Below, piece by piece: positions 1 to 56,780 of a DNA stretch of 56,780 nucleotides. The stretch comes from Deltaproteobacteria bacterium. Its GTDB lineage: Bacteria; Desulfobacterota; Desulfuromonadia; Geobacterales; Pseudopelobacteraceae. A program made the position numbers and the translations under genes. Location: NCBI GenBank assembly GCA_021779135.1, contig JAJYBH010000005.1, positions 1 to 56,780 on the forward strand. The letters run 5' to 3'. The notes under the pieces were generated by a model, which made no database searches, was not told the DNA's origin, and saw only the letters and a program-made list of their open reading frames with translations. Each line of letters starts with the position of its first letter. Positions within the stretch are counted from its first letter, which is position 1.

Positions 1-731
1 CCGATGGAGGGATTCTTGGGGAGGCCGCAATACATCCCGGGTTTGTCGGCATGTTGCAGCACATAGATCACATGCGTGCCGCCAACCCCCTGCGGGTCAT
101 AGATTCCCGCCTGGGTAAAGCCCCTCTCCTTCAGGTCCGCGACCCGGCCCTCGGCGTGATGGAGCATGGCCTCCTTGGTGCCGAACACGATCGCCCCGGT
201 GGGGCAGGTCTTGACACAGGCCGGCTCCAGCCCCACCGCCACCCGGTCGGAACAGAGCGTGCACTTGTAGACCTTGCTGTCCTTGTGCGACAGACGCGGG
301 ATGTTGAAGGGGCAGCCGGTGATGCAGTAGCCGCAGCCGATGCAGTTTTCTTCGTGGAAATCCACGATGCCGTTGCTGTACTGCACGACGGCCCCCGGCG
401 CGGGGCAGGCCTTGAGGCAGCCCGGATTGGCGCAGTGCATGCAGCCGTCCTTGCGTATCAGCCATTCCAGACCACGATCGGTGTCCACCTCGGCATAGCG
501 CATCACGGTCCAGGAATTTTCAGTCAGGTCCGCCGGGTTGTCATACACGCCATGGTTGCTGCCGATGGCGTCGCGGGTGTCGTTCCACTCCATGCACGCC
601 ACCTGGCAGGCCTTGCAGCCGATACATTTGGAGATGTCGATCAGCTTGGCTATCTCCGGGGTTTGGCGCTGGCTCGGCGAAGGGGTGGTGGTGGCGGAAC
701 GGCGGGTGATGTCAAGCGATTGAAGTGCCAT
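1..731 (-). CDS. fdnH: Formate dehydrogenase iron-sulfur (beta) subunit, partial
   Basis: Electron-transfer subunit of membrane-bound formate dehydrogenase; it passes electrons from the molybdenum/tungsten subunit through a chain of [4Fe-4S] clusters toward the quinone pool. Four cysteine clusters are visible in order: [11 protein letters not shown] near residue 35, [26 protein letters not shown], and CTLCSDR...CVKTCP, as in FdnH/FdoH. The start ATG at 731 lies 10 nt after the stop of the alpha gene, so the two are co-transcribed. The gene runs off the left edge, so the C-terminal membrane anchor and any gamma (cytochrome b) subunit are not seen. Family assignment is secure; Fdn versus Fdo paralogue cannot be told. 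Confidence 0.93.
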
Positions 732-741
732 GATCCGCCTC

Positions 742-3700
742 CTATGCCTTCTCTATGTTGACGAGGAACGATTTGAACTCCGGTGTCTGGGTGTTCGCGT
801 CCCCCACGAAGGGGGTCAGGATGTTGGCCAGGTAGCCGCTCTTGGCCACACCCTTGAAGCCCCAGTGGATCGGGATGCCCACGTGGTGGACCGTCTTGCC
901 GTTGACCTGGAGCGGCTTGATACGCTTGGTCACCACCGCCACCGCCTTGATGAAACCCCGGCTGGACCAGACCTTGACCATGTCGCCGGCCTTGATGCCC
1001 TTCTCCTTGGCCAGCTCCTCGCTGATCTCCACGAACTGCTCCGGCTGCATAATGGACGCCAGGCGGGTGTGCTTGGTCCAGAAGTGGAAGTGCTCGGTCA
1101 GTCGATAGGTGGTGGCGGCGTAGGGGTACTCCTTGCTCTTGCCGAAGCCCTCCAGATCACCCTTGAATACCCGCGCAGCCGGGTTGCTGATCACCTTCGG
1201 GTGCAGGGGATTGCTGTCGATGGGGGTTTCGAAGGGTTCGTAATGCTCGGGGAACGGCCCTTCCGCCATCTTGTCCAGGGCGAACAGCCTGCCGACCCCT
1301 TCCGGCTGCATGATAAAGGGGCTCATGCCGTCACCGGGGGCCGCATCCGGCTTGAAGTCGGGAATATCGGCCCCGCTCCACTTGGCTCCGTCCCAGCCGA
1401 TCAGCTTGCGCTTCGGGTCCCAGGGTTTGCCTGCGGGGTCGCAGGAGGCGCGGTTGTACAGGACCCGCCGGTTGGCCGGCCAGGCAAAGGCCCAGTTGAG
1501 TGTGGTGCCGAGGCCGGAAGGATCGTAATTGTCCCGCCGCGCCATCAGGTTGCCTTTCTCGGTCCAGGCGCCGGAATAGAGCCAGCATCCGCAGGCCGTG
1601 CTGCCATCGTCGCGGAGCTGGCCGAAACCGTCCAGTTGCTGCCCCCTCTTCAGAATGGTCTTGGCCGGGTCCTTGGGATCGGGCAGGTCCGCCAGGGCCT
1701 TGCCGTTGTACTCCATGGCCAGTTCCTCGGGTGCCGGAGCCTCAGGGTTCCAGTAGTTCCAGGTCAGGTTCAGGATCGGGTCGGGGAAGGCCCCACCCTC
1801 CTTGCGGTACAAATCCCGCAGCTTGAGGAAGATGCCGGCGATGATATCGGCATCCGGCTTGGCGTCTCCCGGCGGCGGGGCCCCCTGGTAGTGCCATTGC
1901 AGCCAGCGGCCGGAGTTGGTCAGCGAGCCGTTCTCCTCGGCAAAGCAGGTGGAGGGGAGCCGGATGACCTCGGTCTGGATCTTGGCCGGGTCCACGTCGT
2001 TGTAATCGCCGTGGTTCTCCCAGAAGCAGGAGGTCTCCGTGGCCAGGGGGTCGATCACCACCATGTATTTCAGCGTGGACATGGCGCTGATCAGCTTGGC
2101 CTTGTGGGGGATCGAGGCCAGGGGGTTGAAGCCCTGGCAGAAGTAGCCGTTCAGCTTGCCCTGGTGCATCAGTTCGAACACCTGGAGCACATCATAGACC
2201 CTGTCCAGCTTGGGCAGCCAGTCGAAGCACCAGTTGTTCTCCTTGGTGGCGGCATTACCGTACCAGCTCTTCATCAGGCTGACGTGGAACTTGCCGTAGT
2301 TCTGCCAGTAGGACATCTGGCCGGGGCGCAGGGGTTTGAGGGCCCGCTTGGCGATATAGCCCTGGTAATCGGTTTCCTTTTCACCCGGCAGGGTCAGATA
2401 ACCCGGCAGGAGGTTGGACAGCAGCCCCAGGTCGGTGAGCCCCTGGATGTTGGAGTGGCCCCGCAGGGCATTCACCCCGCCCCCCGCCATGCCCACGTTG
2501 CCCAAAAGGAGCTGTACCATGGCCGCGGTACGGATCATCTGTGATCCCACCGAGTGCTGGGTCCAGCCCAGGGCGTACATGAAGGTCAGGGTGCGGTCGG
2601 GCACCGAGGTGCTGGCGATGATCTCGCACACCTTGAGGAAGGCGTCCTTGGGCGTGCCGCAGATAGTGCTGACCATGTCCGGCGTGTAACGGGAGTAGTG
2701 TGTTTTAAGCAGTTGCAGCACACAGCGGGGGTGCTGCAGGCTTTCATCGACCTTGGCATAGCCGTCCGGTCCGACCTCGTAGGCCCAGGTGGCCTTGTCG
2801 TATTTGCGGGCTGCCTCGTCGTAGCCGGAGAACAGGCCATCATCGAACTTGTAGCCTTCGGCCACGATGAAGGGTGCGTTGCTGTAGGCCTTGACGTATT
2901 CGTGCTGGATCTTGTTATTGCTGAGCAGGTAGTTGATCACCCCGCCCAGAAAGGCGATATCCGTACCGGTCCGCAGGGGCGTGTAGAGGTCCGCCACCGC
3001 CGCCGAGCGGGTGAAGCGGGGGTCTATGACGACGAGTTTGGCGTTGTTGTGGGCCTTGGCCTCGGTCACCCATTTGAATCCGCAGGGGTGGGCCTCGGCG
3101 GCGTTGCCGCCCATGACGATGATAACGTTGGCATTCTTGATGTCCACCCAGTGGTTGGTCATCGCACCGCGTCCGAATGTGGGGGCCAAACTGGCCACCG
3201 TTGGTCCGTGTCAGACCCGGGCCTGGTTATCGAAGGCCAGCATGCCCAGATTGCGGATAACCTTATGGGTGATGTAGCCGGATTCGTTGCTGGAGGCGGA
3301 GGCCGCCAGGAAGCCGGCGGACAGCCAGCGGTTGACCGTGTCTCCGGCGGCGTTTTTGGCGATGAAGTTCTTGTCCCGGTCGTCCTTCATCAGCCGGGCC
3401 ACCCGCGTAAAGGCCTCATCCCAGGAGATGCGCCGCCACTCCTTGGAACCGGGAGCGCGGTATTCCGGGTATTTGAGCCGGTTGGGACTGTGGATGAAAT
3501 CCACCAGTCCGGCGCCCTTGGGGCAGAGCGTGCCCCTGTTCACCGGATGGTCCGGGTCGCCCTCGATGTGAAATATGGACAGCTCGGCGTTCTTCGCCTT
3601 GTCACCCAGGCTGTGCATGATCAGCCCGCAACTCACCGAGCAGTACGGGCAGGTATTGCGGGTCTCGGTACTGCGGGCCAGCTTGAACTCGCGCACCTCC

Positions 3701-3798
3701 GCCAGCGCATCGCCCGGCGGAAAGCCCAGCATGGCAACGCTGGAACCACCCAATCCGGAAGCACACACCTTGAAAAACGTTCTTCGTGACAGGTCCAT
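742..3798 (-). CDS. fdnG: Formate dehydrogenase alpha subunit, selenocysteine-containing
   Basis: Catalytic subunit oxidising formate to CO2 with a bis-MGD cofactor. The frame is interrupted by TGA at 3211-3213, codon 196, in the context R-V-U-H-G-P-T-V, which is the selenocysteine position of E. coli FdnG; reading through gives 1018 residues, close to the family length. The N-terminus [10 protein letters not shown] is a twin-arginine signal, so the enzyme should face the periplasm, and CPYCSVSCG...CPKG holds the N-terminal [4Fe-4S] ligands. I chose the ATG at 3798 because AGGAGG lies 7 nt upstream; the ATG six bases earlier sits too close to that site. It heads the fdnGH operon. Function needs selA/B/C/D elsewhere in the genome. 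Confidence 0.95.
3170..3213 (-). promoter_or_regulatory. Selenocysteine UGA codon and probable SECIS hairpin
   Basis: The UGA codon of fdnG is followed directly by sequence that can fold with GGCC and GGCC arms around a short AGUU-type loop. Bacterial SECIS elements lie immediately 3' of the UGA, with a GU-containing apical loop bound by SelB. The downstream codons closely follow the E. coli fdnG SECIS region. The hairpin was judged by eye only. Confidence 0.7.
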
Positions 3799-3887
3799 TT
3801 CCATACCTCCTTGGTTGATAGGGAACGTGATGGCAAACATGTTTCAATTTTAGCAGATATTCGCCGAAGCACTATTAATGCAGATCA

Positions 3888-4340
3888 CTATTTGGCGGCG
3901 CCATACCGACCTGCCAGCGGATCATCATCCGGCGTGCAATCTCCCCGGCTCCTGTTGCCACCATGTCCCTGCATATAGGCGTCAAGCAGCCCGGTCAGGT
4001 CACTGCACTTCATCGGTTTACAGATGTGATGACTGGAAGCGGAACCTTCAAATGCGGTGATCCGCTCGATATCCGAGCAGCCCGAAATGAATATGACGAC
4101 CGTATCGGGATCAAGTTTCCTGATCTCCCTGACCATCTGGACCCCGCTTGATCCGGCAAGATTGATATCGGTAATGACGATTGATTGCCGGTGCTCCCTG
4201 AACTGCTCCAGCCCCTCATCCGCTGAAGCTGCCAAGTAGACCGGCGTTGCTGGGTATTTCATCTTTAGCAGGGAACAGAGGAGGCCGCGTACCGTGGCAT
4301 CATCCTCGACGCACAACAGGGAGATGTCTGAAGTTTTCAT
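3888..4340 (-). CDS. Single-domain response regulator (CheY-like receiver)
   Basis: A 150-residue receiver with no output domain. Visible signature residues are the acidic pair in CVEDD near residues 12-14, the phospho-acceptor aspartate in VITDINL near residue 59, a conserved FISG strand, and the lysine in CKPMK near residue 108. After the receiver only a short polar tail follows, so signalling must be by protein contact or phosphotransfer. It lies between the superoxide reductase gene upstream and the formate dehydrogenase operon downstream, all on the same strand. Its kinase is not identifiable; the frameshifted kinase at 6537-9322 is one candidate by proximity only. Confidence 0.85.
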   Translation of the reverse strand: MKTSDISLLCVEDDATVRGLLCSLLKMKYPATPVYLAASADEGLEQFREHRQSIVITDINLAGSSGVQMVREIRKLDPDTVVIFISGCSDIERITAFEGSASSHHICKPMKCSDLTGLLDAYMQGHGGNRSRGDCTPDDDPLAGRYGAAK

Positions 4341-4436
4341 GTCACACCTCGCTTTGTCAATTTACGGTTTATTTCATACCCGGAGAAATCCACCGTCTCC
4401 ACCCCTGCAATGGCTCGGGACAACAGCCTCTTCGCA

Positions 4437-4916
4437 TCAAAGCACCGTTATATCGAGTGTGGATTCCCACAATCCGTGCAGGTTGCAGCGCTGAAAGGCG
4501 ACGAGCGTGGCCTTGCCGCTCGGCGCCATCTCCTTGGGCAAGGCGACGGTGAAGGTCGCCTTGGGCTTCATGAAGCCCCTGGACCGGAACTCGATCCTGC
4601 CGGCAGGCTCGTTGCCGATGGCCAGTTCAATGTACTCTATCCAGTGGGCCGGTCCCATGGGGTGAACATTCTCGCCGATGGAAACCTCCACGGTAAAGGT
4701 TTCGCCGGCCTTGACCGACTTTGGAGCCGTAATGACCGGCGCGTGGGACATCTCCAGGGGGGATTTCTTCCCGGGGACCTTGACGCGGTTGATCGTTTCG
4801 AAGAGCGTCTGATCGACCTTGACCGGGAAGTAGCGCTCGGCCGCCGCGGCCGCGCTGCTGATGCCTGCCGTTACGGAGCCGATGAAGGTGGTTGCGAGAA
4901 AGGTTCGCCTGTTCAT
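4437..4916 (-). CDS. Superoxide reductase, class II type, with Tat signal
   Basis: Reduces superoxide to hydrogen peroxide at a mononuclear Fe(His4Cys) centre, without the extra desulforedoxin domain (159 residues). The iron ligands are recognisable: His in MSHAPVI, two His in HPMGPAHWIEYI, and Cys plus His in the C-terminal CNLHGLW. The N-terminus MNRRTFLATTF followed by an alanine-rich stretch looks like a twin-arginine signal, so this copy should act outside the cytoplasm, unlike most cytosolic superoxide reductases. It sits downstream of bacterioferritin and ferredoxin genes on the same strand, consistent with a redox-stress cluster. The electron donor is unknown; a periplasmic cytochrome is one possibility. 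Confidence 0.85.
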   Translation of the reverse strand: MNRRTFLATTFIGSVTAGISSAAAAAERYFPVKVDQTLFETINRVKVPGKKSPLEMSHAPVITAPKSVKAGETFTVEVSIGENVHPMGPAHWIEYIELAIGNEPAGRIEFRSRGFMKPKATFTVALPKEMAPSGKATLVAFQRCNLHGLWESTLDITVL

Positions 4917-4958
4917 GTGTCTCTCCTCTCAGGTTTTTAAATGTACGAAAGCTTCTTA

Positions 4959-4992
4959 ATCCTGCATCATGAACCATTATCTCCTGCAGGAT
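4959..4992. repeat. Inverted repeat between bacterioferritin and superoxide reductase genes
   Basis: Arms ATCCTGCA and TGCAGGAT (8 bp each) are separated by 18 bases; the right arm also lies in the palindrome CCTGCAGG. It would form a stem in the bfr to superoxide reductase transcript. There is no U-run, so it is not a standard terminator; it could be an mRNA-stability hairpin or an operator. Confidence 0.4.
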
Positions 4993-5008
4993 GAAACTTC
5001 GAGGCAGT

Positions 5009-5476
5009 TCAATCGATCTGTTCAACCAGGTAGTTCTGGACACCCATCTGGCCGATCTGGTCGATCTGGGCTTCGATGAGGTCGATATGCTCCTCTTCCT
5101 CCTTCAGGATCGAATTCAACAGTTCGCGCGTACCGTTGTCGCCGGCCTCGGTCGCCAGGCGGATGCTCTCGTTATAGCCGCGGATCGCGGCGAGTTCGGC
5201 GGCCTGGTCATTCGTGTGCATCTCGGGAATTTTGCTGCCGATCTGGAGTTTGTTAAGCTTACTGACAATCGGAACCCCCTCCAGGAACAGTATGCGCGCA
5301 ATCAGCTTCTCGGCATGCTTCATCTCCTGGATCGAGCGTTTGAAGATCATATCGTGAAGCCTTTTGTAGCCCCAGTTTTCACACATCTCGGCATGGACAA
5401 AATACTGGTTGATAGCGGTAAGTTCCTCCGCCAGTCGTGCATTCAGCTGATTGATGACCTGTTCGTTCCCTTTCAT
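5009..5476 (-). CDS. bfr: Bacterioferritin
   Basis: Iron-storage ferritin that oxidises Fe(II) at a diiron centre and can bind haem between subunits. At 155 residues it matches the family length. Ferroxidase-type residues are visible: Glu in LAEELTAINQYF near residue 18, Glu-Met-x-His in QEMKHAEK near residues 51-54 (the Met being the usual haem ligand), and Glu-x-x-His in EEEEHIDLIE. I placed the start at 5476 because GAGGGGGAA lies just upstream; a longer reading adds 24 residues without a ribosome site. The small ferredoxin gene lies 41 nt upstream and probably co-transcribed, like the bacterioferritin-associated ferredoxins used in iron release, though this one is a [4Fe-4S] type. Confidence 0.95.
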   Translation of the reverse strand: MKGNEQVINQLNARLAEELTAINQYFVHAEMCENWGYKRLHDMIFKRSIQEMKHAEKLIARILFLEGVPIVSKLNKLQIGSKIPEMHTNDQAAELAAIRGYNESIRLATEAGDNGTRELLNSILKEEEEHIDLIEAQIDQIGQMGVQNYLVEQID

Positions 5477-5517
5477 ACGTTCCCCCTCTGGTAGGATGAT
5501 GGTGTGACGGCTACCCG

Positions 5518-5709
5518 TTATTTCCAGCAGATGCAGGATACCGGGCATACATCGATTGCCTCCTGCTGAATCTCATCTTCCGTGGCCCCATACGGATCGA
5601 AGCACTCCGCCTTGCCGCTGTCGTCGAATCGGAATACATCGGGAAGGTTCTGCACACAGATACCGCAGGCGATACACATATCCTGATCAACAAACGCCTC
5701 TTTTGCCAT
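5518..5709 (-). CDS. Small [4Fe-4S] ferredoxin
   Basis: A 63-residue ferredoxin with one cluster: CIACGIC near residues 12-18 and CPVSC near residue 55, with an acidic middle, as in single-cluster Desulfovibrio-type ferredoxins. It lies directly upstream of bfr, so it may supply electrons for iron mobilisation, or may feed other oxidoreductases; this is inference. Two tandem copies of the GCAA-N6-TTGC palindrome lie 74-105 bp upstream of its start. No convincing sigma-54 promoter follows them. Confidence 0.9.
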   Translation of the reverse strand: MAKEAFVDQDMCIACGICVQNLPDVFRFDDSGKAECFDPYGATEDEIQQEAIDVCPVSCICWK

Positions 5710-5782
5710 GTCACTTCTCCTCTCTTATAACGGGGTGTGAGCCATTCGGCCTGCCGGCAGCAAGAGCCCCAATCAATGCCGC

Positions 5783-5814
5783 GCAATTAATGTTGCTCCT
5801 GCAATTAATGTTGC
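5783..5814. promoter_or_regulatory. Tandem pair of GCAA-N6-TTGC palindromes upstream of ferredoxin
   Basis: Two identical 14-mers GCAATTAATGTTGC at 5783-5796 and 5801-5814 start 18 bp apart. They match the palindrome found before the sigma-54-type promoters elsewhere in the window. They are upstream of the ferredoxin/bacterioferritin genes on the minus strand, and just after the stop of the preceding gene. I found only a weak GG-N10-GC (5757-5770), so the promoter used is unclear. Confidence 0.55.
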
Positions 5815-5818
5815 GACG

Positions 5819-6217
5819 TCATTCGATGATCGGGATGTCGGAATGTATCCCGCTGGTGAACTCAAGCACCTTGAGTATTTTGACGGTGAATCTGGTCAAT
5901 ACCTGAGGAATCTCCGGCAAAGTCACGGACGGATCATAGCCATCGAGCACGGCCGCGTCCGTGCTCCGTATAACCGATCCAAGCATCTGATAGCCCCTTC
6001 CCGTTTCCGGCACAACCGCCACAACCGAAACATGCGGGTTGGCGGCTATGTTCTCCAGTGTGGAGGGGCAAAACCAGTTCTCGAAGATCAGCAGGGAGTC
6101 TCCGGAAATGGCAACCTGCTCCCCGATAGCCAGGTGGGGCTGACCCAAGGAATCCGCCGTGGCAACGAACACGTACGATGATTGTTCTATCAAGCTTTTT
6201 ATCGGCTCGGTGATCAT
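5819..6217 (-). CDS. Pyridoxamine 5'-phosphate oxidase-like flavin-binding-fold protein
   Basis: A 132-residue protein with the split-barrel fold pattern: an N-terminal helix, SSYVFVATADSLGQPHLA, a central LLIFENWFCPSTLENIAANPHVSVVAV stretch and a short GRGYQMLGSV strand. These are typical of small flavin- or haem-binding members of the PNPOx-like family; the substrate cannot be told. A sigma-54-type promoter at 6325-6340 and a GCAA-N6-TTGC site at 6405-6418 lie upstream, grouping it with the ferritin-like and thiol peroxidase genes. The ferredoxin and bacterioferritin follow downstream on the same strand. A true vitamin B6 oxidase is unlikely at this length. Confidence 0.75.
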   Translation of the reverse strand: MITEPIKSLIEQSSYVFVATADSLGQPHLAIGEQVAISGDSLLIFENWFCPSTLENIAANPHVSVVAVVPETGRGYQMLGSVIRSTDAAVLDGYDPSVTLPEIPQVLTRFTVKILKVLEFTSGIHSDIPIIE

Positions 6218-6324
6218 GATGAGGCTCTCTTTTCAGACTGCAGTTCCTTCTCCGCTTTCAAGGAGGACATAACAAGCGGAATACGGTTGGGGGCAATGTC
6301 CGTGATTCCTTTGCCAGTAGACTT

Positions 6325-6340
6325 CGCAGAAAACGTACCA
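6325..6340 (-). promoter_or_regulatory. Sigma-54-type promoter for the flavin-binding-fold gene
   Basis: On the minus strand TTGGTACGTTTTCTGCG gives the -24 GG and -12 GC with the required 10-base spacing, close to the consensus TTGGCACG-N4-TTGCW. The expected start of transcription is near 6314, about 97 nt before the ATG at 6217. Confidence 0.6.
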
Positions 6341-6404
6341 ACATGCGGACAAATTATTTTTCCGTTAATTTAAATGGTTATGGATAATGCGCGTGTTGGA
6401 CACT

Positions 6405-6418
6405 GCAACATAACTTGC
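6405..6418. promoter_or_regulatory. GCAA-N6-TTGC palindrome (putative activator site)
   Basis: GCAACATAACTTGC lies within a longer 8-6-8 inverted repeat CACTGCAA / TTGCAGTG at 6401-6422. It is 65 bp upstream of the -24 element at 6340, about one helical turn closer than in the three other cases. A half-site GCAA at 6495-6498 lies about 90 bp further out. Apart from these sites, the 319-bp gap 6218-6536 shows no gene. Confidence 0.55.
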
Positions 6419-6536
6419 AGTGGATCAGGCGGGGAGCAGGAATTGCGGGGAAAAATGGCGGCACACCATGATGTGCGCTATCGTTTCGGGGGTGGCAATT
6501 GTTACGGGGAAGGGAGGAAGGCGGTCGCGGCCGGCA

Positions 6537-9322
6537 TCAGACCTCGATCCGGAATTCGGCGCCCCCGTCACTATTGGACACCGAGAGTTTCCCCCCCATG
6601 TTGTTTTCTATGATGGACTTTGACATGAACAGGCCGATACCCGTGCCCTGCTGAGGGCCTTTGGTGGTGAAGTAGGGATCGAATATCTTGTCGATAATAT
6701 CCTCGGGAATACCGCCGGCATTGTCGAAAATGGTCACCAGCGATTTCCCCGGCATGGCCCCGATGCAAATCCTTACAAAGGGCGAGCAAACTTTGCGCTC
6801 AGTTATGACGTCCTTGGCGTTCATCAGGATATTGAGCAGGACCTGGGCGTACTCGTTGGGATATCCAAAAATGGTAACCCCCTCCTGCTCCTCCCGTTCG
6901 ATATGAATTCCGCATTCCTTGAAGCTGGCTTCAACCAGTGAAAGGGCCTTGTTTACCGCCTCATCGACCCTGAACTCGGATTTCTCACGTTCGGTGGAAA
7001 AAAAGTTCCTGAAGTCATCGATGGTGCGTGACATGTACTCGATGATCTCCATGGATTTGGCGACCGAAGTATCCAGAAACTCCTTGTCAAAACTGGGTGA
7101 TCCATAGAAAAATCCCAGCCTCTGTGTAAAAAGGCCCAGGGTGTTGAGGGGCTGGCGCCACTGGTGGGCGATATTGCCGATCATCTCACCCATGGCCGCC
7201 TGGCGGTTCTGCTGAATCAGGATAAGTTCCTGCTGGCGAAGCGCTTCCACGGCCCGCAAGCGCTGCAAGGTCTCGTCGCGGAGTTTTTGTTCCGCTATCT
7301 GACGACGTTCCTCGCGTAACATGTTATCGATGGCAAAGGAAATGTCGGTTCCCATCTGCTGGAGAAGTTCAACGTGCCTCGGGTCAAAGGCATCCTTTTC
7401 GGTAGCATACAGGGTAAGTGCGCCGATCACCCTCCCCTCCTCCTTCAAGGCCACGGAGGCGGATGCCCTGACACCATGGATGCGCCCGTTGTTGTGCCAG
7501 GGCCGTGTACGGGGATCGTTCAGAAAATCGTTGCAGATGAAATAGCTCCCGTTGCGGATGGCCATGGCGGTTGGCCCTCCACCTTCGGGTTCCGCGTTGA
7601 CCGTTATCCGGATATCATCCAGATAACCGCTCGCGCCGTATACCGCGACCTTCCGTACCGCACCGTCCGCCTCATTGACCAACCCGACCCAGGCGAGCAT
7701 GAAGCCGCCGTTTTCCACGGCAATCCGGCATATTTCCCGGAAGAGGGTATCACGGTCGCTTGCGCGAACAATGACCTGGTTGGTCTCGCTCAGAACCGAA
7801 TACAGGCTATTGAGACTCAGGAGCATTTTTTCCGTCAGTTCACGCTGGGAGATTTCTCCCAGCAGGCTCTCCACGGACGAGGCAAGCTGCTGTGTCCGTT
7901 CGGTCACGCGCTGCTCAAGTTCCTTGCGCGCCTGGAGCAACGCCTCTTCGGCCAGCTTTTGCTCGGTGATGTCGATCACCTTTGACAGGACGGAGGTCAT
8001 CCGCCCCTGCTGGTCTGTCAGTACCGAATTGTACCAGGTGCAATGCGTATGGCGCCGTTTTTGGAATAGTTGCGATTGTTTACGACAACCTGCGACGACA
8101 GCCCTTCGGACAATTGGGTTACCACCCTTTCGACAAGCGGGATATCCTCCTCAAAGATCATGTTCAACTCAGATATCGATTTTCCGACCGTCTCTGACGC
8201 ACTCCAGCCAAATATCCGTTCCGCCCCGCCGGTCCAGCGGGTGACAATAAAATCCCGGTCCCACTCGATTATTGCCAGTGGCGAATTATCCATATGGAGC
8301 CGCAACAGCTCATCGCTCCTGCGCCTATTTTCCTCGGCCCGCCTGAGTTCGGTGATATCCTGAACCGCGACCACGCACCCGACCGTGTTTCCATCGGCAT
8401 CGAATACCGGCGAGGCGCTGTTGATGACATGGGCCTCGCTCCCGTCGAAGCGCTCAATCCGCATCAACTGACCAGTCGTGGTCACCCCGTTTTGCAGCGC
8501 CAGGGCCGACGCCCGTTCCTCGGGCTCAACGGGCGTGTCCGTCTCGGCCCACCAGGCCTTGTAGGCGGCAAAGTCTTGGACAACGCGGGTCTCCATCCGC
8601 AATCCGCCCCACAGTTGCTCAAAGGCCCTGTTGGTCTGGATGGTGCCGCCAGCGGCCTCGGTAATGGCCACCCCTACCGGCAGGGCTTCCAGTACTGCCG
8701 ACAGGAGACGGCTTTTGTTTTCCGCCGTCCTCTGGGCAGCCTCCAGTTCGGCAATGTGTCGAAGCTGCATCTCTTCAACCAGTTTCTGTTCACTGCGATC
8801 AATGACAGCGATGCGGCACTCCTGGGCATCCTCCGATGCAATTCCCACGATCCGCACAAATAACCGGGTTTTATCGGCCCTGGCAAGCTCAATCATACAG
8901 GTTGTCATGCTCCGGCTCGCAAACACCTTTCCGAGATACTCAACGAAGACGGGGAGGGATTCACCGGTAACAAAAATAGCAAAGCGCCGGCCGATCACCC
9001 CTGAGCGTACTATTCCAAGGAGGCTGGCACCACTGAGGTTTACGGCGCTGATGACTCCATCGCGGTCGAGGGTGAAGTACCCGACCGGTGCAAAATCGAA
9101 AAGATCGACGTACTTCTCCACCTCATCCCTGAAGCGGCGGAGCTCTTCATTCTGCATCTCCAGTTCAATGTAGTGGACCTGCAATTCGTGCAGGAGTCGC
9201 TGCGTTTCGCCCTCTGTATGGGATGCATCATGTCCGGGAGCGGTCACCCCCTTTTTCAGGCGTTCTTCTGCCTGGCGGCGCAGCCTGGCCGATCCGGCGG
9301 AACGCTTTTCCTTGTCACCCAT
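6537..9322 (-). pseudogene. Multi-PAS/GAF sensor histidine kinase with a frameshift
   Basis: Order of domains: an N-terminal PAS (FDFAPVGYFTLDRDG), two more PAS regions (LEALPVGVAITEAAGG; MDNSPLAIIEWDRDF), a GAF domain (near FREICRIAVENGGFMLAWVG), then HisKA with IAHQWRQPLN and an HATPase with N, G1 (DNAGGIPED) and G2 (GTGIGLFMSK) boxes. There is no membrane segment, so it is cytosolic. The reading frame breaks inside the third PAS: the first half ends at 8018, while the expected TWYNSVLTDQQGRM continues in the next frame from about 8045, a one-base loss near 8040-8052. With the base restored it would be about 928 residues. The start at 9322 is the ATG of MGDKEK. It may be a real mutation or a sequence error. 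The NtrC-type regulator at 11387 is a possible partner. Confidence 0.8.
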
Positions 9323-9376
9323 TGCCAGCTCTCTCAAGTCCTGAAGATGTACAACCGGAACATATACTATCTTATA

Positions 9377-9405
9377 CAACAGCGCACCACAAGGGTGCGC
9401 TGTTG
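9377..9405. repeat. Perfect 12-bp stem hairpin between kinase and hydrolase genes
   Basis: CAACAGCGCACC and GGTGCGCTGTTG pair perfectly around a 5-base loop. Neither strand has a T-run after it, so it is not a classic terminator. It lies 55 bp before the kinase start and 70 bp after the hydrolase stop, and could be an attenuating hairpin or a dispersed palindromic repeat unit. Confidence 0.65.
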
Positions 9406-9474
9406 CGTCAATCAGTACGGCACTTCCGAGAAACCGGCGGATCTTGTTTTGCAGACAGAAGATCAGTATCGACA

Positions 9475-10464
9475 TTAGACAGTTGCCGCAACGATCCGTT
9501 CCACATCTGCTTCTATCCGGTCGTGGGCTGTGAGCCTTCTTCTCCATGCCAGGGGAATGGCCTGAATACCAAGATGGGCTCCCAGCCAGGCGCCGATCAT
9601 GGCGGCCCTGCCGGCGCTGTCGCCACCGGCATTTGCCGCGGAGCGGATCGCTCGTTCGAAATCGTCCTTGCAGACAAGCGTCGTGTGCAGCGCCGCGGTA
9701 AAACTGGAATAGAGCGGACAGGACTGCCCGAAGAGCACGGTTGCTTCCAGCACGGGAAGTATGCGTGCCGCGCAGGCGATCTTCATCCGTTTGTTGACTT
9801 CCGAGCGGTATTTGTCCTGCGCCGAAATGATCTGCCGGGTTTCGGCAACCGCCTCTTCCGGAGCGGCGCCCTTGATTATATGGTACAGGATCAGAGCCGC
9901 CGCCTGTGCATAGGCAATCGCCCGCGGGTTGTTCTGGCAGACGCGGGTCGCCATTGCAACCGTATCCAGCAGGTCCTGGTCGTCAAGGTGCGCTACGACG
10001 ACCGGGGCAAGATGGGTGACCGTCGCGGGCTGATCATCGTCGGCCCCCTGCTGGAAATCAAAGGGTTGCGCGGGATTTGCGTCGAGGTGGGCCAGGTAAT
10101 TTTCTATCATGCCCTGGGTGGCATGGTCGCGGTAGCCGGCGTAATTTTCCCCGGTCATGAGCCGCATGAGCCGGGAGCCGAAATCCACGGTTTCGAAGTG
10201 ACCGAGTTGGGCAACCGATGCCAGCATGACAAGGGCGGCATCACCATAATGGGTGAAGTCGCCGGCCTTCTTGCCAGCATGGTAGTGACCGGATGCGGGC
10301 GTTTCAAAGCCCTGAACTCCGCCCGGGAAGCGCTGGGCCAGCTCAGTCAGGCCGTAGATCCAGTGGCTCCCCAGACAGTAGGCATCGCCGATGAAACCGC
10401 CCCACAAGGCGCCCCTGATCCGATCTTCCCGGGTCAGGCTTGATTTGTTATTCGCAATAGTCAT
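9475..10464 (-). CDS. ADP-ribosylglycohydrolase family protein (crystallin J1-like)
   Basis: 329 residues. The N-terminal signature RGALWGGFIGDAYCLGSHWIYG and the C-terminal AGGDSAGRAAMIGAWLGAHLG match the DraG/ADP-ribosylhydrolase fold, whose members remove ADP-ribose from proteins or small molecules using two Mg ions. The usual TDDT metal motif is not present; HYHAGKKAGDFTHYGD stands there, as in the crystallin J1-like branch, so the substrate and even the activity are uncertain. The ATG at 10464 overlaps the end of the upstream ferritin-like gene by 17 bp, so the two are translationally coupled, an unusual partnership. Both should be transcribed from the sigma-54-type promoter at 11076-11091. 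Confidence 0.85.
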   Translation of the reverse strand: MTIANNKSSLTREDRIRGALWGGFIGDAYCLGSHWIYGLTELAQRFPGGVQGFETPASGHYHAGKKAGDFTHYGDAALVMLASVAQLGHFETVDFGSRLMRLMTGENYAGYRDHATQGMIENYLAHLDANPAQPFDFQQGADDDQPATVTHLAPVVVAHLDDQDLLDTVAMATRVCQNNPRAIAYAQAAALILYHIIKGAAPEEAVAETRQIISAQDKYRSEVNKRMKIACAARILPVLEATVLFGQSCPLYSSFTAALHTTLVCKDDFERAIRSAANAGGDSAGRAAMIGAWLGAHLGIQAIPLAWRRRLTAHDRIEADVERIVAATV

Positions 10465-10960
10465 GATCCCACCGACTGTCAGGAACGGCACCAGTCCGGC
10501 GCGTCCCCTCCGGCTTGATAAGTCGCTCGCATTCTTCTTCTATCATCTCGGCATGGTTGCGGGTCTCTTCCAGATTTTGCACAAAAATATCGCGGATTGC
10601 CGGTTCACGGATGGTCTCGACATAGGCGGAGTAGCACTCGATACAGGCCGTCTCTTCCTTGAGCGCAATCCGCAGGATATCGATTTCTGTACTGTTGCCG
10701 TGGATCGAGTTGAGCAGCGAGCGGTAGTAGGGATCATCATAGATGTTATTCTTGACGAGGGCGTGGTACAGATCATCTTCATTGCCCGGATAGAGGTTGC
10801 AAAACGATTCCAGATGTTCCTCCTCCTTCCGGGCCAACCGTTCGAGGACGTCCTTGCAGCGAATGTCATCGACCTTGGTCGACATGGCACGATAAAACTT
10901 CAGGCTGCGGTTTTCGATCATGATGGCTTCAATAATTGCTGTCTTGAGCAAGCTTTCCAA
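10448..10960 (-). CDS. Ferritin-like (rubrerythrin-type) diiron-domain protein
   Basis: 170 residues, nearly all helical, with carboxylate motifs of a four-helix diiron bundle: IENRSLKFY, ARKEEEHLESF, KEETACIECY and LEETRNHAEMIEEE. No rubredoxin-type CxxC domain follows, so it is a stand-alone erythrin-like protein that could reduce peroxide or handle iron. The C-terminal tail GTRRTGAVPDSRWDHDYCE is encoded over the start of the ADP-ribosylglycohydrolase gene. It is the first gene behind a sigma-54-type promoter and two GCAA-N6-TTGC sites. Closest family is inferred from motifs only. Confidence 0.8.
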   Translation of the reverse strand: MESLLKTAIIEAIMIENRSLKFYRAMSTKVDDIRCKDVLERLARKEEEHLESFCNLYPGNEDDLYHALVKNNIYDDPYYRSLLNSIHGNSTEIDILRIALKEETACIECYSAYVETIREPAIRDIFVQNLEETRNHAEMIEEECERLIKPEGTRRTGAVPDSRWDHDYCE

Positions 10961-11075
10961 TATCTGCTCCTTTACACCGAATTTGGTCTTTGATTTCCCT
11001 GGCTGGCCGATTTTCAGTGCAACAGGAACTGACTAAAAATACGATCCGGCACGCGTAGCAATGAGGGCAACAGGC

Positions 11076-11091
11076 TGCAGTGTCCATGCCA
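11076..11091 (-). promoter_or_regulatory. Sigma-54-type promoter for ferritin-like/hydrolase operon
   Basis: Minus-strand TGGCATGGACACTGCA has -24 GG and -12 GC ten bases apart. It differs at only two positions from the promoter before the thiol peroxidase (TGGCATGGATACTGCT, 36969-36984). The predicted transcript starts near 11065, leaving a leader of about 105 nt. Confidence 0.7.
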
Positions 11092-11167
11092 GCAACTCAA
11101 GGCGGATTTCTGCCTGTAAAAACAGCATGTTACACAGCAGGCATCCGGACTGCCGCTGCGGAACAAA

Positions 11168-11181
11168 GCAATGCTTGTTGC
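11168..11181. promoter_or_regulatory. GCAA-N6-TTGC palindrome, promoter-proximal
   Basis: GCAATGCTTGTTGC, 77 bp upstream of the -24 element at 11091 on the minus strand. It is in the divergent region between the ferritin-like gene and the sigma-54 activator gene, so could serve either. Confidence 0.6.
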
Positions 11182-11255
11182 AGGAAATGTGCGGCCATGA
11201 GGAATCGAAAACGGAAATCATTGAACTTTTTCTTCTGCAACGCGGATCATGTGAT

Positions 11256-11269
11256 GCAACAATTATTGC
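11256..11269. promoter_or_regulatory. GCAA-N6-TTGC palindrome, promoter-distal
   Basis: GCAACAATTATTGC, 88 bp from the proximal copy. Together they form an enhancer-like pair. The rest of the 426-bp gap 10961-11386 shows no gene; I saw no convincing sigma-54 promoter pointing at the activator gene. Confidence 0.6.
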
Positions 11270-11386
11270 AACAATATTCATCAGCAACGAGTTGTACCTG
11301 CTTGATTATTTGAAAAAGTTGACTAGACTATAAACCTGCAACGGTTTGATACTCGGAGCAAACAAATCTACTGCGGGGTCCGCGAC

Positions 11387-12817
11387 ATGAATCATCAGGA
11401 AGTCACCTCCAATCCCATACTGCTCGTGGACGATGAAGCGGACGCTCTGTCATTGCTGCAGTCGTTTCTGTGTCATGACGGATTCCGGAATGTGGTCACC
11501 TTTGATGACAGTCCGCGGGCACTGGAGTACTTCAAGAACGAGGATGTCGCCCTCGCGGTCATCGATTTGAGGATGCCCAAACTTCATGGAAGCGATCTCC
11601 TGGAGGCCTTTTCGGAATTGAAGCCGGCGGTGCCCGTAATCGTTGTAACCGCGGAAAGCGATGTGAATACCGCCATCGACTGCATGAAAACGGGGGCTGC
11701 CGATTATCTGACAAAACCGATCTCCATCAGTCGCTTTATCACCAGCGTACATAGAGCCCTCGAATTGCGCAGGCTGGATGAAGAGATATCCCTGCTGGAG
11801 AATTCTTCCGACAATGACATCTCCGCCCGCGCACCGCACATCCCTTCCATCATCACCCGGGACAAGGAGATGCTGACACTTCTAAGCTATGCGGAGGTTG
11901 TTTCGAAATCGAGGCAGCCGGTGCTCATCACCGGGGAGACCGGGGTCGGCAAGGAACTGGTTGCAAGGGCGGTACACACCCTGAGCGGCTTGAAGGGCGA
12001 CTTTATCAGCATCAATATCGCGGGACTGGACGACCAGATGTTTTCGGACACCCTGTTCGGACACCGCCGGGGGGCCTTCACCGGTGCGCTCAATGACCGC
12101 GACGGACTGATCATGAAGGCGGCCAACGGAACCATGTTCCTCGATGAGATCGGTGACCTGAATGAACTGTCGCAGATCAAGCTGCTCCGTCTGCTCCAGG
12201 AGAACGAATACTACCAGCTTGGCTCCGACACGCCTCTAAAAAGCACGGCAAGACTGGTTGTGGCGACCAACAGGAATCTCTGGAAATGCATGAATGACGG
12301 GAAGTTCAGAAAGGATCTCTATTATCGGCTCTGTACGCACCAGGTAGCCATACCGCCACTGCGCAAGCGACCGGACGACATACCGCTCCTGCTGGAGCAT
12401 TTCATCAGACAGTCAGCAAAAACACTTGGCAAGGGAAAGTTGACCTATCGCAAGGAATTGGTCGATTTTCTTGTTACCTACGAGTTCCCCGGCAATATTC
12501 GGGAACTTCAGTCAATCGTCCATGATTTTGTCAGCAGGACCACGACGTCCAAACTCTCCACGGCTCTGTTGAAAAAGGTCATGACGCGTGAACAGGAACC
12601 TGCAACATCAATGCTGGAACACGAATACCCGGCCACCTCCCCGGATTTCAATGGAATAACCTTTTCCTCGTTTCCCACGCTTAAACATGCCGAGACCATA
12701 CTTATCGAGAAAGCGCTTGAAATTGCCAGGAACAACCAGGGAACCGCCGCCCGGATGCTCGGAATAACACGTCAGGCGTTGAACAACAGACTCAGGAGGG
12801 AGAAAGAGAGGAAATAG
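11387..12817 (+). CDS. Sigma-54-dependent response regulator (NtrC family)
   Basis: 476 residues in three parts. A receiver (about 10-130) has VDDEAD and the phospho-acceptor in VIDLRMP near residue 60. The AAA+ domain (about 150-390) has Walker A GETGVGKE, the sigma-54-contacting loop GAFTGA, Walker B MFLDEIGDL and the arginine-rich FRKDLYYRL region. A Fis-type helix-turn-helix closes it (NNQGTAARMLGITRQALNNRLRRE). It opens promoters held by sigma-54 after phosphorylation by a kinase. Its flanks hold divergent or downstream sigma-54-type promoters with GCAA-N6-TTGC palindromes, so it is the prime candidate to bind them. A partner kinase could be the frameshifted gene at 6537-9322, inferred from proximity. 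Confidence 0.95.
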   Translation: MNHQEVTSNPILLVDDEADALSLLQSFLCHDGFRNVVTFDDSPRALEYFKNEDVALAVIDLRMPKLHGSDLLEAFSELKPAVPVIVVTAESDVNTAIDCMKTGAADYLTKPISISRFITSVHRALELRRLDEEISLLENSSDNDISARAPHIPSIITRDKEMLTLLSYAEVVSKSRQPVLITGETGVGKELVARAVHTLSGLKGDFISINIAGLDDQMFSDTLFGHRRGAFTGALNDRDGLIMKAANGTMFLDEIGDLNELSQIKLLRLLQENEYYQLGSDTPLKSTARLVVATNRNLWKCMNDGKFRKDLYYRLCTHQVAIPPLRKRPDDIPLLLEHFIRQSAKTLGKGKLTYRKELVDFLVTYEFPGNIRELQSIVHDFVSRTTTSKLSTALLKKVMTREQEPATSMLEHEYPATSPDFNGITFSSFPTLKHAETILIEKALEIARNNQGTAARMLGITRQALNNRLRREKERK

Positions 12818-12868
12818 ATATCTGAATATTTTTTGAAGCTTCCTGCATGGTTCCCGCACCATCCTGCC

Positions 12869-12890
12869 AAGGGGCATCCCCTTTGTTTTT
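12869..12890 (+). terminator. Rho-independent terminator after the activator gene
   Basis: AAGGGG-CAT-CCCCTT stem followed by TGTTTTT, 51 bp after the stop of the sigma-54 activator. This separates it from the lipoprotein gene, which then needs its own promoter. Confidence 0.75.
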
Positions 12891-12991
12891 CCTGCCCGTT
12901 GATCGAATTCCCACCTGTTCCCGACTCGACCCACATTCACGTTAAAAATCAGCTGGTAACCTCGTGTGGCTTGGCAAACCCAATCCAAATT

Positions 12992-13005
12992 GCAACTTTT
13001 GTTGC
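12992..13005. promoter_or_regulatory. GCAA-N6-TTGC palindrome, distal to lipoprotein promoter
   Basis: GCAACTTTTGTTGC, 90 bp from the degenerate copy at 13082 and 167 bp from the -24 element. It lies in the 418-bp gene-free stretch 12818-13235, which otherwise holds only the terminator and promoter parts listed here. Confidence 0.6.
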
Positions 13006-13081
13006 GTGATAACATTTTGATATTGCATTGACTCAATACAATCTATTGGCGTTTCCGTTCCCGAAACCGCCCGTTCCCACT

Positions 13082-13095
13082 GCCATATTTGTTGC
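13082..13095. promoter_or_regulatory. Degenerate GCAA-N6-TTGC site, proximal to lipoprotein promoter
   Basis: GCCATATTTGTTGC differs from the palindrome by one base in the left arm. Its end is 77 bp from the -24 element at 13172, the same distance as for the ferritin-like operon, which supports it despite the mismatch. Confidence 0.45.
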
Positions 13096-13171
13096 TATCG
13101 CAGCAGCTGGCCAAGATTGTTTAATCTGCATAACATAACGATATTACAAGGTTTATCCAGGATATCGGTCT

Positions 13172-13187
13172 TGGTACAAAAGGTGCT
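13172..13187 (+). promoter_or_regulatory. Sigma-54-type promoter for the coiled-coil lipoprotein
   Basis: TTGGTACAAAAGGTGCT provides -24 GG and -12 GC with 10 bases between. Predicted start is near 13198, 38 nt before the ATG. Confidence 0.65.
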
Positions 13188-13207
13188 CTCATGAAATGAT
13201 GAGCACC
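13182..13207. repeat. Inverted repeat over the -12 element and transcription start
   Basis: GGTGCTC and GAGCACC arms (7 bp) flank 12 bases that themselves contain CAT/ATG. The left arm includes the -12 GC of the sigma-54-type promoter, so a protein bound here could block it; alternatively it is a 5' hairpin of the message. Confidence 0.45.
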
Positions 13208-13235
13208 AATACTATCGCTTACAGGGAGGCAGCAA

Positions 13236-13616
13236 ATGAAAAAGCTGATCGGACTACTTGGCGTGATGGCACTTTTCACTATGGCGGGGTGCGCGACGGA
13301 AGGGTTTGTCCGTTCCCAGGTAGATCCCCTGGCAGACCGCCTCAGCAAGCTCGAAGCCCAAGTCTCGCAACTTGGCGGGATGACTGCAGCCGACAAGGAT
13401 GCCATTAAGCAGGCCAACGACAGATCCCAGCAGGCTCTCGATGCGGCTAACAAAATGGCGGGAGACGTAAAAATCGCTAATAACGATGCAAAAAAAGCAG
13501 AAGATGCGGCTATGAGGGCAGAAAATGCAGCCAAAGAGGCTGAAAGGGCTGCCAGGGAATCCCAGCAAATGGAAAAGAAATCGGAAAAGATCTTCAAGCT
13601 TGAGCAGAAGAAATAG
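13236..13616 (+). CDS. Small alanine-rich coiled-coil lipoprotein
   Basis: 126 residues. An N-terminal signal ends in the lipobox-like MAGC near residue 19, so the mature protein is lipid-anchored. The rest is a long helix rich in Ala, Lys and Glu with heptad-like spacing (DRLSKLEAQVSQL, then KKAEDAAMRAENAAKEAERAARE), resembling the Lpp / alanine-zipper layout of envelope spacer proteins. GGGAGG lies 7 nt before the ATG. Behind it, 68 bp on, is an L,D-transpeptidase, the enzyme class that links Lpp-type lipoproteins to peptidoglycan, although the C-terminus here is ...EQKK and a role as substrate is inference. Controlled by a sigma-54-type promoter. Confidence 0.85.
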   Translation: MKKLIGLLGVMALFTMAGCATEGFVRSQVDPLADRLSKLEAQVSQLGGMTAADKDAIKQANDRSQQALDAANKMAGDVKIANNDAKKAEDAAMRAENAAKEAERAARESQQMEKKSEKIFKLEQKK

Positions 13617-13684
13617 CCGGGATAGACCTGACTAAGATTTGGCCCCGATCGGGAGCCTTCGGAACAGTTACCGGGGATTCGTCA

Positions 13685-14572
13685 ATGATCCGAAAACACC
13701 TGTTACAAACAGCGATACATCTCTGTCTCATTGTGACTGCTGTTTTTTGCCGGCAAAATTCTTATGGGGCTGAATTCGCATTTCGACAAGGTGTGGGCGG
13801 TTATATCTCCGTCCACACGATCAAAGATGACGATTCCCTTGTTGAACTGGCCAGGCACTATGATATTGGCTACAACGAGATTGTAGCCGCCAATCCCGGA
13901 ATAGACCCCTTTGTTCCCACAGTCGGAACCAAGGTTATGATCCCGAAAAAGTGGCTTCTACCTGATGTCCGGTTGCGCGACGGGATAGTCATCAACCTGT
14001 CGGAAATGCGCCTCTACTATTTTCACCCGCGTACAAAAGAGCTGATCGACACCTTCCCTATCGGCATCGGTGACGAGGGTTGGGATACACCTCTCGGGAC
14101 ATACAGCATTATCGAGAAGATCGTAAATCCGGCCTGGCACGTTCCGAGATCAATACGGGCGCAGAAACCGGAACTGGCGGAAATCGTGCCAGCCGGGCCC
14201 GACAACCCCCTGGGCACGCATGCCCTGCGCCTGTCAATCGGCAGCGTGCTCATCCATGGCACCAATCATCCGTTCGGCATCGGCAGGAGGGTCAGCCATG
14301 GCTGCATCCACCTTTATCCCGAAGACATCGTCAAACTATTCAAGAAAGTGCGCCGGGGGACCAAGGTCGTCATCATCCGGCAACCGGTAAAAATAGCTGC
14401 CGCCGGTGACCGGGTTCTGGCGGAAGTTCATGGAGATGAGGAAATAGATCTGGAGCAGGAGGCAATCAACCTCCTGGACCGCAAGAATTTGTTCGCCAGA
14501 GTTGATCTTGGCAAATTAATGACCGTCTTGAAAGCCAACTACGGAATGCCCACGGATGTTACGAAGGAGTGA
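13685..14572 (+). CDS. L,D-transpeptidase with LysM-like domain (YkuD/ErfK family)
   Basis: 295 residues. A signal peptide ending near NSYGA is followed by a LysM-like segment (VHTIKDDDSLVELARHYDIGYNEIVAANPG) that would bind peptidoglycan, then the YkuD catalytic domain with HGTNHPFGIGRRVSHGCIHLYPED carrying the active-site His and Cys. It makes 3-3 peptidoglycan crosslinks or attaches lipoproteins to the wall in the periplasm. It lies 68 bp after the coiled-coil lipoprotein with no terminator between, so the two are probably one unit. A fragment of another YkuD gene lies just downstream on the other strand. Confidence 0.93.
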   Translation: MIRKHLLQTAIHLCLIVTAVFCRQNSYGAEFAFRQGVGGYISVHTIKDDDSLVELARHYDIGYNEIVAANPGIDPFVPTVGTKVMIPKKWLLPDVRLRDGIVINLSEMRLYYFHPRTKELIDTFPIGIGDEGWDTPLGTYSIIEKIVNPAWHVPRSIRAQKPELAEIVPAGPDNPLGTHALRLSIGSVLIHGTNHPFGIGRRVSHGCIHLYPEDIVKLFKKVRRGTKVVIIRQPVKIAAAGDRVLAEVHGDEEIDLEQEAINLLDRKNLFARVDLGKLMTVLKANYGMPTDVTKE

Positions 14573-14578
14573 GATACG

Positions 14579-14656
14579 TCATGGCTTGATGATCGGCGTG
14601 CCGTCGACAACCAACCGCCAGATTTCTTCAATCTCAGCATTGTTCACGGCAATGCC
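14579..14656 (-). pseudogene. Remnant of a second L,D-transpeptidase (C-terminal end only)
   Basis: On the minus strand this stretch reads GIAVNNAEIEEIWRLVVDGT followed by PIIKP and a stop. This matches the C-terminal end of YkuD-family proteins just after the catalytic SHGC, where the family reads GCIAV-N-EIEEIWRLV-DGTP. An in-frame stop replaces the catalytic cysteine region and nothing upstream continues the domain. It appears to be the broken tail of a deleted gene next to an AT-rich insertion. Confidence 0.55.
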
Positions 14657-14728
14657 TCAGGTTAACGAAATTGCAGTCTTAAAATTCAGGAAAACGATAA
14701 ACAAGATGGAGCGCGGTGGGCAGGTATT

Positions 14729-15460
14729 ATGACTACGGGAAGCAAAAACGAAAATACATTTTATTTCAAAATTAGCGAACTCCAGACACTCTACCTGAGT
14801 TTGACGGCAATCTTCCTTTGCACCGGCTTCTTGTATAATTTCATTTTTCTTCGCCTGTTCGGAATTCGGGTCGAACTGTTCTTTACACTTCAGGATTATC
14901 TATCTTCCAGCATCGAGAAAGTCTACTTGATAGCTATCGCCATTATGGTTGCATCGGGTGCCAGCCACATAATCCGGTATTTGTTGAAGGAACAGAAAAA
15001 CATTCTAAGTCACAGCATGTTCCGGGGATTTCTTTACGTGTTTCCCCTTTTCCTTTTTGCAGCCGGATTATTTGTCATTAAAAAGTACGATAACCCGAAG
15101 GGCTATTATTTATTATCTTTCGCAATTTACATTACCTGTGACTATCTGCTTTTCAAAATAATATTCAAAGGTAGCCACGAATCGTACTCACGTTTTTTTA
15201 TACTAACAGTATTTATCCTGTACATGCTTCTAATAGGTTCTACAATAATTATCGATAAGGATGCAGTTTACAAAGAGCCTCTCAACGAATTAAAACACTA
15301 TAAAGTTAAATTTTCTGACAACATACTTTTAAACCAGGCACCACTCGTTATTCTTGAAGCAAATAGTAACTTCTTTTTCTTCTATGATACTAAGGATAAC
15401 AGGTCAGTAGTCATGCAAAGAGAGAAAGTAGAGTATGTTGAAAACTTGCACTACAATTAA
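14729..15460 (+). CDS. Orphan AT-rich integral membrane protein, unknown function
   Basis: 243 residues; I do not recognise the family. Hydrophobic segments are visible near residues 20-45, 65-80, 98-118, 125-145 and 155-175, followed by a hydrophilic C-terminal domain of about 65 residues containing LNQAPLVILEANSNFFFFYDTKDNRSVVM, which would lie on one side of the membrane. The coding sequence is clearly richer in A and T than its neighbours, and the flanking transpeptidase remnant suggests that it came in by transfer. A purine-rich GGTGGGCAGG precedes the ATG. No partner gene is evident. Confidence 0.7.
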   Translation: MTTGSKNENTFYFKISELQTLYLSLTAIFLCTGFLYNFIFLRLFGIRVELFFTLQDYLSSSIEKVYLIAIAIMVASGASHIIRYLLKEQKNILSHSMFRGFLYVFPLFLFAAGLFVIKKYDNPKGYYLLSFAIYITCDYLLFKIIFKGSHESYSRFFILTVFILYMLLIGSTIIIDKDAVYKEPLNELKHYKVKFSDNILLNQAPLVILEANSNFFFFYDTKDNRSVVMQREKVEYVENLHYN

Positions 15461-15531
15461 TATTATACGTGTAAATACTGTATTACATAATATAAGAGCA
15501 CTACTAATCTCATATGACAAAGAAGGTCCAT

Positions 15532-16971
15532 ATGCGAAAAACTGATTTATTGAGAATAGGCATGACAATTCTTGTTACAACCTCAATGTTTTTCTGTCTC
15601 GCAATCCTGAGTGGCTGCGAAAGCAAAGGCAAATCAGAATTCGTGGGTTTTCCCCAGTCATTTGCCGATCTGGCGGAGAAGGTACAGCCCGCCGTGGTGA
15701 ATATCAGCACCACTTCGACCGTCACGATTCCGGGCAATCCGTTTTTTCATTTCTTCGGCCAGGGACAAAATGACCGTACTGATCCCTTCGGAGATTTCTT
15801 CAAGAATTTCTTCGACCAGAACCCGGACCAGAAGATGAAACAACAAAGCCTCGGTTCCGGTTTCATCATTCACAAGGACGGTTACATCATCACCAATAAC
15901 CATGTCGTGGCAAAAGCCGACGAGATCAAGGTCAAGCTCTCCGACGGCCGGGAATTCAAGGCCAAGGTCATCGGCCGGGACCCCAAGACCGATCTGGCGC
16001 TGATCAAGATATCCTCGCTCTTCAAGGACCTTCCGGTACTTGAGCTGGGAGATTCCGACAAGATGCGGGTTGGAGACTGGGTACTCGCGGTGGGCAACCC
16101 CTTCGGGCTCGAACACACGGTGACCCAGGGGATCATCAGCGCCACCGGCAGGGTAATCGGCTCGGGCCCCTATGACAACTTCCTGCAGACCGACGCCCCG
16201 ATCAATCCGGGCAACAGCGGCGGGCCGCTGGTCAACCTCAAGGGAGAGGTCATCGGCATCAACTCGGCAATCATCTCCGGCGGTCAGGGTCTCGGCTTTG
16301 CCATACCCAGCTCCTTGGCCAAATCAATAACAGCCCAACTGAAGGAAAAGGGGAAAGTCGTGCGCGGCTGGATCGGGGTGACAATCCAGACCGTAACCCC
16401 GGAACTGGCCCAATCATTCGGCATGAAGGAAGCAAAAGGGGCATTGGTGGGTGATGTCGTCAGTGGCGGGCCGGCGGAAAAGAGCGGCATCAAAACCGGC
16501 GACATTATCGTCTCGTTCGACGGCAGGAACATCAAATCTTCCAACGACCTGCCCCGCATAGTCGCCGAAACTCCGGTGGGTAAAACCGTCGATGTAACCG
16601 TCATTCGCGACAAGAAGGAAGTACATCTCTCCCTCAAGGTGGAAGAGCAGACCGAAGAGAGGATCGCTCTCCAGACCAGCACGCCACTGCAAGGTTTCGG
16701 GATGAAGGTGGACAACTTGACGGCACAGTTGCGCAAGCAATTCGGCATAACTGATAAATCGGGCATTGTCGTTGTGAGCGTGGAGCCGGGAAGTCTGGCT
16801 GCTGAATCGGGGATACAACCGGGTGACGTCATCAAGGAGGTCAACCGGAAGGCCGTCAGGAACGTCGCTGATTACAACCAGGCTATCGTGAGCGGCGGTG
16901 AGGGGCAGCCGGTACTGATGCTGCTGAAAAGGGGAAGGCAGACCTTCTTCGTGTCCATGGAACGGCAATAA
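15532..16971 (+). CDS. HtrA/DegP-type periplasmic serine protease, lipoprotein
   Basis: 479 residues. N-terminal hydrophobic segment with lipobox-like LSGC, then a trypsin-like protease with the catalytic triad His in TNNHVV, Asp in KTDLALIKI and Ser in GNSGGPL, followed by two PDZ domains (about residues 290-375 and 395-475). It degrades or refolds damaged envelope proteins. The anchoring cysteine is unusual compared with soluble DegP. I prefer the ATG at 15532, preceded by AGAAGG at 5 nt; the ATG at 15514 has no ribosome site. It begins a run of same-strand envelope and redox genes reaching 25127. Confidence 0.93.
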   Translation: MRKTDLLRIGMTILVTTSMFFCLAILSGCESKGKSEFVGFPQSFADLAEKVQPAVVNISTTSTVTIPGNPFFHFFGQGQNDRTDPFGDFFKNFFDQNPDQKMKQQSLGSGFIIHKDGYIITNNHVVAKADEIKVKLSDGREFKAKVIGRDPKTDLALIKISSLFKDLPVLELGDSDKMRVGDWVLAVGNPFGLEHTVTQGIISATGRVIGSGPYDNFLQTDAPINPGNSGGPLVNLKGEVIGINSAIISGGQGLGFAIPSSLAKSITAQLKEKGKVVRGWIGVTIQTVTPELAQSFGMKEAKGALVGDVVSGGPAEKSGIKTGDIIVSFDGRNIKSSNDLPRIVAETPVGKTVDVTVIRDKKEVHLSLKVEEQTEERIALQTSTPLQGFGMKVDNLTAQLRKQFGITDKSGIVVVSVEPGSLAAESGIQPGDVIKEVNRKAVRNVADYNQAIVSGGEGQPVLMLLKRGRQTFFVSMERQ

Positions 16972-17025
16972 CTGGCGGATACCCTGAATTTCCCGGTATG
17001 CCCTAGAGAGGTCTGTGAATGAATA

Positions 17026-18819
17026 ATGGGCGGACTCATGGAAAATAAGCAATATGGACCTTTCATATTGGCCCTGCTTTCATTTTTCACCGGCATTGTG
17101 GCGGGATGCGGGGCATATCTGTTCCGGAACTTGATAGCTTTTTTTCACAATCTGTTCTTCTACGGCACGCTGTCGCTTTCCTATGACGCCAATATCCACG
17201 GGAACGCCAGCCCATGGGGGGTGTACATCGTGCTGGCGCCCGTCATCGGCTCTGTCATTGTTGTGTACCTGGTGAAGAACTTCGCCCCGGAAGCCAAGGG
17301 ACACGGGGTACCGGAAGTGATGGATGCGATCTATTACAGTAAAGGGTTCATCAGACCCATGGTGGCTGTCGTCAAATCCCTCGCCTCGGCCCTCTCGATC
17401 GGCAGCGGCGGATCGGTCGGACGAGAAGGGCCAATCGCCCAGATTGGATCGGCATTCGGCTCCACCCTGGGACAGGTGCTGCGGGCCACACCGTGGCAAA
17501 ACAACGTCCTGATCGCGGCGGGCGCTGGCGGGGGCATCGCGGCAACCTTCAACACCCCGTTGGGAGGCTTGCTGTTCGCAATAGAAATCCTGCTCTACGA
17601 GATAAGCGTCCGAACCCTGGTCCCGGTTATTATTGCCACGGCCACGGCAACATATATCGGGCAACTCTTTTTCGGCACCTATCCGGCATTCAGGATCCCG
17701 GACATTGAAACCCCGTTCTTTCATCTGGACAAGCCTCTGGTGCTCCTCGCCTATGTCGGATTGGGCATCGCACTGGGGATGGTATCCGTCGTCTTCATCA
17801 ATGCGGTCTACGGGTTTGAGGACCTCTTTGAAACCATCCTGCCGAACAGCGAATATTTCCGGCACATGTCGGGAATGTTCCTGGTCGGTCTCATGTTCAT
17901 GCTGATGCAGAGATATTCGGGGCACTATTTTATTGAGGGGGTCGGTTACGCAACGATCCAGGACATCCTTACCATGACCCTTCACGGGGCCGGCTTTCTT
18001 CTGCTGCTGGTGGCAATGAAGCTGATAGCCACCGCCCTGACGCTTGGGTCGGGGGGATCGGGGGGAATATTTTCACCATCCCTGTTTATGGGAGCCTCCC
18101 TTGGAGGGGCTTATGGAATCGTGCTTAACAGCTTCTTGCCCGGTCTGGGCATCAGCCCCGCCGCATTTGCCGTAGCGGGAATGGCCGGCAGCGTTGGTGC
18201 GGCGACCGGAGCGGCCCTGACGGCGATTGTAATGACTCTGGAAATGACACTGGACTATAGCGTGGTGATTCCCGTGACGCTGACCGTGGCGATCAGCTTC
18301 GGTGTCCGGAAACTTCTCTGCCGGGATAGCATCTACACCATGAAGCTGGCGAGGCGGGGACATTTGGTGCCGGAGGCGCTTCATTCCACCATCCATAACC
18401 TGAGAAAGGCTGCAGAGATTATGGATACCTGCATGGCCACGATCCCTTCAAACAGCAGCATCCTCGATCTGATGGATTTGATCGGGAAGGATAAGGAGCT
18501 TCGCTGGATTATCGTCACGGATGCCGGAAACGTAACTGGCCTGCTATCACGGGAAGGGGTGCTGGAGAGCGACGCCTTCAGTAACAGCACGGACCCGGTC
18601 GCAACCGTGCCGTCTCTCAGCTATATCACCATACGGGAAGATCTCCAGTTCTACGGCATCATCGTGCGCATGCGGCTGGCAAATGCCTCTGCGGCGCTGG
18701 TGATGCATGAGGGGAGCGGTTCACCGGAAGACGTGGCCGGAGTCATCGGGGAAGCGCAGATAAGCCAGACGGTTTCACAAGGTGCGGATTTTTTCCCGAT
18801 TTTAACAGGGATGAATTGA
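17026..18819 (+). CDS. ClC family chloride channel/transporter with CBS domains
   Basis: 597 residues. About ten to twelve membrane helices carry the selectivity motifs GSGGSVGREGPIAQIGS (with the gating glutamate in REGP), GGIAATFNTPLGG and GSGGSGGIFSPSLF. A C-terminal cytosolic pair of CBS repeats (about 455-590) may sense nucleotides. Bacterial ClC antiporters exchange Cl- for H+ and support acid resistance; whether this one is antiporter or channel is not decided here. An alternative start at 17038 has GGGCGG four bases upstream. It lies between htrA and a yfdX-type gene. Confidence 0.93.
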   Translation: MGGLMENKQYGPFILALLSFFTGIVAGCGAYLFRNLIAFFHNLFFYGTLSLSYDANIHGNASPWGVYIVLAPVIGSVIVVYLVKNFAPEAKGHGVPEVMDAIYYSKGFIRPMVAVVKSLASALSIGSGGSVGREGPIAQIGSAFGSTLGQVLRATPWQNNVLIAAGAGGGIAATFNTPLGGLLFAIEILLYEISVRTLVPVIIATATATYIGQLFFGTYPAFRIPDIETPFFHLDKPLVLLAYVGLGIALGMVSVVFINAVYGFEDLFETILPNSEYFRHMSGMFLVGLMFMLMQRYSGHYFIEGVGYATIQDILTMTLHGAGFLLLLVAMKLIATALTLGSGGSGGIFSPSLFMGASLGGAYGIVLNSFLPGLGISPAAFAVAGMAGSVGAATGAALTAIVMTLEMTLDYSVVIPVTLTVAISFGVRKLLCRDSIYTMKLARRGHLVPEALHSTIHNLRKAAEIMDTCMATIPSNSSILDLMDLIGKDKELRWIIVTDAGNVTGLLSREGVLESDAFSNSTDPVATVPSLSYITIREDLQFYGIIVRMRLANASAALVMHEGSGSPEDVAGVIGEAQISQTVSQGADFFPILTGMN

Positions 18820-18854
18820 TCATAACCAAATTCGTATTCAAAGGAGATACTGCC

Positions 18855-20159
18855 ATGAAAACAACTCGCCTGATAACAACAACCGTCGTGGTGACCATTT
18901 TCACCACACTGTTCTCATATTCTGGCCGTTCCTTTGCCCAGCAATCCCGATTTGAGTATCCTCCTGCGTACAAGTCTGTAACCTGGCAGGAAGAATCAAC
19001 CCTGGGCAGGACGGTGATTGTGGCCTTGCGTCATATTGCCCAGGCCCGTTCAGACATCCACCGCAAGGAGCTGACCAGCGCCCGGATCGACCTGGACAGG
19101 GCGGAAAAACTCCTCGATACCACCGAGGATGATCTTTCGACATCCGATGCGAAGAACTTCATCCGGATAGCCCGCAAACACCTGGAGTATGAACAGCCTC
19201 GTCAGGTATTGCATGACTTGCCGGAGATCTATTCTTCGCTGGAAACGATATCCGTCTATATCCCGACCGACAAGGCGAAGACGCATGTTGACCGCGCCAA
19301 GGGCTTTCTGGAAAAGGACAAGAAACAGGAGGCGGAAAAAGAGCTGGCCCGGGCCGATAATTCGTTGATCGTCATCGAAGTGGATCTGCCGCTGCTCAAT
19401 GCAAAGCGCTTTATAAACAGGGCACAGGAGTATCTCGACAAGAATGAGCCGGGGAAAGCGGATGAAGCCCTCAAGAAAGCTGAACACAGGGCGATGGATC
19501 TGTATTCCGGCATGACTTCACCCCTGATTCAGACCAAACGGAACATCTGGCTGGCCTTCCGCAATTACACAACCGCAAAGAATGCCGAGACCATGTCACG
19601 CCTTGATCAAGCCAGGATCCATCTCGGAAAAGCGCAGGTTGCGGGAAATGTGAAAGGCAATGAAGAAGCGGGCAAACTTTCCAGTGAAATTTCAGAGCTG
19701 GAGAAGAAACTGGCTGGCGGAGGAAAGGTTGCGGAATCTGACCTGAAGGCGGCCTGGGAAAAGAGCGAGGCCCTTGCGGAGCGCGCGGAGGCCTACCTGT
19801 CAGCCGGACTGTCCGAGGCGGAAACCACCCTGGGAATGGAGAGCAACCTGATCGAGGCCAGGCTGCATGTCAGATATGCCGAAACCTACCAGATAACGAC
19901 TTCGGAGCCGGACAAGGCGGTAAAGGAGCTCGAACTCGCCTATTCTTATCTGCAAAAGGCGGCCGGAAATACCCTGGCGGATTCCTCGGAACGCAGGAAA
20001 ATCCATGAGATCAGCACTATCATTCTGGTTCTCAAACAAACCCCCAAAGAGAATGACAGAACCGTTCAGGACCGGTATGACACCGTCAGGGAGGAAATTC
20101 GCGATCTGACGGCCAATGAAAAGGAAATTAACCAGGTTCGAAGCATGCAGGGCATGTAG
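18855..20159 (+). CDS. YfdX family periplasmic protein
   Basis: 434 residues with a signal peptide (cleavage likely after SFAQQ). The body is a series of helical repeats of the YfdX type: IVALRHIAQARSDI, LDRAEKLLD, VDRAKGFLEKDKKQEAEKEL, INRAQEYLDKNEPGKADEAL. E. coli YfdX is a periplasmic protein induced through EvgA with acid-resistance genes. The ATG at 18855 follows AAGGAGATA. Its position behind a ClC transporter fits an acid or envelope stress role, by inference. It is longer than E. coli YfdX and seems to hold an extra repeat region. Confidence 0.75.
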   Translation: MKTTRLITTTVVVTIFTTLFSYSGRSFAQQSRFEYPPAYKSVTWQEESTLGRTVIVALRHIAQARSDIHRKELTSARIDLDRAEKLLDTTEDDLSTSDAKNFIRIARKHLEYEQPRQVLHDLPEIYSSLETISVYIPTDKAKTHVDRAKGFLEKDKKQEAEKELARADNSLIVIEVDLPLLNAKRFINRAQEYLDKNEPGKADEALKKAEHRAMDLYSGMTSPLIQTKRNIWLAFRNYTTAKNAETMSRLDQARIHLGKAQVAGNVKGNEEAGKLSSEISELEKKLAGGGKVAESDLKAAWEKSEALAERAEAYLSAGLSEAETTLGMESNLIEARLHVRYAETYQITTSEPDKAVKELELAYSYLQKAAGNTLADSSERRKIHEISTIILVLKQTPKENDRTVQDRYDTVREEIRDLTANEKEINQVRSMQGM

Positions 20160-20167
20160 GTGATGAT

Positions 20168-21316
20168 ATGAGAACAACAACCGCTGGAAGAGGCAGATAC
20201 CTGAAGTATATCCTGGCTGTTCTCCTGGGCCTTGGGGGGTGTGCAACCAATCCGATCGGATATGTCACGGCATTGCCGCAGGTGCAGCCGGACCTGATCG
20301 AATACCGCCAGCTCAATGACCAGGTGACGGGGATTGCCGTTTCACATCAGGGAAGAATATTTGTCAATTTTCCCCGCTGGGACAAAGACCCCCTGTACTC
20401 CGTAGCCGAACTGCTGCCGGACGGGTCGCTGCGCCCCTACCCTGATCACGACTTCAACCGCTGGGGCAAGGACGAGGCCGCTCATCCGGAGGCCCACTTC
20501 GTCTGTGTGCAGAGCGTGGTCATCGATGGCGACGACAATCTGTGGGTCATCGATCCCGCCTCGCCGGGGTTCAAGGGGGTCGTGCCCGGCGGCGCGAAGC
20601 TGGTAAGGATCAACCTTGCAAACGATACCATTGAACGTAACATCCCCTTTGATGAAACCGCCGCCCCAAGATCCGCCTATCTCAACGACGTGCGGATCGA
20701 TCAGGACGGTGATTTTGCCTATATCACCGATTCGGGAACCGGTGCGATCCTCGTGGTGGACCTGTCGAACGGCACCACCCGGCGGCGGCTGGCCGGGCAT
20801 CCCTCCACGAAGGCCGAACCGGGCTACGTCCCGGTGATCGACGGCAAGGAACTGCGCAATGAACAGGGACAAGTGCCTCAGATCCATGCCGACGGGATCG
20901 CCATCGACTCGTCAGGCACCTACCTCTATTACCATGCCCTGACCGCCTCCTCCCTCTATCGCATCCGGACATCCGCGTTAAAAGATTTTTCTCTGTCGGA
21001 AGAGCAACTGGCCGGGTTTGTGGAAAAGGTGGCCGATACCGGCGCGGTAGACGGCATGCTGACGGACGCCGACGACAACCTCTATCTCACCTCCCTGGAG
21101 AGGAACGCGATCATGCGCTATCGCCCGGCCGGGGATATACTTGAAACGGTTGTTGCGGGCGACGCCATCCAGTGGCCGGACAGCATGGACATTTCACCCG
21201 ACGATTTTCTCTACGTTACAGCCTCGCAAATCCATCGCATGCCTCGCTTCAATAACGGCCGGGATAGACGCATGCTACCCTACAAGATCTTCAAAATCGG
21301 GCTGGTTCCCGGTTAA
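20168..21316 (+). CDS. MRJP/Yellow-like beta-propeller lipoprotein
   Basis: 382 residues. The signal ends in LGGC, a lipobox, so it is anchored outside the cytoplasm. The rest shows propeller blades with repeated strand-turn patterns (GIAVSHQGRIFVNFPRW, VVIDGDDNLWVIDP, VRIDQDGDFAYITDSGTGAILVVDL, GIAIDSSGTYLYYHAL, MLTDADDNLYLTSL), matching the major royal jelly/Yellow family and related to SMP-30. Some relatives are linked to dopachrome or lactone chemistry, but no substrate can be named. It starts 8 bp after the yfdX-type gene and is followed 24 bp later by a cytochrome gene, so it is probably in the same operon. Confidence 0.7.
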   Translation: MRTTTAGRGRYLKYILAVLLGLGGCATNPIGYVTALPQVQPDLIEYRQLNDQVTGIAVSHQGRIFVNFPRWDKDPLYSVAELLPDGSLRPYPDHDFNRWGKDEAAHPEAHFVCVQSVVIDGDDNLWVIDPASPGFKGVVPGGAKLVRINLANDTIERNIPFDETAAPRSAYLNDVRIDQDGDFAYITDSGTGAILVVDLSNGTTRRRLAGHPSTKAEPGYVPVIDGKELRNEQGQVPQIHADGIAIDSSGTYLYYHALTASSLYRIRTSALKDFSLSEEQLAGFVEKVADTGAVDGMLTDADDNLYLTSLERNAIMRYRPAGDILETVVAGDAIQWPDSMDISPDDFLYVTASQIHRMPRFNNGRDRRMLPYKIFKIGLVPG

Positions 21317-21340
21317 CCCAACCATATGGAGGAAAAGAAG

Positions 21341-21673
21341 ATGAAGAAAACCATGAGTGCGACTGTAGTTCTGTTGGCTGGCTGTTTGATTGTTACTTCC
21401 GGTTACTGCGACACCAGGAAAGGAGAAAAGATCAGCGGCAAGCATGAGTTTGCGGAGCATTGCGCGGTGTGTCATCCCGATGGAGGCAACATCGTCAATG
21501 CAATGAAGCCGCTGCACAAAAAAGAGCTGAATGCCAATGGCGTCAAGAGCGCAAAGGACATCATCGCCAAGATGCGGAACCCTGGTCCGGGCATGACCAA
21601 ATTCGATGAGAAGACTATTTCCAACAAGGAAGCCAAAGCGATCGCGGAATATATCCTGAAAACATTCAAGTAA
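21341..21673 (+). CDS. Periplasmic monoheme cytochrome c
   Basis: 110 residues. Signal peptide, one haem motif CAVCH near residue 45, and a methionine in GPGMTKFDE that is the likely sixth ligand, followed by the C-terminal helix AKAIAEYILKTF; this is the class I cytochrome c fold (c5/c6-like). It would carry electrons in the periplasm. I chose the ATG at 21341, which follows GGAGG; a frame five codons longer has no better site. It lies in the run from htrA to the seven-heme cytochrome. Confidence 0.9.
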   Translation: MKKTMSATVVLLAGCLIVTSGYCDTRKGEKISGKHEFAEHCAVCHPDGGNIVNAMKPLHKKELNANGVKSAKDIIAKMRNPGPGMTKFDEKTISNKEAKAIAEYILKTFK

Positions 21674-21744
21674 ACGCTGCGGCCGAGTGCCGGATAGATA
21701 AACTACTTCAGTTACAACGACAACTGAATTGAAAGGGGTTTGCC

Positions 21745-22071
21745 ATGAAAATTCGAATTGCTGCCGTTTGCGCGGTTCTGATGTGTGTAACCGGTGGATC
21801 TGCTTTTGCCGTTGGAACCGGGAAGACCCTGGAATTCAAGGGAAGCCCCATGGGCACGGTGATTTTCGATGGGACGGCGCACAAGAACGCCGGCCTGACC
21901 TGTTCCGACTGCCATAATCCGGAAATGTTCCCGAAGATGAAGCAGGGAACCGTCAAGATCACCATGAGCGACCTGTACGCCGGCAAGTACTGCGGCAGGT
22001 GCCATAACGGCAAAAAGGCCTTCTTTATCAAGGAAAACTGTACCCGCTGTCATCATAAACCCGCCAGCTGA
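21745..22071 (+). CDS. Periplasmic triheme cytochrome c (c7/c3-type)
   Basis: 108 residues with a signal peptide and three haem motifs: CSDCH, CGRCH and CTRCH. Extra histidines (TAHKNAG and the HH after the last motif) can serve as sixth ligands. Similar triheme PpcA-type proteins shuttle electrons across the periplasm in Geobacter during metal reduction; the haem spacing here is more open, closer to the cytochrome c(3)-like class III fold in general. It is preceded by GAAAGGGG and lies 71 bp after the monoheme cytochrome. Confidence 0.88.
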   Translation: MKIRIAAVCAVLMCVTGGSAFAVGTGKTLEFKGSPMGTVIFDGTAHKNAGLTCSDCHNPEMFPKMKQGTVKITMSDLYAGKYCGRCHNGKKAFFIKENCTRCHHKPAS

Positions 22072-22208
22072 CGGAACACGACAGCCTGCTGCACAAAAGG
22101 CATGGATCGTTTCCACGAAAGGCTTTGGTTGATGTGCCGGATTATCTGTTCCAACGACGAGAAGCGGAGTAATATTAAATTGTAGATATATGACACAGGA
22201 GGCGCATC

Positions 22209-22649
22209 ATGGAAGACATCAAGAAAATACTCGTCGTCAGCAGAATGACCAAGGATTGCCGGTTGGCGGTTCACCACGGGATTTCCCTGGCCCGGAAATA
22301 CGGAGCCGAACTGTTTGTCATCCACGTGGTTCATAATCCGTTCGGACGCAAGGGGTGGAGTCTGCCGACCGTCAGCCTTGAAAAGGAATACCAGAAAATC
22401 CTGAAGGATGCCAAGGCCGACCTGGACCGGATCATCAGCCAGGAGAAGGGAGCCGGCCTGAAAATCACCGAGTTGATCAAGGAAGGTGAACCGACCGGAG
22501 AAATTCTGAAAACCATCGGGGAACATAACATTGACCTGATGATCATGTTGGCGCACGAAGAGGGGAGGATTGAACATCTGGTATTCGGGCGGAGCAACGA
22601 AGACCTGATCCGCAAGATGCCCTGTTCGATCCTGCTGGTGAAGAAATAA
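22209..22649 (+). CDS. Universal stress protein (UspA family)
   Basis: 146 residues, one Usp domain: KKILVVSRMTKDCRLAVHHGISLARKYGAELFVIHV at the N-terminus, DLMIMLAHEEGR in the middle and FGRSNEDLIRKMPCSILLVKK at the end. The ATP-binding G-2x-G-9x-G(S/T) pattern is incomplete, so it may not bind ATP. AGGAGG lies before the ATG. It sits among envelope redox proteins, although it is itself cytosolic. Confidence 0.88.
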   Translation: MEDIKKILVVSRMTKDCRLAVHHGISLARKYGAELFVIHVVHNPFGRKGWSLPTVSLEKEYQKILKDAKADLDRIISQEKGAGLKITELIKEGEPTGEILKTIGEHNIDLMIMLAHEEGRIEHLVFGRSNEDLIRKMPCSILLVKK

Positions 22650-22708
22650 CGGTATTCTGTGCGCCGCATGTCAGTCTTGAATAAGAGTATACAAAAGAAG
22701 GACAGGCT

Positions 22709-23449
22709 ATGCATCTGCGGAGGTTTTTGACTGTCACATTAACGTTTTTGCTCGGAGGGGCTCTCGTCGGCCCCTGCCGAGGAGATGAGCGGTCTGTGGG
22801 CCCCTCTGTGGAGATTGTAGCTTCCGTCATGAAGGCATACGGAGGTGCGGATACACTCAGGAAGGTTCGTTCGGTTACTGCCACGGGACGGATCTTTGAA
22901 TTTCTGAACGGCACGAGTGGCAGCTATAGCCGTTACCTTGAACGACCTGGAAAACTGCGCATCGAAGTCATGCCTGAACGGGGAGGCGAGATACGCATTC
23001 TCGACGGGAAACAGGGATGGCAAAGGGGGAGTTCAGGGTTTCAACCTGTCTCCACCCTTGAAATCCAGTCCATGATGTATCAGTACTGTTATCTTTCCCT
23101 GCCCATGGGATTTGTGGACGGGGAGTATCAGGCAACCTATGGAGGAACAGCGCGACACAACGGGCGCGAGGTGTATCTGCTGCTGATTGAGTCCAAATCA
23201 ACACCCTCTGTGCGCATCCTGATTGATGCAAAGTCCCGTCTGATTGCCAGGGTTTCCGCAAACTTCGAAACGGGAATGATGGGGGCAGGCGAGCTGGCCA
23301 CCGAGTACAGTGACTACCGTGTTGCCGGGGGGGTCCTCTTTCCTCACAAACTGACCAACTATGCCGGAGATATGAAGCTGTCGGAAATCGTACTCACGAA
23401 TATCCAGCTCAACCGGCACCTGCCATCATCGCTCTTTGCGCCGGAATAA
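22709..23449 (+). CDS. LolA-like outer-membrane lipoprotein-sorting family protein
   Basis: 246 residues with a signal peptide. The body has the half-barrel strand pattern of LolA/LolB-like proteins: VMKAYGGADTLRKVRSVTATGRI, RYLERPGKLRIEV, GEIRILDGKQGWQRG, SRLIARVSANFETGMM, VLFPHKLTNYAGD. Many such proteins bind a lipid or lipoprotein acyl chain in the periplasm; the cargo is unknown. It is between uspA and the seven-heme cytochrome on the same strand. Confidence 0.65.
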   Translation: MHLRRFLTVTLTFLLGGALVGPCRGDERSVGPSVEIVASVMKAYGGADTLRKVRSVTATGRIFEFLNGTSGSYSRYLERPGKLRIEVMPERGGEIRILDGKQGWQRGSSGFQPVSTLEIQSMMYQYCYLSLPMGFVDGEYQATYGGTARHNGREVYLLLIESKSTPSVRILIDAKSRLIARVSANFETGMMGAGELATEYSDYRVAGGVLFPHKLTNYAGDMKLSEIVLTNIQLNRHLPSSLFAPE

Positions 23450-23615
23450 CACCAGGAGAGTGGTTGAGTTCCTCACCCAGGTGACCGCGCTGAGGATGGA
23501 AGCATGGGATCGTGTCTAGGGAATAAACTCAACTCACTGCAATTCAACTGTTACATCGTCTGGCGGTTACTCAAGAGGATTCACGCACGTTCACAATCAG
23601 ACAAGGAAGTCGCCG

Positions 23616-25127
23616 ATGAAGCTCATGCTCCCGCCTTCATCAAAAAACTGGCTCTCGTTAGCCGGTGCCGTCATCGTCCTGACCACCTTCTTCATGATCG
23701 TGTTTCTCTTCATCGTCACCTCGATCGTCAGGGAGCAGGCCGCCTACCTCGGCCTGGTCACCTACATACTGCTTCCATCCGTCATGATCGTGGGACTGAT
23801 CTTCATTCCCGCCGGAATGTTCCTGAAAATCCGCCGAGAACGCCGCGAAGGGCATGTCATCGTCGAGGGGTGGCCGAAGATCGACTTGGACATTCCGCAC
23901 TACCGTCATGCCTTTTTCATCTTCATCGCCGGAACGGGACTCTTTGTGCTTCTTTCAGCCGTCGGCAGTTATGAGGCGTTTCACTACACTGAATCGACCA
24001 AATTCTGCGGCACGCTTTGTCATACGGTTATGGAACCGGAATACACGGCACATCACAACTCGCCCCACTCCCAAGTCCCCTGTGCGACCTGCCATGTCGG
24101 CCCGGGGGCCGACTGGTATGTACGCTCAAAACTCTCCGGGCTCTACCAGGTCTATGCCACCATCACCGACATCTATCCCCGGCCGATACCAACGCCGATC
24201 AAAGACCTCCGTCCGGCCCGTACGGTCTGTGAACAGTGCCACTGGCCACAGAAATTCTACGGTCACAAGCTTCAGCTAAGAACCCACTTTCTCCCCGACC
24301 GGGACAACACCCCCTGGCGCATCGGACTCAACCTGAAGATAGGACCACCCCAGGCAGCACACGGGTTATCCGAGGGGATCCACTGGCATATCAATCCTCG
24401 TGTTCGCATTGAATACAATGCCACGGATCCTGCACGGCAACAGATACCCTGGGTGCGATATACCAATCTCGACAGTGGTGTGGTGAAGATATTCCTGGAC
24501 AAAGGCCCATCAGCGGACGGCAAATCACTTCCAAGAGGGGAGATTCGTACCATGGACTGCATCGATTGCCATAATCGACCATCTCATCTCTATCGATCTC
24601 CGGCGCAGTTCATAAACGCGGCCATGACCTCCGGACGAATCCCGCCCACTTTGCCGGAGATCAAGAGCCTCGCTGTAAAGTTTGCCAGCATTTCCTACCC
24701 GTCGGCCAGCGCCGCCCAATCGGGAATCCGAGCCGGGCTTACGCATTTCTATCAGCAGAACTACCCTGACCTGTTCGCCCGACAGCATGATCTGGTGGAA
24801 AAAGGAATAACCGGTGTGCAGGAAGAGTATGCGATAAATATCTTTCCCCTCATGAAGGTCAGTTGGAACGCCTATCCGGATAATATCGGCCATCTCTATT
24901 TCAAAGGCTGCTTTCGCTGCCACAACGGTGATCACGCGACTAATAAGGGCGAGACTATTCGCCGGGACTGCACACTGTGCCACGATATCGGCATTCAGGG
25001 AATTCCGGGCAAGGGGATGGAGGTCGCCCGGATCGGTGAAAGCCTGAACTTCCGGCATCCGGAGGACATTGGCGATGCCTGGAAAGAGATGCCATGCACC
25101 GATTGCCACACCGGTGCCAACCCGTAA
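23616..25127 (+). CDS. Seven-heme NapC/NirT-type inner-membrane cytochrome (ImcH-like)
   Basis: 503 residues. Three hydrophobic segments (about 13-35, 45-67 and 95-117) anchor it. The periplasmic part has the haem motifs FCGTLCH (CxxxCH, one residue longer than usual), CATCH, CEQCH, CIDCH, CFRCH, CTLCH and CTDCH, in total seven. The first part resembles NapC/NirT quinol dehydrogenases. The count and the extra helices recall Geobacter ImcH, needed for electron transfer to high-potential acceptors, so an orthologue or paralogue is plausible but unproved. It ends the run of genes starting at htrA and could hand electrons to the two small cytochromes upstream. Confidence 0.88.
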   Translation: MKLMLPPSSKNWLSLAGAVIVLTTFFMIVFLFIVTSIVREQAAYLGLVTYILLPSVMIVGLIFIPAGMFLKIRRERREGHVIVEGWPKIDLDIPHYRHAFFIFIAGTGLFVLLSAVGSYEAFHYTESTKFCGTLCHTVMEPEYTAHHNSPHSQVPCATCHVGPGADWYVRSKLSGLYQVYATITDIYPRPIPTPIKDLRPARTVCEQCHWPQKFYGHKLQLRTHFLPDRDNTPWRIGLNLKIGPPQAAHGLSEGIHWHINPRVRIEYNATDPARQQIPWVRYTNLDSGVVKIFLDKGPSADGKSLPRGEIRTMDCIDCHNRPSHLYRSPAQFINAAMTSGRIPPTLPEIKSLAVKFASISYPSASAAQSGIRAGLTHFYQQNYPDLFARQHDLVEKGITGVQEEYAINIFPLMKVSWNAYPDNIGHLYFKGCFRCHNGDHATNKGETIRRDCTLCHDIGIQGIPGKGMEVARIGESLNFRHPEDIGDAWKEMPCTDCHTGANP

Positions 25128-25242
25128 CTATATAGAAGTCGCAATGAAAACATCTGATGCCAGGTTAGTACGGGCTGTTATGCACAATCTTACTCTTGAC
25201 GACCATGGCGAACCAATTGATTTTGAAGGTTAATTTGGTGTT

Positions 25243-26835
25243 TCAATGAACTGAGGCCGGCACCTTCGCTTTGACCCTTTTCAGCAGTATGGCCCCTGCG
25301 ACACAAAGCAGGCTTATGAGAGCCAGCAGACGGAAATTATCGATAAAAGCCAGGAGGGTGGATTGACGTATCAGTTCGTTATACAGGGCGCCATTGGCTT
25401 TCTGAAGCGCATCAGGCGATGAGAAATAGCGCCTGAAACCTTCCTGCAATTGCTGCGAATGTATCTGGTAGGACAGAGAGCCGGGAGCCAGGTGGGAAAC
25501 CATTTCCGATTGATGGATCTGCGCCCGCCGTGCCAATAATGTTGTTACTACCGATATGCCGGCACTGCCGCCGATGTTGCGCATCAGGTTGAAGATGCCG
25601 CTGGCGTTGCCCATCTCCTCGCGGGGCAGCATGCCCATGGCAACGGCCGACAGGGGGACGAAGATCATGCTCAGACCGACCCCCATCAGGACATTGGGCC
25701 AGATGATGTTCCACATGGCGATCTCCAGATTGATCCCCCCGAAATTCCAGAGTGAGATGGCGACCAGCAGAAAACCGGTTCCGATCACCTTGCGGAAATC
25801 CACCTTCCCCATCAGATAGCCGACGACCGGCATGGTCATAATGGCGCCGATCCCCCGCGGACTGAGCGTCAGGCCGCTCAGCATGGCAGTGTATCCCATG
25901 AGGCTCTGCAGGTAGATGGGAATCAGGGTAATGGCGCTGTACAGGCAGACCCCCAGAAAAGTGATCAGCACAACTCCAACCGCAAAATTGCGGTCTTTGA
26001 GGACCCTGAGGTTGACTATCGGTTCCTCTGTCCGCAATTCCCGGATTACGAAGATGATCATCGTTACGATGCTGATCGCCACAAACCAGCAGACCCAGGA
26101 GGCGGAAAACCAGTCATCCTGCTGCCCCTTGTCGAGAACGATCTGCAGGCTGGCCAGGGCAATGGCCATCAGCCCGAAACCGATCGTGTCGATACGTCCC
26201 GGCTTGGCAGCCTTGATGTAGGGCGGGTCTTCGACGAAGGCCCTGGTCATGAAGACCGCCAGGATACCCACCGGCAAGTTCATGTAGAAGGCCCAGCGCC
26301 AGGAGTACTGGTCGGTCAGCCAGCCGCCCAGTGTCGGGCCGATGATCGGCGCCACCACCACACCGATGCCGAACGCCGCCATGGCCATGCCTCTTTTTTC
26401 CTGGGGAAAGCTCTCCAGGAGAATGGCCTGCGAGATCGGCTGCAGGGCGCCTCCACCGGCACCCTGGATCACCCTGGCGAAAATCAGCAGCCCGAGGCTC
26501 TCCGCCATGCCACACAGGAACGAGGAAACGGTGAAAATAACGATGCAGTAGGTAAGAAACCGTGTTCGTCCGAAGTACCTGGCAAGCCAGCCGGTGGCGG
26601 GCAGGATGATGGCATTGGCGACCAGGTAGCTGGTCAGGGTCCAGGTGGCCTCATCGGTGGTCGCGGAGAGGCTGCCGGCAATATGAGGCAGGGCAACGGA
26701 GACGATGGTGGTGTCCAGGATTTCCATGAAGGTGGGGATCATGACGGCTGCCGCCACCAGCCAGGGATTTACGCTTGGACGCCATTCCCTCCCTGTTGTT
26801 CCGGCAACCAGCGTCATATCTGCGTTGGATGTCAT
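25243..26835 (-). CDS. emrB: MFS multidrug efflux transporter, DHA2 (EmrB/QacA) family
   Basis: 530 residues with about 14 hydrophobic segments. Family motifs: LDTTIVSVALPHIAGSL in helix 1, GWLARYFGRTRFL between helices 2 and 3, RVIQGAGGGALQPISQAIL and GPTLGGWLTDQYSWRWAFYMNLPVG. It exports hydrophobic compounds using the proton gradient, together with a membrane fusion protein and an outer-membrane channel. Its ATG overlaps the stop of the fusion protein gene by 4 bp. No TolC-type gene is adjacent. Confidence 0.93.
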   Translation of the reverse strand: MTSNADMTLVAGTTGREWRPSVNPWLVAAAVMIPTFMEILDTTIVSVALPHIAGSLSATTDEATWTLTSYLVANAIILPATGWLARYFGRTRFLTYCIVIFTVSSFLCGMAESLGLLIFARVIQGAGGGALQPISQAILLESFPQEKRGMAMAAFGIGVVVAPIIGPTLGGWLTDQYSWRWAFYMNLPVGILAVFMTRAFVEDPPYIKAAKPGRIDTIGFGLMAIALASLQIVLDKGQQDDWFSASWVCWFVAISIVTMIIFVIRELRTEEPIVNLRVLKDRNFAVGVVLITFLGVCLYSAITLIPIYLQSLMGYTAMLSGLTLSPRGIGAIMTMPVVGYLMGKVDFRKVIGTGFLLVAISLWNFGGINLEIAMWNIIWPNVLMGVGLSMIFVPLSAVAMGMLPREEMGNASGIFNLMRNIGGSAGISVVTTLLARRAQIHQSEMVSHLAPGSLSYQIHSQQLQEGFRRYFSSPDALQKANGALYNELIRQSTLLAFIDNFRLLALISLLCVAGAILLKRVKAKVPASVH

Positions 26836-28088
26836 TGCAGCATAACCTCTGCTTCCACCGACATGCCGGGCCTGAGCAGGTGTTCCCGGTCCTGCCCCTT
26901 CTCGAAAACGATCTTGACCGGAATGCGTTGCACCACTTTCACGTAGTTTCCGGTGGCGTTTTCCGGGGGGAAGAGGCTGAAGCGCGCTCCGCTGGCGCCG
27001 CCGATTTTATCCACATGCCCGTCATATGTTCTGCCGTAGGTATCCACATATATCTTTGCCCTCTGACCGGGCCTCATCTTCTCCAGCTGGGTTTCCTTGA
27101 AATTTGCCGTTACCCAGATATCGTCGAGCGGCACGATGGAGAGCAGCACCTGGCCCGGTTCGACATTTTGTCCCACCTCGACGGTCCGCTTGCCGACCAC
27201 CCCGGAAACCGGGGCAATGATTCGGGTGTAGCTCAGGTTCAGCTCGGCCTGATCAAGGGCCGCCTTGTTCAGCTTTACCGCGGCCAGGGCGCTGTCGGCC
27301 CGTGATCGCGCCACGGAAACCTGCTGCGGACCGGTCCGGGCCGATTCCAGCTCTGCCTGCGCCTGTTTCAACCGGCCGAGGGCCTGCTTCGATTGTTCCC
27401 GGGCAGCGGTCACCAGCGCCCTGGCCGCATCCACGTTTGCCGCGGATGCGGCCGCAGTGGCAACAGCCTGTTCGTACTGCTGCTGCGATATGACGCCCCG
27501 CCCGACAAGGGAACGGTTTCTGGCCAGATCGGCCTGGTCCCTGACGTTATTGGCTTCATCTTCCCTCAGCCTGGCCTGGGCAGCCTGCAACTGCTTCTCG
27601 GCCGCGGACACTCCTGCCTTTGCGTACGACACATTTGCCGTGGCCGATGCAATCCCGCTCCGCGCGGTCACCGATGTAATCGGCACTCCGGTACGCGCGG
27701 CCTCCGCGTTCGCCTGCGCATCCGCATATTCCGCCCGGGCGCGCTCGACAGCGACCCGGTAATCGGCCGGATCAATCTCCACGAGCAGGGCGCCCGCTTC
27801 CACATACTGGTAATCCTTGAAATCTATGCGGGCCACATGTCCCGTCACGCGGGAACTTACAGGGTTGATATGACCGTCGATCTGGGCGTCATCGGTGCTT
27901 TCCCGGAAGGTGGAACGCCACCAGAACACAGCTCCAGTCACCACCACTACACCGGCAAACACAGCCAGAATGAGCTTTGTTTTTTTTCGGATATGCTTCG
28001 GAGCCACCAATCGGTTTCCTGCGGATTCTGTTTCCGTCACTTCAGCGTCATCGTGTTCTCCTGACGCATGCTCGTTTTCTTCTGCCAT
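26832..28088 (-). CDS. emrA: Membrane fusion protein, EmrA/HlyD family
   Basis: 418 residues. A single membrane helix (about residues 30-52, LILAVFAGVVVVTGAVFWW) is followed by a lipoyl half-domain (DAQIDGHINPVSSRVTGHVARI), a long alanine-rich coiled coil, and the second barrel half (YTRIIAPVSGVVGKRTVEVGQNVEPGQVLL). It bridges the inner-membrane EmrB pump to an outer-membrane channel. The start at 28088 has GGAGG 8 nt upstream; five codons further out there is another ATG without a site. It leads the emrAB operon, with a promoter candidate at 28204-28232. Confidence 0.92.
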   Translation of the reverse strand: MAEENEHASGEHDDAEVTETESAGNRLVAPKHIRKKTKLILAVFAGVVVVTGAVFWWRSTFRESTDDAQIDGHINPVSSRVTGHVARIDFKDYQYVEAGALLVEIDPADYRVAVERARAEYADAQANAEAARTGVPITSVTARSGIASATANVSYAKAGVSAAEKQLQAAQARLREDEANNVRDQADLARNRSLVGRGVISQQQYEQAVATAAASAANVDAARALVTAAREQSKQALGRLKQAQAELESARTGPQQVSVARSRADSALAAVKLNKAALDQAELNLSYTRIIAPVSGVVGKRTVEVGQNVEPGQVLLSIVPLDDIWVTANFKETQLEKMRPGQRAKIYVDTYGRTYDGHVDKIGGASGARFSLFPPENATGNYVKVVQRIPVKIVFEKGQDREHLLRPGMSVEAEVMLQ

Positions 28089-28203
28089 GATTGCATCCTC
28101 CACCGTTGCCGGCCCTTCGTTTCAGGTACCACCGGGTTGCCCCCAACGTTGAGCATGGCGAAGTGACCGGTAAAAGTTCGACTGACATGAACGTCTTTAA
28201 TAA

Positions 28204-28232
28204 ATTATATTCTCCTTGCGCGGGAACTTGAA
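28204..28232 (-). promoter_or_regulatory. Sigma-70-type promoter candidate for emrAB
   Basis: On the minus strand TTCAAG (-35) and TATAAT (-10) are 17 bases apart. The -10 is perfect, the -35 poor. Transcript would start near 28197. Confidence 0.4.
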
Positions 28233-28258
28233 TACCTGGATAAGTGGCCCGGTACGAT

Positions 28259-28891
28259 CTACCCCCTATTCTTTTCCAGGGTATTCTCCCTGAATCGCTT
28301 GAGGCGGAAGGCAGATTCCCGTTCCCGCTCTCCCAGGAACTGGGTGATGGTTCGCACCTGCAACGAGAGCGTCGGCATGACCCGCTCCTCCAGCACCCTG
28401 ATGCGGCGGGTAATCCGGATGACCTCCTGGGTCAGCCGCTTGAGCTTGCTTTCGAAGACGGCCAATTCAAGCATCGATTCCAGCACCTGTTCAAAATGCT
28501 GCAGCGCCTCTTCAAGGCGCGGCGTGCTGATCATGTAGTCATACCCGCGTTCATCGATCCGGCGCCGCGGTGATTCACGCAGCCGCACATCCTTGTAGCG
28601 CAGTCCCATCACGCTCTTTTCACTGATATCCAACCCCAGATCACGCTGTGCCACCGCCTCAAGGGACGCCAGAAACGGCATCCCTTCGATGCCGGCAGCC
28701 AGGGCAAGTTCGTGGATCGCGTGGCTGTAGGTTGTCTTCAGCGCGTCGCGCGAGGCCAGAAAGGGTGTACTGGTGGCCATTAACTCCCGGATCAGGGCCT
28801 GGCGTCTGGCCTTGAGGATACCGATGCTGTTGTGTACCGAGCGGGACTTTTCCTTGAATAGCAACAGATTGGTCCGGGTAGGATGGATCAT
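28259..28891 (-). CDS. V/A-type ATP synthase subunit D
   Basis: 210 residues. Central-stalk subunit that rotates inside the A3B3 head. It has long N- and C-terminal helices (TNLLLFKEKSRSVHNSIGILKARRQALI ... ESKLKRLTQEVIRITRRIRVLEERVMP), as in NtpD/AtpD. I chose the ATG at 28891, six bases after AGAGG; a GTG one codon earlier is possible. It is the last gene of the nine-gene ATPase operon, 10 bp after subunit B. I saw no terminator. Confidence 0.93.
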   Translation of the reverse strand: MIHPTRTNLLLFKEKSRSVHNSIGILKARRQALIRELMATSTPFLASRDALKTTYSHAIHELALAAGIEGMPFLASLEAVAQRDLGLDISEKSVMGLRYKDVRLRESPRRRIDERGYDYMISTPRLEEALQHFEQVLESMLELAVFESKLKRLTQEVIRITRRIRVLEERVMPTLSLQVRTITQFLGERERESAFRLKRFRENTLEKNRG

Positions 28892-28901
28892 CACGCACCT
28901 C

Positions 28902-30207
28902 TCAACTGTCCAGGCCGAAGCGCTTCAGCAGTGCGAGCCCCAGGTCGAGGCTCTCGGCGACCGTCCGGCGCTGATCACCCTGGTGGATCAGTTCCTGCTC
29001 GAAGCTGTCGGCAAAGTCCAGCATCGTGCGGTCCTGCTCGTTCATGCCGTCCTTCCCGACGATAGTCTCCAACTGGCGCAGGTCCCTGCCGTTGGCATAG
29101 TGCCGGTAGAGCAGGTTGGAGATCCGGCGATGGTCCTCGCGGGTCCTGCCCTCACCGATACCCTGCTGCATGAGGCGCGACAGACTCGGAAGCACATCCA
29201 CCGGCGGAAAGACCCCCCGCTGGTGCAGTTGGCGCGAGAGTACGATCTGCCCCTCGGTGATGTAGCCGGTCAGGTCGGGGATCGGATGGGTAATATCCTC
29301 CTCGGGCATGGTAAGCACCGGCAGCATGGTGACCGAACCGGACAGACCCTGTATGCGCCCGGCCCGTTCGTAGAGCGAGGCCAGATCCGAGTAGAGATAG
29401 CCCGGGTATCCGCGCCTGCCGGGCAGTTCCTCACGCGCCGTGGAGACTTCCCGGAGGGCGTCGCAGTAGTTGGTCATATCGGTGATCAGCACCAGCACAT
29501 CCATGCCGCGCTCAAAGGCCAGGTATTCCGCAACGGCCAGGCCGAAGCGCGGCGCCAGCAGGCGCTCGATGACCGGTTCATCCGCCCGGTTGACGAAGGC
29601 CGCGAACCCGCCCTGCATCTCATCCAGCACATCCATGTAAAAGGAGTATTCGTGGTGGGTCAGTCCCAGGGCCACGAAGACCACCACGAATTCACCGCCA
29701 CCCGCCAGGCGGGAGTTGCGCAGGATGTCGGCCGCCATCTCCTTGGCCGGCAGGCCGGCGCTGGAGAAGATCGGCAGCTTCTGACCGCGTACCAGGGTGT
29801 TGAGCGCGTCGATGGCGGTGCAGCCGGTTTCGATGAAGTCCCGGGGACGCGCCCGGGCAACCGGGTTGATGGGAGCCCCGCTGATCGGCCCCCAGCGATC
29901 CGGCACATAGGAGGGCAGCCCGTCGACAGGGCTGAACGATCCGTTGAAGACCCTGCCGATCACTGCCGGTGACAGCGGGGCACGTTTTATTGCATCAAAA
30001 AAGGACACCGCCGAGCCGGTATCCAGACCGCGGGTATCGCCGAACACCTGGATCAGCACCGTATCCCGGTCTATCTTTATGACCTCACCTTCCAGCTCCT
30101 CGCCAGCGGGTCCAACCACCCGCACCACCTCGCCAAAACTCACCTGGAGCACCCTGTCCAGAAAGAGCAGGGGTCCGCGGATGGATGATATGGTGCGATA
30201 GGTGTGT

Positions 30208-30221
<14 letters not shown>
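28902..30221 (-). CDS. V/A-type ATP synthase subunit B
   Basis: 439 residues. Regulatory nucleotide-binding subunit of the A3B3 head. Motifs include FGDTRGLD, PGRRGYPGYLYSDLASLYERAGR and SGSVTMLPVLTMPEEDITHPIPDLTGYITEGQI, which are standard for NtpB/AtpB. The Walker A position reads FSSAGLPAKE, non-canonical as expected for this subunit. It overlaps the end of subunit A by 14 bp. Confidence 0.96.
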
Positions 30222-31841
<1,620 letters not shown>

Positions 31842-31845
<4 letters not shown>

Positions 31846-32159
31846 TGCCGCACCCTGACCTGGTAGCCGATTGCCCGCCGGAGCAGTCGGGCGGCATAAT
31901 CCTCCTCCACCCTGCCCTGGTCCGGCGACGGCAACATCACCAGCACCCCGGACCAGTGTAGTTCCAGGTCCTGGAGCTGCTTCTCGTCGATCTCAGCCGC
32001 CAGGCGTTCATCCAGGATCAGTACCCCGGTCTCCGGATCCGCCATGGCACGCTTTACGCTCTGGAGCACCTCACCGGGCTGGGCGGCGAACTGAATGGCC
32101 CCGCTGCAGCCGAATCCGTTATCGGCATCGGTGGGAGTTATGGCAACGATCTTTTTCAT
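31842..32159 (-). CDS. V/A-type ATP synthase subunit F
   Basis: 105 residues. Small Rossmann-like subunit that joins D in the central stalk; the family pattern is visible in GCSGAIQFAAQPGEVLQSVKRAM, GVLILDERLAAEI and VLVMLPSPDQG. Overlaps subunit C by 4 bp and subunit A by 4 bp. Confidence 0.88.
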
Positions 32160-33115
32160 CGCACGAGTTCCCTTTCAACTGCATACATCCCCGCCACGTT
32201 CATCCGGGAGAGCAATCCCAGATTGCGGGCCTCAACCCCGCAGTGCCAGAGATAGCTGAGGATGGCACCGACTCCGGACGGTTCCCGAGCCAGCAGCTTC
32301 ATCTCCCGCCCCTGTGACGCCAGAAGTATCCGTTCCAGCTGATCGGGGTCATCCGGCAGTGTGCTGGTCCCGAAGCGCGTGACAGGTAATGCCAACCCGG
32401 CGGCATCTCCCCGCTCGATGAGAGGTTCCAGCAGGGCGGTTCTAAGCGTACCCCCCGCCAGCAGTGCCGGTCGGGAACCGCCCCCCCAGCGCCGTTGTTT
32501 GACGATGGCAGCCAGGTTGCGGGCATCGATCTGAGCGGAAAAGTATCGTGTCATGACGGGATGTGTCGATGTGACCGCGATGTGCGCCAGGGAGCCGTCG
32601 TACAAGGCTGTCTCCAGTGCCCCGCAGCCACCTTTTTGATACTCTTCGGGGAGGCGGGCAAAACCGCCATGATAGGGGAGCAGATTTCTGCTCAGACGTT
32701 GTACCGCGCTCATGGCGCTGGAAGCGCTCTTCAGGATGTCTCTGATCGTGCTGTTCAGCAGGCTCTCCCCCAGCGGCTGTTCACTTTCCCCCTGGCCGCC
32801 GCTCAGCTTGCGCAGGCAAGAAGACAGCTGTTTCAGCTCACCGAGCCAGAAAAATGGCGCCATGATCTCCCGCAGCGGTTCCGTCATCCGGGCGAAGGCC
32901 CAGGCATGCTCATATTGCAGCGCCTGCCAGCCCCGGTCTTTACCGGCTGAGGCCGGCACCTGGCGCCACGGCGCTATCGGCAGGCCGGCAAGCGGTTCAT
33001 GGGCGGCCAGCAGGCGATCCCATTCCCCGATCAGGTACGATCGCCGGGCCTTGATCCGGGAGATCAGGCAGTCCGTCGGCACCCCTTCGGGCGGTGTTCG
33101 CAATAACCCTCTCAT
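32156..33115 (-). CDS. V/A-type ATP synthase subunit C (AC39 family)
   Basis: 319 residues. Funnel-shaped adaptor linking the central stalk to the rotor ring. The helical repeats ISRIKARRSYLIGEWDRLL, YFSAQIDARNLAAIVKQRRWGG and LSYLWHCGVEARNLGLLSRMNVAGM match the family C-terminus. Start at 33115 is preceded by GGGAGG; longer readings lack a site and overlap subunit E. Sequence is rather divergent. Confidence 0.85.
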   Translation of the reverse strand: MRGLLRTPPEGVPTDCLISRIKARRSYLIGEWDRLLAAHEPLAGLPIAPWRQVPASAGKDRGWQALQYEHAWAFARMTEPLREIMAPFFWLGELKQLSSCLRKLSGGQGESEQPLGESLLNSTIRDILKSASSAMSAVQRLSRNLLPYHGGFARLPEEYQKGGCGALETALYDGSLAHIAVTSTHPVMTRYFSAQIDARNLAAIVKQRRWGGGSRPALLAGGTLRTALLEPLIERGDAAGLALPVTRFGTSTLPDDPDQLERILLASQGREMKLLAREPSGVGAILSYLWHCGVEARNLGLLSRMNVAGMYAVERELVR

Positions 33116-33137
33116 AACGCCTCCCGGGAAACAAAAC

Positions 33138-33695
33138 TCATTTCCGGAGCTCGGCCAGCATGTGCGGCAGCAGATCGGGCCAGGCCTGGTCCAGCCGCGC
33201 ATCCAGGGTGTTGACTACCGTCAGCAGGCCATCTCCAGTGGTGGCCTCCAGCCCTCCGCTGATGGCCTGGTCCGCCTCTCTGGCAACTGCGGGGAAACTT
33301 GCGGCCGCCAGGGTTAGGTCGGCCGGGTTGACCCGTAGCGTAGCCCAGGCAGCGCCGGGCAGCTCTTCCGCCAGACACCGGAAGAGATCCGTATAGTCGT
33401 CATCCCGCAGACGCTTCAGTAACTCCGTGGCCCATTTTCGCAGGCGACCGGCCAACTCGTGTTCGGCCTGCAGCCTGACGAGGGCCGCCTCCCGTTCCGC
33501 TTCGGCCAGGATCGTCCGTTTCCGGGAGTCCTGGAGACGTTTACACCGTTCTTCATGCCTGGTGCGCAGTTCATCCAGCCGCCGGGCAGTGTCGGCCCGC
33601 ATGCGGCCAGCCTCGGAATCGGCCGTGCGGCGGATGGCGGCGGCCTGTTCCGCGCCCTCGCGCCGGAGGGCCTCCAGAAGTTCATGCTGTCCCAT
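33138..33695 (-). CDS. V/A-type ATP synthase subunit E
   Basis: 185 residues. Peripheral-stalk subunit with a long charged N-terminal helix (LLEALRREGAEQAAAIRRTADSEAGRMRAD...) and a globular C-terminal part ending AISGGLEATTGDGLLTVVNTLDARLDQ, the typical E-subunit ending. It pairs with G/H (35817-36170). It starts 9 bp after subunit K. Confidence 0.88.
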   Translation of the reverse strand: MGQHELLEALRREGAEQAAAIRRTADSEAGRMRADTARRLDELRTRHEERCKRLQDSRKRTILAEAEREAALVRLQAEHELAGRLRKWATELLKRLRDDDYTDLFRCLAEELPGAAWATLRVNPADLTLAAASFPAVAREADQAISGGLEATTGDGLLTVVNTLDARLDQAWPDLLPHMLAELRK

Positions 33696-33704
33696 GGCAA
33701 GTGA

Positions 33705-33917
33705 TCACATATAGAGAATCATGGTTGCCACGACAAATCCGAGGATAACCATGGTCTCGGGAATGGCCAGCAGGATAATGACCGTTCCGGTCATCTCCGG
33801 CCGTTCGGCGATGGTCCCGGCACCGGCGGCGCCGATTCGCGACTGGGCCCAGGCGGTGGCAATGGCAGTCAGGCCAATGGCCAGAGCTGCGGCAAAACTG
33901 ATCAGAACCTTTTCCAT
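33705..33917 (-). CDS. V/A-type ATP synthase subunit K (rotor ring), two-helix type
   Basis: 70 residues, two membrane helices joined by a polar loop (GTIAERPEMTG), so a single hairpin like F-type c rather than the duplicated 16-kDa form. The ion-binding glutamate lies in IPETMVILG of helix 2. Aligning the loops with the Propionigenium modestum c subunit without gaps puts Gln in TAWAQSRIG at the place of its Gln32 and Glu-Thr at Glu65-Ser66. Those are the Na+ ligands in that family, so this ring may translocate Na+; this is inference. I start at 33917, where AGGAGG is 7 nt upstream. Confidence 0.92.
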   Translation of the reverse strand: MEKVLISFAAALAIGLTAIATAWAQSRIGAAGAGTIAERPEMTGTVIILLAIPETMVILGFVVATMILYM

Positions 33918-33967
33918 GACTTCCTCCTTTGAAAGCGGCACGCTGCCGCGTTAAACAGGTTACACGG

Positions 33968-35842
33968 TCATTTATGCAAGGGGGCGAATCGCTTGCCTCC
34001 ATGCTCGACGAACTTGCTGAGAAATTCCACGTAATGGAGACGCAGTGCATGGATAGTCGGGGCAAATGTTCCCAGGATGATGGCCACGGTATGGAGCACG
34101 ATCGCCGCCAGCGTGCCCAGGATCACATCGCCGGTCAACCCGGCCAGGTTGTTGGCCGCGTTGGCCAGAAGCACCGAACTGAGACCGATTGCCATGATAC
34201 GGGTATATGAGACAATGTTGCCGATCTGTTTGATGAACTCAAGTGGCGCCAGAAGGCCGCCAGACAGGATCAGGAGCGGGATCAGGAGCCCGGCCAGCAC
34301 CAGGACCGGCCTCCTGTGCAGCCAGGACGACGGATGGATCAGTGAGGTCAAGAGGGCCGCCAGGCAGATGATCAGGCCGATTGTGACGATGTTTGCCGCG
34401 GCCTTACGCTGCTTGTGCCGGCGAAGCGCGGAGATCAGACCGATTACCAGCCCGAGAACTACGTGGGAGATCCCCAGGGCGATTGAGAAGATCAGCATCG
34501 GTATTACGGCATGGCTCCGTTCCGGCAGATACGTTTTCAGATGCAGCAGACGTCCGCCCGCCTCGCCGAAAAACTCGCCGAACAGTATGCCGAACAGGAT
34601 GGCGAAACAGGAGGATATCAGCAGGATGCGGGCCGCATCCGCCAGCATGCCGGCCGGTTTGCGGTACAGAACCAGCAGTGCAGCGGCCAGCAGCACCAGG
34701 CCATAACCGGCGTCCCCCGTCATCATCCCGAAAAACAAAGGGAAGAATACGCCGATGAAGGGGGTTGGATCCCAAGAGGCGTAACGGGGCAAGGGCAGCA
34801 AGCGCGAAAAGAGTTCAAAGGGCCGGAAGTAGGGAGGATTTCGGAGAACGACCGGGACCTGCTCCAGGTCCTGTTCCTTGATTTGCAGTTCCTCCAATAC
34901 CACACTGCCGTCAAAATGTTCCGTCATGACGTGCGCCAGGGGTGCCAGGCTGTCTGTCCTGGCCCACCCAAGGATCACGAAGCACATGTCGGTCTCCTGG
35001 ACGACCGTGGCGGCGGAGAGGAGGGCCAGGCGCTCCTCCAGCCATTGGTCGATGCGGCGGTAGATCGGTGACCAGCGCCGGGCAAATGATTCCAGTTCGC
35101 TGTTGATGTCGCGGATTTTCTGCGTTGCGGCAGCAATACTGTGCTGGACGCGCCGGATTCTCTCGGGGAGCGGCAGATCGGCCAGTGCTGGAGGAAAGGG
35201 GAGTTCGGGAAGCTGTTCGTCACTGAGGATCTGTTTGATATGCGAACTGTGAGCGGGTGATGTCGCGATCAGTCCGATCAGGGTGCCGTCGGGAGCCAGT
35301 GCGCTGGTAAGGGTGAATTCACCCTCGGTGAGTTGCGCCAGCAGATCGCGCAGACGATCGACGAAGGATGGGTCACGCAGGGTAATGCCGATGAAGTCCA
35401 GACCCTCGACCCCCTCATGGCCACCGATCATCTCGCCCATCGTTCCCAGCAGAAGGGCGTACCGTTCGTGCTCCTCCCGTTCCCGCAGCATATTTTCCCG
35501 TTGTTCCGTCCAATTGCGGCACTGCTCCAGATGCTTCTCGGCGCAGGCGGCAAGGGTATCCAGAATCGGCGAAGGATCGAGCCGGCTCTCACGCGTTTCG
35601 ACACGGGGCAGAAGTTCGAGGATTTCCGAGGTCAGGCTGTACATGCTTTCCAGAAACAGTTGTTCCTCTGCGCTGTTTTTATCCGGCATAAGCTCGTGAA
35701 CAACAGCACGTTGTTCAGGCGCCAGGAACACGTGAGCCTCGGGCTCAGGGTGTAAGACGCCCTGCTCACGGATAACGGCCAGCACATCCAGGAGCAACTC
35801 CCGTGGGCCGATTATTTCAAGTTTGCTCATCTTGACGATCAT
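33968..35842 (-). CDS. V/A-type ATP synthase subunit I (a-type)
   Basis: 624 residues. The N-terminal half is a soluble stator arm with coiled coil; the C-terminal half from about residue 340 has seven or eight membrane helices (ASWDPTPFIGVFFPLFFGMMTGDAGYG, LLISSCFAILFGILFGEFFGEAGG, SYTRIMAIGLSSVLLANAANNLAG). It forms the ion half-channels against the K ring. The start at 35842 has GGAG upstream and overlaps the G/H gene by 26 bp. Confidence 0.94.
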   Translation of the reverse strand: MIVKMSKLEIIGPRELLLDVLAVIREQGVLHPEPEAHVFLAPEQRAVVHELMPDKNSAEEQLFLESMYSLTSEILELLPRVETRESRLDPSPILDTLAACAEKHLEQCRNWTEQRENMLREREEHERYALLLGTMGEMIGGHEGVEGLDFIGITLRDPSFVDRLRDLLAQLTEGEFTLTSALAPDGTLIGLIATSPAHSSHIKQILSDEQLPELPFPPALADLPLPERIRRVQHSIAAATQKIRDINSELESFARRWSPIYRRIDQWLEERLALLSAATVVQETDMCFVILGWARTDSLAPLAHVMTEHFDGSVVLEELQIKEQDLEQVPVVLRNPPYFRPFELFSRLLPLPRYASWDPTPFIGVFFPLFFGMMTGDAGYGLVLLAAALLVLYRKPAGMLADAARILLISSCFAILFGILFGEFFGEAGGRLLHLKTYLPERSHAVIPMLIFSIALGISHVVLGLVIGLISALRRHKQRKAAANIVTIGLIICLAALLTSLIHPSSWLHRRPVLVLAGLLIPLLILSGGLLAPLEFIKQIGNIVSYTRIMAIGLSSVLLANAANNLAGLTGDVILGTLAAIVLHTVAIILGTFAPTIHALRLHYVEFLSKFVEHGGKRFAPLHK

Positions 35843-36170
35843 GTCCCTGCTCCGGGCGAAGGCGCCCAAGGTAACGAACGATAACCTGTTCCAATTCCTC
35901 CGCTGTCAGGCGAGCGATCCGCTCTCGATAGGCATCAGCCGCCGTTCGAAGGGCATCGGCCTCTTTGCGGGCCTCCAACTCGGCGGTGTTGAGCGACCGG
36001 GCGCACTCCTCCTCCAGTTCATTTTCCTCCCGGGCCAGACGCTCTTCCAACTCAACACCAAGAGCCGTCACCCACACGGATTGTTCCTTCTCCAGCGCGC
36101 TGATCTCCTGGCGAATCTTCTGCTCCTCAGCCAGTATGCCGGACAGCAGCTCATCTCCCCTAGCAGTCAT
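35817..36170 (-). CDS. V/A-type ATP synthase subunit G/H (peripheral stalk)
   Basis: 117 residues, almost wholly charged coiled coil (LAEEQKIRQEISALEKEQSVW, EARKEADALRTAADAYRERIARLTAEELEQVIVRYLGRLRP), as expected for the stalk partner of subunit E. It is the first gene of the ATPase operon, with AGGGGTG before the ATG. The assignment rests on composition, the family-like C-terminus and position. Confidence 0.75.
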   Translation of the reverse strand: MTARGDELLSGILAEEQKIRQEISALEKEQSVWVTALGVELEERLAREENELEEECARSLNTAELEARKEADALRTAADAYRERIARLTAEELEQVIVRYLGRLRPEQGHDRQDEQT

Positions 36171-36276
36171 TTATTCACCCCTGCCGAATACGTGCGCCTT
36201 TGTAACACCATGCCATACCACCTCCAAGAATCGACGGTCGACAGCCGGGCGAGGTGTAGGATCATATAGACGGTGC

Positions 36277-36639
36277 CTATTCTGTCAGCCATTTCCGGGC
36301 CTCTTCCAGATCACTGTTGTCGAAGACCCTGACATGTCCGGGAATCGCAAATCCGAACACCTTCATTGCCGTCCGGATCCAGGCCACATCCGTGACAACC
36401 GCTACCCGTTCCCAGGCGTTGAGATGCTGCAGCCCTATCTTCGCATCGTCCCACAGAGCCTTTGCATCGAAACCGCTAAAATCTTCTCCGAGGTGATAAA
36501 GAAAGCGGATGTTGGAATGCTGGATGATCATCCTCTCCACCGCCGGTATAAGCACCGTTTCGTAATCCGATCCGCTCACCACTCCCTTTGCTTCAACGCC
36601 AAGCACATTGTCCGGCAATCCCTGCATGAGTTGTAACAT
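36277..36639 (-). CDS. SpoIIAA-like (STAS/SEC14-type) protein
   Basis: 120 residues. Pattern of the SpoIIAA-like family: VEAKGVVSGSDYETVLIPAVERMI, IRFLYHLGEDFSGFDAKALWDDAKIGLQHLNAWERVAVVTD, WIRTAMKVFGFAIPGHVRVFDNSDLEEARKWL. Function is not established; relatives may bind lipids or act in stress responses. It faces away from the thiol peroxidase gene across a 463-bp gene-free region. Confidence 0.82.
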   Translation of the reverse strand: MLQLMQGLPDNVLGVEAKGVVSGSDYETVLIPAVERMIIQHSNIRFLYHLGEDFSGFDAKALWDDAKIGLQHLNAWERVAVVTDVAWIRTAMKVFGFAIPGHVRVFDNSDLEEARKWLTE

Positions 36640-36793
36640 CTTGAGCCTCCCTGTCGTTTAATTACGGTATCTCCGATACCTGTGTCCACTACTGCAATTT
36701 TACTCTTCTTTTATGCGACCGACAGGCAAATTCCACTGCATTGAATCGGTCAGCATAATTGAAATAAGTTTGCTCAGTGCGAAGTTGAAAGGT

Positions 36794-36807
36794 GCAATAT
36801 TTATTGC
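36794..36807. promoter_or_regulatory. GCAA-N6-TTGC palindrome, distal to tpx promoter
   Basis: GCAATATTTATTGC inside a longer inverted repeat GGTGCAATA / TATTGCACC (36791-36810). It is 87 bp from the second copy. The 463-bp stretch 36640-37102 has no convincing gene; it holds this pair and the promoter. Confidence 0.62.
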
Positions 36808-36880
36808 ACCATATACTTCAGGTTGCAGCCTTAGCGATGCAATGATTTCCTGTCCGGTATCCGAAAATTCAACGCTCCTT

Positions 36881-36894
36881 GCAATATTTATTGC
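36881..36894. promoter_or_regulatory. GCAA-N6-TTGC palindrome, proximal to tpx promoter
   Basis: Identical 14-mer to the copy at 36794. It ends 75 bp before the -24 element at 36969, matching the geometry of the ferritin-like and lipoprotein promoters. Confidence 0.62.
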
Positions 36895-36968
36895 TTTCAT
36901 CCCGCATCATTTCCCGGGTGATATCATAACAACGCACTGTTTATGCCACTATTGCCCGGGCATGGATA

Positions 36969-36984
36969 TGGCATGGATACTGCT
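36969..36984 (+). promoter_or_regulatory. Sigma-54-type promoter for the thiol peroxidase gene
   Basis: TGGCATGGATACTGCT, with GG and GC separated by 10 bases. Predicted start near 36995 gives a leader of about 108 nt to the ATG at 37103. Confidence 0.7.
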
Positions 36985-37102
36985 CCTGCGCAGTTAATAG
37001 TAGATAAGTTACGTTCCGGTGCAAACAATGGAGGGCGTCTTTCCTGCTGTCACGATGAATAGAAAAGGGACTTGTCGGTCAGGTCCTTGAAAGGGGCAAC
37101 GT

Positions 37103-37732
37103 ATGAAACGACCTATTCTCATCAACGTAATCACCGTTATCTTCCTGTTCCTGACATACGGCTGCGCGAAGAAATTGGGCACGGACATTCCCATTGATAT
37201 CGATTCATCGACACCTGGCGGGACGGTAACCCTGCATGGCGAAAAAGTCCGTCTCACCGGTACTCCGCTCCGGATTGGCGCTGCCTTGCCTGCAACTGCC
37301 CTTATTGACGCCTTTACAATGGCCAAAGTAGACCTCTCGCAGTTGAGGGGTAAGGTTCTCATCCTGAGCCTTGTGCCATCACTGGATACCAAGGTATGCG
37401 AGACCCAGACCCATCATCTCGGAGAGATGGGGGCGCGTCTGCCGGCAGACATCGCCAGAATTACCATCAGCCGCGATACCCCCTTTGCACAGAAACGTTT
37501 TGCCGAAGAGGCCAATCTAAAGGGAATCACCTATTTATCAGATTACCGGGATGGGTCGTTTGGTCGATCTACGGGCCTTTTGCAAGAGGAAAGCATGCTC
37601 CTGGCGCGCGCGGTGATTATTGTGGACAAGAACGGTATCGTCCGCTACATCCAGGTGGTACCCGAATTGAGTCACCTGCCCGATATGGAGGTGGCCCTCA
37701 GAAAAGCAAAAGATATTTATGCCGGCTCATAA
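37103..37732 (+). CDS. tpx: Thiol peroxidase (Tpx), lipoprotein form without resolving cysteine
   Basis: 209 residues. Peroxiredoxin that reduces hydroperoxides. The peroxidatic cysteine is in SLDTKVCETQT (E. coli SIDTGVCAASV). The E. coli resolving cysteine in LPFAQSRFC is replaced by alanine here (TPFAQKRFAEEA), so it should work as a 1-Cys enzyme with another thiol partner. The N-terminus has a signal with YGC, a lipobox-like end, which would place the enzyme in the envelope; E. coli Tpx is about 40 residues shorter. A sigma-54-type promoter drives it, and three envelope-related genes follow on the same strand. Confidence 0.9.
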   Translation: MKRPILINVITVIFLFLTYGCAKKLGTDIPIDIDSSTPGGTVTLHGEKVRLTGTPLRIGAALPATALIDAFTMAKVDLSQLRGKVLILSLVPSLDTKVCETQTHHLGEMGARLPADIARITISRDTPFAQKRFAEEANLKGITYLSDYRDGSFGRSTGLLQEESMLLARAVIIVDKNGIVRYIQVVPELSHLPDMEVALRKAKDIYAGS

Positions 37733-37809
37733 CGAGGGTGGGAACGTGCTATAATGACGTAGTCTGAAGATCAACATCTATCCACGTCGATGGTCGAGGA
37801 GGCGCGTCT

Positions 37810-38295
37810 ATGGACCGGTTAACGCGTAACATCCTGCTACTGCTGCTGACAGTTTTTCTTGGATGGCAGCCACAGGCGGCCTGGTCCGACGAAAGTATCG
37901 GGCAGGAACGGATTGCGTATTATGAGCTGAGCAGAGTCCGCGCAATGAGCAAGCCGGGGGTGACGTTCGAGGACTATAGAAAAGCTCTCGAACCGGCCCG
38001 GTTATATGTCGGATTGTTGCGGAACAGTTCTTCAACTACGGTGCCGTTATTACGTAAGGTAATGAGCTACTATGAACAGGCCTTGTCCGTCTGGTCCCTG
38101 CAGGCTGACAGTAACTTCCCGGTAGACAGCCTGCGCTCCGATGAGCCAAACGGGGCGCTCATCCTCAACCAGTGCCCTGAGGTACCACGATTTCATTACC
38201 GGGATAGAGACCAGATTTACGTGAAGGACGCGGTTGAGTGCATCTGGCGCCAGGCAGCCGAACTGCTGGAGAGGGTGCCTGACGATGTGCGCTGA
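37810..38295 (+). CDS. Hypothetical secreted protein
   Basis: 161 residues; family not recognised. A signal peptide (LLLLLLTVFLGWQPQAAWSD) is followed by a mainly helical domain with AYYELSRVRAMSKPGVTFEDY and YYEQALSVWSLQAD, and a C-terminal part with two cysteines (NQCPEVPRF; VECIWRQAAELL) that could pair. GAGGAGGCG lies before the ATG. A TATAAT hexamer at 37750-37755 lacks a good -35. It lies between tpx and the MlaC/HpnM-like gene. Confidence 0.7.
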   Translation: MDRLTRNILLLLLTVFLGWQPQAAWSDESIGQERIAYYELSRVRAMSKPGVTFEDYRKALEPARLYVGLLRNSSSTTVPLLRKVMSYYEQALSVWSLQADSNFPVDSLRSDEPNGALILNQCPEVPRFHYRDRDQIYVKDAVECIWRQAAELLERVPDDVR

Positions 38296-38363
38296 ACCAG
38301 GGTCGGACGTGCGTGGCAACTTACTGATATCGTAATGATTTCAGACGTCAAAGCGGAGAAATT

Positions 38364-38954
38364 ATGCTGAAGCGAATCTTACTCATAGCAAGTATGGGAA
38401 TTATCGTATCTGCACCGGCTCATGCAAGTGTTACCGATGTCGTGAAAAAGACCGTGGATGAGGTCGTCAGCATTGTCTCGAGCAAGGAGATGCAACAAAA
38501 CCCACTCAAACGCCGCCAGGCCCTGAAACAGGCCATCAACGTCATCTTCGATTACACCGAGATGGCCAAACGTTCCCTGGGCAGGCACTGGAACGAGCGC
38601 ACCCCGGCCGAAAGAAAACAGTTTGTCGCTTTATTCGCAACCCTGCTCGAGAATTCATATGCCGACAAAATTGAATCCTACCACCATGAAAAGATCGAAT
38701 ACATCAATGAAACGGAGGACAACGGTTACGCCGAGGTCAAATCGAGGATCTTGACCCCTTCGCATGATTTTTTCTCTCTGGATTATAGGCTGATGAACGA
38801 AAATGGAAAGTGGATGGTCTATGACGTGGTTATCGAGGGTGTCAGCCTGGTTTCCAATTATCGCTCTCAGTTCAACAGAATTATCTCGGAAAACGGCTAT
38901 AGCGAACTGCTCAAGAAAATGGAGAACAGAAGCGAGGACATTAAAGCTCGCTAG
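38364..38954 (+). CDS. MlaC/Ttg2D family periplasmic phospholipid-binding protein (possibly HpnM)
   Basis: 196 residues with a signal peptide (APAHAS). Family features: VTDVVKKTVDEVVSIVSS, FDYTEMAKRSLGRHWNERTPAERKQFVALFATLLENSYADKI and GKWMVYDVVIEGVSLVSNYRSQF. MlaC moves phospholipids between membranes; HpnM is a related protein tied to hopanoid clusters. No mlaFED genes are near, while hopanoid genes start 2 kb downstream, so either role is possible. Confidence 0.88.
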   Translation: MLKRILLIASMGIIVSAPAHASVTDVVKKTVDEVVSIVSSKEMQQNPLKRRQALKQAINVIFDYTEMAKRSLGRHWNERTPAERKQFVALFATLLENSYADKIESYHHEKIEYINETEDNGYAEVKSRILTPSHDFFSLDYRLMNENGKWMVYDVVIEGVSLVSNYRSQFNRIISENGYSELLKKMENRSEDIKAR

Positions 38955-38970
38955 TTACTCGGGGTGTCGC

Positions 38971-39240
38971 ATGAATATACCGCGGATTGGACAGCGTGTG
39001 AGCTGTTGCGACAGGTGTCTTGTGGTTGTCGACGGTTCACTGCTTGAATGTACTCTGGATAACATATCGCTCTCTGGCGCCTTGATCGTGTTGGAGGATA
39101 ATTCGATCGACATACATACCGCACAACGGTGTGGTCTCTATCTGTGTAAGGATGTAACCACGTGCCCGTGGGAATATGACTGCCAAATAACGCGTGCCTC
39201 TCCGCCGCGAATCGGACTTAACTTTATGGGCATGAAATGA
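38971..39240 (+). CDS. Small PilZ-like domain protein
   Basis: 89 residues starting MNIPRIGQRVSCCDRC. The core NISLSGALIVLED fits the PilZ (D/N)-x-S-x-x-G strand motif and the C-terminal PRIGLNFMGMK fits its closing strand, but the RxxxR c-di-GMP motif is not clear, so nucleotide binding is doubtful. It starts 16 bp after the MlaC-like gene and is likely co-transcribed. Confidence 0.6.
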   Translation: MNIPRIGQRVSCCDRCLVVVDGSLLECTLDNISLSGALIVLEDNSIDIHTAQRCGLYLCKDVTTCPWEYDCQITRASPPRIGLNFMGMK

Positions 39241-39330
39241 CGCGACTCTCCTCACACATGAGTCAGGCATTTGCTCATCAAGAACGTTCATCAAAAAACA
39301 ATGTCAAGAAAGGACACGCGATACCACGAA

Positions 39331-39642
39331 TCAGATGAATTGATTGCCGCTACTGGAATCAATCCATTCAAGCTGTTCTTTCAGCGCTTTCAATTCATTC
39401 GGTGTATACACAGCCTGCCCTTTGGCAATCTCAACCCTCAATTCGTTGACTCGTTGTTGAACAGAGTCGGATGCTGTCGCACAGTTCTTAGCGACGATCA
39501 GGCATTGATTCTTGAAATTAGATTGGACCAGTTTATGGAATTCTCCAGAGGATACCGGGCACTGTTCCGCTCCAAGAATTGATACTGCCGACAAGAGCAG
39601 TGATACAGTCACGGCGGAAATCATCACAGCTATCTTTTTCAT
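39331..39642 (-). CDS. Small secreted protein of unknown function
   Basis: 103 residues. Clear signal peptide (MKKIAVMISAVTVSLLLSAVSILGAE), then a helical domain with three cysteines (EQCPVSSGEF, NQCLIVAKNCATASDSVQQRVNELRVEIAKGQAVYTPNELKALKEQLEWI). AGGAGG precedes the ATG and a good sigma-70 promoter lies 36-64 bp upstream. I do not recognise the family. Confidence 0.75.
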   Translation of the reverse strand: MKKIAVMISAVTVSLLLSAVSILGAEQCPVSSGEFHKLVQSNFKNQCLIVAKNCATASDSVQQRVNELRVEIAKGQAVYTPNELKALKEQLEWIDSSSGNQFI

Positions 39643-39677
39643 GACTAACCTCCTCGTACTTCTCCATCTGCCTATTT

Positions 39678-39706
39678 ATTATAGTAAATCGGATAGTGTC
39701 TGTAAA
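39678..39706 (-). promoter_or_regulatory. Sigma-70 promoter for the small secreted protein
   Basis: Minus-strand TTTACA and TATAAT separated by exactly 17 bases. Transcript start near 39671, about 29 nt before the ATG. Confidence 0.7.
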
Positions 39707-39839
39707 TGATCTCAAAATGGCCATGACGATTTCAACTGGCGTCCTTCGACCGTGATCTCTTAATAATTTGTTGTTACATCAAATAGGAGTAAAATTATCT
39801 TGAACAGGCAGACCATATTGCAAAACGGGAGATAATGCT

Positions 39840-40802
39840 ATGAAAGCGATCCGTATCCATTCATTCGGACCACCCGAAGTAATGAAAATTGAAGAGATCC
39901 CCGTCCCGGAACCCGGTCCTGGCCAAGTAGTTGTGACCGTCAAGGCGGCCGGGGTCAATCCGGTTGATACCTATATCCGTTCCGGCCTCTATCGGCCGGA
40001 CCTGAAGCTTCCCTATACACCCGGCCTCGACGCAGCCGGAGTAATCGCCGCCATCGGCGAGGGGGTCAACCATCGTTCAATCGGTCAGAGGGTCTATGTG
40101 GCCTGGTCGCTCTCCGGCACCTACGCCGAACAGGTACTCTGCAAAGAGTTCCAGACCCATCCCCTGCCCGATGCCGTAACCTTCGGCCAGGGCGCTGCCA
40201 TCGGCGTGCCCTACGGAGCCGCTTATCGGGCGCTGTTTCAACGTGCCGGGGCGCAGGCCGGGGAAGTGGTTCTCGTGCATGGCGCCAGCGGAGGTGTGGG
40301 TATCGCGGCGGTCCAGCTCGCCCGCAAGGGAGGCATGCGGGTCATCGGTACGGCTGGTACGGAAGCGGGCCGGGAACTGGTTCTGGCCCAGGGGGCCCAC
40401 CACGTACTGAACCATCGAGAGGCGGGCTATCTGGACAAGATCCAGGAATTGACCTGTGGCAGGGGGGTTGACGTGATTCTGGAGATGCTGGCAAACGTGA
40501 ACCTCGACCATGACCTGCCGATTCTGACCACCAGGGGGAGGGTTGTGGTCATCGGCAGCCGGGGCCGGGTGGAGATCGATCCGCGCAACGCCATGATGCG
40601 GGAGGCGAGCATACTCGGCATGACCCTCTACAACGCCACTGACAAGGAATTGGCAAGCATGCATGCGGCATTTGTGGCCGGACTCGAAGACGGCACCCTG
40701 AGACCGGTCGTGAGTAGCGAGATCCCCTTGGCCGAGGCGGCTACCGCCCACCATGCCGTAATGGAATCCAGCACGCTGGGCAAGATTGTACTGCTCCCCT
40801 GA
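39840..40802 (+). CDS. Quinone oxidoreductase, zinc-free MDR (zeta-crystallin) family
   Basis: 320 residues. GroES-like N-terminus (VKAAGVNPVDTYIRSG, YTPGLDAAGVI) and a Rossmann domain with VLVHGASGGVGIAAVQLA for NAD(P)H. The catalytic-zinc cysteines of alcohol dehydrogenases are absent. Likely reduces quinones or enals with NADPH; substrate not known. It stands alone and is followed by a terminator. Confidence 0.92.
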   Translation: MKAIRIHSFGPPEVMKIEEIPVPEPGPGQVVVTVKAAGVNPVDTYIRSGLYRPDLKLPYTPGLDAAGVIAAIGEGVNHRSIGQRVYVAWSLSGTYAEQVLCKEFQTHPLPDAVTFGQGAAIGVPYGAAYRALFQRAGAQAGEVVLVHGASGGVGIAAVQLARKGGMRVIGTAGTEAGRELVLAQGAHHVLNHREAGYLDKIQELTCGRGVDVILEMLANVNLDHDLPILTTRGRVVVIGSRGRVEIDPRNAMMREASILGMTLYNATDKELASMHAAFVAGLEDGTLRPVVSSEIPLAEAATAHHAVMESSTLGKIVLLP

Positions 40803-40849
40803 CAACCGCTCCGACTGAGGCGGACCAGACCGACCTGTCACACCACAAC

Positions 40850-40888
40850 AAAAGCCCCCTGACCGGTTATATTCGGGAGGGGGCTTTT
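40850..40888. terminator. Bidirectional rho-independent terminator
   Basis: AAAAGCCCCCT and AGGGGGCTTTT arms with a 17-base loop; A-run on the left, T-run on the right. It can end both the quinone oxidoreductase (plus) and hpnH (minus) transcripts. Confidence 0.9.
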
Positions 40889-40930
40889 CATACGGTTCAA
40901 CGGCTGCTCAAAAGGTATATCCGCTCAAAC

Positions 40931-41929
40931 TCAGGTCATATTCCAGATCATCATCTCCCAGATGTCTTTCCAGCTCTTGCCAATTTCATTGACCACGGTC
41001 GGCTCGAAACCGCAGTGCATCATGCACTGCGCGCAGCGTATATCCTTGCCGACGCCGTATTTGTCCCATTCGGTCTTCTCCATCATCTCCTTGAAGGTCG
41101 GATAGTGGGCGTCGGTGATCAGGTAACAGGGTGCCTTCCAGCCGCGCGTGTTGCGGGTCGGGTTGCCCCAGGGGGTGCACTCCAGCTTTTTCTCGCCTTT
41201 CAGAAAACGGAGATACATGGGGGTTGAGAAGAAGCGGTGCTTCTTGCTCATCTCAAACACCTCGGCAAATTTTTTCTCTATGTCACGCCGCTCCAGGAAC
41301 AGCTTCTCACCAACCGCTTCGTAGCCGAATCCGGGAGCCACCAGCAGTCCATCAACGCCGATCTCTTCCAGATGAGTGAAGAGCATCTCGATCTCCACCA
41401 GGTCGGTTTCATTGAAGATGGTGGTATTGGTGCAGACCCGGAAACCGAGCTTTTTGGCCTTTTTGATACCCTCCATGGCTATCTTGTAAGCGCCCTTGCG
41501 CTCGAGGATCCGATCATGGGTCTCTTCCAGTCCGTCCATATGGACATTAAAGGTAAAGTTCGGATGCGGCGTCATGTTGTCCAGCGCCTTTTCGAGCAGG
41601 ATGCCGTTGGTGCAGAAATAGATGTGCTTGCCGCGATCGAGCACGCCACGGACCAGGTCGTAGATGGGTGGATACAGAAACGGCTCGCCACCGGTTATGG
41701 TGACTACCGGAGCCGGACACTCGTCAACCGATTTCAGGCAGTCCTCCAGACTCATCATCTCCTGCATGGTGTCGGCATATTCGCGGATGCGCCCGCAGCC
41801 GGAGCAGGCCAGGTTGCAGAGGTGCGTCGGTTCCAGCATCAGCACCAGAGGGTATTTTTCGACTTTTTTGAGCTTGTTGCCGATGATGTACTTGGTCAGA
41901 TCATAGTTGAGACGAAACGGGAAACGCAT
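40931..41929 (-). CDS. hpnH: Hopanoid radical SAM protein (adenosylhopane synthesis)
   Basis: 332 residues. Radical SAM enzyme adding a 5'-deoxyadenosyl group to diploptene, the first step to extended hopanoids. The cluster-binding motif CNLACSGC is near residue 38, followed by GGEPFLYPPI for SAM binding and a cysteine-containing C-terminus (CAQCMMHCGFEP). Typical HpnH length. Same strand as dxs, hpnA and shc. Confidence 0.95.
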   Translation of the reverse strand: MRFPFRLNYDLTKYIIGNKLKKVEKYPLVLMLEPTHLCNLACSGCGRIREYADTMQEMMSLEDCLKSVDECPAPVVTITGGEPFLYPPIYDLVRGVLDRGKHIYFCTNGILLEKALDNMTPHPNFTFNVHMDGLEETHDRILERKGAYKIAMEGIKKAKKLGFRVCTNTTIFNETDLVEIEMLFTHLEEIGVDGLLVAPGFGYEAVGEKLFLERRDIEKKFAEVFEMSKKHRFFSTPMYLRFLKGEKKLECTPWGNPTRNTRGWKAPCYLITDAHYPTFKEMMEKTEWDKYGVGKDIRCAQCMMHCGFEPTVVNEIGKSWKDIWEMMIWNMT

Positions 41930-42074
41930 TGATTACTTCCTTTCACATGATTACGAAAACAGCTGATGTATAGTTTACAAGGGTACACCGGATATACCGG
42001 ATAATGCCACTAATTCTTGAAACTACACGTGGGCATCAACCCTGTTCATCCGGCGCGTCCCCGTGGGGGTCGCC

Positions 42075-43943
42075 TTACATATTCAGAAACTCTTCCGCTG
42101 CGGCAGCAATACCATCGGCATCGATGCCCACATCCTTGCGCAGTTGCGCTTGGCTGCCCTGCTCGATGTAGCGGTCCGGTATGCCGAGGCGCTTGACCTT
42201 CACACCCTGCAGGCCGCTGTCATAGAGCAATTCCAGCACGGCACTGCCGAATCCGCCCTGCAGCGCGTTTTCCTCGACGGTGATGATCCGGCCGGTGTTT
42301 TTGGCGACAGAAGTGATCAGCTCGGCATCCAGCGGCTTTACGAAACGGGCATTGACCACCCCGACGCTGAAGCCCTTCTCGCCGAGCATCCGGGCCGCCG
42401 CCATGGCCGGATACACCGTGGAACCGATAGCGATGATGCACAGATCGCCGCCATCCTGCAGCAGTTCACCCCGGCCAATCTCCAGTTCGTTAATCTCCGC
42501 ATCCAACTCGACCCCGTATCCGGCACCGCGCGGGTAACGCAGGGCCATGGGAGCACCGGAGTAGATTGCCGTCTTGAGCATGTGGCGCAGTTCATTTTCG
42601 TCTTTGGGGGCCATCATGGTCAACCCCGGCAGGTGGCGCAGATACGAAATATCAAAAACCCCGTGGTGGGTCGGGCCGTCGTCCCCCACCAGGCCGGCAC
42701 GGTCCATGGCGATGGTAACCGGCAGTTTCTGCAGGCAGATGTCGTGAAAGACCTGGTCGTAGGCCCGCTGGACAAAGGAGGAATAGATGGCGGCCACCGG
42801 ACGGTAGCCATCGGCGGCCATGCCGGCGGCAAAGGTCATGCCATGCTGTTCCGCGATGCCGACGTCGAAAAAGCGCTGCGGGAAACGTTCCGCAAACGGG
42901 TTGAGTCCCGTGCCATCCGGCATGGCGGCGGTTATGGCAACGATCTTGGGATCCTGCTCGGCCAATGCAATCAGGGTCTCGCCAAAGACATCCGTATACG
43001 ATTTGACGGCGGCCTTGGGGGCGCATTCTCCCGTGGCGATATCAAAAGCGCCCACACCGTGATACTTGGCGGGCTTGTCTTCGGCCGGCTGGTAGCCTTT
43101 GCCCTTGGTGGTCAGGATATGCACCAGCAGCGGGCCGTCCAACTGATTGATGTTGTTGAACACCTCCACCAACTGCGTCAGGTCGTGGCCATCCAGCGGC
43201 CCCAGGTAATCAAAACCCAACGCCTCGAACAGGGCCCCGGGTGTCAGAAACCCCTTCAGCGAATTTTCGGCACGCCGGGCAAAGTGCAGGATATCGGTGC
43301 CGATGGCCGGGATATTTTTGATGAGCCCCTGCATCTCCTTTTTCAAGTCACGGAAGTAGCGGCCGGTCATCTTGCGGGAGATAAAGGCCGAGAAGGCGCC
43401 CACGTTTTTCGAGATGGACATCTCGTTATCATTGAGGATGACTATCAGGTTCTTCTTGAGGTGGCCGGCCTGATTGAGGGCCTCGAACGCCATCCCCCCG
43501 GTCAGGGAACCGTCACCGATCACCGCAATGGAGTGGTTTCTGGTACCGGCCAGATCTGCGGCAGCCGCCATGCCGAGGGCAGCCGAGATGGAGGTGGAGG
43601 CGTGGCCGACCCCGAAGGCGTCATGCTCCGACTCCGAACGCTTCGGGAATCCTGACAGCCCCTTGTACTGACGCTGGGTATGAAACGCGTCACGCCGACC
43701 GGTCAGGATCTTGTGGGTGTAGGCCTGATGCCCCACGTCCCAGATGATCTTGTCGCTGGGCGAATCAAAGCAGTAATGCAGGGCGATGCTCAGCTCGACC
43801 GTCCCCAGGTTTGAACCCAGGTGACCACCAGTGCGGGATACTGTTTTCAGCAGAAACTGGCGTACCTCTTCCGCAAGCACCGGCAGCTGCTCCGGTAACA
43901 GTTTTTTCAGATCTTTCGGATTATTGATTGATTCAAGCAACAT
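42075..43943 (-). CDS. dxs: 1-deoxy-D-xylulose-5-phosphate synthase
   Basis: 622 residues. Thiamine-diphosphate enzyme joining pyruvate and glyceraldehyde 3-phosphate, the first step of the MEP isoprenoid pathway. Visible are [16 protein letters not shown], the ThDP motif [15 protein letters not shown], the catalytic-region [16 protein letters not shown] and the C-terminal transketolase part. Its place between hpnH and hpnA supplies isoprenoid precursors for hopanoid synthesis. Confidence 0.97.
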
Positions 43944-44030
43944 AAAAACCTCGGTTCATTGTCCACCCCCGTAATCGGGATGGTGCGTTAGCCAGAAAAT
44001 TTTCCGCAACTCGTCAAAAGCAGGAATAAT

Positions 44031-45023
44031 TCACAGCTTGCTTACATAGCCGTTCTGACGAAACCAATCGACCGCCCGCTGCAGGGCCTCGCGTACCGGG
44101 GTCTGGGGCAGTCCCAGATCCCGCACTGCCCTGGAGGAGTCGAAATACATGAACTTGGCCGCCATCTGCACCCCTGCCAGCGGGATTAGAGGCTCCCGGC
44201 CGGTGATCCGCGAGAGTCCCTCGTTGAGATAGGCCGCCAGCAGGATCGGTGTGAAGGGCAGACGCACCTTGGGGGCCGGCTGCCCGGTGATATCCGCCAG
44301 TATCGCAAAGATTTCCCGCAAAGTCAGATTGGCGTTCCCCAGGATGTATTTCTGGCCGATGGCCCCCTTCTGTTCCGCCAGAACATGCCCCCGGGCGCAA
44401 TCCTCGACATCAATGATGTTCAGACCGGTATCCAGATAGGCCGGCATCCGCCGGTTAAGAAAATCGACTATGATTTTTCCGGTGGGGGTCGGCCTGATGT
44501 CGCGAGGTCCGACCGGGGTGGACGGATTGACTATCACCAGCGGAAGACCACGCTCGATAAATTTCTCCGCGGCCCGCTCCGCCAGGAATTTGCTTTTCTT
44601 GTAGTGCCCCACCATGTCGCCAAGACACACCGGCGTAGCCTCGCTCCCCGGGGTACCATCACCGGGGTTGCCCAGTGTACCGACACTGCTGGTGTAGACA
44701 ACCCGTGAAACGGCGTTGTCCAGGGCCGCCTCCAGGATGGCGGCCGTACCGTCCACGTTGATGCGGTACATCTCGGCCGGATCGCGGGTCCAGAGCCGGT
44801 AGTCCGCGGCCGCATGATAGAGCGCATCGCACCCCTTCAACCCCTGCTTCAGCCCGGCATGGTCACGCAGGTCGCCCTGCCAGAACTCCACATCCAATCC
44901 GGCCAGATTGGAGGTATCCGAACCCTTTCGTACCAGGGCCCGCACCTCGCGGCCATCCTTGAGCAGCTCCCTGGCGATGCTCGCACCTATGAAACCGGTT
45001 GCACCGGTGATAAAGGTCTTCAT
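44031..45023 (-). CDS. hpnA: Hopanoid-associated NAD-dependent sugar epimerase
   Basis: 330 residues. Extended short-chain dehydrogenase with TFITGATGFIGASIARELL for NAD, VYTSSVGTLG and YKKSKFLAE, where the catalytic Tyr-x-x-x-Lys sits. Sequence features and neighbours match HpnA, whose exact role in hopanoid side-chain modification is uncertain. A terminator lies between it and the upstream shc gene. Confidence 0.9.
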   Translation of the reverse strand: MKTFITGATGFIGASIARELLKDGREVRALVRKGSDTSNLAGLDVEFWQGDLRDHAGLKQGLKGCDALYHAAADYRLWTRDPAEMYRINVDGTAAILEAALDNAVSRVVYTSSVGTLGNPGDGTPGSEATPVCLGDMVGHYKKSKFLAERAAEKFIERGLPLVIVNPSTPVGPRDIRPTPTGKIIVDFLNRRMPAYLDTGLNIIDVEDCARGHVLAEQKGAIGQKYILGNANLTLREIFAILADITGQPAPKVRLPFTPILLAAYLNEGLSRITGREPLIPLAGVQMAAKFMYFDSSRAVRDLGLPQTPVREALQRAVDWFRQNGYVSKL

Positions 45024-45056
45024 ATACTATTCATCCGCACTCTGATTACTCTAACT

Positions 45057-45094
45057 AAAAAAGTGGAAAGCCCCGGACCGCAATACGGGGCTTC
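45057..45094 (-). terminator. Rho-independent terminator after shc
   Basis: On the minus strand AAGCCCCG and CGGGGCTT arms followed by CCACTTTTTT. It ends 36-73 bp after the shc stop and before hpnA, so hpnA probably needs its own promoter or read-through. Confidence 0.8.
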
Positions 45095-45129
45095 CCTTGG
45101 CACATCATTTGGCACCTGTCCGGCGCAGA

Positions 45130-47178
45130 CTACATCTGCTCAGCGACCTCGGCCGTCAGGCGGCGGAATCTGCCCAGTGCCGTCAGCGGAAAACAGTTGC
45201 GATAGATATGGTACTTAATCATGAAGAACTTGGGGAATCCGGTGCCGGTGAAAGCATCCTCATCCCAAGTCCCGTCCTGATTCTGGTTGGCCAGCAGATA
45301 CTCGATCCCGCGTGAGGCAGCCTTGGATTGCACTTCCCCGGCCGCAAAAAGTGACAGCAGCGCCCAACCCGTTTGCGAGGCGGTGCTCGGACCGCTGCCC
45401 ATCAGGGAACGGTCGTAGTAGGACTCGCAGACCTCGCCCCAGCCGCCATCCATGTTCTGTTTGGATTTCAGCCAGTTGACAGCCTTTCTGATGTAGGGCT
45501 GGCTCATATCCTCGCCGATCGCCTCAAGTCCACACATTACCGACCAGGTGCCATAGATGTAATTGACTCCCCAACGCCCCCACCACGGGCCTTCGGGTTC
45601 CTGCTCCTTCTTGATGAACTCCAGGGCGCGTGCCGCGGCTGGAAAGCTGGCAGGGTAGTCGAAGTTACCCATCAGCTCCAGCATGCGGCCGGTCAAGTCG
45701 GCCGTAGGCGGATCTATCAGCGCCTCCAGGTCGGCAAAGGGAATCTTGTTGAGCAGATGCTTGGTGTTGTCCTTGTCAAAGGCGCCCCAGCCGCCATTTT
45801 CACTCTGCATGCCAAGGCACCAGGCGATCCCCCGCTTGATAGCCTGGTCCTTGTTTTTCTTGTCGCGGGTCTTGATATCCTTGATGGCCATGATGACAAA
45901 TCCGGAGTCATCCACATCCGGATACCAGTCGTTGAGGAATTCGAAGGCCCAGCCACCCGGCTGGAGATCCGGGGATTTTATCTGCCAATCCCCCTTGCGG
46001 CGTACCTCGAGACCCAGCAGCCACTGGGCAGCCTTCACCAGGGCCGGATGATCGGTGGGGACACCGGCCTCCTGCATGGCCACCAGGGCCAGCGCCGTAT
46101 CCCAGACCGGAGAGACGCAGGATTGCAGCACCAGGCTTTCATCGTCCTCGATGCAGAAGTTGGCCAAGGCCTCAAGTCCCTTGACCACCGCCGGGTGGTC
46201 GTTGGCGTATCCGAGGCAGTGCAGCGCCAGAATCGCGTTGAGCATGGCCGGCTGGATACCGCCCCAATCGCCGGTCGGCTCCTGATGATCCAGTATCCAC
46301 TGCTCCGCCGTAGCGGTGGCCTTCTTCATGAAGGGGCGAATCGGACTCGATTCGTAGACCTTGAGCAGGTGATCAACACCGATAAAGAAATTCTTCCAGG
46401 TGAGGATGCCGTCTTCCTTGGTGAAGGTGTAATCGGTCGGCCGTGGCGGGCGGACATAGAGTTCCTGGACGCGGGCCCAGGGCGGTAGCTTGCGCACCGG
46501 CCGCTCGGCCATGACCACTGACAGCGGGATGATGGTTGCCCGGGCCCAGCTGGAGAATTCGTACATATTGAAATATGCCCAGTTGGGAAGCAACGTCAGC
46601 TCGATCGGCATGGAAGGGACGCCCAACCAGGAAAACTCCCCGAACAGTGCCAGAAAGGTCTTGGTAAAGACCCTGCTCTTGAGGATGCCGCCGTTTGCCA
46701 GGATAAACTCCCTGGCCTTGCGCATGGCCTCGTGGTCAGCCGGGTAACCGGCGAGTTTCAGAGCAAAGTACGCCTCGATCGTTGTGGAAAGATCTCCCGG
46801 GCCGCCATGCCAGATGGTCCAGAAGCCTTCAGCGGTCTGCTTGGCGATGAGATACCTGGCCATCTTGCGTTCACGCACCTTGTCAACCATGCCCAGAAAA
46901 TGAAAGAGCATGATGTACTCGGCGGTGATTGTTGCATTGGACTCCAGCTCGGCCCACCAGTAGCCATCGGGCAGTTGTTCGCGGAAGAAAAAGTCGCGGG
47001 TCCGCTCAATAGCCTTGTCAAGCGGGCTCTTGGCATCGCCGACCATCTTTTTCCAGATGGATGGGGGCAGGTGATGCACCTTGGTGGCGGATTTATTTGA
47101 GAATTCTCTGACCGGCTCGGCAGTATCGGTATTGAACGAGGTCAATGCCGGAGAAATCGGGTACTTACTCGGGTTCAT
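45130..47178 (-). CDS. shc: Squalene-hopene cyclase
   Basis: 682 residues. Cyclises squalene to hopene or hopanol at the membrane. The proton-donating DXDD motif appears as YPDVDDSG, and several QW repeats are visible (QTAEGFW, QSENGGWG, QNMDGGWG, QNQDGTWD). The frame is open for another 165 codons upstream, but the ATG at 47178 has AGGAG eight bases before it and gives the normal N-terminus. Longer than many cyclases by about 30-50 N-terminal residues. Confidence 0.96.
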   Translation of the reverse strand: MNPSKYPISPALTSFNTDTAEPVREFSNKSATKVHHLPPSIWKKMVGDAKSPLDKAIERTRDFFFREQLPDGYWWAELESNATITAEYIMLFHFLGMVDKVRERKMARYLIAKQTAEGFWTIWHGGPGDLSTTIEAYFALKLAGYPADHEAMRKAREFILANGGILKSRVFTKTFLALFGEFSWLGVPSMPIELTLLPNWAYFNMYEFSSWARATIIPLSVVMAERPVRKLPPWARVQELYVRPPRPTDYTFTKEDGILTWKNFFIGVDHLLKVYESSPIRPFMKKATATAEQWILDHQEPTGDWGGIQPAMLNAILALHCLGYANDHPAVVKGLEALANFCIEDDESLVLQSCVSPVWDTALALVAMQEAGVPTDHPALVKAAQWLLGLEVRRKGDWQIKSPDLQPGGWAFEFLNDWYPDVDDSGFVIMAIKDIKTRDKKNKDQAIKRGIAWCLGMQSENGGWGAFDKDNTKHLLNKIPFADLEALIDPPTADLTGRMLELMGNFDYPASFPAAARALEFIKKEQEPEGPWWGRWGVNYIYGTWSVMCGLEAIGEDMSQPYIRKAVNWLKSKQNMDGGWGEVCESYYDRSLMGSGPSTASQTGWALLSLFAAGEVQSKAASRGIEYLLANQNQDGTWDEDAFTGTGFPKFFMIKYHIYRNCFPLTALGRFRRLTAEVAEQM

Positions 47179-47252
47179 GCTATATGCTCCTGGTCGCCGT
47201 AAAATAACGACACCTTGGCTGTTCGACCGCTTAAATTGAGATTTAATATCAC

Positions 47253-47286
47253 GGAAATGAAAAAATGTACATCCTTTTTCATTTCC
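47253..47286. repeat. 12-bp inverted repeat upstream of shc
   Basis: GGAAATGAAAAA and TTTTTCATTTCC pair perfectly with a 10-base loop, 75 bp before the shc start, in the divergent shc-yhbY gap. A nearby TTAAAT-TGAG-ATTTAA lies at about 47231-47246. These could be operators for hopanoid control or, on the plus strand, a weak hairpin. Confidence 0.5.
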
Positions 47287-47437
47287 CGGTGACCCGCCGG
47301 AAACTCGTCGATTGGGACTCGGGGCAATTGTTCCGGCCAGCAATTGTGGTTTACCGCCACGGATCCGATGTGCTATATAACGGCAATCGTTGCACAGAGC
47401 GCACACCCTGATTGAATGCAAGGAGTAACCTTTTATC

Positions 47438-47758
47438 ATGCTGACCGGAAAACAGAAACGCCACCTGCGTGCCCTCGGGCATAAGCTCAAGCCATTGATC
47501 CAGATCGGCAAAAAAGAGATCGAGGAAGCCCTGATCACCGAGACCAACGCTGCCCTTGACCACCATGAATTGATCAAGGTCAAGCTGCTGGAGAGTTGCA
47601 TGCTGGACAAGCATGACGCGTCCAGCATGCTCGCGGACGCCTGCAACGCTGAAGTAGCCCAGATTCTCGGCAAAACATTCTTGCTCTATCGACAGGCCAC
47701 CCCACCGGTCATTGTCCTGCCAGCAGCCGATAAACCGGCCAGGGACGTGGCTGCGTGA
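47438..47758 (+). CDS. yhbY: YhbY/CRM-domain RNA-binding protein
   Basis: 106 residues. Starts with the CRM pattern LTGKQKRHLRALGHKLKPLIQIGKKEIEEALI and ALDHHELIKVKLLE, typical of YhbY, which associates with pre-50S ribosomal particles. Overlaps the next gene by 4 bp (GTGA). Confidence 0.92.
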   Translation: MLTGKQKRHLRALGHKLKPLIQIGKKEIEEALITETNAALDHHELIKVKLLESCMLDKHDASSMLADACNAEVAQILGKTFLLYRQATPPVIVLPAADKPARDVAA

Positions 47759-48405
47759 ACATCGCCGCGGTCCTGTTCGACCTGGATGGTACTCTGGTGG
47801 ATTCCCTGGATGACCTGACTGATGCCGTCAACCACATGCTGGCCGCTTTTGGGCGTCAGCGGCTTGCATCTGCCCAGGTCAGGAAATTGGTGGGCAAGGG
47901 CGCCCGCAATCTCGTCCAGCGTGCACTTGCCGGCGACTCTCCCGACGAAATCAACCAGGGTCTGGCGCTGTTCACAGAATTCAACGCACTGCATATCGCC
48001 GACAAAAGCAGGCTGTATCCCGGCGCCGGTGAATTGCTGCAGGAACTGGCGGAGGCCGGCATGCGCATGGCGGTCATATCGAACAAGCAGGAGGCCTTGA
48101 GCCGGCTGATCCTGAAGCAATTGGGGATCGACCATTTTTTCGGGATGATTGCCGGCGGTGACACCTTTCCCGAGATGAAGCCGTCCCCCCTGCCCCTTTT
48201 GAAGGTCATCAACGCCTTCAATTGCAGCCGCGCCGAGGCGGTTATGGTGGGAGACAGTATCAACGACATCCAGGCCGGCAACCGGGCCGGGATCGCCACC
48301 ATAGGCTGCCGCTGGGGATACGGAGAAGGGGCCGAACTGAACGAGGCCGGATTCCTGGCAGACTCGTGCAGCGACATTATCAGTTTACTACGGTCATCGG
48401 GTTAG
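47755..48405 (+). CDS. gph: Phosphoglycolate phosphatase, HAD family
   Basis: 216 residues starting with GTG inside the end of yhbY. HAD motifs: DLDGTLVDS, VISNKQ, lysine in MKPSPLP, and VGDSINDIQAGNRAG. It removes phosphate from 2-phosphoglycolate formed by DNA repair or oxygen damage, although HAD substrate calls are loose. Confidence 0.88.
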   Translation: MNIAAVLFDLDGTLVDSLDDLTDAVNHMLAAFGRQRLASAQVRKLVGKGARNLVQRALAGDSPDEINQGLALFTEFNALHIADKSRLYPGAGELLQELAEAGMRMAVISNKQEALSRLILKQLGIDHFFGMIAGGDTFPEMKPSPLPLLKVINAFNCSRAEAVMVGDSINDIQAGNRAGIATIGCRWGYGEGAELNEAGFLADSCSDIISLLRSSG

Positions 48406-48412
48406 GATCATC

Positions 48413-50152
48413 ATGCACGGCTGGACCGGCAGGATACTCAGGGTTGACCTGACAAACGGCTCATCACGATACGAGGCCATCCCCCTCCCGCTGCTGGAGG
48501 AGTACCTGGGGGGGCGCGGGCTGGGTGTGCGCCTGATGCGTGACTACTTCCGGCTCGAGCCGTTCGACCCGGACATGCCGTTGATCTTTGCCGTCGGCCC
48601 GCTGTGCGGCACCCCGGCTCCGACCGCTGCCCGCCTGACCGTTGTATCCCGTTCCCCCCTGACCGGCACGATCTACGACTGCTCGGCCGGTGGCCGCTTT
48701 GCCTGGCGGCTCAAGGCGGCCGGACTGGATGCTCTCTTCATCACCGGCCAGAGCGCCGCACCCGTGACCCTGGCGATCGGGCCGGAGCGGGCCGAGATTC
48801 TGCCGGCCGGGCATCTCTGGGGCAGTGACATCCCCGCCACCATCGCGGCACTGAAGGGGAACCGGAGTGTGGCCGCCATCGGTCCGGCCGGCGAGAACCG
48901 CGTCCTCTTCGCCAACATCATGACCGGAGAAGGCAACGCCGTCGGCCGCGGTGGCCTGGGCGCCGTCATGGGCGCCAAGGGTCTCAAGGCTGTCACGGTA
49001 CAGGGTGACCGGAAAACAGAGATTGCCGATCCGGCCCTCTTCGACAAGGCCCGCCAGGACGTGATGCGGCTCTTCAACGCCTCGCCGGTGGTCTTCGGAC
49101 CCCTGGGGATCGCCGAGTTCGGCACACCGGTACTGGTCGACCTGATGGCCCAGCGCCGCATGGCCCCCACCGAGAATTTCCGCAGGACCTTTTTTGCCGC
49201 CTCCGCCAACTACTCCGGCCCGGCAATCAAGGCGGCCTGCGGGGCCAAAAAAGACGGCTGCTACGGCTGCCCGATCCAGTGCAAGAAATCGGACCGGGAT
49301 GGACGGCACCTGCCGGAATACGAGACTGTCTCCCACTTCGGCGCTCTCAACAATTGCGACAGCCTGCAGGCCATAGTCGCCGCCAACAATCGTTGCAACG
49401 ACCTGGGGCTGGACACCATCACCGCTGCGGCAACCCTCTCGGCCTGGGGCGAGATCAGGGGCTGCTTCCCGACCGCCGAAGAGATCCCCGCCCTGCTGGA
49501 GGATATGGCGCTGCGCAGGGGAGCCGGCGAGATGTTGTCCCTCGGTTCACGCCGACTGGCGGAGCAGATGGGCCGACCGGAGCTGTCCATGAGCGTCAAG
49601 TCCCTGGAGCTGCCGGCCTACGACCCGCGTGGGGCCTACGGCATGGCCCTGGCCTACTGTACCAGCCCCGGCGGGGGCAGCCACCTGCGGGCCTATCCCA
49701 TCTCCCACGAAATCCTGCGCAAGCCGGTGCCGACCGACCGCTTTTCCTTCTCGGGCAAGGCCCGCATCATTACCATCGCCGAGGATACGAATGCCGCCGT
49801 GGATTCTCTGGTGGCCTGCAAGTTCTCCTTCTTCGGGGCCAGCCTGGAGGAATACGCCGAACTTCTGTCCGCTGCCACCGGCATCGCCTATTCCCCGCAG
49901 CGCCTGAAGGAGATCGGCCGGCGCATCCTGCTGACCGAGCGCTTTTACAATTGCGCCAACGGTTTCTCCCGCAAGGATGATTCCCTTCCCGAACGCTTCT
50001 TCAGCGAAGCGGGGTCAAGCGGCGATGGCATGGACATCCACCCCATCGACCGCGGGCGCTTCGAGGAGGAACTGGACAAGTACTACCGCATCCGCGGACT
50101 GAACGCGGAAGGTTGTTTTGATGACGCCGGTTTCCTGGACAGGCAGCCATGA
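48413..50152 (+). CDS. Aldehyde:ferredoxin oxidoreductase family (tungsten)
   Basis: 579 residues. Interconverts aldehydes and carboxylates using tungstopterin and ferredoxin. The N-terminus GWTGRILRVDLTNGSSRYE and GGRGLGVRLM are family hallmarks; the [4Fe-4S] ligands are in CYGCPIQC and in VACKFSFF. The cofactor loop GPAGENRVLFANIMTGEGNAVGRGGLGAVMGAKGLKA is present. Upstream of yraN with a 4-bp overlap. Confidence 0.93.
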   Translation: MHGWTGRILRVDLTNGSSRYEAIPLPLLEEYLGGRGLGVRLMRDYFRLEPFDPDMPLIFAVGPLCGTPAPTAARLTVVSRSPLTGTIYDCSAGGRFAWRLKAAGLDALFITGQSAAPVTLAIGPERAEILPAGHLWGSDIPATIAALKGNRSVAAIGPAGENRVLFANIMTGEGNAVGRGGLGAVMGAKGLKAVTVQGDRKTEIADPALFDKARQDVMRLFNASPVVFGPLGIAEFGTPVLVDLMAQRRMAPTENFRRTFFAASANYSGPAIKAACGAKKDGCYGCPIQCKKSDRDGRHLPEYETVSHFGALNNCDSLQAIVAANNRCNDLGLDTITAAATLSAWGEIRGCFPTAEEIPALLEDMALRRGAGEMLSLGSRRLAEQMGRPELSMSVKSLELPAYDPRGAYGMALAYCTSPGGGSHLRAYPISHEILRKPVPTDRFSFSGKARIITIAEDTNAAVDSLVACKFSFFGASLEEYAELLSAATGIAYSPQRLKEIGRRILLTERFYNCANGFSRKDDSLPERFFSEAGSSGDGMDIHPIDRGRFEEELDKYYRIRGLNAEGCFDDAGFLDRQP

Positions 50153-50571
50153 AGTGGTTCGGCAGGGATGCCGGGGTGCCCGGGATTGACCCTCTACCCT
50201 CCGACAACCGGAGTCTCGGCAACCTGGGCGAGGAGATCGCCACCAACTACCTGACCGGCCGCGGTTATCGCATCCTGGAACGCAACTTCCGCTGCAAGGG
50301 AGGGGAAGTCGACATCATCGCCCGGGACCCCGCAGACAGTGGCCTGGTCTTTATTGAGGTCAAGGCCCGTCGCGGGCTGACCTATGGCGTGCCGCAACTG
50401 GCGGTCACCCCCTTCAAGCAGCGCCAGATCTCCAAGGCGGCCCTGACCTGGCTTTCAAAGAACCGTCTGCATGACAGCAATGCACGCTTTGACGTGATCG
50501 CAATTCTGATGCATACTGGGGCGGCCCACGGCATAGAACATATACAAAATGCCTTTGAGCTGGCCTACTAG
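50149..50571 (+). CDS. yraN: YraN family (UPF0102) endonuclease-like protein
   Basis: 140 residues. Restriction-endonuclease-like fold: LGEEIATNYLTGRGYRILERNFRCKGGEVDIIARD and VFIEVKARRGLTYG give the E-D-ExK catalytic pattern. Role unsettled, probably in DNA recombination or repair. Overlaps the preceding gene by 4 bp. Confidence 0.92.
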   Translation: MKWFGRDAGVPGIDPLPSDNRSLGNLGEEIATNYLTGRGYRILERNFRCKGGEVDIIARDPADSGLVFIEVKARRGLTYGVPQLAVTPFKQRQISKAALTWLSKNRLHDSNARFDVIAILMHTGAAHGIEHIQNAFELAY

Positions 50572-50614
50572 TCTCCGGGACCAACCCGCCATATCAGGAA
50601 TAAAGGAACCTTCC

Positions 50615-51466
50615 ATGTGTGATTTCACGGCTGTTCTGGCCCAGATAAAACCGAAGCTTGGCTGCGTGGCTGACAACCTGGCGCTCATCGAGGAGCGCAT
50701 TTCCCAGGCGGTTGCCGACAAGGCCGACCTGATCGTCTTCCCCGAACTGGCCCTGACCGGCTACTTCCTCAAGGATCTGGTGCCGGAGGTTGCACGGCGG
50801 CTCGATTCGCCGGAGGTCCTGAGGCTGGTGGAGCTTTCCCGGCAGATATCGATCGTCATAGGCCTCGTGGAGGTCACCGACGACTACCGTTTCTACAACT
50901 CGTCGCTCTACCTGGAAGATGGTGCCATCCGCCACCTGCACCGCAAGGTCTACCTCCCCACCTACGGCCTGTTTGATGAACAGCGCTACCTCGCCCGCGG
51001 AGAACGTTTCCGGGCCTTCGACACCCGCTTCGGCCGTGTGGGCATGCTGGTCTGCGAGGACATGTGGCATCTGTCCGCCTCCTACATCCTGGCCATGGAC
51101 GGCGCCTCCACCCTGATCTGCCTTTCCAGCAGTCCCGGACGGGGAACGGAAGGGGAGACGCTCGGCTCGGCCGGCGCCTGGCAGCAACTGACCTCCACCA
51201 CCGCCATGTTCCTTAACTGCCGGGTGCTGTACTGCAACCGGGTCGGTTTCGAAGACGGCGTCAACTTCTGGGGCGGCTCGGAATACGTTGCCCCGTCGGG
51301 GGTTTCGCTGGCTAGAGGCAGGCTTCTGGAAGAGGATATGGTCGCCGTCACCCTTGACGAAGGCGCCCTGCGGCGCGAACGGATCTTCTCCCCCATGCTG
51401 CGTGACGAAAACCTGTTCGTCACCATGCAGGAATTACGGCGCATCGAGCGGGAAAGGGGTCTGTAA
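50615..51466 (+). CDS. Nitrilase-superfamily glutaminase domain, stand-alone partner of NadE
   Basis: 283 residues. Carbon-nitrogen hydrolase with the Glu-Lys-Cys triad in [20 protein letters not shown] and VCEDMWH. This matches the glutaminase half of glutamine-dependent NAD synthetase. The stop overlaps the nadE start by one base (TAATG), so glutamine hydrolysis and NAD synthesis are split into two coupled genes here. Start at 50615 follows AAGGAACC. Confidence 0.85.
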
Positions 51467-52287
51467 TGGCGGGATTGCAAGCAAACGCAGGATTATTGCG
51501 GCAGATACTGGTCGGCTTCGTCCGGGACGAGGTGCGAAAAATCGGCCTCAACAAAGCGGTCCTGGGGCTGTCGGGGGGCATCGACTCGGCCCTGGTTGCG
51601 TTCATCGCCGCCGAAGCGCTCGGCCCTGAAAACGTCCATGCCATCTGCATGCCCTACAAGTCCAGCAACCCGGAGAGCGAGGCCCACGCCCGGCTGGTGG
51701 CGCAGGCCTGCGGGGTCAACTTCTCGGTCGTGCCGATCACACCGATGGTGGATGCCTACTTCGAGATGTTTCCCGAGGCCGACAACATGCGGCGCGGCAA
51801 CAAGATGGCCCGCGAGCGCATGACGATCCTCTTCGACCACTCCGCGCTCCTGTCGGCACTGGTGCTGGGCACCAGCAACAAGACCGAACTGCTGCTGGGG
51901 TACGGGACCCTCTACGGCGACATGGCATCGGCCCTGAATCCGATAGGCGACCTGTACAAGAGCCATGTCTGGCAATTATCCGAGGCAATGGGTGTACCCG
52001 GTGAGGTAGTCAGGAAGCAGCCCTCCGCAGACCTGTGGGCCGGGCAGACCGACGAAGAGGAGCTGGGCTTCTCCTACCGCCAGGTGGATGAACTGCTGTA
52101 CCAGATGGTGGACCTGCGCATGAGCCGTGAAGAGCTTCTTGTCGCGGGCTTCGAAGCCGAGTTCATCGACAAGATCTATCGCAAGATCCAGAATTCGCAC
52201 TTCAAGCGCCGCCTGCCGGTGATCGCCAAGGTATCGAACCGGACGATCGACCGGGACTTCCGCTATTCCCGTGACTGGGGGAAATGA
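51466..52287 (+). CDS. nadE: NAD(+) synthetase, synthetase domain
   Basis: 273 residues. ATP-pyrophosphatase motif [21 protein letters not shown], and [28 protein letters not shown] and [18 protein letters not shown], as in NadE. Makes NAD+ from deamido-NAD+, taking ammonia directly or from the nitrilase-type protein encoded just upstream. Confidence 0.95.
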
Positions 52288-52290
52288 TAC

Positions 52291-52647
52291 ATGCCCCGGG
52301 ACACATCATCCACCCTGGTATATTCCTCTGAAACCGGCATGGTAAAGCAACCCGCGGCACCATCCGGCAACAAGGCCAAACAGCAGCCTGCCCACGCGGC
52401 GCCGGTTGACGGTACGGTGCGTCTGCGCCGTGAAACCAAGGGGCGCGGTGGCGGGACAGTTATCGTAATCAGCGGCATTCCCCTCAGCGGCCCGCCCCTC
52501 AAGGAACTGGCCGGTGCGCTGAAGAAACGCTGCGGGTGCGGCGGCACGATCAAGGACGGCATCATCGAAATCCAGGGCGACCACCGCGAGACCCTGCTCC
52601 TCGAATTACAGAAGCGCGGCTTCCGGGTAAAGCTTGCCGGTGGCTAG
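52291..52647 (+). CDS. yciH: SUI1/eIF1-like translation factor (YciH family)
   Basis: 118 residues. SUI1 core: RRETKGRGGGTVIVISGIPL, LKELAGALKKRCGCGGTIKDGIIEIQGDHRETLLLELQKRGFRVKLAGG. Bacterial YciH influences start-codon fidelity. Starts 3 bp after nadE. Confidence 0.92.
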   Translation: MPRDTSSTLVYSSETGMVKQPAAPSGNKAKQQPAHAAPVDGTVRLRRETKGRGGGTVIVISGIPLSGPPLKELAGALKKRCGCGGTIKDGIIEIQGDHRETLLLELQKRGFRVKLAGG

Positions 52648-52674
52648 TATACAGCCTCACGGCAAATAATTTCT

Positions 52675-52703
52675 TGACCCCATGCGATTTTTCACATATT
52701 TTT
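52675..52703 (+). promoter_or_regulatory. Sigma-70 promoter for tRNA-Leu (and possibly tig)
   Basis: TTGACC and TATTTT with a 17-base spacer, ending 57 bp before the tRNA. Confidence 0.6.
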
Positions 52704-52760
52704 GTTTATTCAATTTGCACCTGATCAGGTACAGGGGCAATTGAATCAGCATCTATGCCG

Positions 52761-52845
52761 GCGAGAGTGGCGGAATTGGCAGACGCACCAGACTTAGGAT
52801 CTGGCACCGTAAGGTATAGGAGTTCAAGTCTCCTCTCTCGCACCA
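52761..52845 (+). tRNA. tRNA-Leu (anticodon UAG)
   Basis: Acceptor arms GCGAGAG and CTCTCGC, anticodon stem CCAGA/TCTGG with loop CTTAGGA, a long variable arm typical of tRNA-Leu, T-arm GTTCAAGTC and encoded ACCA end. Confidence 0.97.
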
Positions 52846-52904
52846 TAGAGCCCCCCCAAACAAACCAGCGATTCACATCATTTCATCAGGAAAGGTCATA
52901 TTCC

Positions 52905-54215
52905 ATGCAGGTTACCGTCGAAACCATCAACCCTGTCACAAAGAAAGTATCCATCGAAATTCCGGCTGAACGTGTCGATGCCGAGATCGAAAAAGCCTAC
53001 ACGGGAATCCAGAAGAAAGCCAAGCTGCAGGGTTTTCGTCCCGGCAAGGCGCCCATGCAGTTGATCAGGCGCACCTACAGCGATGCCATGCGTGACGAGG
53101 TCATGCGGCGCTTTTATGAGCAGACTCTCTTTAAGGCCCTGGATGAACATAAAATCGAACCGGTCGATTCGCCTACCATAGAAAGCGATATCCTTGAGCA
53201 GGGCTCTTCGTTCAAATACAGCGCCCTGGTAGAAATCATGCCGGAGATCCTGCTGAACGAGTACACCGGTTTTGAGGTCAGCAAGGAAAAGTATGTCCTT
53301 AACCTCGACAACATCGAGGGCGAGATCAAGCGCATGCAGGAAAATATGGCTCAGCTCGTTCCGCTGGCTGAGGACGCTGTCGTGGAAAATGGCCATACCG
53401 TGTCCCTTGACTATACATTCAGCGTCGAGGGATTTCCGGGAGAGGACAGCAACGCCGAGGACGCCGAACTTGAGGTAGGGGCAAACAGGATGCTGCCCGG
53501 TTTCGAGGAGCAGCTGGTCGGCATGAAGCGCGGCGACCGGAAAGAGATCAGCATCACCCTGCCGGAGGAGTATCGCAACAAGGATGCCGCCGGCAAGCCG
53601 GGTCTTTTCCAGGTAACCCTCAAAGAGATCAAGCGCAAGGAACTCCCCGAACTTGACGATGAATTTGCCCAGCAGTTTGGTGATTACGAGACCATGGATC
53701 AGCTGCGCGCCCAGATGGGTGAGTACCTGGAAAAACAGGAAAACGAGCGCATCGAGAATGAACTGAAAGAGCGCGTTATCCAGACCCTGATCAGCAAGAA
53801 CCCGCTGGATGTCCCCCAGTCCATGGTGAAACGTCAACTGGACCACATGTTGGAGAACCTCCAGAATCGCCTGAAGAGTCAGCGCATGTCACTGGATATG
53901 ATGGGGCTCGACGAGGAGGGCTTCCGCCAGCGCTTCCGTGATTCAGCCGAGGACAAGGTCAAGGGCGGACTACTGCTGATGGCTCTGGTGGAAAAAGAAA
54001 ACATCACGGTAAGTGACGACGACCTTACCGAACGTTTTGAGCAGATTTCCGGCGGCAATCCTGATATGCTGGTACGTATAAAGGAGTATTACGCATCCAA
54101 CAAAGGTGCCCGGAACTCATTGATCTCCGAGATCAAAGAGGACAAGGCCATCCGCTTTCTGTTGGACAACGCCGTGGTCAGCGAGGTTGAGGCCGCGGCA
54201 ATCAAGACTCGGTAG
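52905..54215 (+). CDS. tig: Trigger factor chaperone
   Basis: 436 residues. Ribosome-bound chaperone. The N-terminal ribosome-docking region contains [14 protein letters not shown], then a PPIase domain ([21 protein letters not shown] ... [27 protein letters not shown]) and the helical C-terminal arm. Start at 52905 follows AGGAAAGG. Same-strand with clpP and clpX, the standard order. Confidence 0.97.
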
Positions 54216-54259
54216 GCAGCATCGCTTTTACCGTAACGCTGCACACCAGAGAGGGCATC

Positions 54260-54859
54260 ATGTATATCCCGATAGTAGTAGAGCAGACCGGACGCGGTGA
54301 ACGATCATATGACATCTATTCGCGCCTGCTCAAAGAGCGCATCATTTTTCTGGGCGGCGGCGTCGATGACCACGTTGCCAACCTGATCATCGCCCAGCTT
54401 CTCTTTCTGGAAGCCGAGGACGCTGATAAGGACATCCACCTCTACATCAACTCACCCGGCGGAGTGGTCACGGCCGGGATGGCAATCTTCGACACCATGC
54501 GCTACATCAAGGCCCCGGTATCAACGATCTGTGTCGGCCAGGCAGCCTCGATGGGCGCCTTTCTTCTGGCCGCCGGAGAACCGGGCAAGCGCTTCAGCCT
54601 CAACCATTCACGGATCATGATCCACCAGCCTCTGGGCGGATTCCAGGGACAGGCAACGGACATCAATATCCACGCCAGGGAAATCCTGCGCATGAAGGAT
54701 GAACTCAATGCCCTGCTGGCTGAAATGACCGGCCAAAAGGTCGAGAAGGTAGAAAACGATACCGAGCGTGACTATTTCATGTCCGCCGCGGAAGCAAAAG
54801 AATACGGACTGATTGATGCCATCGTAACCAGAAAAACGGTCAGCGGAGGTGCAGCATGA
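54260..54859 (+). CDS. clpP: ATP-dependent Clp protease proteolytic subunit
   Basis: 199 residues. Serine protease with triad Ser in [11 protein letters not shown], His in [10 protein letters not shown], and Asp in the C-terminal [18 protein letters not shown] segment region. Forms the ClpP barrel. Overlaps clpX by 4 bp. Confidence 0.97.
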
Positions 54860-56112
54860 GTCGTCGGGATACGAAACAGGAAAACCTGACCTGTTCCTTC
54901 TGCGGCAAAAGCCAGGAAGAGGTCAAGAAGCTTATCGCCGGACCGGCGGTGTACATCTGTGACGAATGCATCGAACTCTGCAACGACATCATTGCGGAAG
55001 AGATGAAGATCGAGGAAACTCTGGGTCCGGACTTGAAGAAACTGCCCAAACCCAGGGAGATCAAGGACATCCTCGATGAATACGTCATCGGTCAGGACAA
55101 GGCCAAAAAGGTCCTCTCGGTAGCCGTCTACAACCATTACAAACGCATCGAATCCGGCCAGAAGCCTGGTGACGTCGAGATGCAGAAAAGCAACATCCTG
55201 CTGCTCGGCCCGACCGGCTCGGGCAAGACACTCCTGGCCCAGACACTGGCCCGCATCCTCAAGGTCCCCTTTGCCATGGCCGACGCCACCAATCTGACCG
55301 AGGCCGGCTATGTGGGTGAAGATGTCGAGAACATCATCCTGAGCCTGCTGCAGGCTGCCGATTATGATGTGGAGCGGGCCCAGAAGGGCATTGTCTACAT
55401 TGACGAGATCGACAAGATCGCCCGCAAGAGCGAGTCACCTTCGCTGACCCGCGATGTATCCGGCGAGGGTGTTCAACAGGCCCTGCTCAAGATCATCGAA
55501 GGCACGGTTGCCAGCATCCCGCCCAAAGGCGGGCGCAAACACCCCCAACAGGAATTCATGAAGGTCGATACCACCAATATCCTCTTCATCTGTGGAGGCG
55601 CTTTTGCCGGACTGGAGAGTGTCATCCAGCAGCGCATCGGCATGAAGAGCCTGGGATTCGGCGCCGATGTGAAGAAGCGGGTCGAGAAAAAAGTGGGTGA
55701 GCTGCTCCTTAATGTCACACCCGATGACCTGCTCAAATACGGCTACATACCGGAGTTCATTGGCCGGCTGCCCATGCTGGCAACCCTGACGGAGCTGGAT
55801 GAAGACGCCATGGTTCAGATTCTCAAGGAGCCCAAGAATGCCCTGGTCAAACAGTATCAGAAACTGTTCGATCTGGAAGGCGTCCGTCTTCGCTTTACCG
55901 ACGGTTCGCTGGTGGCCATCGCCAAGGAAGCGCTCAAGCGCAACACCGGCGCTCGCGGCTTGCGCTCCATCCTTGAGAATTCCATGCTGGATATCATGTA
56001 TGATGTCCCCTCCCAGCCCAGCGTTCGTGAGGTTGTCATCAGTGAAGACGTCATCTATCACAAGGAAAAGCCCATTGTGGTCTACGAGCAGCAGGTCAAC
56101 GACGCGGCCTGA
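54856..56112 (+). CDS. clpX: ATP-dependent Clp protease ATP-binding subunit ClpX
   Basis: 418 residues. N-terminal zinc finger CSFC...CDEC, Walker [13 protein letters not shown], Walker [12 protein letters not shown], and the substrate-pore region near [12 protein letters not shown]. Unfolds substrates for ClpP. In many proteobacteria lon follows; here an HU gene follows instead. Confidence 0.97.
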
Positions 56113-56124
56113 CGCAGCAGCAAC

Positions 56125-56147
56125 AACCTGTACAATATAAACAGGTT
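56125..56147. repeat. Inverted repeat after clpX
   Basis: AACCTGT and ACAGGTT arms around 9 AT-rich bases, 12 bp after the clpX stop. No T-run, so possibly a factor-dependent end or an operator for hup. Confidence 0.4.
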
Positions 56148-56248
56148 ACAATTACTGATCCTTGGCATGTCCCGCAAGGGGATCATTCAATATGGGGTCA
56201 GAATGCCTCTCATGGCCCGTAAACTGTACGTTTGCGAGTATTTTTTTC

Positions 56249-56277
56249 TTGACAGTCATCGAATGAATCTGTTAAAC
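56249..56277 (+). promoter_or_regulatory. Sigma-70 promoter for the HU gene
   Basis: Consensus TTGACA and TTAAAC with a 17-base spacer, about 45 bp before the ATG. Confidence 0.65.
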
Positions 56278-56321
56278 ACTGAGTCGCTTTGATTAACACT
56301 CAAAAATTCAGGAGGTGTAAC

Positions 56322-56600
56322 ATGACAAAAGCAGAACTGATTAGCGCTGTAGCAGCGAAGGCCGGTCTGAAAAAGGTTGAAGCCGAGAAAGCCGTTGCCG
56401 CATTCATTGCTACCGTAACTGAAGGCCTCAAGAAGGGCGACAAGTTGAGCCTGGTCGGCTTCGGAACCTTCTCTACCGCCAAAAGGGCTGCCCGCAAAGG
56501 TCAAAACCCCCAGACCGGCAAGAAGATCAATATTCCTGCTGCAACCGTGCCTAAATTCAAGCCCGGCAAGACCCTGAAAGAAGCCGTTAACAGCAAATAA
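56322..56600 (+). CDS. hup: DNA-binding protein HU
   Basis: 92 residues. Histone-like dimer that bends DNA; signature GFGTFSTAKRAARKGQNPQTGKKINIPAATVPKFKPGKTLKEAVN. AGGAGG lies 7 nt before the ATG, and the upstream frame lacks a ribosome site. Confidence 0.97.
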   Translation: MTKAELISAVAAKAGLKKVEAEKAVAAFIATVTEGLKKGDKLSLVGFGTFSTAKRAARKGQNPQTGKKINIPAATVPKFKPGKTLKEAVNSK

Positions 56601-56606
56601 TATTTT

Positions 56607-56628
56607 CACAGGCATAAAGCCTGTGTTT
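56607..56628 (+). terminator. Hairpin terminator after hup
   Basis: CACAGGC-ATAAA-GCCTGTG stem followed by a short TTT, 7 bp after the hup stop and 2 bp before tRNA-Asp. The T-run is short, so some read-through into the tRNAs is possible. Confidence 0.6.
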
Positions 56629-56630
56629 GC

Positions 56631-56707
56631 GGGGTTGTAGCTCAGTCGGTTAGAGTGCCAGCCTGTCACGCTGGAAGTCGCGGGTTCGAGCCCCGTCAAC
56701 CCCGCCA
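56631..56707 (+). tRNA. tRNA-Asp (anticodon GUC)
   Basis: Acceptor GGGGTTG pairs with CAACCCC; anticodon loop CTGTCAC; discriminator G and CCA encoded. Confidence 0.97.
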
Positions 56708-56717
56708 TAATAGTTCA

Positions 56718-56780
56718 GGGCGAATAGCTCAGCTGGGAGAGCGCCAGCCTTACAAGCTGGATGTCACAGGTTCGATCCCT
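56718..56780 (+). tRNA. tRNA-Val (anticodon UAC), cut by window edge
   Basis: GGGCGAATAGCTCAGC start, anticodon stem CCAGC/GCTGG with TTACA; the T-arm begins but the acceptor 3' half lies outside. Confidence 0.93.

Follow-up and report, generated by a model that had tools for sequence, protein, structure and literature searches.

The window, the whole stretch of 56,780 nucleotides analysed here, carries at 11387-12817 on the plus strand an open reading frame of 476 aa, hereafter RR, which a Pfam search and the translation identify as a complete NtrC-type response regulator. The receiver domain (Response_reg, PF00072, 7.3e-27) has its phospho-acceptor Asp within AVIDLRMPK, the AAA+ domain (Sigma54_activat, PF00158, 3.6e-53) is accompanied by an AAA lid, and the C-terminus forms a Fis-type helix-turn-helix, or HTH (HTH_8, PF02954, 5e-8); an intact GAFTGA loop, the Walker A motif GETGVGKE and a Walker B-like FLDEIGD can be read in the translation. 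An earlier note on this DNA had described an NtrC-type gene with an intact GAFTGA loop and a Fis-type DNA-binding end, and these domains bear it out. Judged by all three of its domains, RR is a member of the NtrC-type sigma-54 response regulators.

RR passed no curated equivalog cut-off among the 25 families listed, the best scores being those of NtrC (TIGR01818; 318.2 of 558.6 bits) and AtoC (316.3 of 714 bits). Assignments to NtrC itself, to PrsR (TIGR02915; 268.8 against a cut-off of 502.6 bits), to GlrR/QseF (NF011695; 284.5 against 763 bits) and to ZraR (NF007689; 282.1 against 760 bits) were rejected.

Predicted promoters around the regulator gene

Sigma-54-type promoters lie on both sides of RR, one for a ferritin-like gene upstream and one for an Lpp-like lipoprotein gene downstream, and each is accompanied by two GCAAY-N4-RTTGC sites (Table 1). 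This is the arrangement given in the earlier note, with the amendment that one of the lipoprotein sites carries a mismatch, found at the identical place in two related genomes, G001 and G118. A third promoter of the same build precedes a redoxin gene run. At a possible fourth, before a PNPOx_N-family gene (5819-6217), there is a single site at an altered spacing of 79 nt; the orthologous gene is preceded by the usual geometry in G001 and weakly so in G109 (model score 32), and in G030 a promoter of the PNPOx sequence type precedes a different gene.

The earlier note had seen no sigma-54 promoter for the activator itself, and none was found here; sigma-70-type boxes occupy the place instead. 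In 10 aligned orthologous regions a TTGATT-like and a TANACT-like box (TATATA in two) lie about 55-90 nt 5' of the start codon, and RR is probably made from this putative sigma-70-type promoter, just beyond the distal site. A consensus sigma-70 scanner did not list the TTGATT-N16-TAGACT promoter near RR.

Table 1. Genes and predicted regulatory elements in the window, by position
Feature	Position	Strand	Basis or remark
PNPOx-family promoter (possible fourth), sigma-54 element TGGTACGTTTTCTGC	6326..6340	-	pattern search
PNPOx-family promoter (possible fourth), single site	6405..6418		
Histidine kinase, GAF-HisKA-HATPase part	6537..8000	-	Pfam
Same histidine kinase, PAS-domain N-terminal part	8018..9547	-	Pfam
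ADP-ribosylglycohydrolase-family protein	9475..10491	-	PF03747, 1.1e-46; in-frame ATG at 10461
Ferritin-like/rubrerythrin-family protein, first gene of the operon	10448..10960	-	PF02915, 6.6e-9
Ferritin-like operon, sigma-54 -24/-12 element TGGCATGGACACTGC	11077..11091	-	sigma-54 pattern search
Ferritin-like promoter, proximal site GCAATGCTTGTTGC	11168..11181		palindrome search
Ferritin-like promoter, extra half-site TGCAAC	11236..11241		19 bp from the matching half of the distal palindrome; in 10/10 aligned RR-adjacent regions
Ferritin-like promoter, distal site GCAACAATTATTGC	11256..11269		palindrome search
Possible sigma-70-type RR promoter, TTGATT-N16-TAGACT	11302..11329	+	boxes conserved in 10 aligned orthologous regions
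Terminator-like hairpin 3' of RR	12868..12885	+	consensus match only; such matches 4 against 2.1 +/- 1.5 in shuffles, not enriched
Lipoprotein promoter, distal site GCAACTTTTGTTGC	12992..13005		palindrome search; perfect 14-mer
Lipoprotein promoter, proximal site GCCATATTTGTTGC	13082..13095		weight-matrix model; one mismatch
Lipoprotein gene run, sigma-54 element TGGTACAAAAGGTGC	13172..13186	+	pattern search, weight-matrix model
Lpp/OprI-like alanine-zipper lipoprotein	13236..13616	+	NF040598, 36.8 bits, below the NCBIfam cut-off of 43
LysM plus YkuD L,D-transpeptidase	13685..14572	+	Pfam
HtrA/DegP-type protease	15514..16971	+	Trypsin_2 plus two PDZ stretches
Redoxin promoter, distal site GCAATATTTATTGC	36794..36807		whole-genome pattern search
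Redoxin promoter, proximal site GCAATATTTATTGC, identical to the distal site	36881..36894		whole-genome pattern search
Redoxin gene run, sigma-54 element TGGCATGGATACTGC	36969..36983	+	pattern search
Redoxin/AhpC-TSA-family lipoprotein, thiol-peroxidase-like	37103..37732	+	PF08534, 4.7e-19
MlaC, in the redoxin gene run	38364..38954	+	PF05494, 3.1e-51

Palindromes with up to one mismatch occurred nine times in the window against 2.3 expected, a number matched in none of 100 shuffles, and one palindrome with a sigma-54 element at 60-84 nt occurred three times where 0.03 would be expected, again unmatched in 100 shuffles. The three cases belong to the ferritin-like, redoxin and PNPOx-family promoters; a mismatch in one of its sites keeps the lipoprotein promoter out. 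Sigma-54-like elements by themselves were no commoner than expected, at 167 against 190. When the entire promoter was modelled as a weight matrix, the redoxin, ferritin-like and lipoprotein promoters scored 72.9, 60.9 and 58.4, against 21.1 for the best of 20 single-base shuffles; since all three are among the 22 distinct promoters on which the model was trained, the scores show contrast rather than independent prediction.

Across the whole genome (3.43 Mb), GCAAYN4RTTGC was found in 39 places against 5 for the reversed pattern. The strict site-site-promoter pattern matched only the ferritin-like and redoxin promoters, and a looser pattern added only the lipoprotein promoter, giving exactly three matches, all inside the window. 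The earlier note had proposed a master activator sitting among its own targets. Its reading of binding and activation is supported by the comparison of genomes below, from which RR may be taken as the predicted activator, but "master" is too strong a word because the looser pattern matches only three promoters.

Co-occurrence of the regulator and the composite promoter

RR orthologues, called at E of at most 1e-150 in 141 genomes of the order, were found in 20 genomes (21 copies), with a gap in identity between the orthologues at 59% and above and the others at about 52% and below. The RR copies formed a single clade with support of 100/100 in a tree of 19 of the 21 copies, the other two being truncated at contig ends, together with 13 of 20 paralogue and 3 of 12 PrsR loci; only plus-strand genes of each locus were translated for it. 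All but one of the 21 copies have the HTH stretch LGITRQALNNRL unchanged, the exception having V in place of I.

The strict composite promoter was present at 22 places in 13 of the 141 genomes, with no match to the reversed-pattern control, and the looser pattern at 26 places in the same 13 genomes, with three control places. The composite promoter is present in 12 of the 20 genomes with RR and in 1 of the 121 without it (Fisher p 1.9e-11, uncorrected for shared ancestry, a value that overstates independence, the genomes and many of the counted promoters being related by descent). The co-occurrence across genomes that the earlier note had put forward as a check is found for the composite promoter. 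That note had also held that palindromes kept in genomes lacking the protein would speak against the idea; bare or single palindromes are indeed kept there, near background, whereas the composite promoter is not, apart from the one genome in 121. This genome, G035, has a sigma-54 element that is a poor match. Counting against the main reading, eight of the 20 genomes with RR (G008, G015, G020, G029, G032, G041, G084 and G116) have no strict composite promoter, among them all five of genus g6. Simpler markers were tried and rejected. The bare 14-mer is weak evidence by itself and separates genomes poorly, occurring also in genomes without RR at about background level, and one site with a sigma-54-like element was found in 13 of 57 genomes (5 of 10 with RR, 8 of 47 without), the reversed control being found in 9 of 57.

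The redoxin lipoprotein has orthologues in 13 genomes, all at about 60% identity or more, the next matches falling to 45%. Its promoter is complete in three of the six orthologues from genomes with RR (G000, the window's own genome, G001 and G110); the gene of G051 has two sites 89 bp apart and no sigma-54 element at the expected place, and those of G020 and G032 have neither site pair nor promoter. Among the seven genomes without RR, the promoter was found in none of the six orthologues that could be assessed, G009 having been left out for too little upstream DNA.

The full triad of two sites and sigma-54 element lies divergently upstream of RR in eight orthologue genomes (G000, G118, G115, G102, G001, G121, G101 and G030). 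Relative to the start of RR, the two sites fall at -215 to -220 and at -125 to -133, the sigma-54 element at -304 to -312. G116, which is outside the training set, has this layout too, its proximal site being degenerate, and reaches a model score of 57. By the model, a strong promoter adjoins 9 of the 21 RR copies, eight of these promoters being in the training set, and 11 of the 21 copies have a score within 800 bp; in G029 and G032 the version beside RR is degenerate (scores about 22), and in another part of its fetched locus G029 has a good promoter (50.8) in front of the gene for a haem-motif protein. No score was obtained within 800 bp of the copies in G109, G020, G015, G008, G041, G051, G084, G110 and G117 or of the second copy in G029; three of these copies, in G110, G117 and G084, are truncated at contig ends. 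G084, which belongs to another family, has a palindrome directly behind RR and a sigma-54 element 178 bp on, twice 89, with a GTTGC half-site near the midpoint, an arrangement to which the model gives no score. The intergenic regions of four g6 orthologues contain conserved blocks and no clear paired site.

Beyond the order, a blind scan for the composite pattern in one genome for each of 84,980 species, made with no protein reference, gave 57 stretches, many of them single matches in unrelated taxa that we take for chance. In three Nitrospirota genomes (L115, L121 and L126) the promoter lies 16 to about 85 bp after a regulator gene 48% identical to RR. The distal element there is a full tandem of two sites 20 bp apart, which supports the half-site of the Geobacterales promoters as a second dimer position; the Geobacterales model gives low scores to their sigma-54 elements (TGGAAT...TTGC). 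The Nitrospirota regulators fall outside the RR clade and have a similar helix, GITRQALNRRL, so the motif preference may predate the clade, or several activators may share the motif. Ten of the genomes with such stretches were checked for RR: an orthologue was found only in G146 (Geobacter sp. OR-1, with coordinates as in G051), at 59%, and among the matches listed for the other nine none exceeded about 50% over the full length, one reaching 53% over part.

These regulators bear on an alternative that we regard as improbable, namely that the palindromes are bound by another sigma-54 activator, a paralogue whose HTH resembles that of RR, and RR is a mere neighbour. Candidates are plentiful, with 28-30 RR matches counted per relative genome and 28 candidates scored, and TRQALN- or TRQTLN-type recognition helices recur in several of 11 aligned paralogues (hand-picked from 13), just as the Nitrospirota regulators adjoin the same layout from outside the clade. 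Yet the composite promoter tracks the patchy distribution of RR and adjoins RR itself in the eight genomes named above, and the model found it near none of 32 other sigma-54-activator loci (0/32); a score above 40 was reached by six of 66 other pieces, five of them from genomes with RR and one a Nitrospirota locus. The same-genus genomes G002 and G003 likewise hold paralogues (E 3e-116 and 8e-140) but neither RR nor the promoter. PrsR, conceptually the closest of the known sigma-54 regulators, of which the window's genome carries a separate copy (G000:C19), was rejected as the binder: it is present in 88 of the 141 genomes, in 10 of the 13 with the promoter against 78 of the 128 others (p=0.20). 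The reading of the GCAACCnnGGTTGC class as PrsR-type was withdrawn.

Geometry of the composite promoter

Measured in 24 of the 26 looser-pattern promoters, many of them mutually orthologous, the distance between the two sites (start to start) is 86-91 bp and that from the proximal site to the promoter 82-91 bp; L145 and L154 failed the centring filter, and the doubtful G035 promoter is included. Because the search pattern itself limited both gaps, these were reopened to 59-89 nt each, whereupon 22 of 23 places still fell within the narrow box, where 13.5% would be expected if the gaps were uniform; one place was added and the control gave none. In 18 of the 24 promoters the distal palindrome has an additional TTGC half-site 18-20 bp beyond it, and the proximal palindrome has one in none (0/24); in the lipoprotein promoter of the window it is found at 21 bp.

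IHF-like sites are slightly enriched in both gaps, at 7.08 of 9 matches against 6.69 +/- 0.13 on the promoter side and 6.96 against 6.50 +/- 0.15 between the two sites; these values exceed all 200 single-base shuffles, which do not preserve dinucleotides.

This geometry speaks to a second alternative, that the RR sites serve mainly other promoters or repression and the sigma-54-like elements are accidental. A distal site just upstream of the putative sigma-70 promoter of RR in 10 aligned regions would suit it, as would the redoxin site pair of G051 with its missing sigma-54 element. We nevertheless consider it very unlikely: the distance from site to promoter varies about as little as that between the two sites, also with the gaps opened; the element fits a -24 GG/-12 GC promoter, though the search itself required TGG, A and GC; and the GAFTGA loop of RR is intact. 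The remaining alternative, that the palindromes are an effect of chance or composition, has next to nothing in its favour, for although the bare 14-mer occurs also in coding-rich sequence at large, is accompanied by a single sigma-54-like element in genomes without RR and, in the g6 and f4 genomes except G051, is no commoner than the reversed control, it is contradicted by the empty reversed-pattern control in 141 genomes, by weight-matrix scores far above those of shuffles and by the reopened-gap search.

The fixed geometry is the oddest feature of the RR system, an unusually rigid enhancer layout. One might tentatively read it as a fixed ruler, although we think this rather doubtful: a dimer pair on the full site and half-site, followed after about 88 bp by one more dimer and after about another 88 bp by the promoter, would place exactly three dimers, with bends in both gaps, as one hexameric activator in a defined wrapped complex shared by two phyla. 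If true, this would be a rigid enhancer, in contrast to the flexible looping usually assumed for sigma-54 activators.

Target genes, partner kinase and related systems

The ferritin-like, ADP-ribosylglycohydrolase and kinase genes appear, from strand and spacing, to form one operon with the kinase last. The kinase reading frame is interrupted near 8000-8030 in the window and is one single ORF in G001 and G118, which may mean impaired signalling in this strain or an error in the assembly. Of the 20 orthologous loci fetched, 11 have a relative of the kinase near RR, with 48-69% identity to the GAF-HisKA part of the window's protein; this core is conserved while the N-terminal sensor parts vary, being DUF4118-like plus PAS in G118 and G001 (the DUF4118 match above the cut-off in G118, just below it in G001), and PAS without a DUF4118 match in the window. 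The histidine kinase at 6537-9547 on the minus strand is probably the cognate partner of RR, as far as its neighbourhood and conservation indicate.

Downstream of RR, the lipoprotein has an 81% identical orthologue at the same position in G118, and one gene without a Pfam match lies between the L,D-transpeptidase and HtrA-type genes. In G001 the equivalent promoter is followed first by the HtrA gene, and no intervening lipoprotein or transpeptidase gene was found there. Elsewhere the first genes behind the promoter, by Pfam, encode OmpA-type (L132), MlaC and then OmpA-type (L084), multicopper-oxidase-like surface (L106), cytochrome c7-like (L091), alpha-amylase-family (L131), thioesterase-superfamily (L175) and thioredoxin-fold (L109) proteins and a fibronectin/DUF5666 protein with a cytochrome domain (L095), with no match in L097. 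Envelope and redox functions recur among the targets, and the target set drifts between genomes. The predicted RR regulon would, by its gene families, be an envelope and oxidative-stress response.

Read from sequence, RR is an NtrC-type activator with three composite promoters in one 26-kb stretch, near-constant promoter geometry and phylogenetic coupling to that promoter. Collectively, these findings make it highly probable that RR is the DNA-binding response regulator of a lineage-specific sigma-54 two-component system that drives these promoters and an envelope and oxidative-stress regulon. In the model that we propose, the kinase, whose gene closes the divergent ferritin-like operon, would phosphorylate RR, whose dimers would bind at both palindromes, at the distal one together with its neighbouring half-site. 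The distal and proximal dimers would assemble the hexameric ATPase ring, which, by DNA looping perhaps assisted by bending, would open the complex of sigma-54 polymerase lying about 90 bp beyond. The targets would be the ferritin-like/ADP-ribosylhydrolase/kinase operon, the Lpp-like/L,D-transpeptidase/HtrA run and the redoxin/MlaC run. With the kinase as the last gene of an operon that it would help to switch on, the circuit would include positive feedback.

NtrC (NRI) of E. coli and relatives has the same order of receiver, AAA+ and Fis-type HTH domains, and both regulators are linked to palindromes that stand in pairs upstream of sigma-54 promoters and are built from TGCA-type half-sites. 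The spacing of NtrC sites is less narrow than that of the RR sites, no nitrogen genes were seen among the RR targets and, as noted, the NtrC score lies below its cut-off.

Regulator and DNA site have been connected through shared distribution before, for PrsK/PrsR of the PEP-CTERM system (Haft 2006; PMC1569441, in the portion of the text available). PrsR resembles RR in being NtrC-type and in its order of activator site, spacer and sigma-54 promoter, the site being sometimes repeated; it differs in a motif that ends TTTACA, a looser spacer (62.8 +/- 10.6 nt; same portion of PMC1569441) and the HTH (three PrsR proteins compared). The best functional analogue, by comparison with the accessible part of PMC6075780, is QseE/QseF (GlrK/GlrR) of E. 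coli, a sigma-54 two-component system acting in envelope homeostasis through glmY and rpoE, with several upstream sites and assistance by IHF; unlike RR, it recognises TGTN12ACA and targets a small RNA and a sigma factor.

Within the order of the RR host, the main text on the Geobacter metallireducens genome describes pairs of predicted sites for unidentified global regulators and suggests IHF/HU proteins as binders (PMC2700814). These paired sites may overlap with the RR motif; neither GCAAC nor TTGC begins a word in that main text, the site letters being in its supplements. For Geobacter sulfurreducens, also of this order, a large RpoN regulon is described, and the words ferritin, rubrerythrin, lipoprotein and HtrA are absent from the main text (PMC2725144). 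Nothing on such paired sites was found in the accessible part of the Desulfovibrio vulgaris sigma-54 regulome paper (PMC4641369), and the listings of the literature searched yielded no description of the RR motif or regulon. The view that sigma-54 controls the bacterial exterior, argued in the accessible part of Francke 2011 (PMC3162934), fits the predicted envelope targets of RR.

One otherwise anonymous member of the many Geobacterales sigma-54 regulators thereby gains a predicted motif, a probable partner kinase and a putative target set, which would connect it with upkeep of the envelope and with oxidative defence. Its promoters, through their conserved spacing, form a natural series with which to ask whether bacterial enhancers must have a fixed three-dimensional layout or merely a loop.

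A second class of sites

Besides the composite promoters, a second class of sites was observed, in which GCAACC-like palindromes accompany TGGCAY-N5-TTGC-type promoters at a spacing similar to that of the composite promoters. The genes downstream encode secreted-looking or regulator-like proteins. These sites are also present where no orthologue of the NtrC-type response regulator (RR) occurs, namely in genome G007 and the genomes of loci L112, L094, L134 and L138.

Features in the window and elsewhere
Feature	Position or locus	Strand	Remark
SECIS_3 element	window 3158-3216	-	Rfam, 75.8 bits
Two identical GCAATTAATGTTGC copies	window 5783-5814		18 nt apart, immediately behind the PNPOx-family gene
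Probable cognate kinase of RR	window 6537-9547	-	two separate frames
Perfect-type palindrome TGCAACGCTTGTTGC	G000:C19:29651-29665		~260 bp behind the PrsR gene of the window's own genome (G000)
Second-class sites	L063, L073, L080, L081, L094, L112, L119, L134, L138

Tandem 14-mers and split frames in the window

The spacing of the GCAATTAATGTTGC pair resembles the dimer-dimer spacing in distal sites of composite promoters; no composite promoter was found at this pair. A whole-genome 14-mer search returned one further copy, at C122:1108.

The kinase counterpart in G001 and G118 is a single ORF, in contrast to the two frames in the window, and the split may be genuine or may stem from misassembly. 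The SECIS_3 element lies between two minus-strand ORFs, which likely constitute one selenoprotein gene split by UGA.

Layouts in other genomes

In three Nitrospirota loci (L115, L121 and L126), a gene for an RR-related regulator is directly followed by the same promoter layout, which in L115 precedes a gene for a beta-propeller-like protein. L070 (G051) carries one site pair, 88 bp apart, with sigma-54-like elements ~90 bp off on either side (scores 43 and 36), an arrangement suggesting that the pair may act as a bidirectional enhancer.
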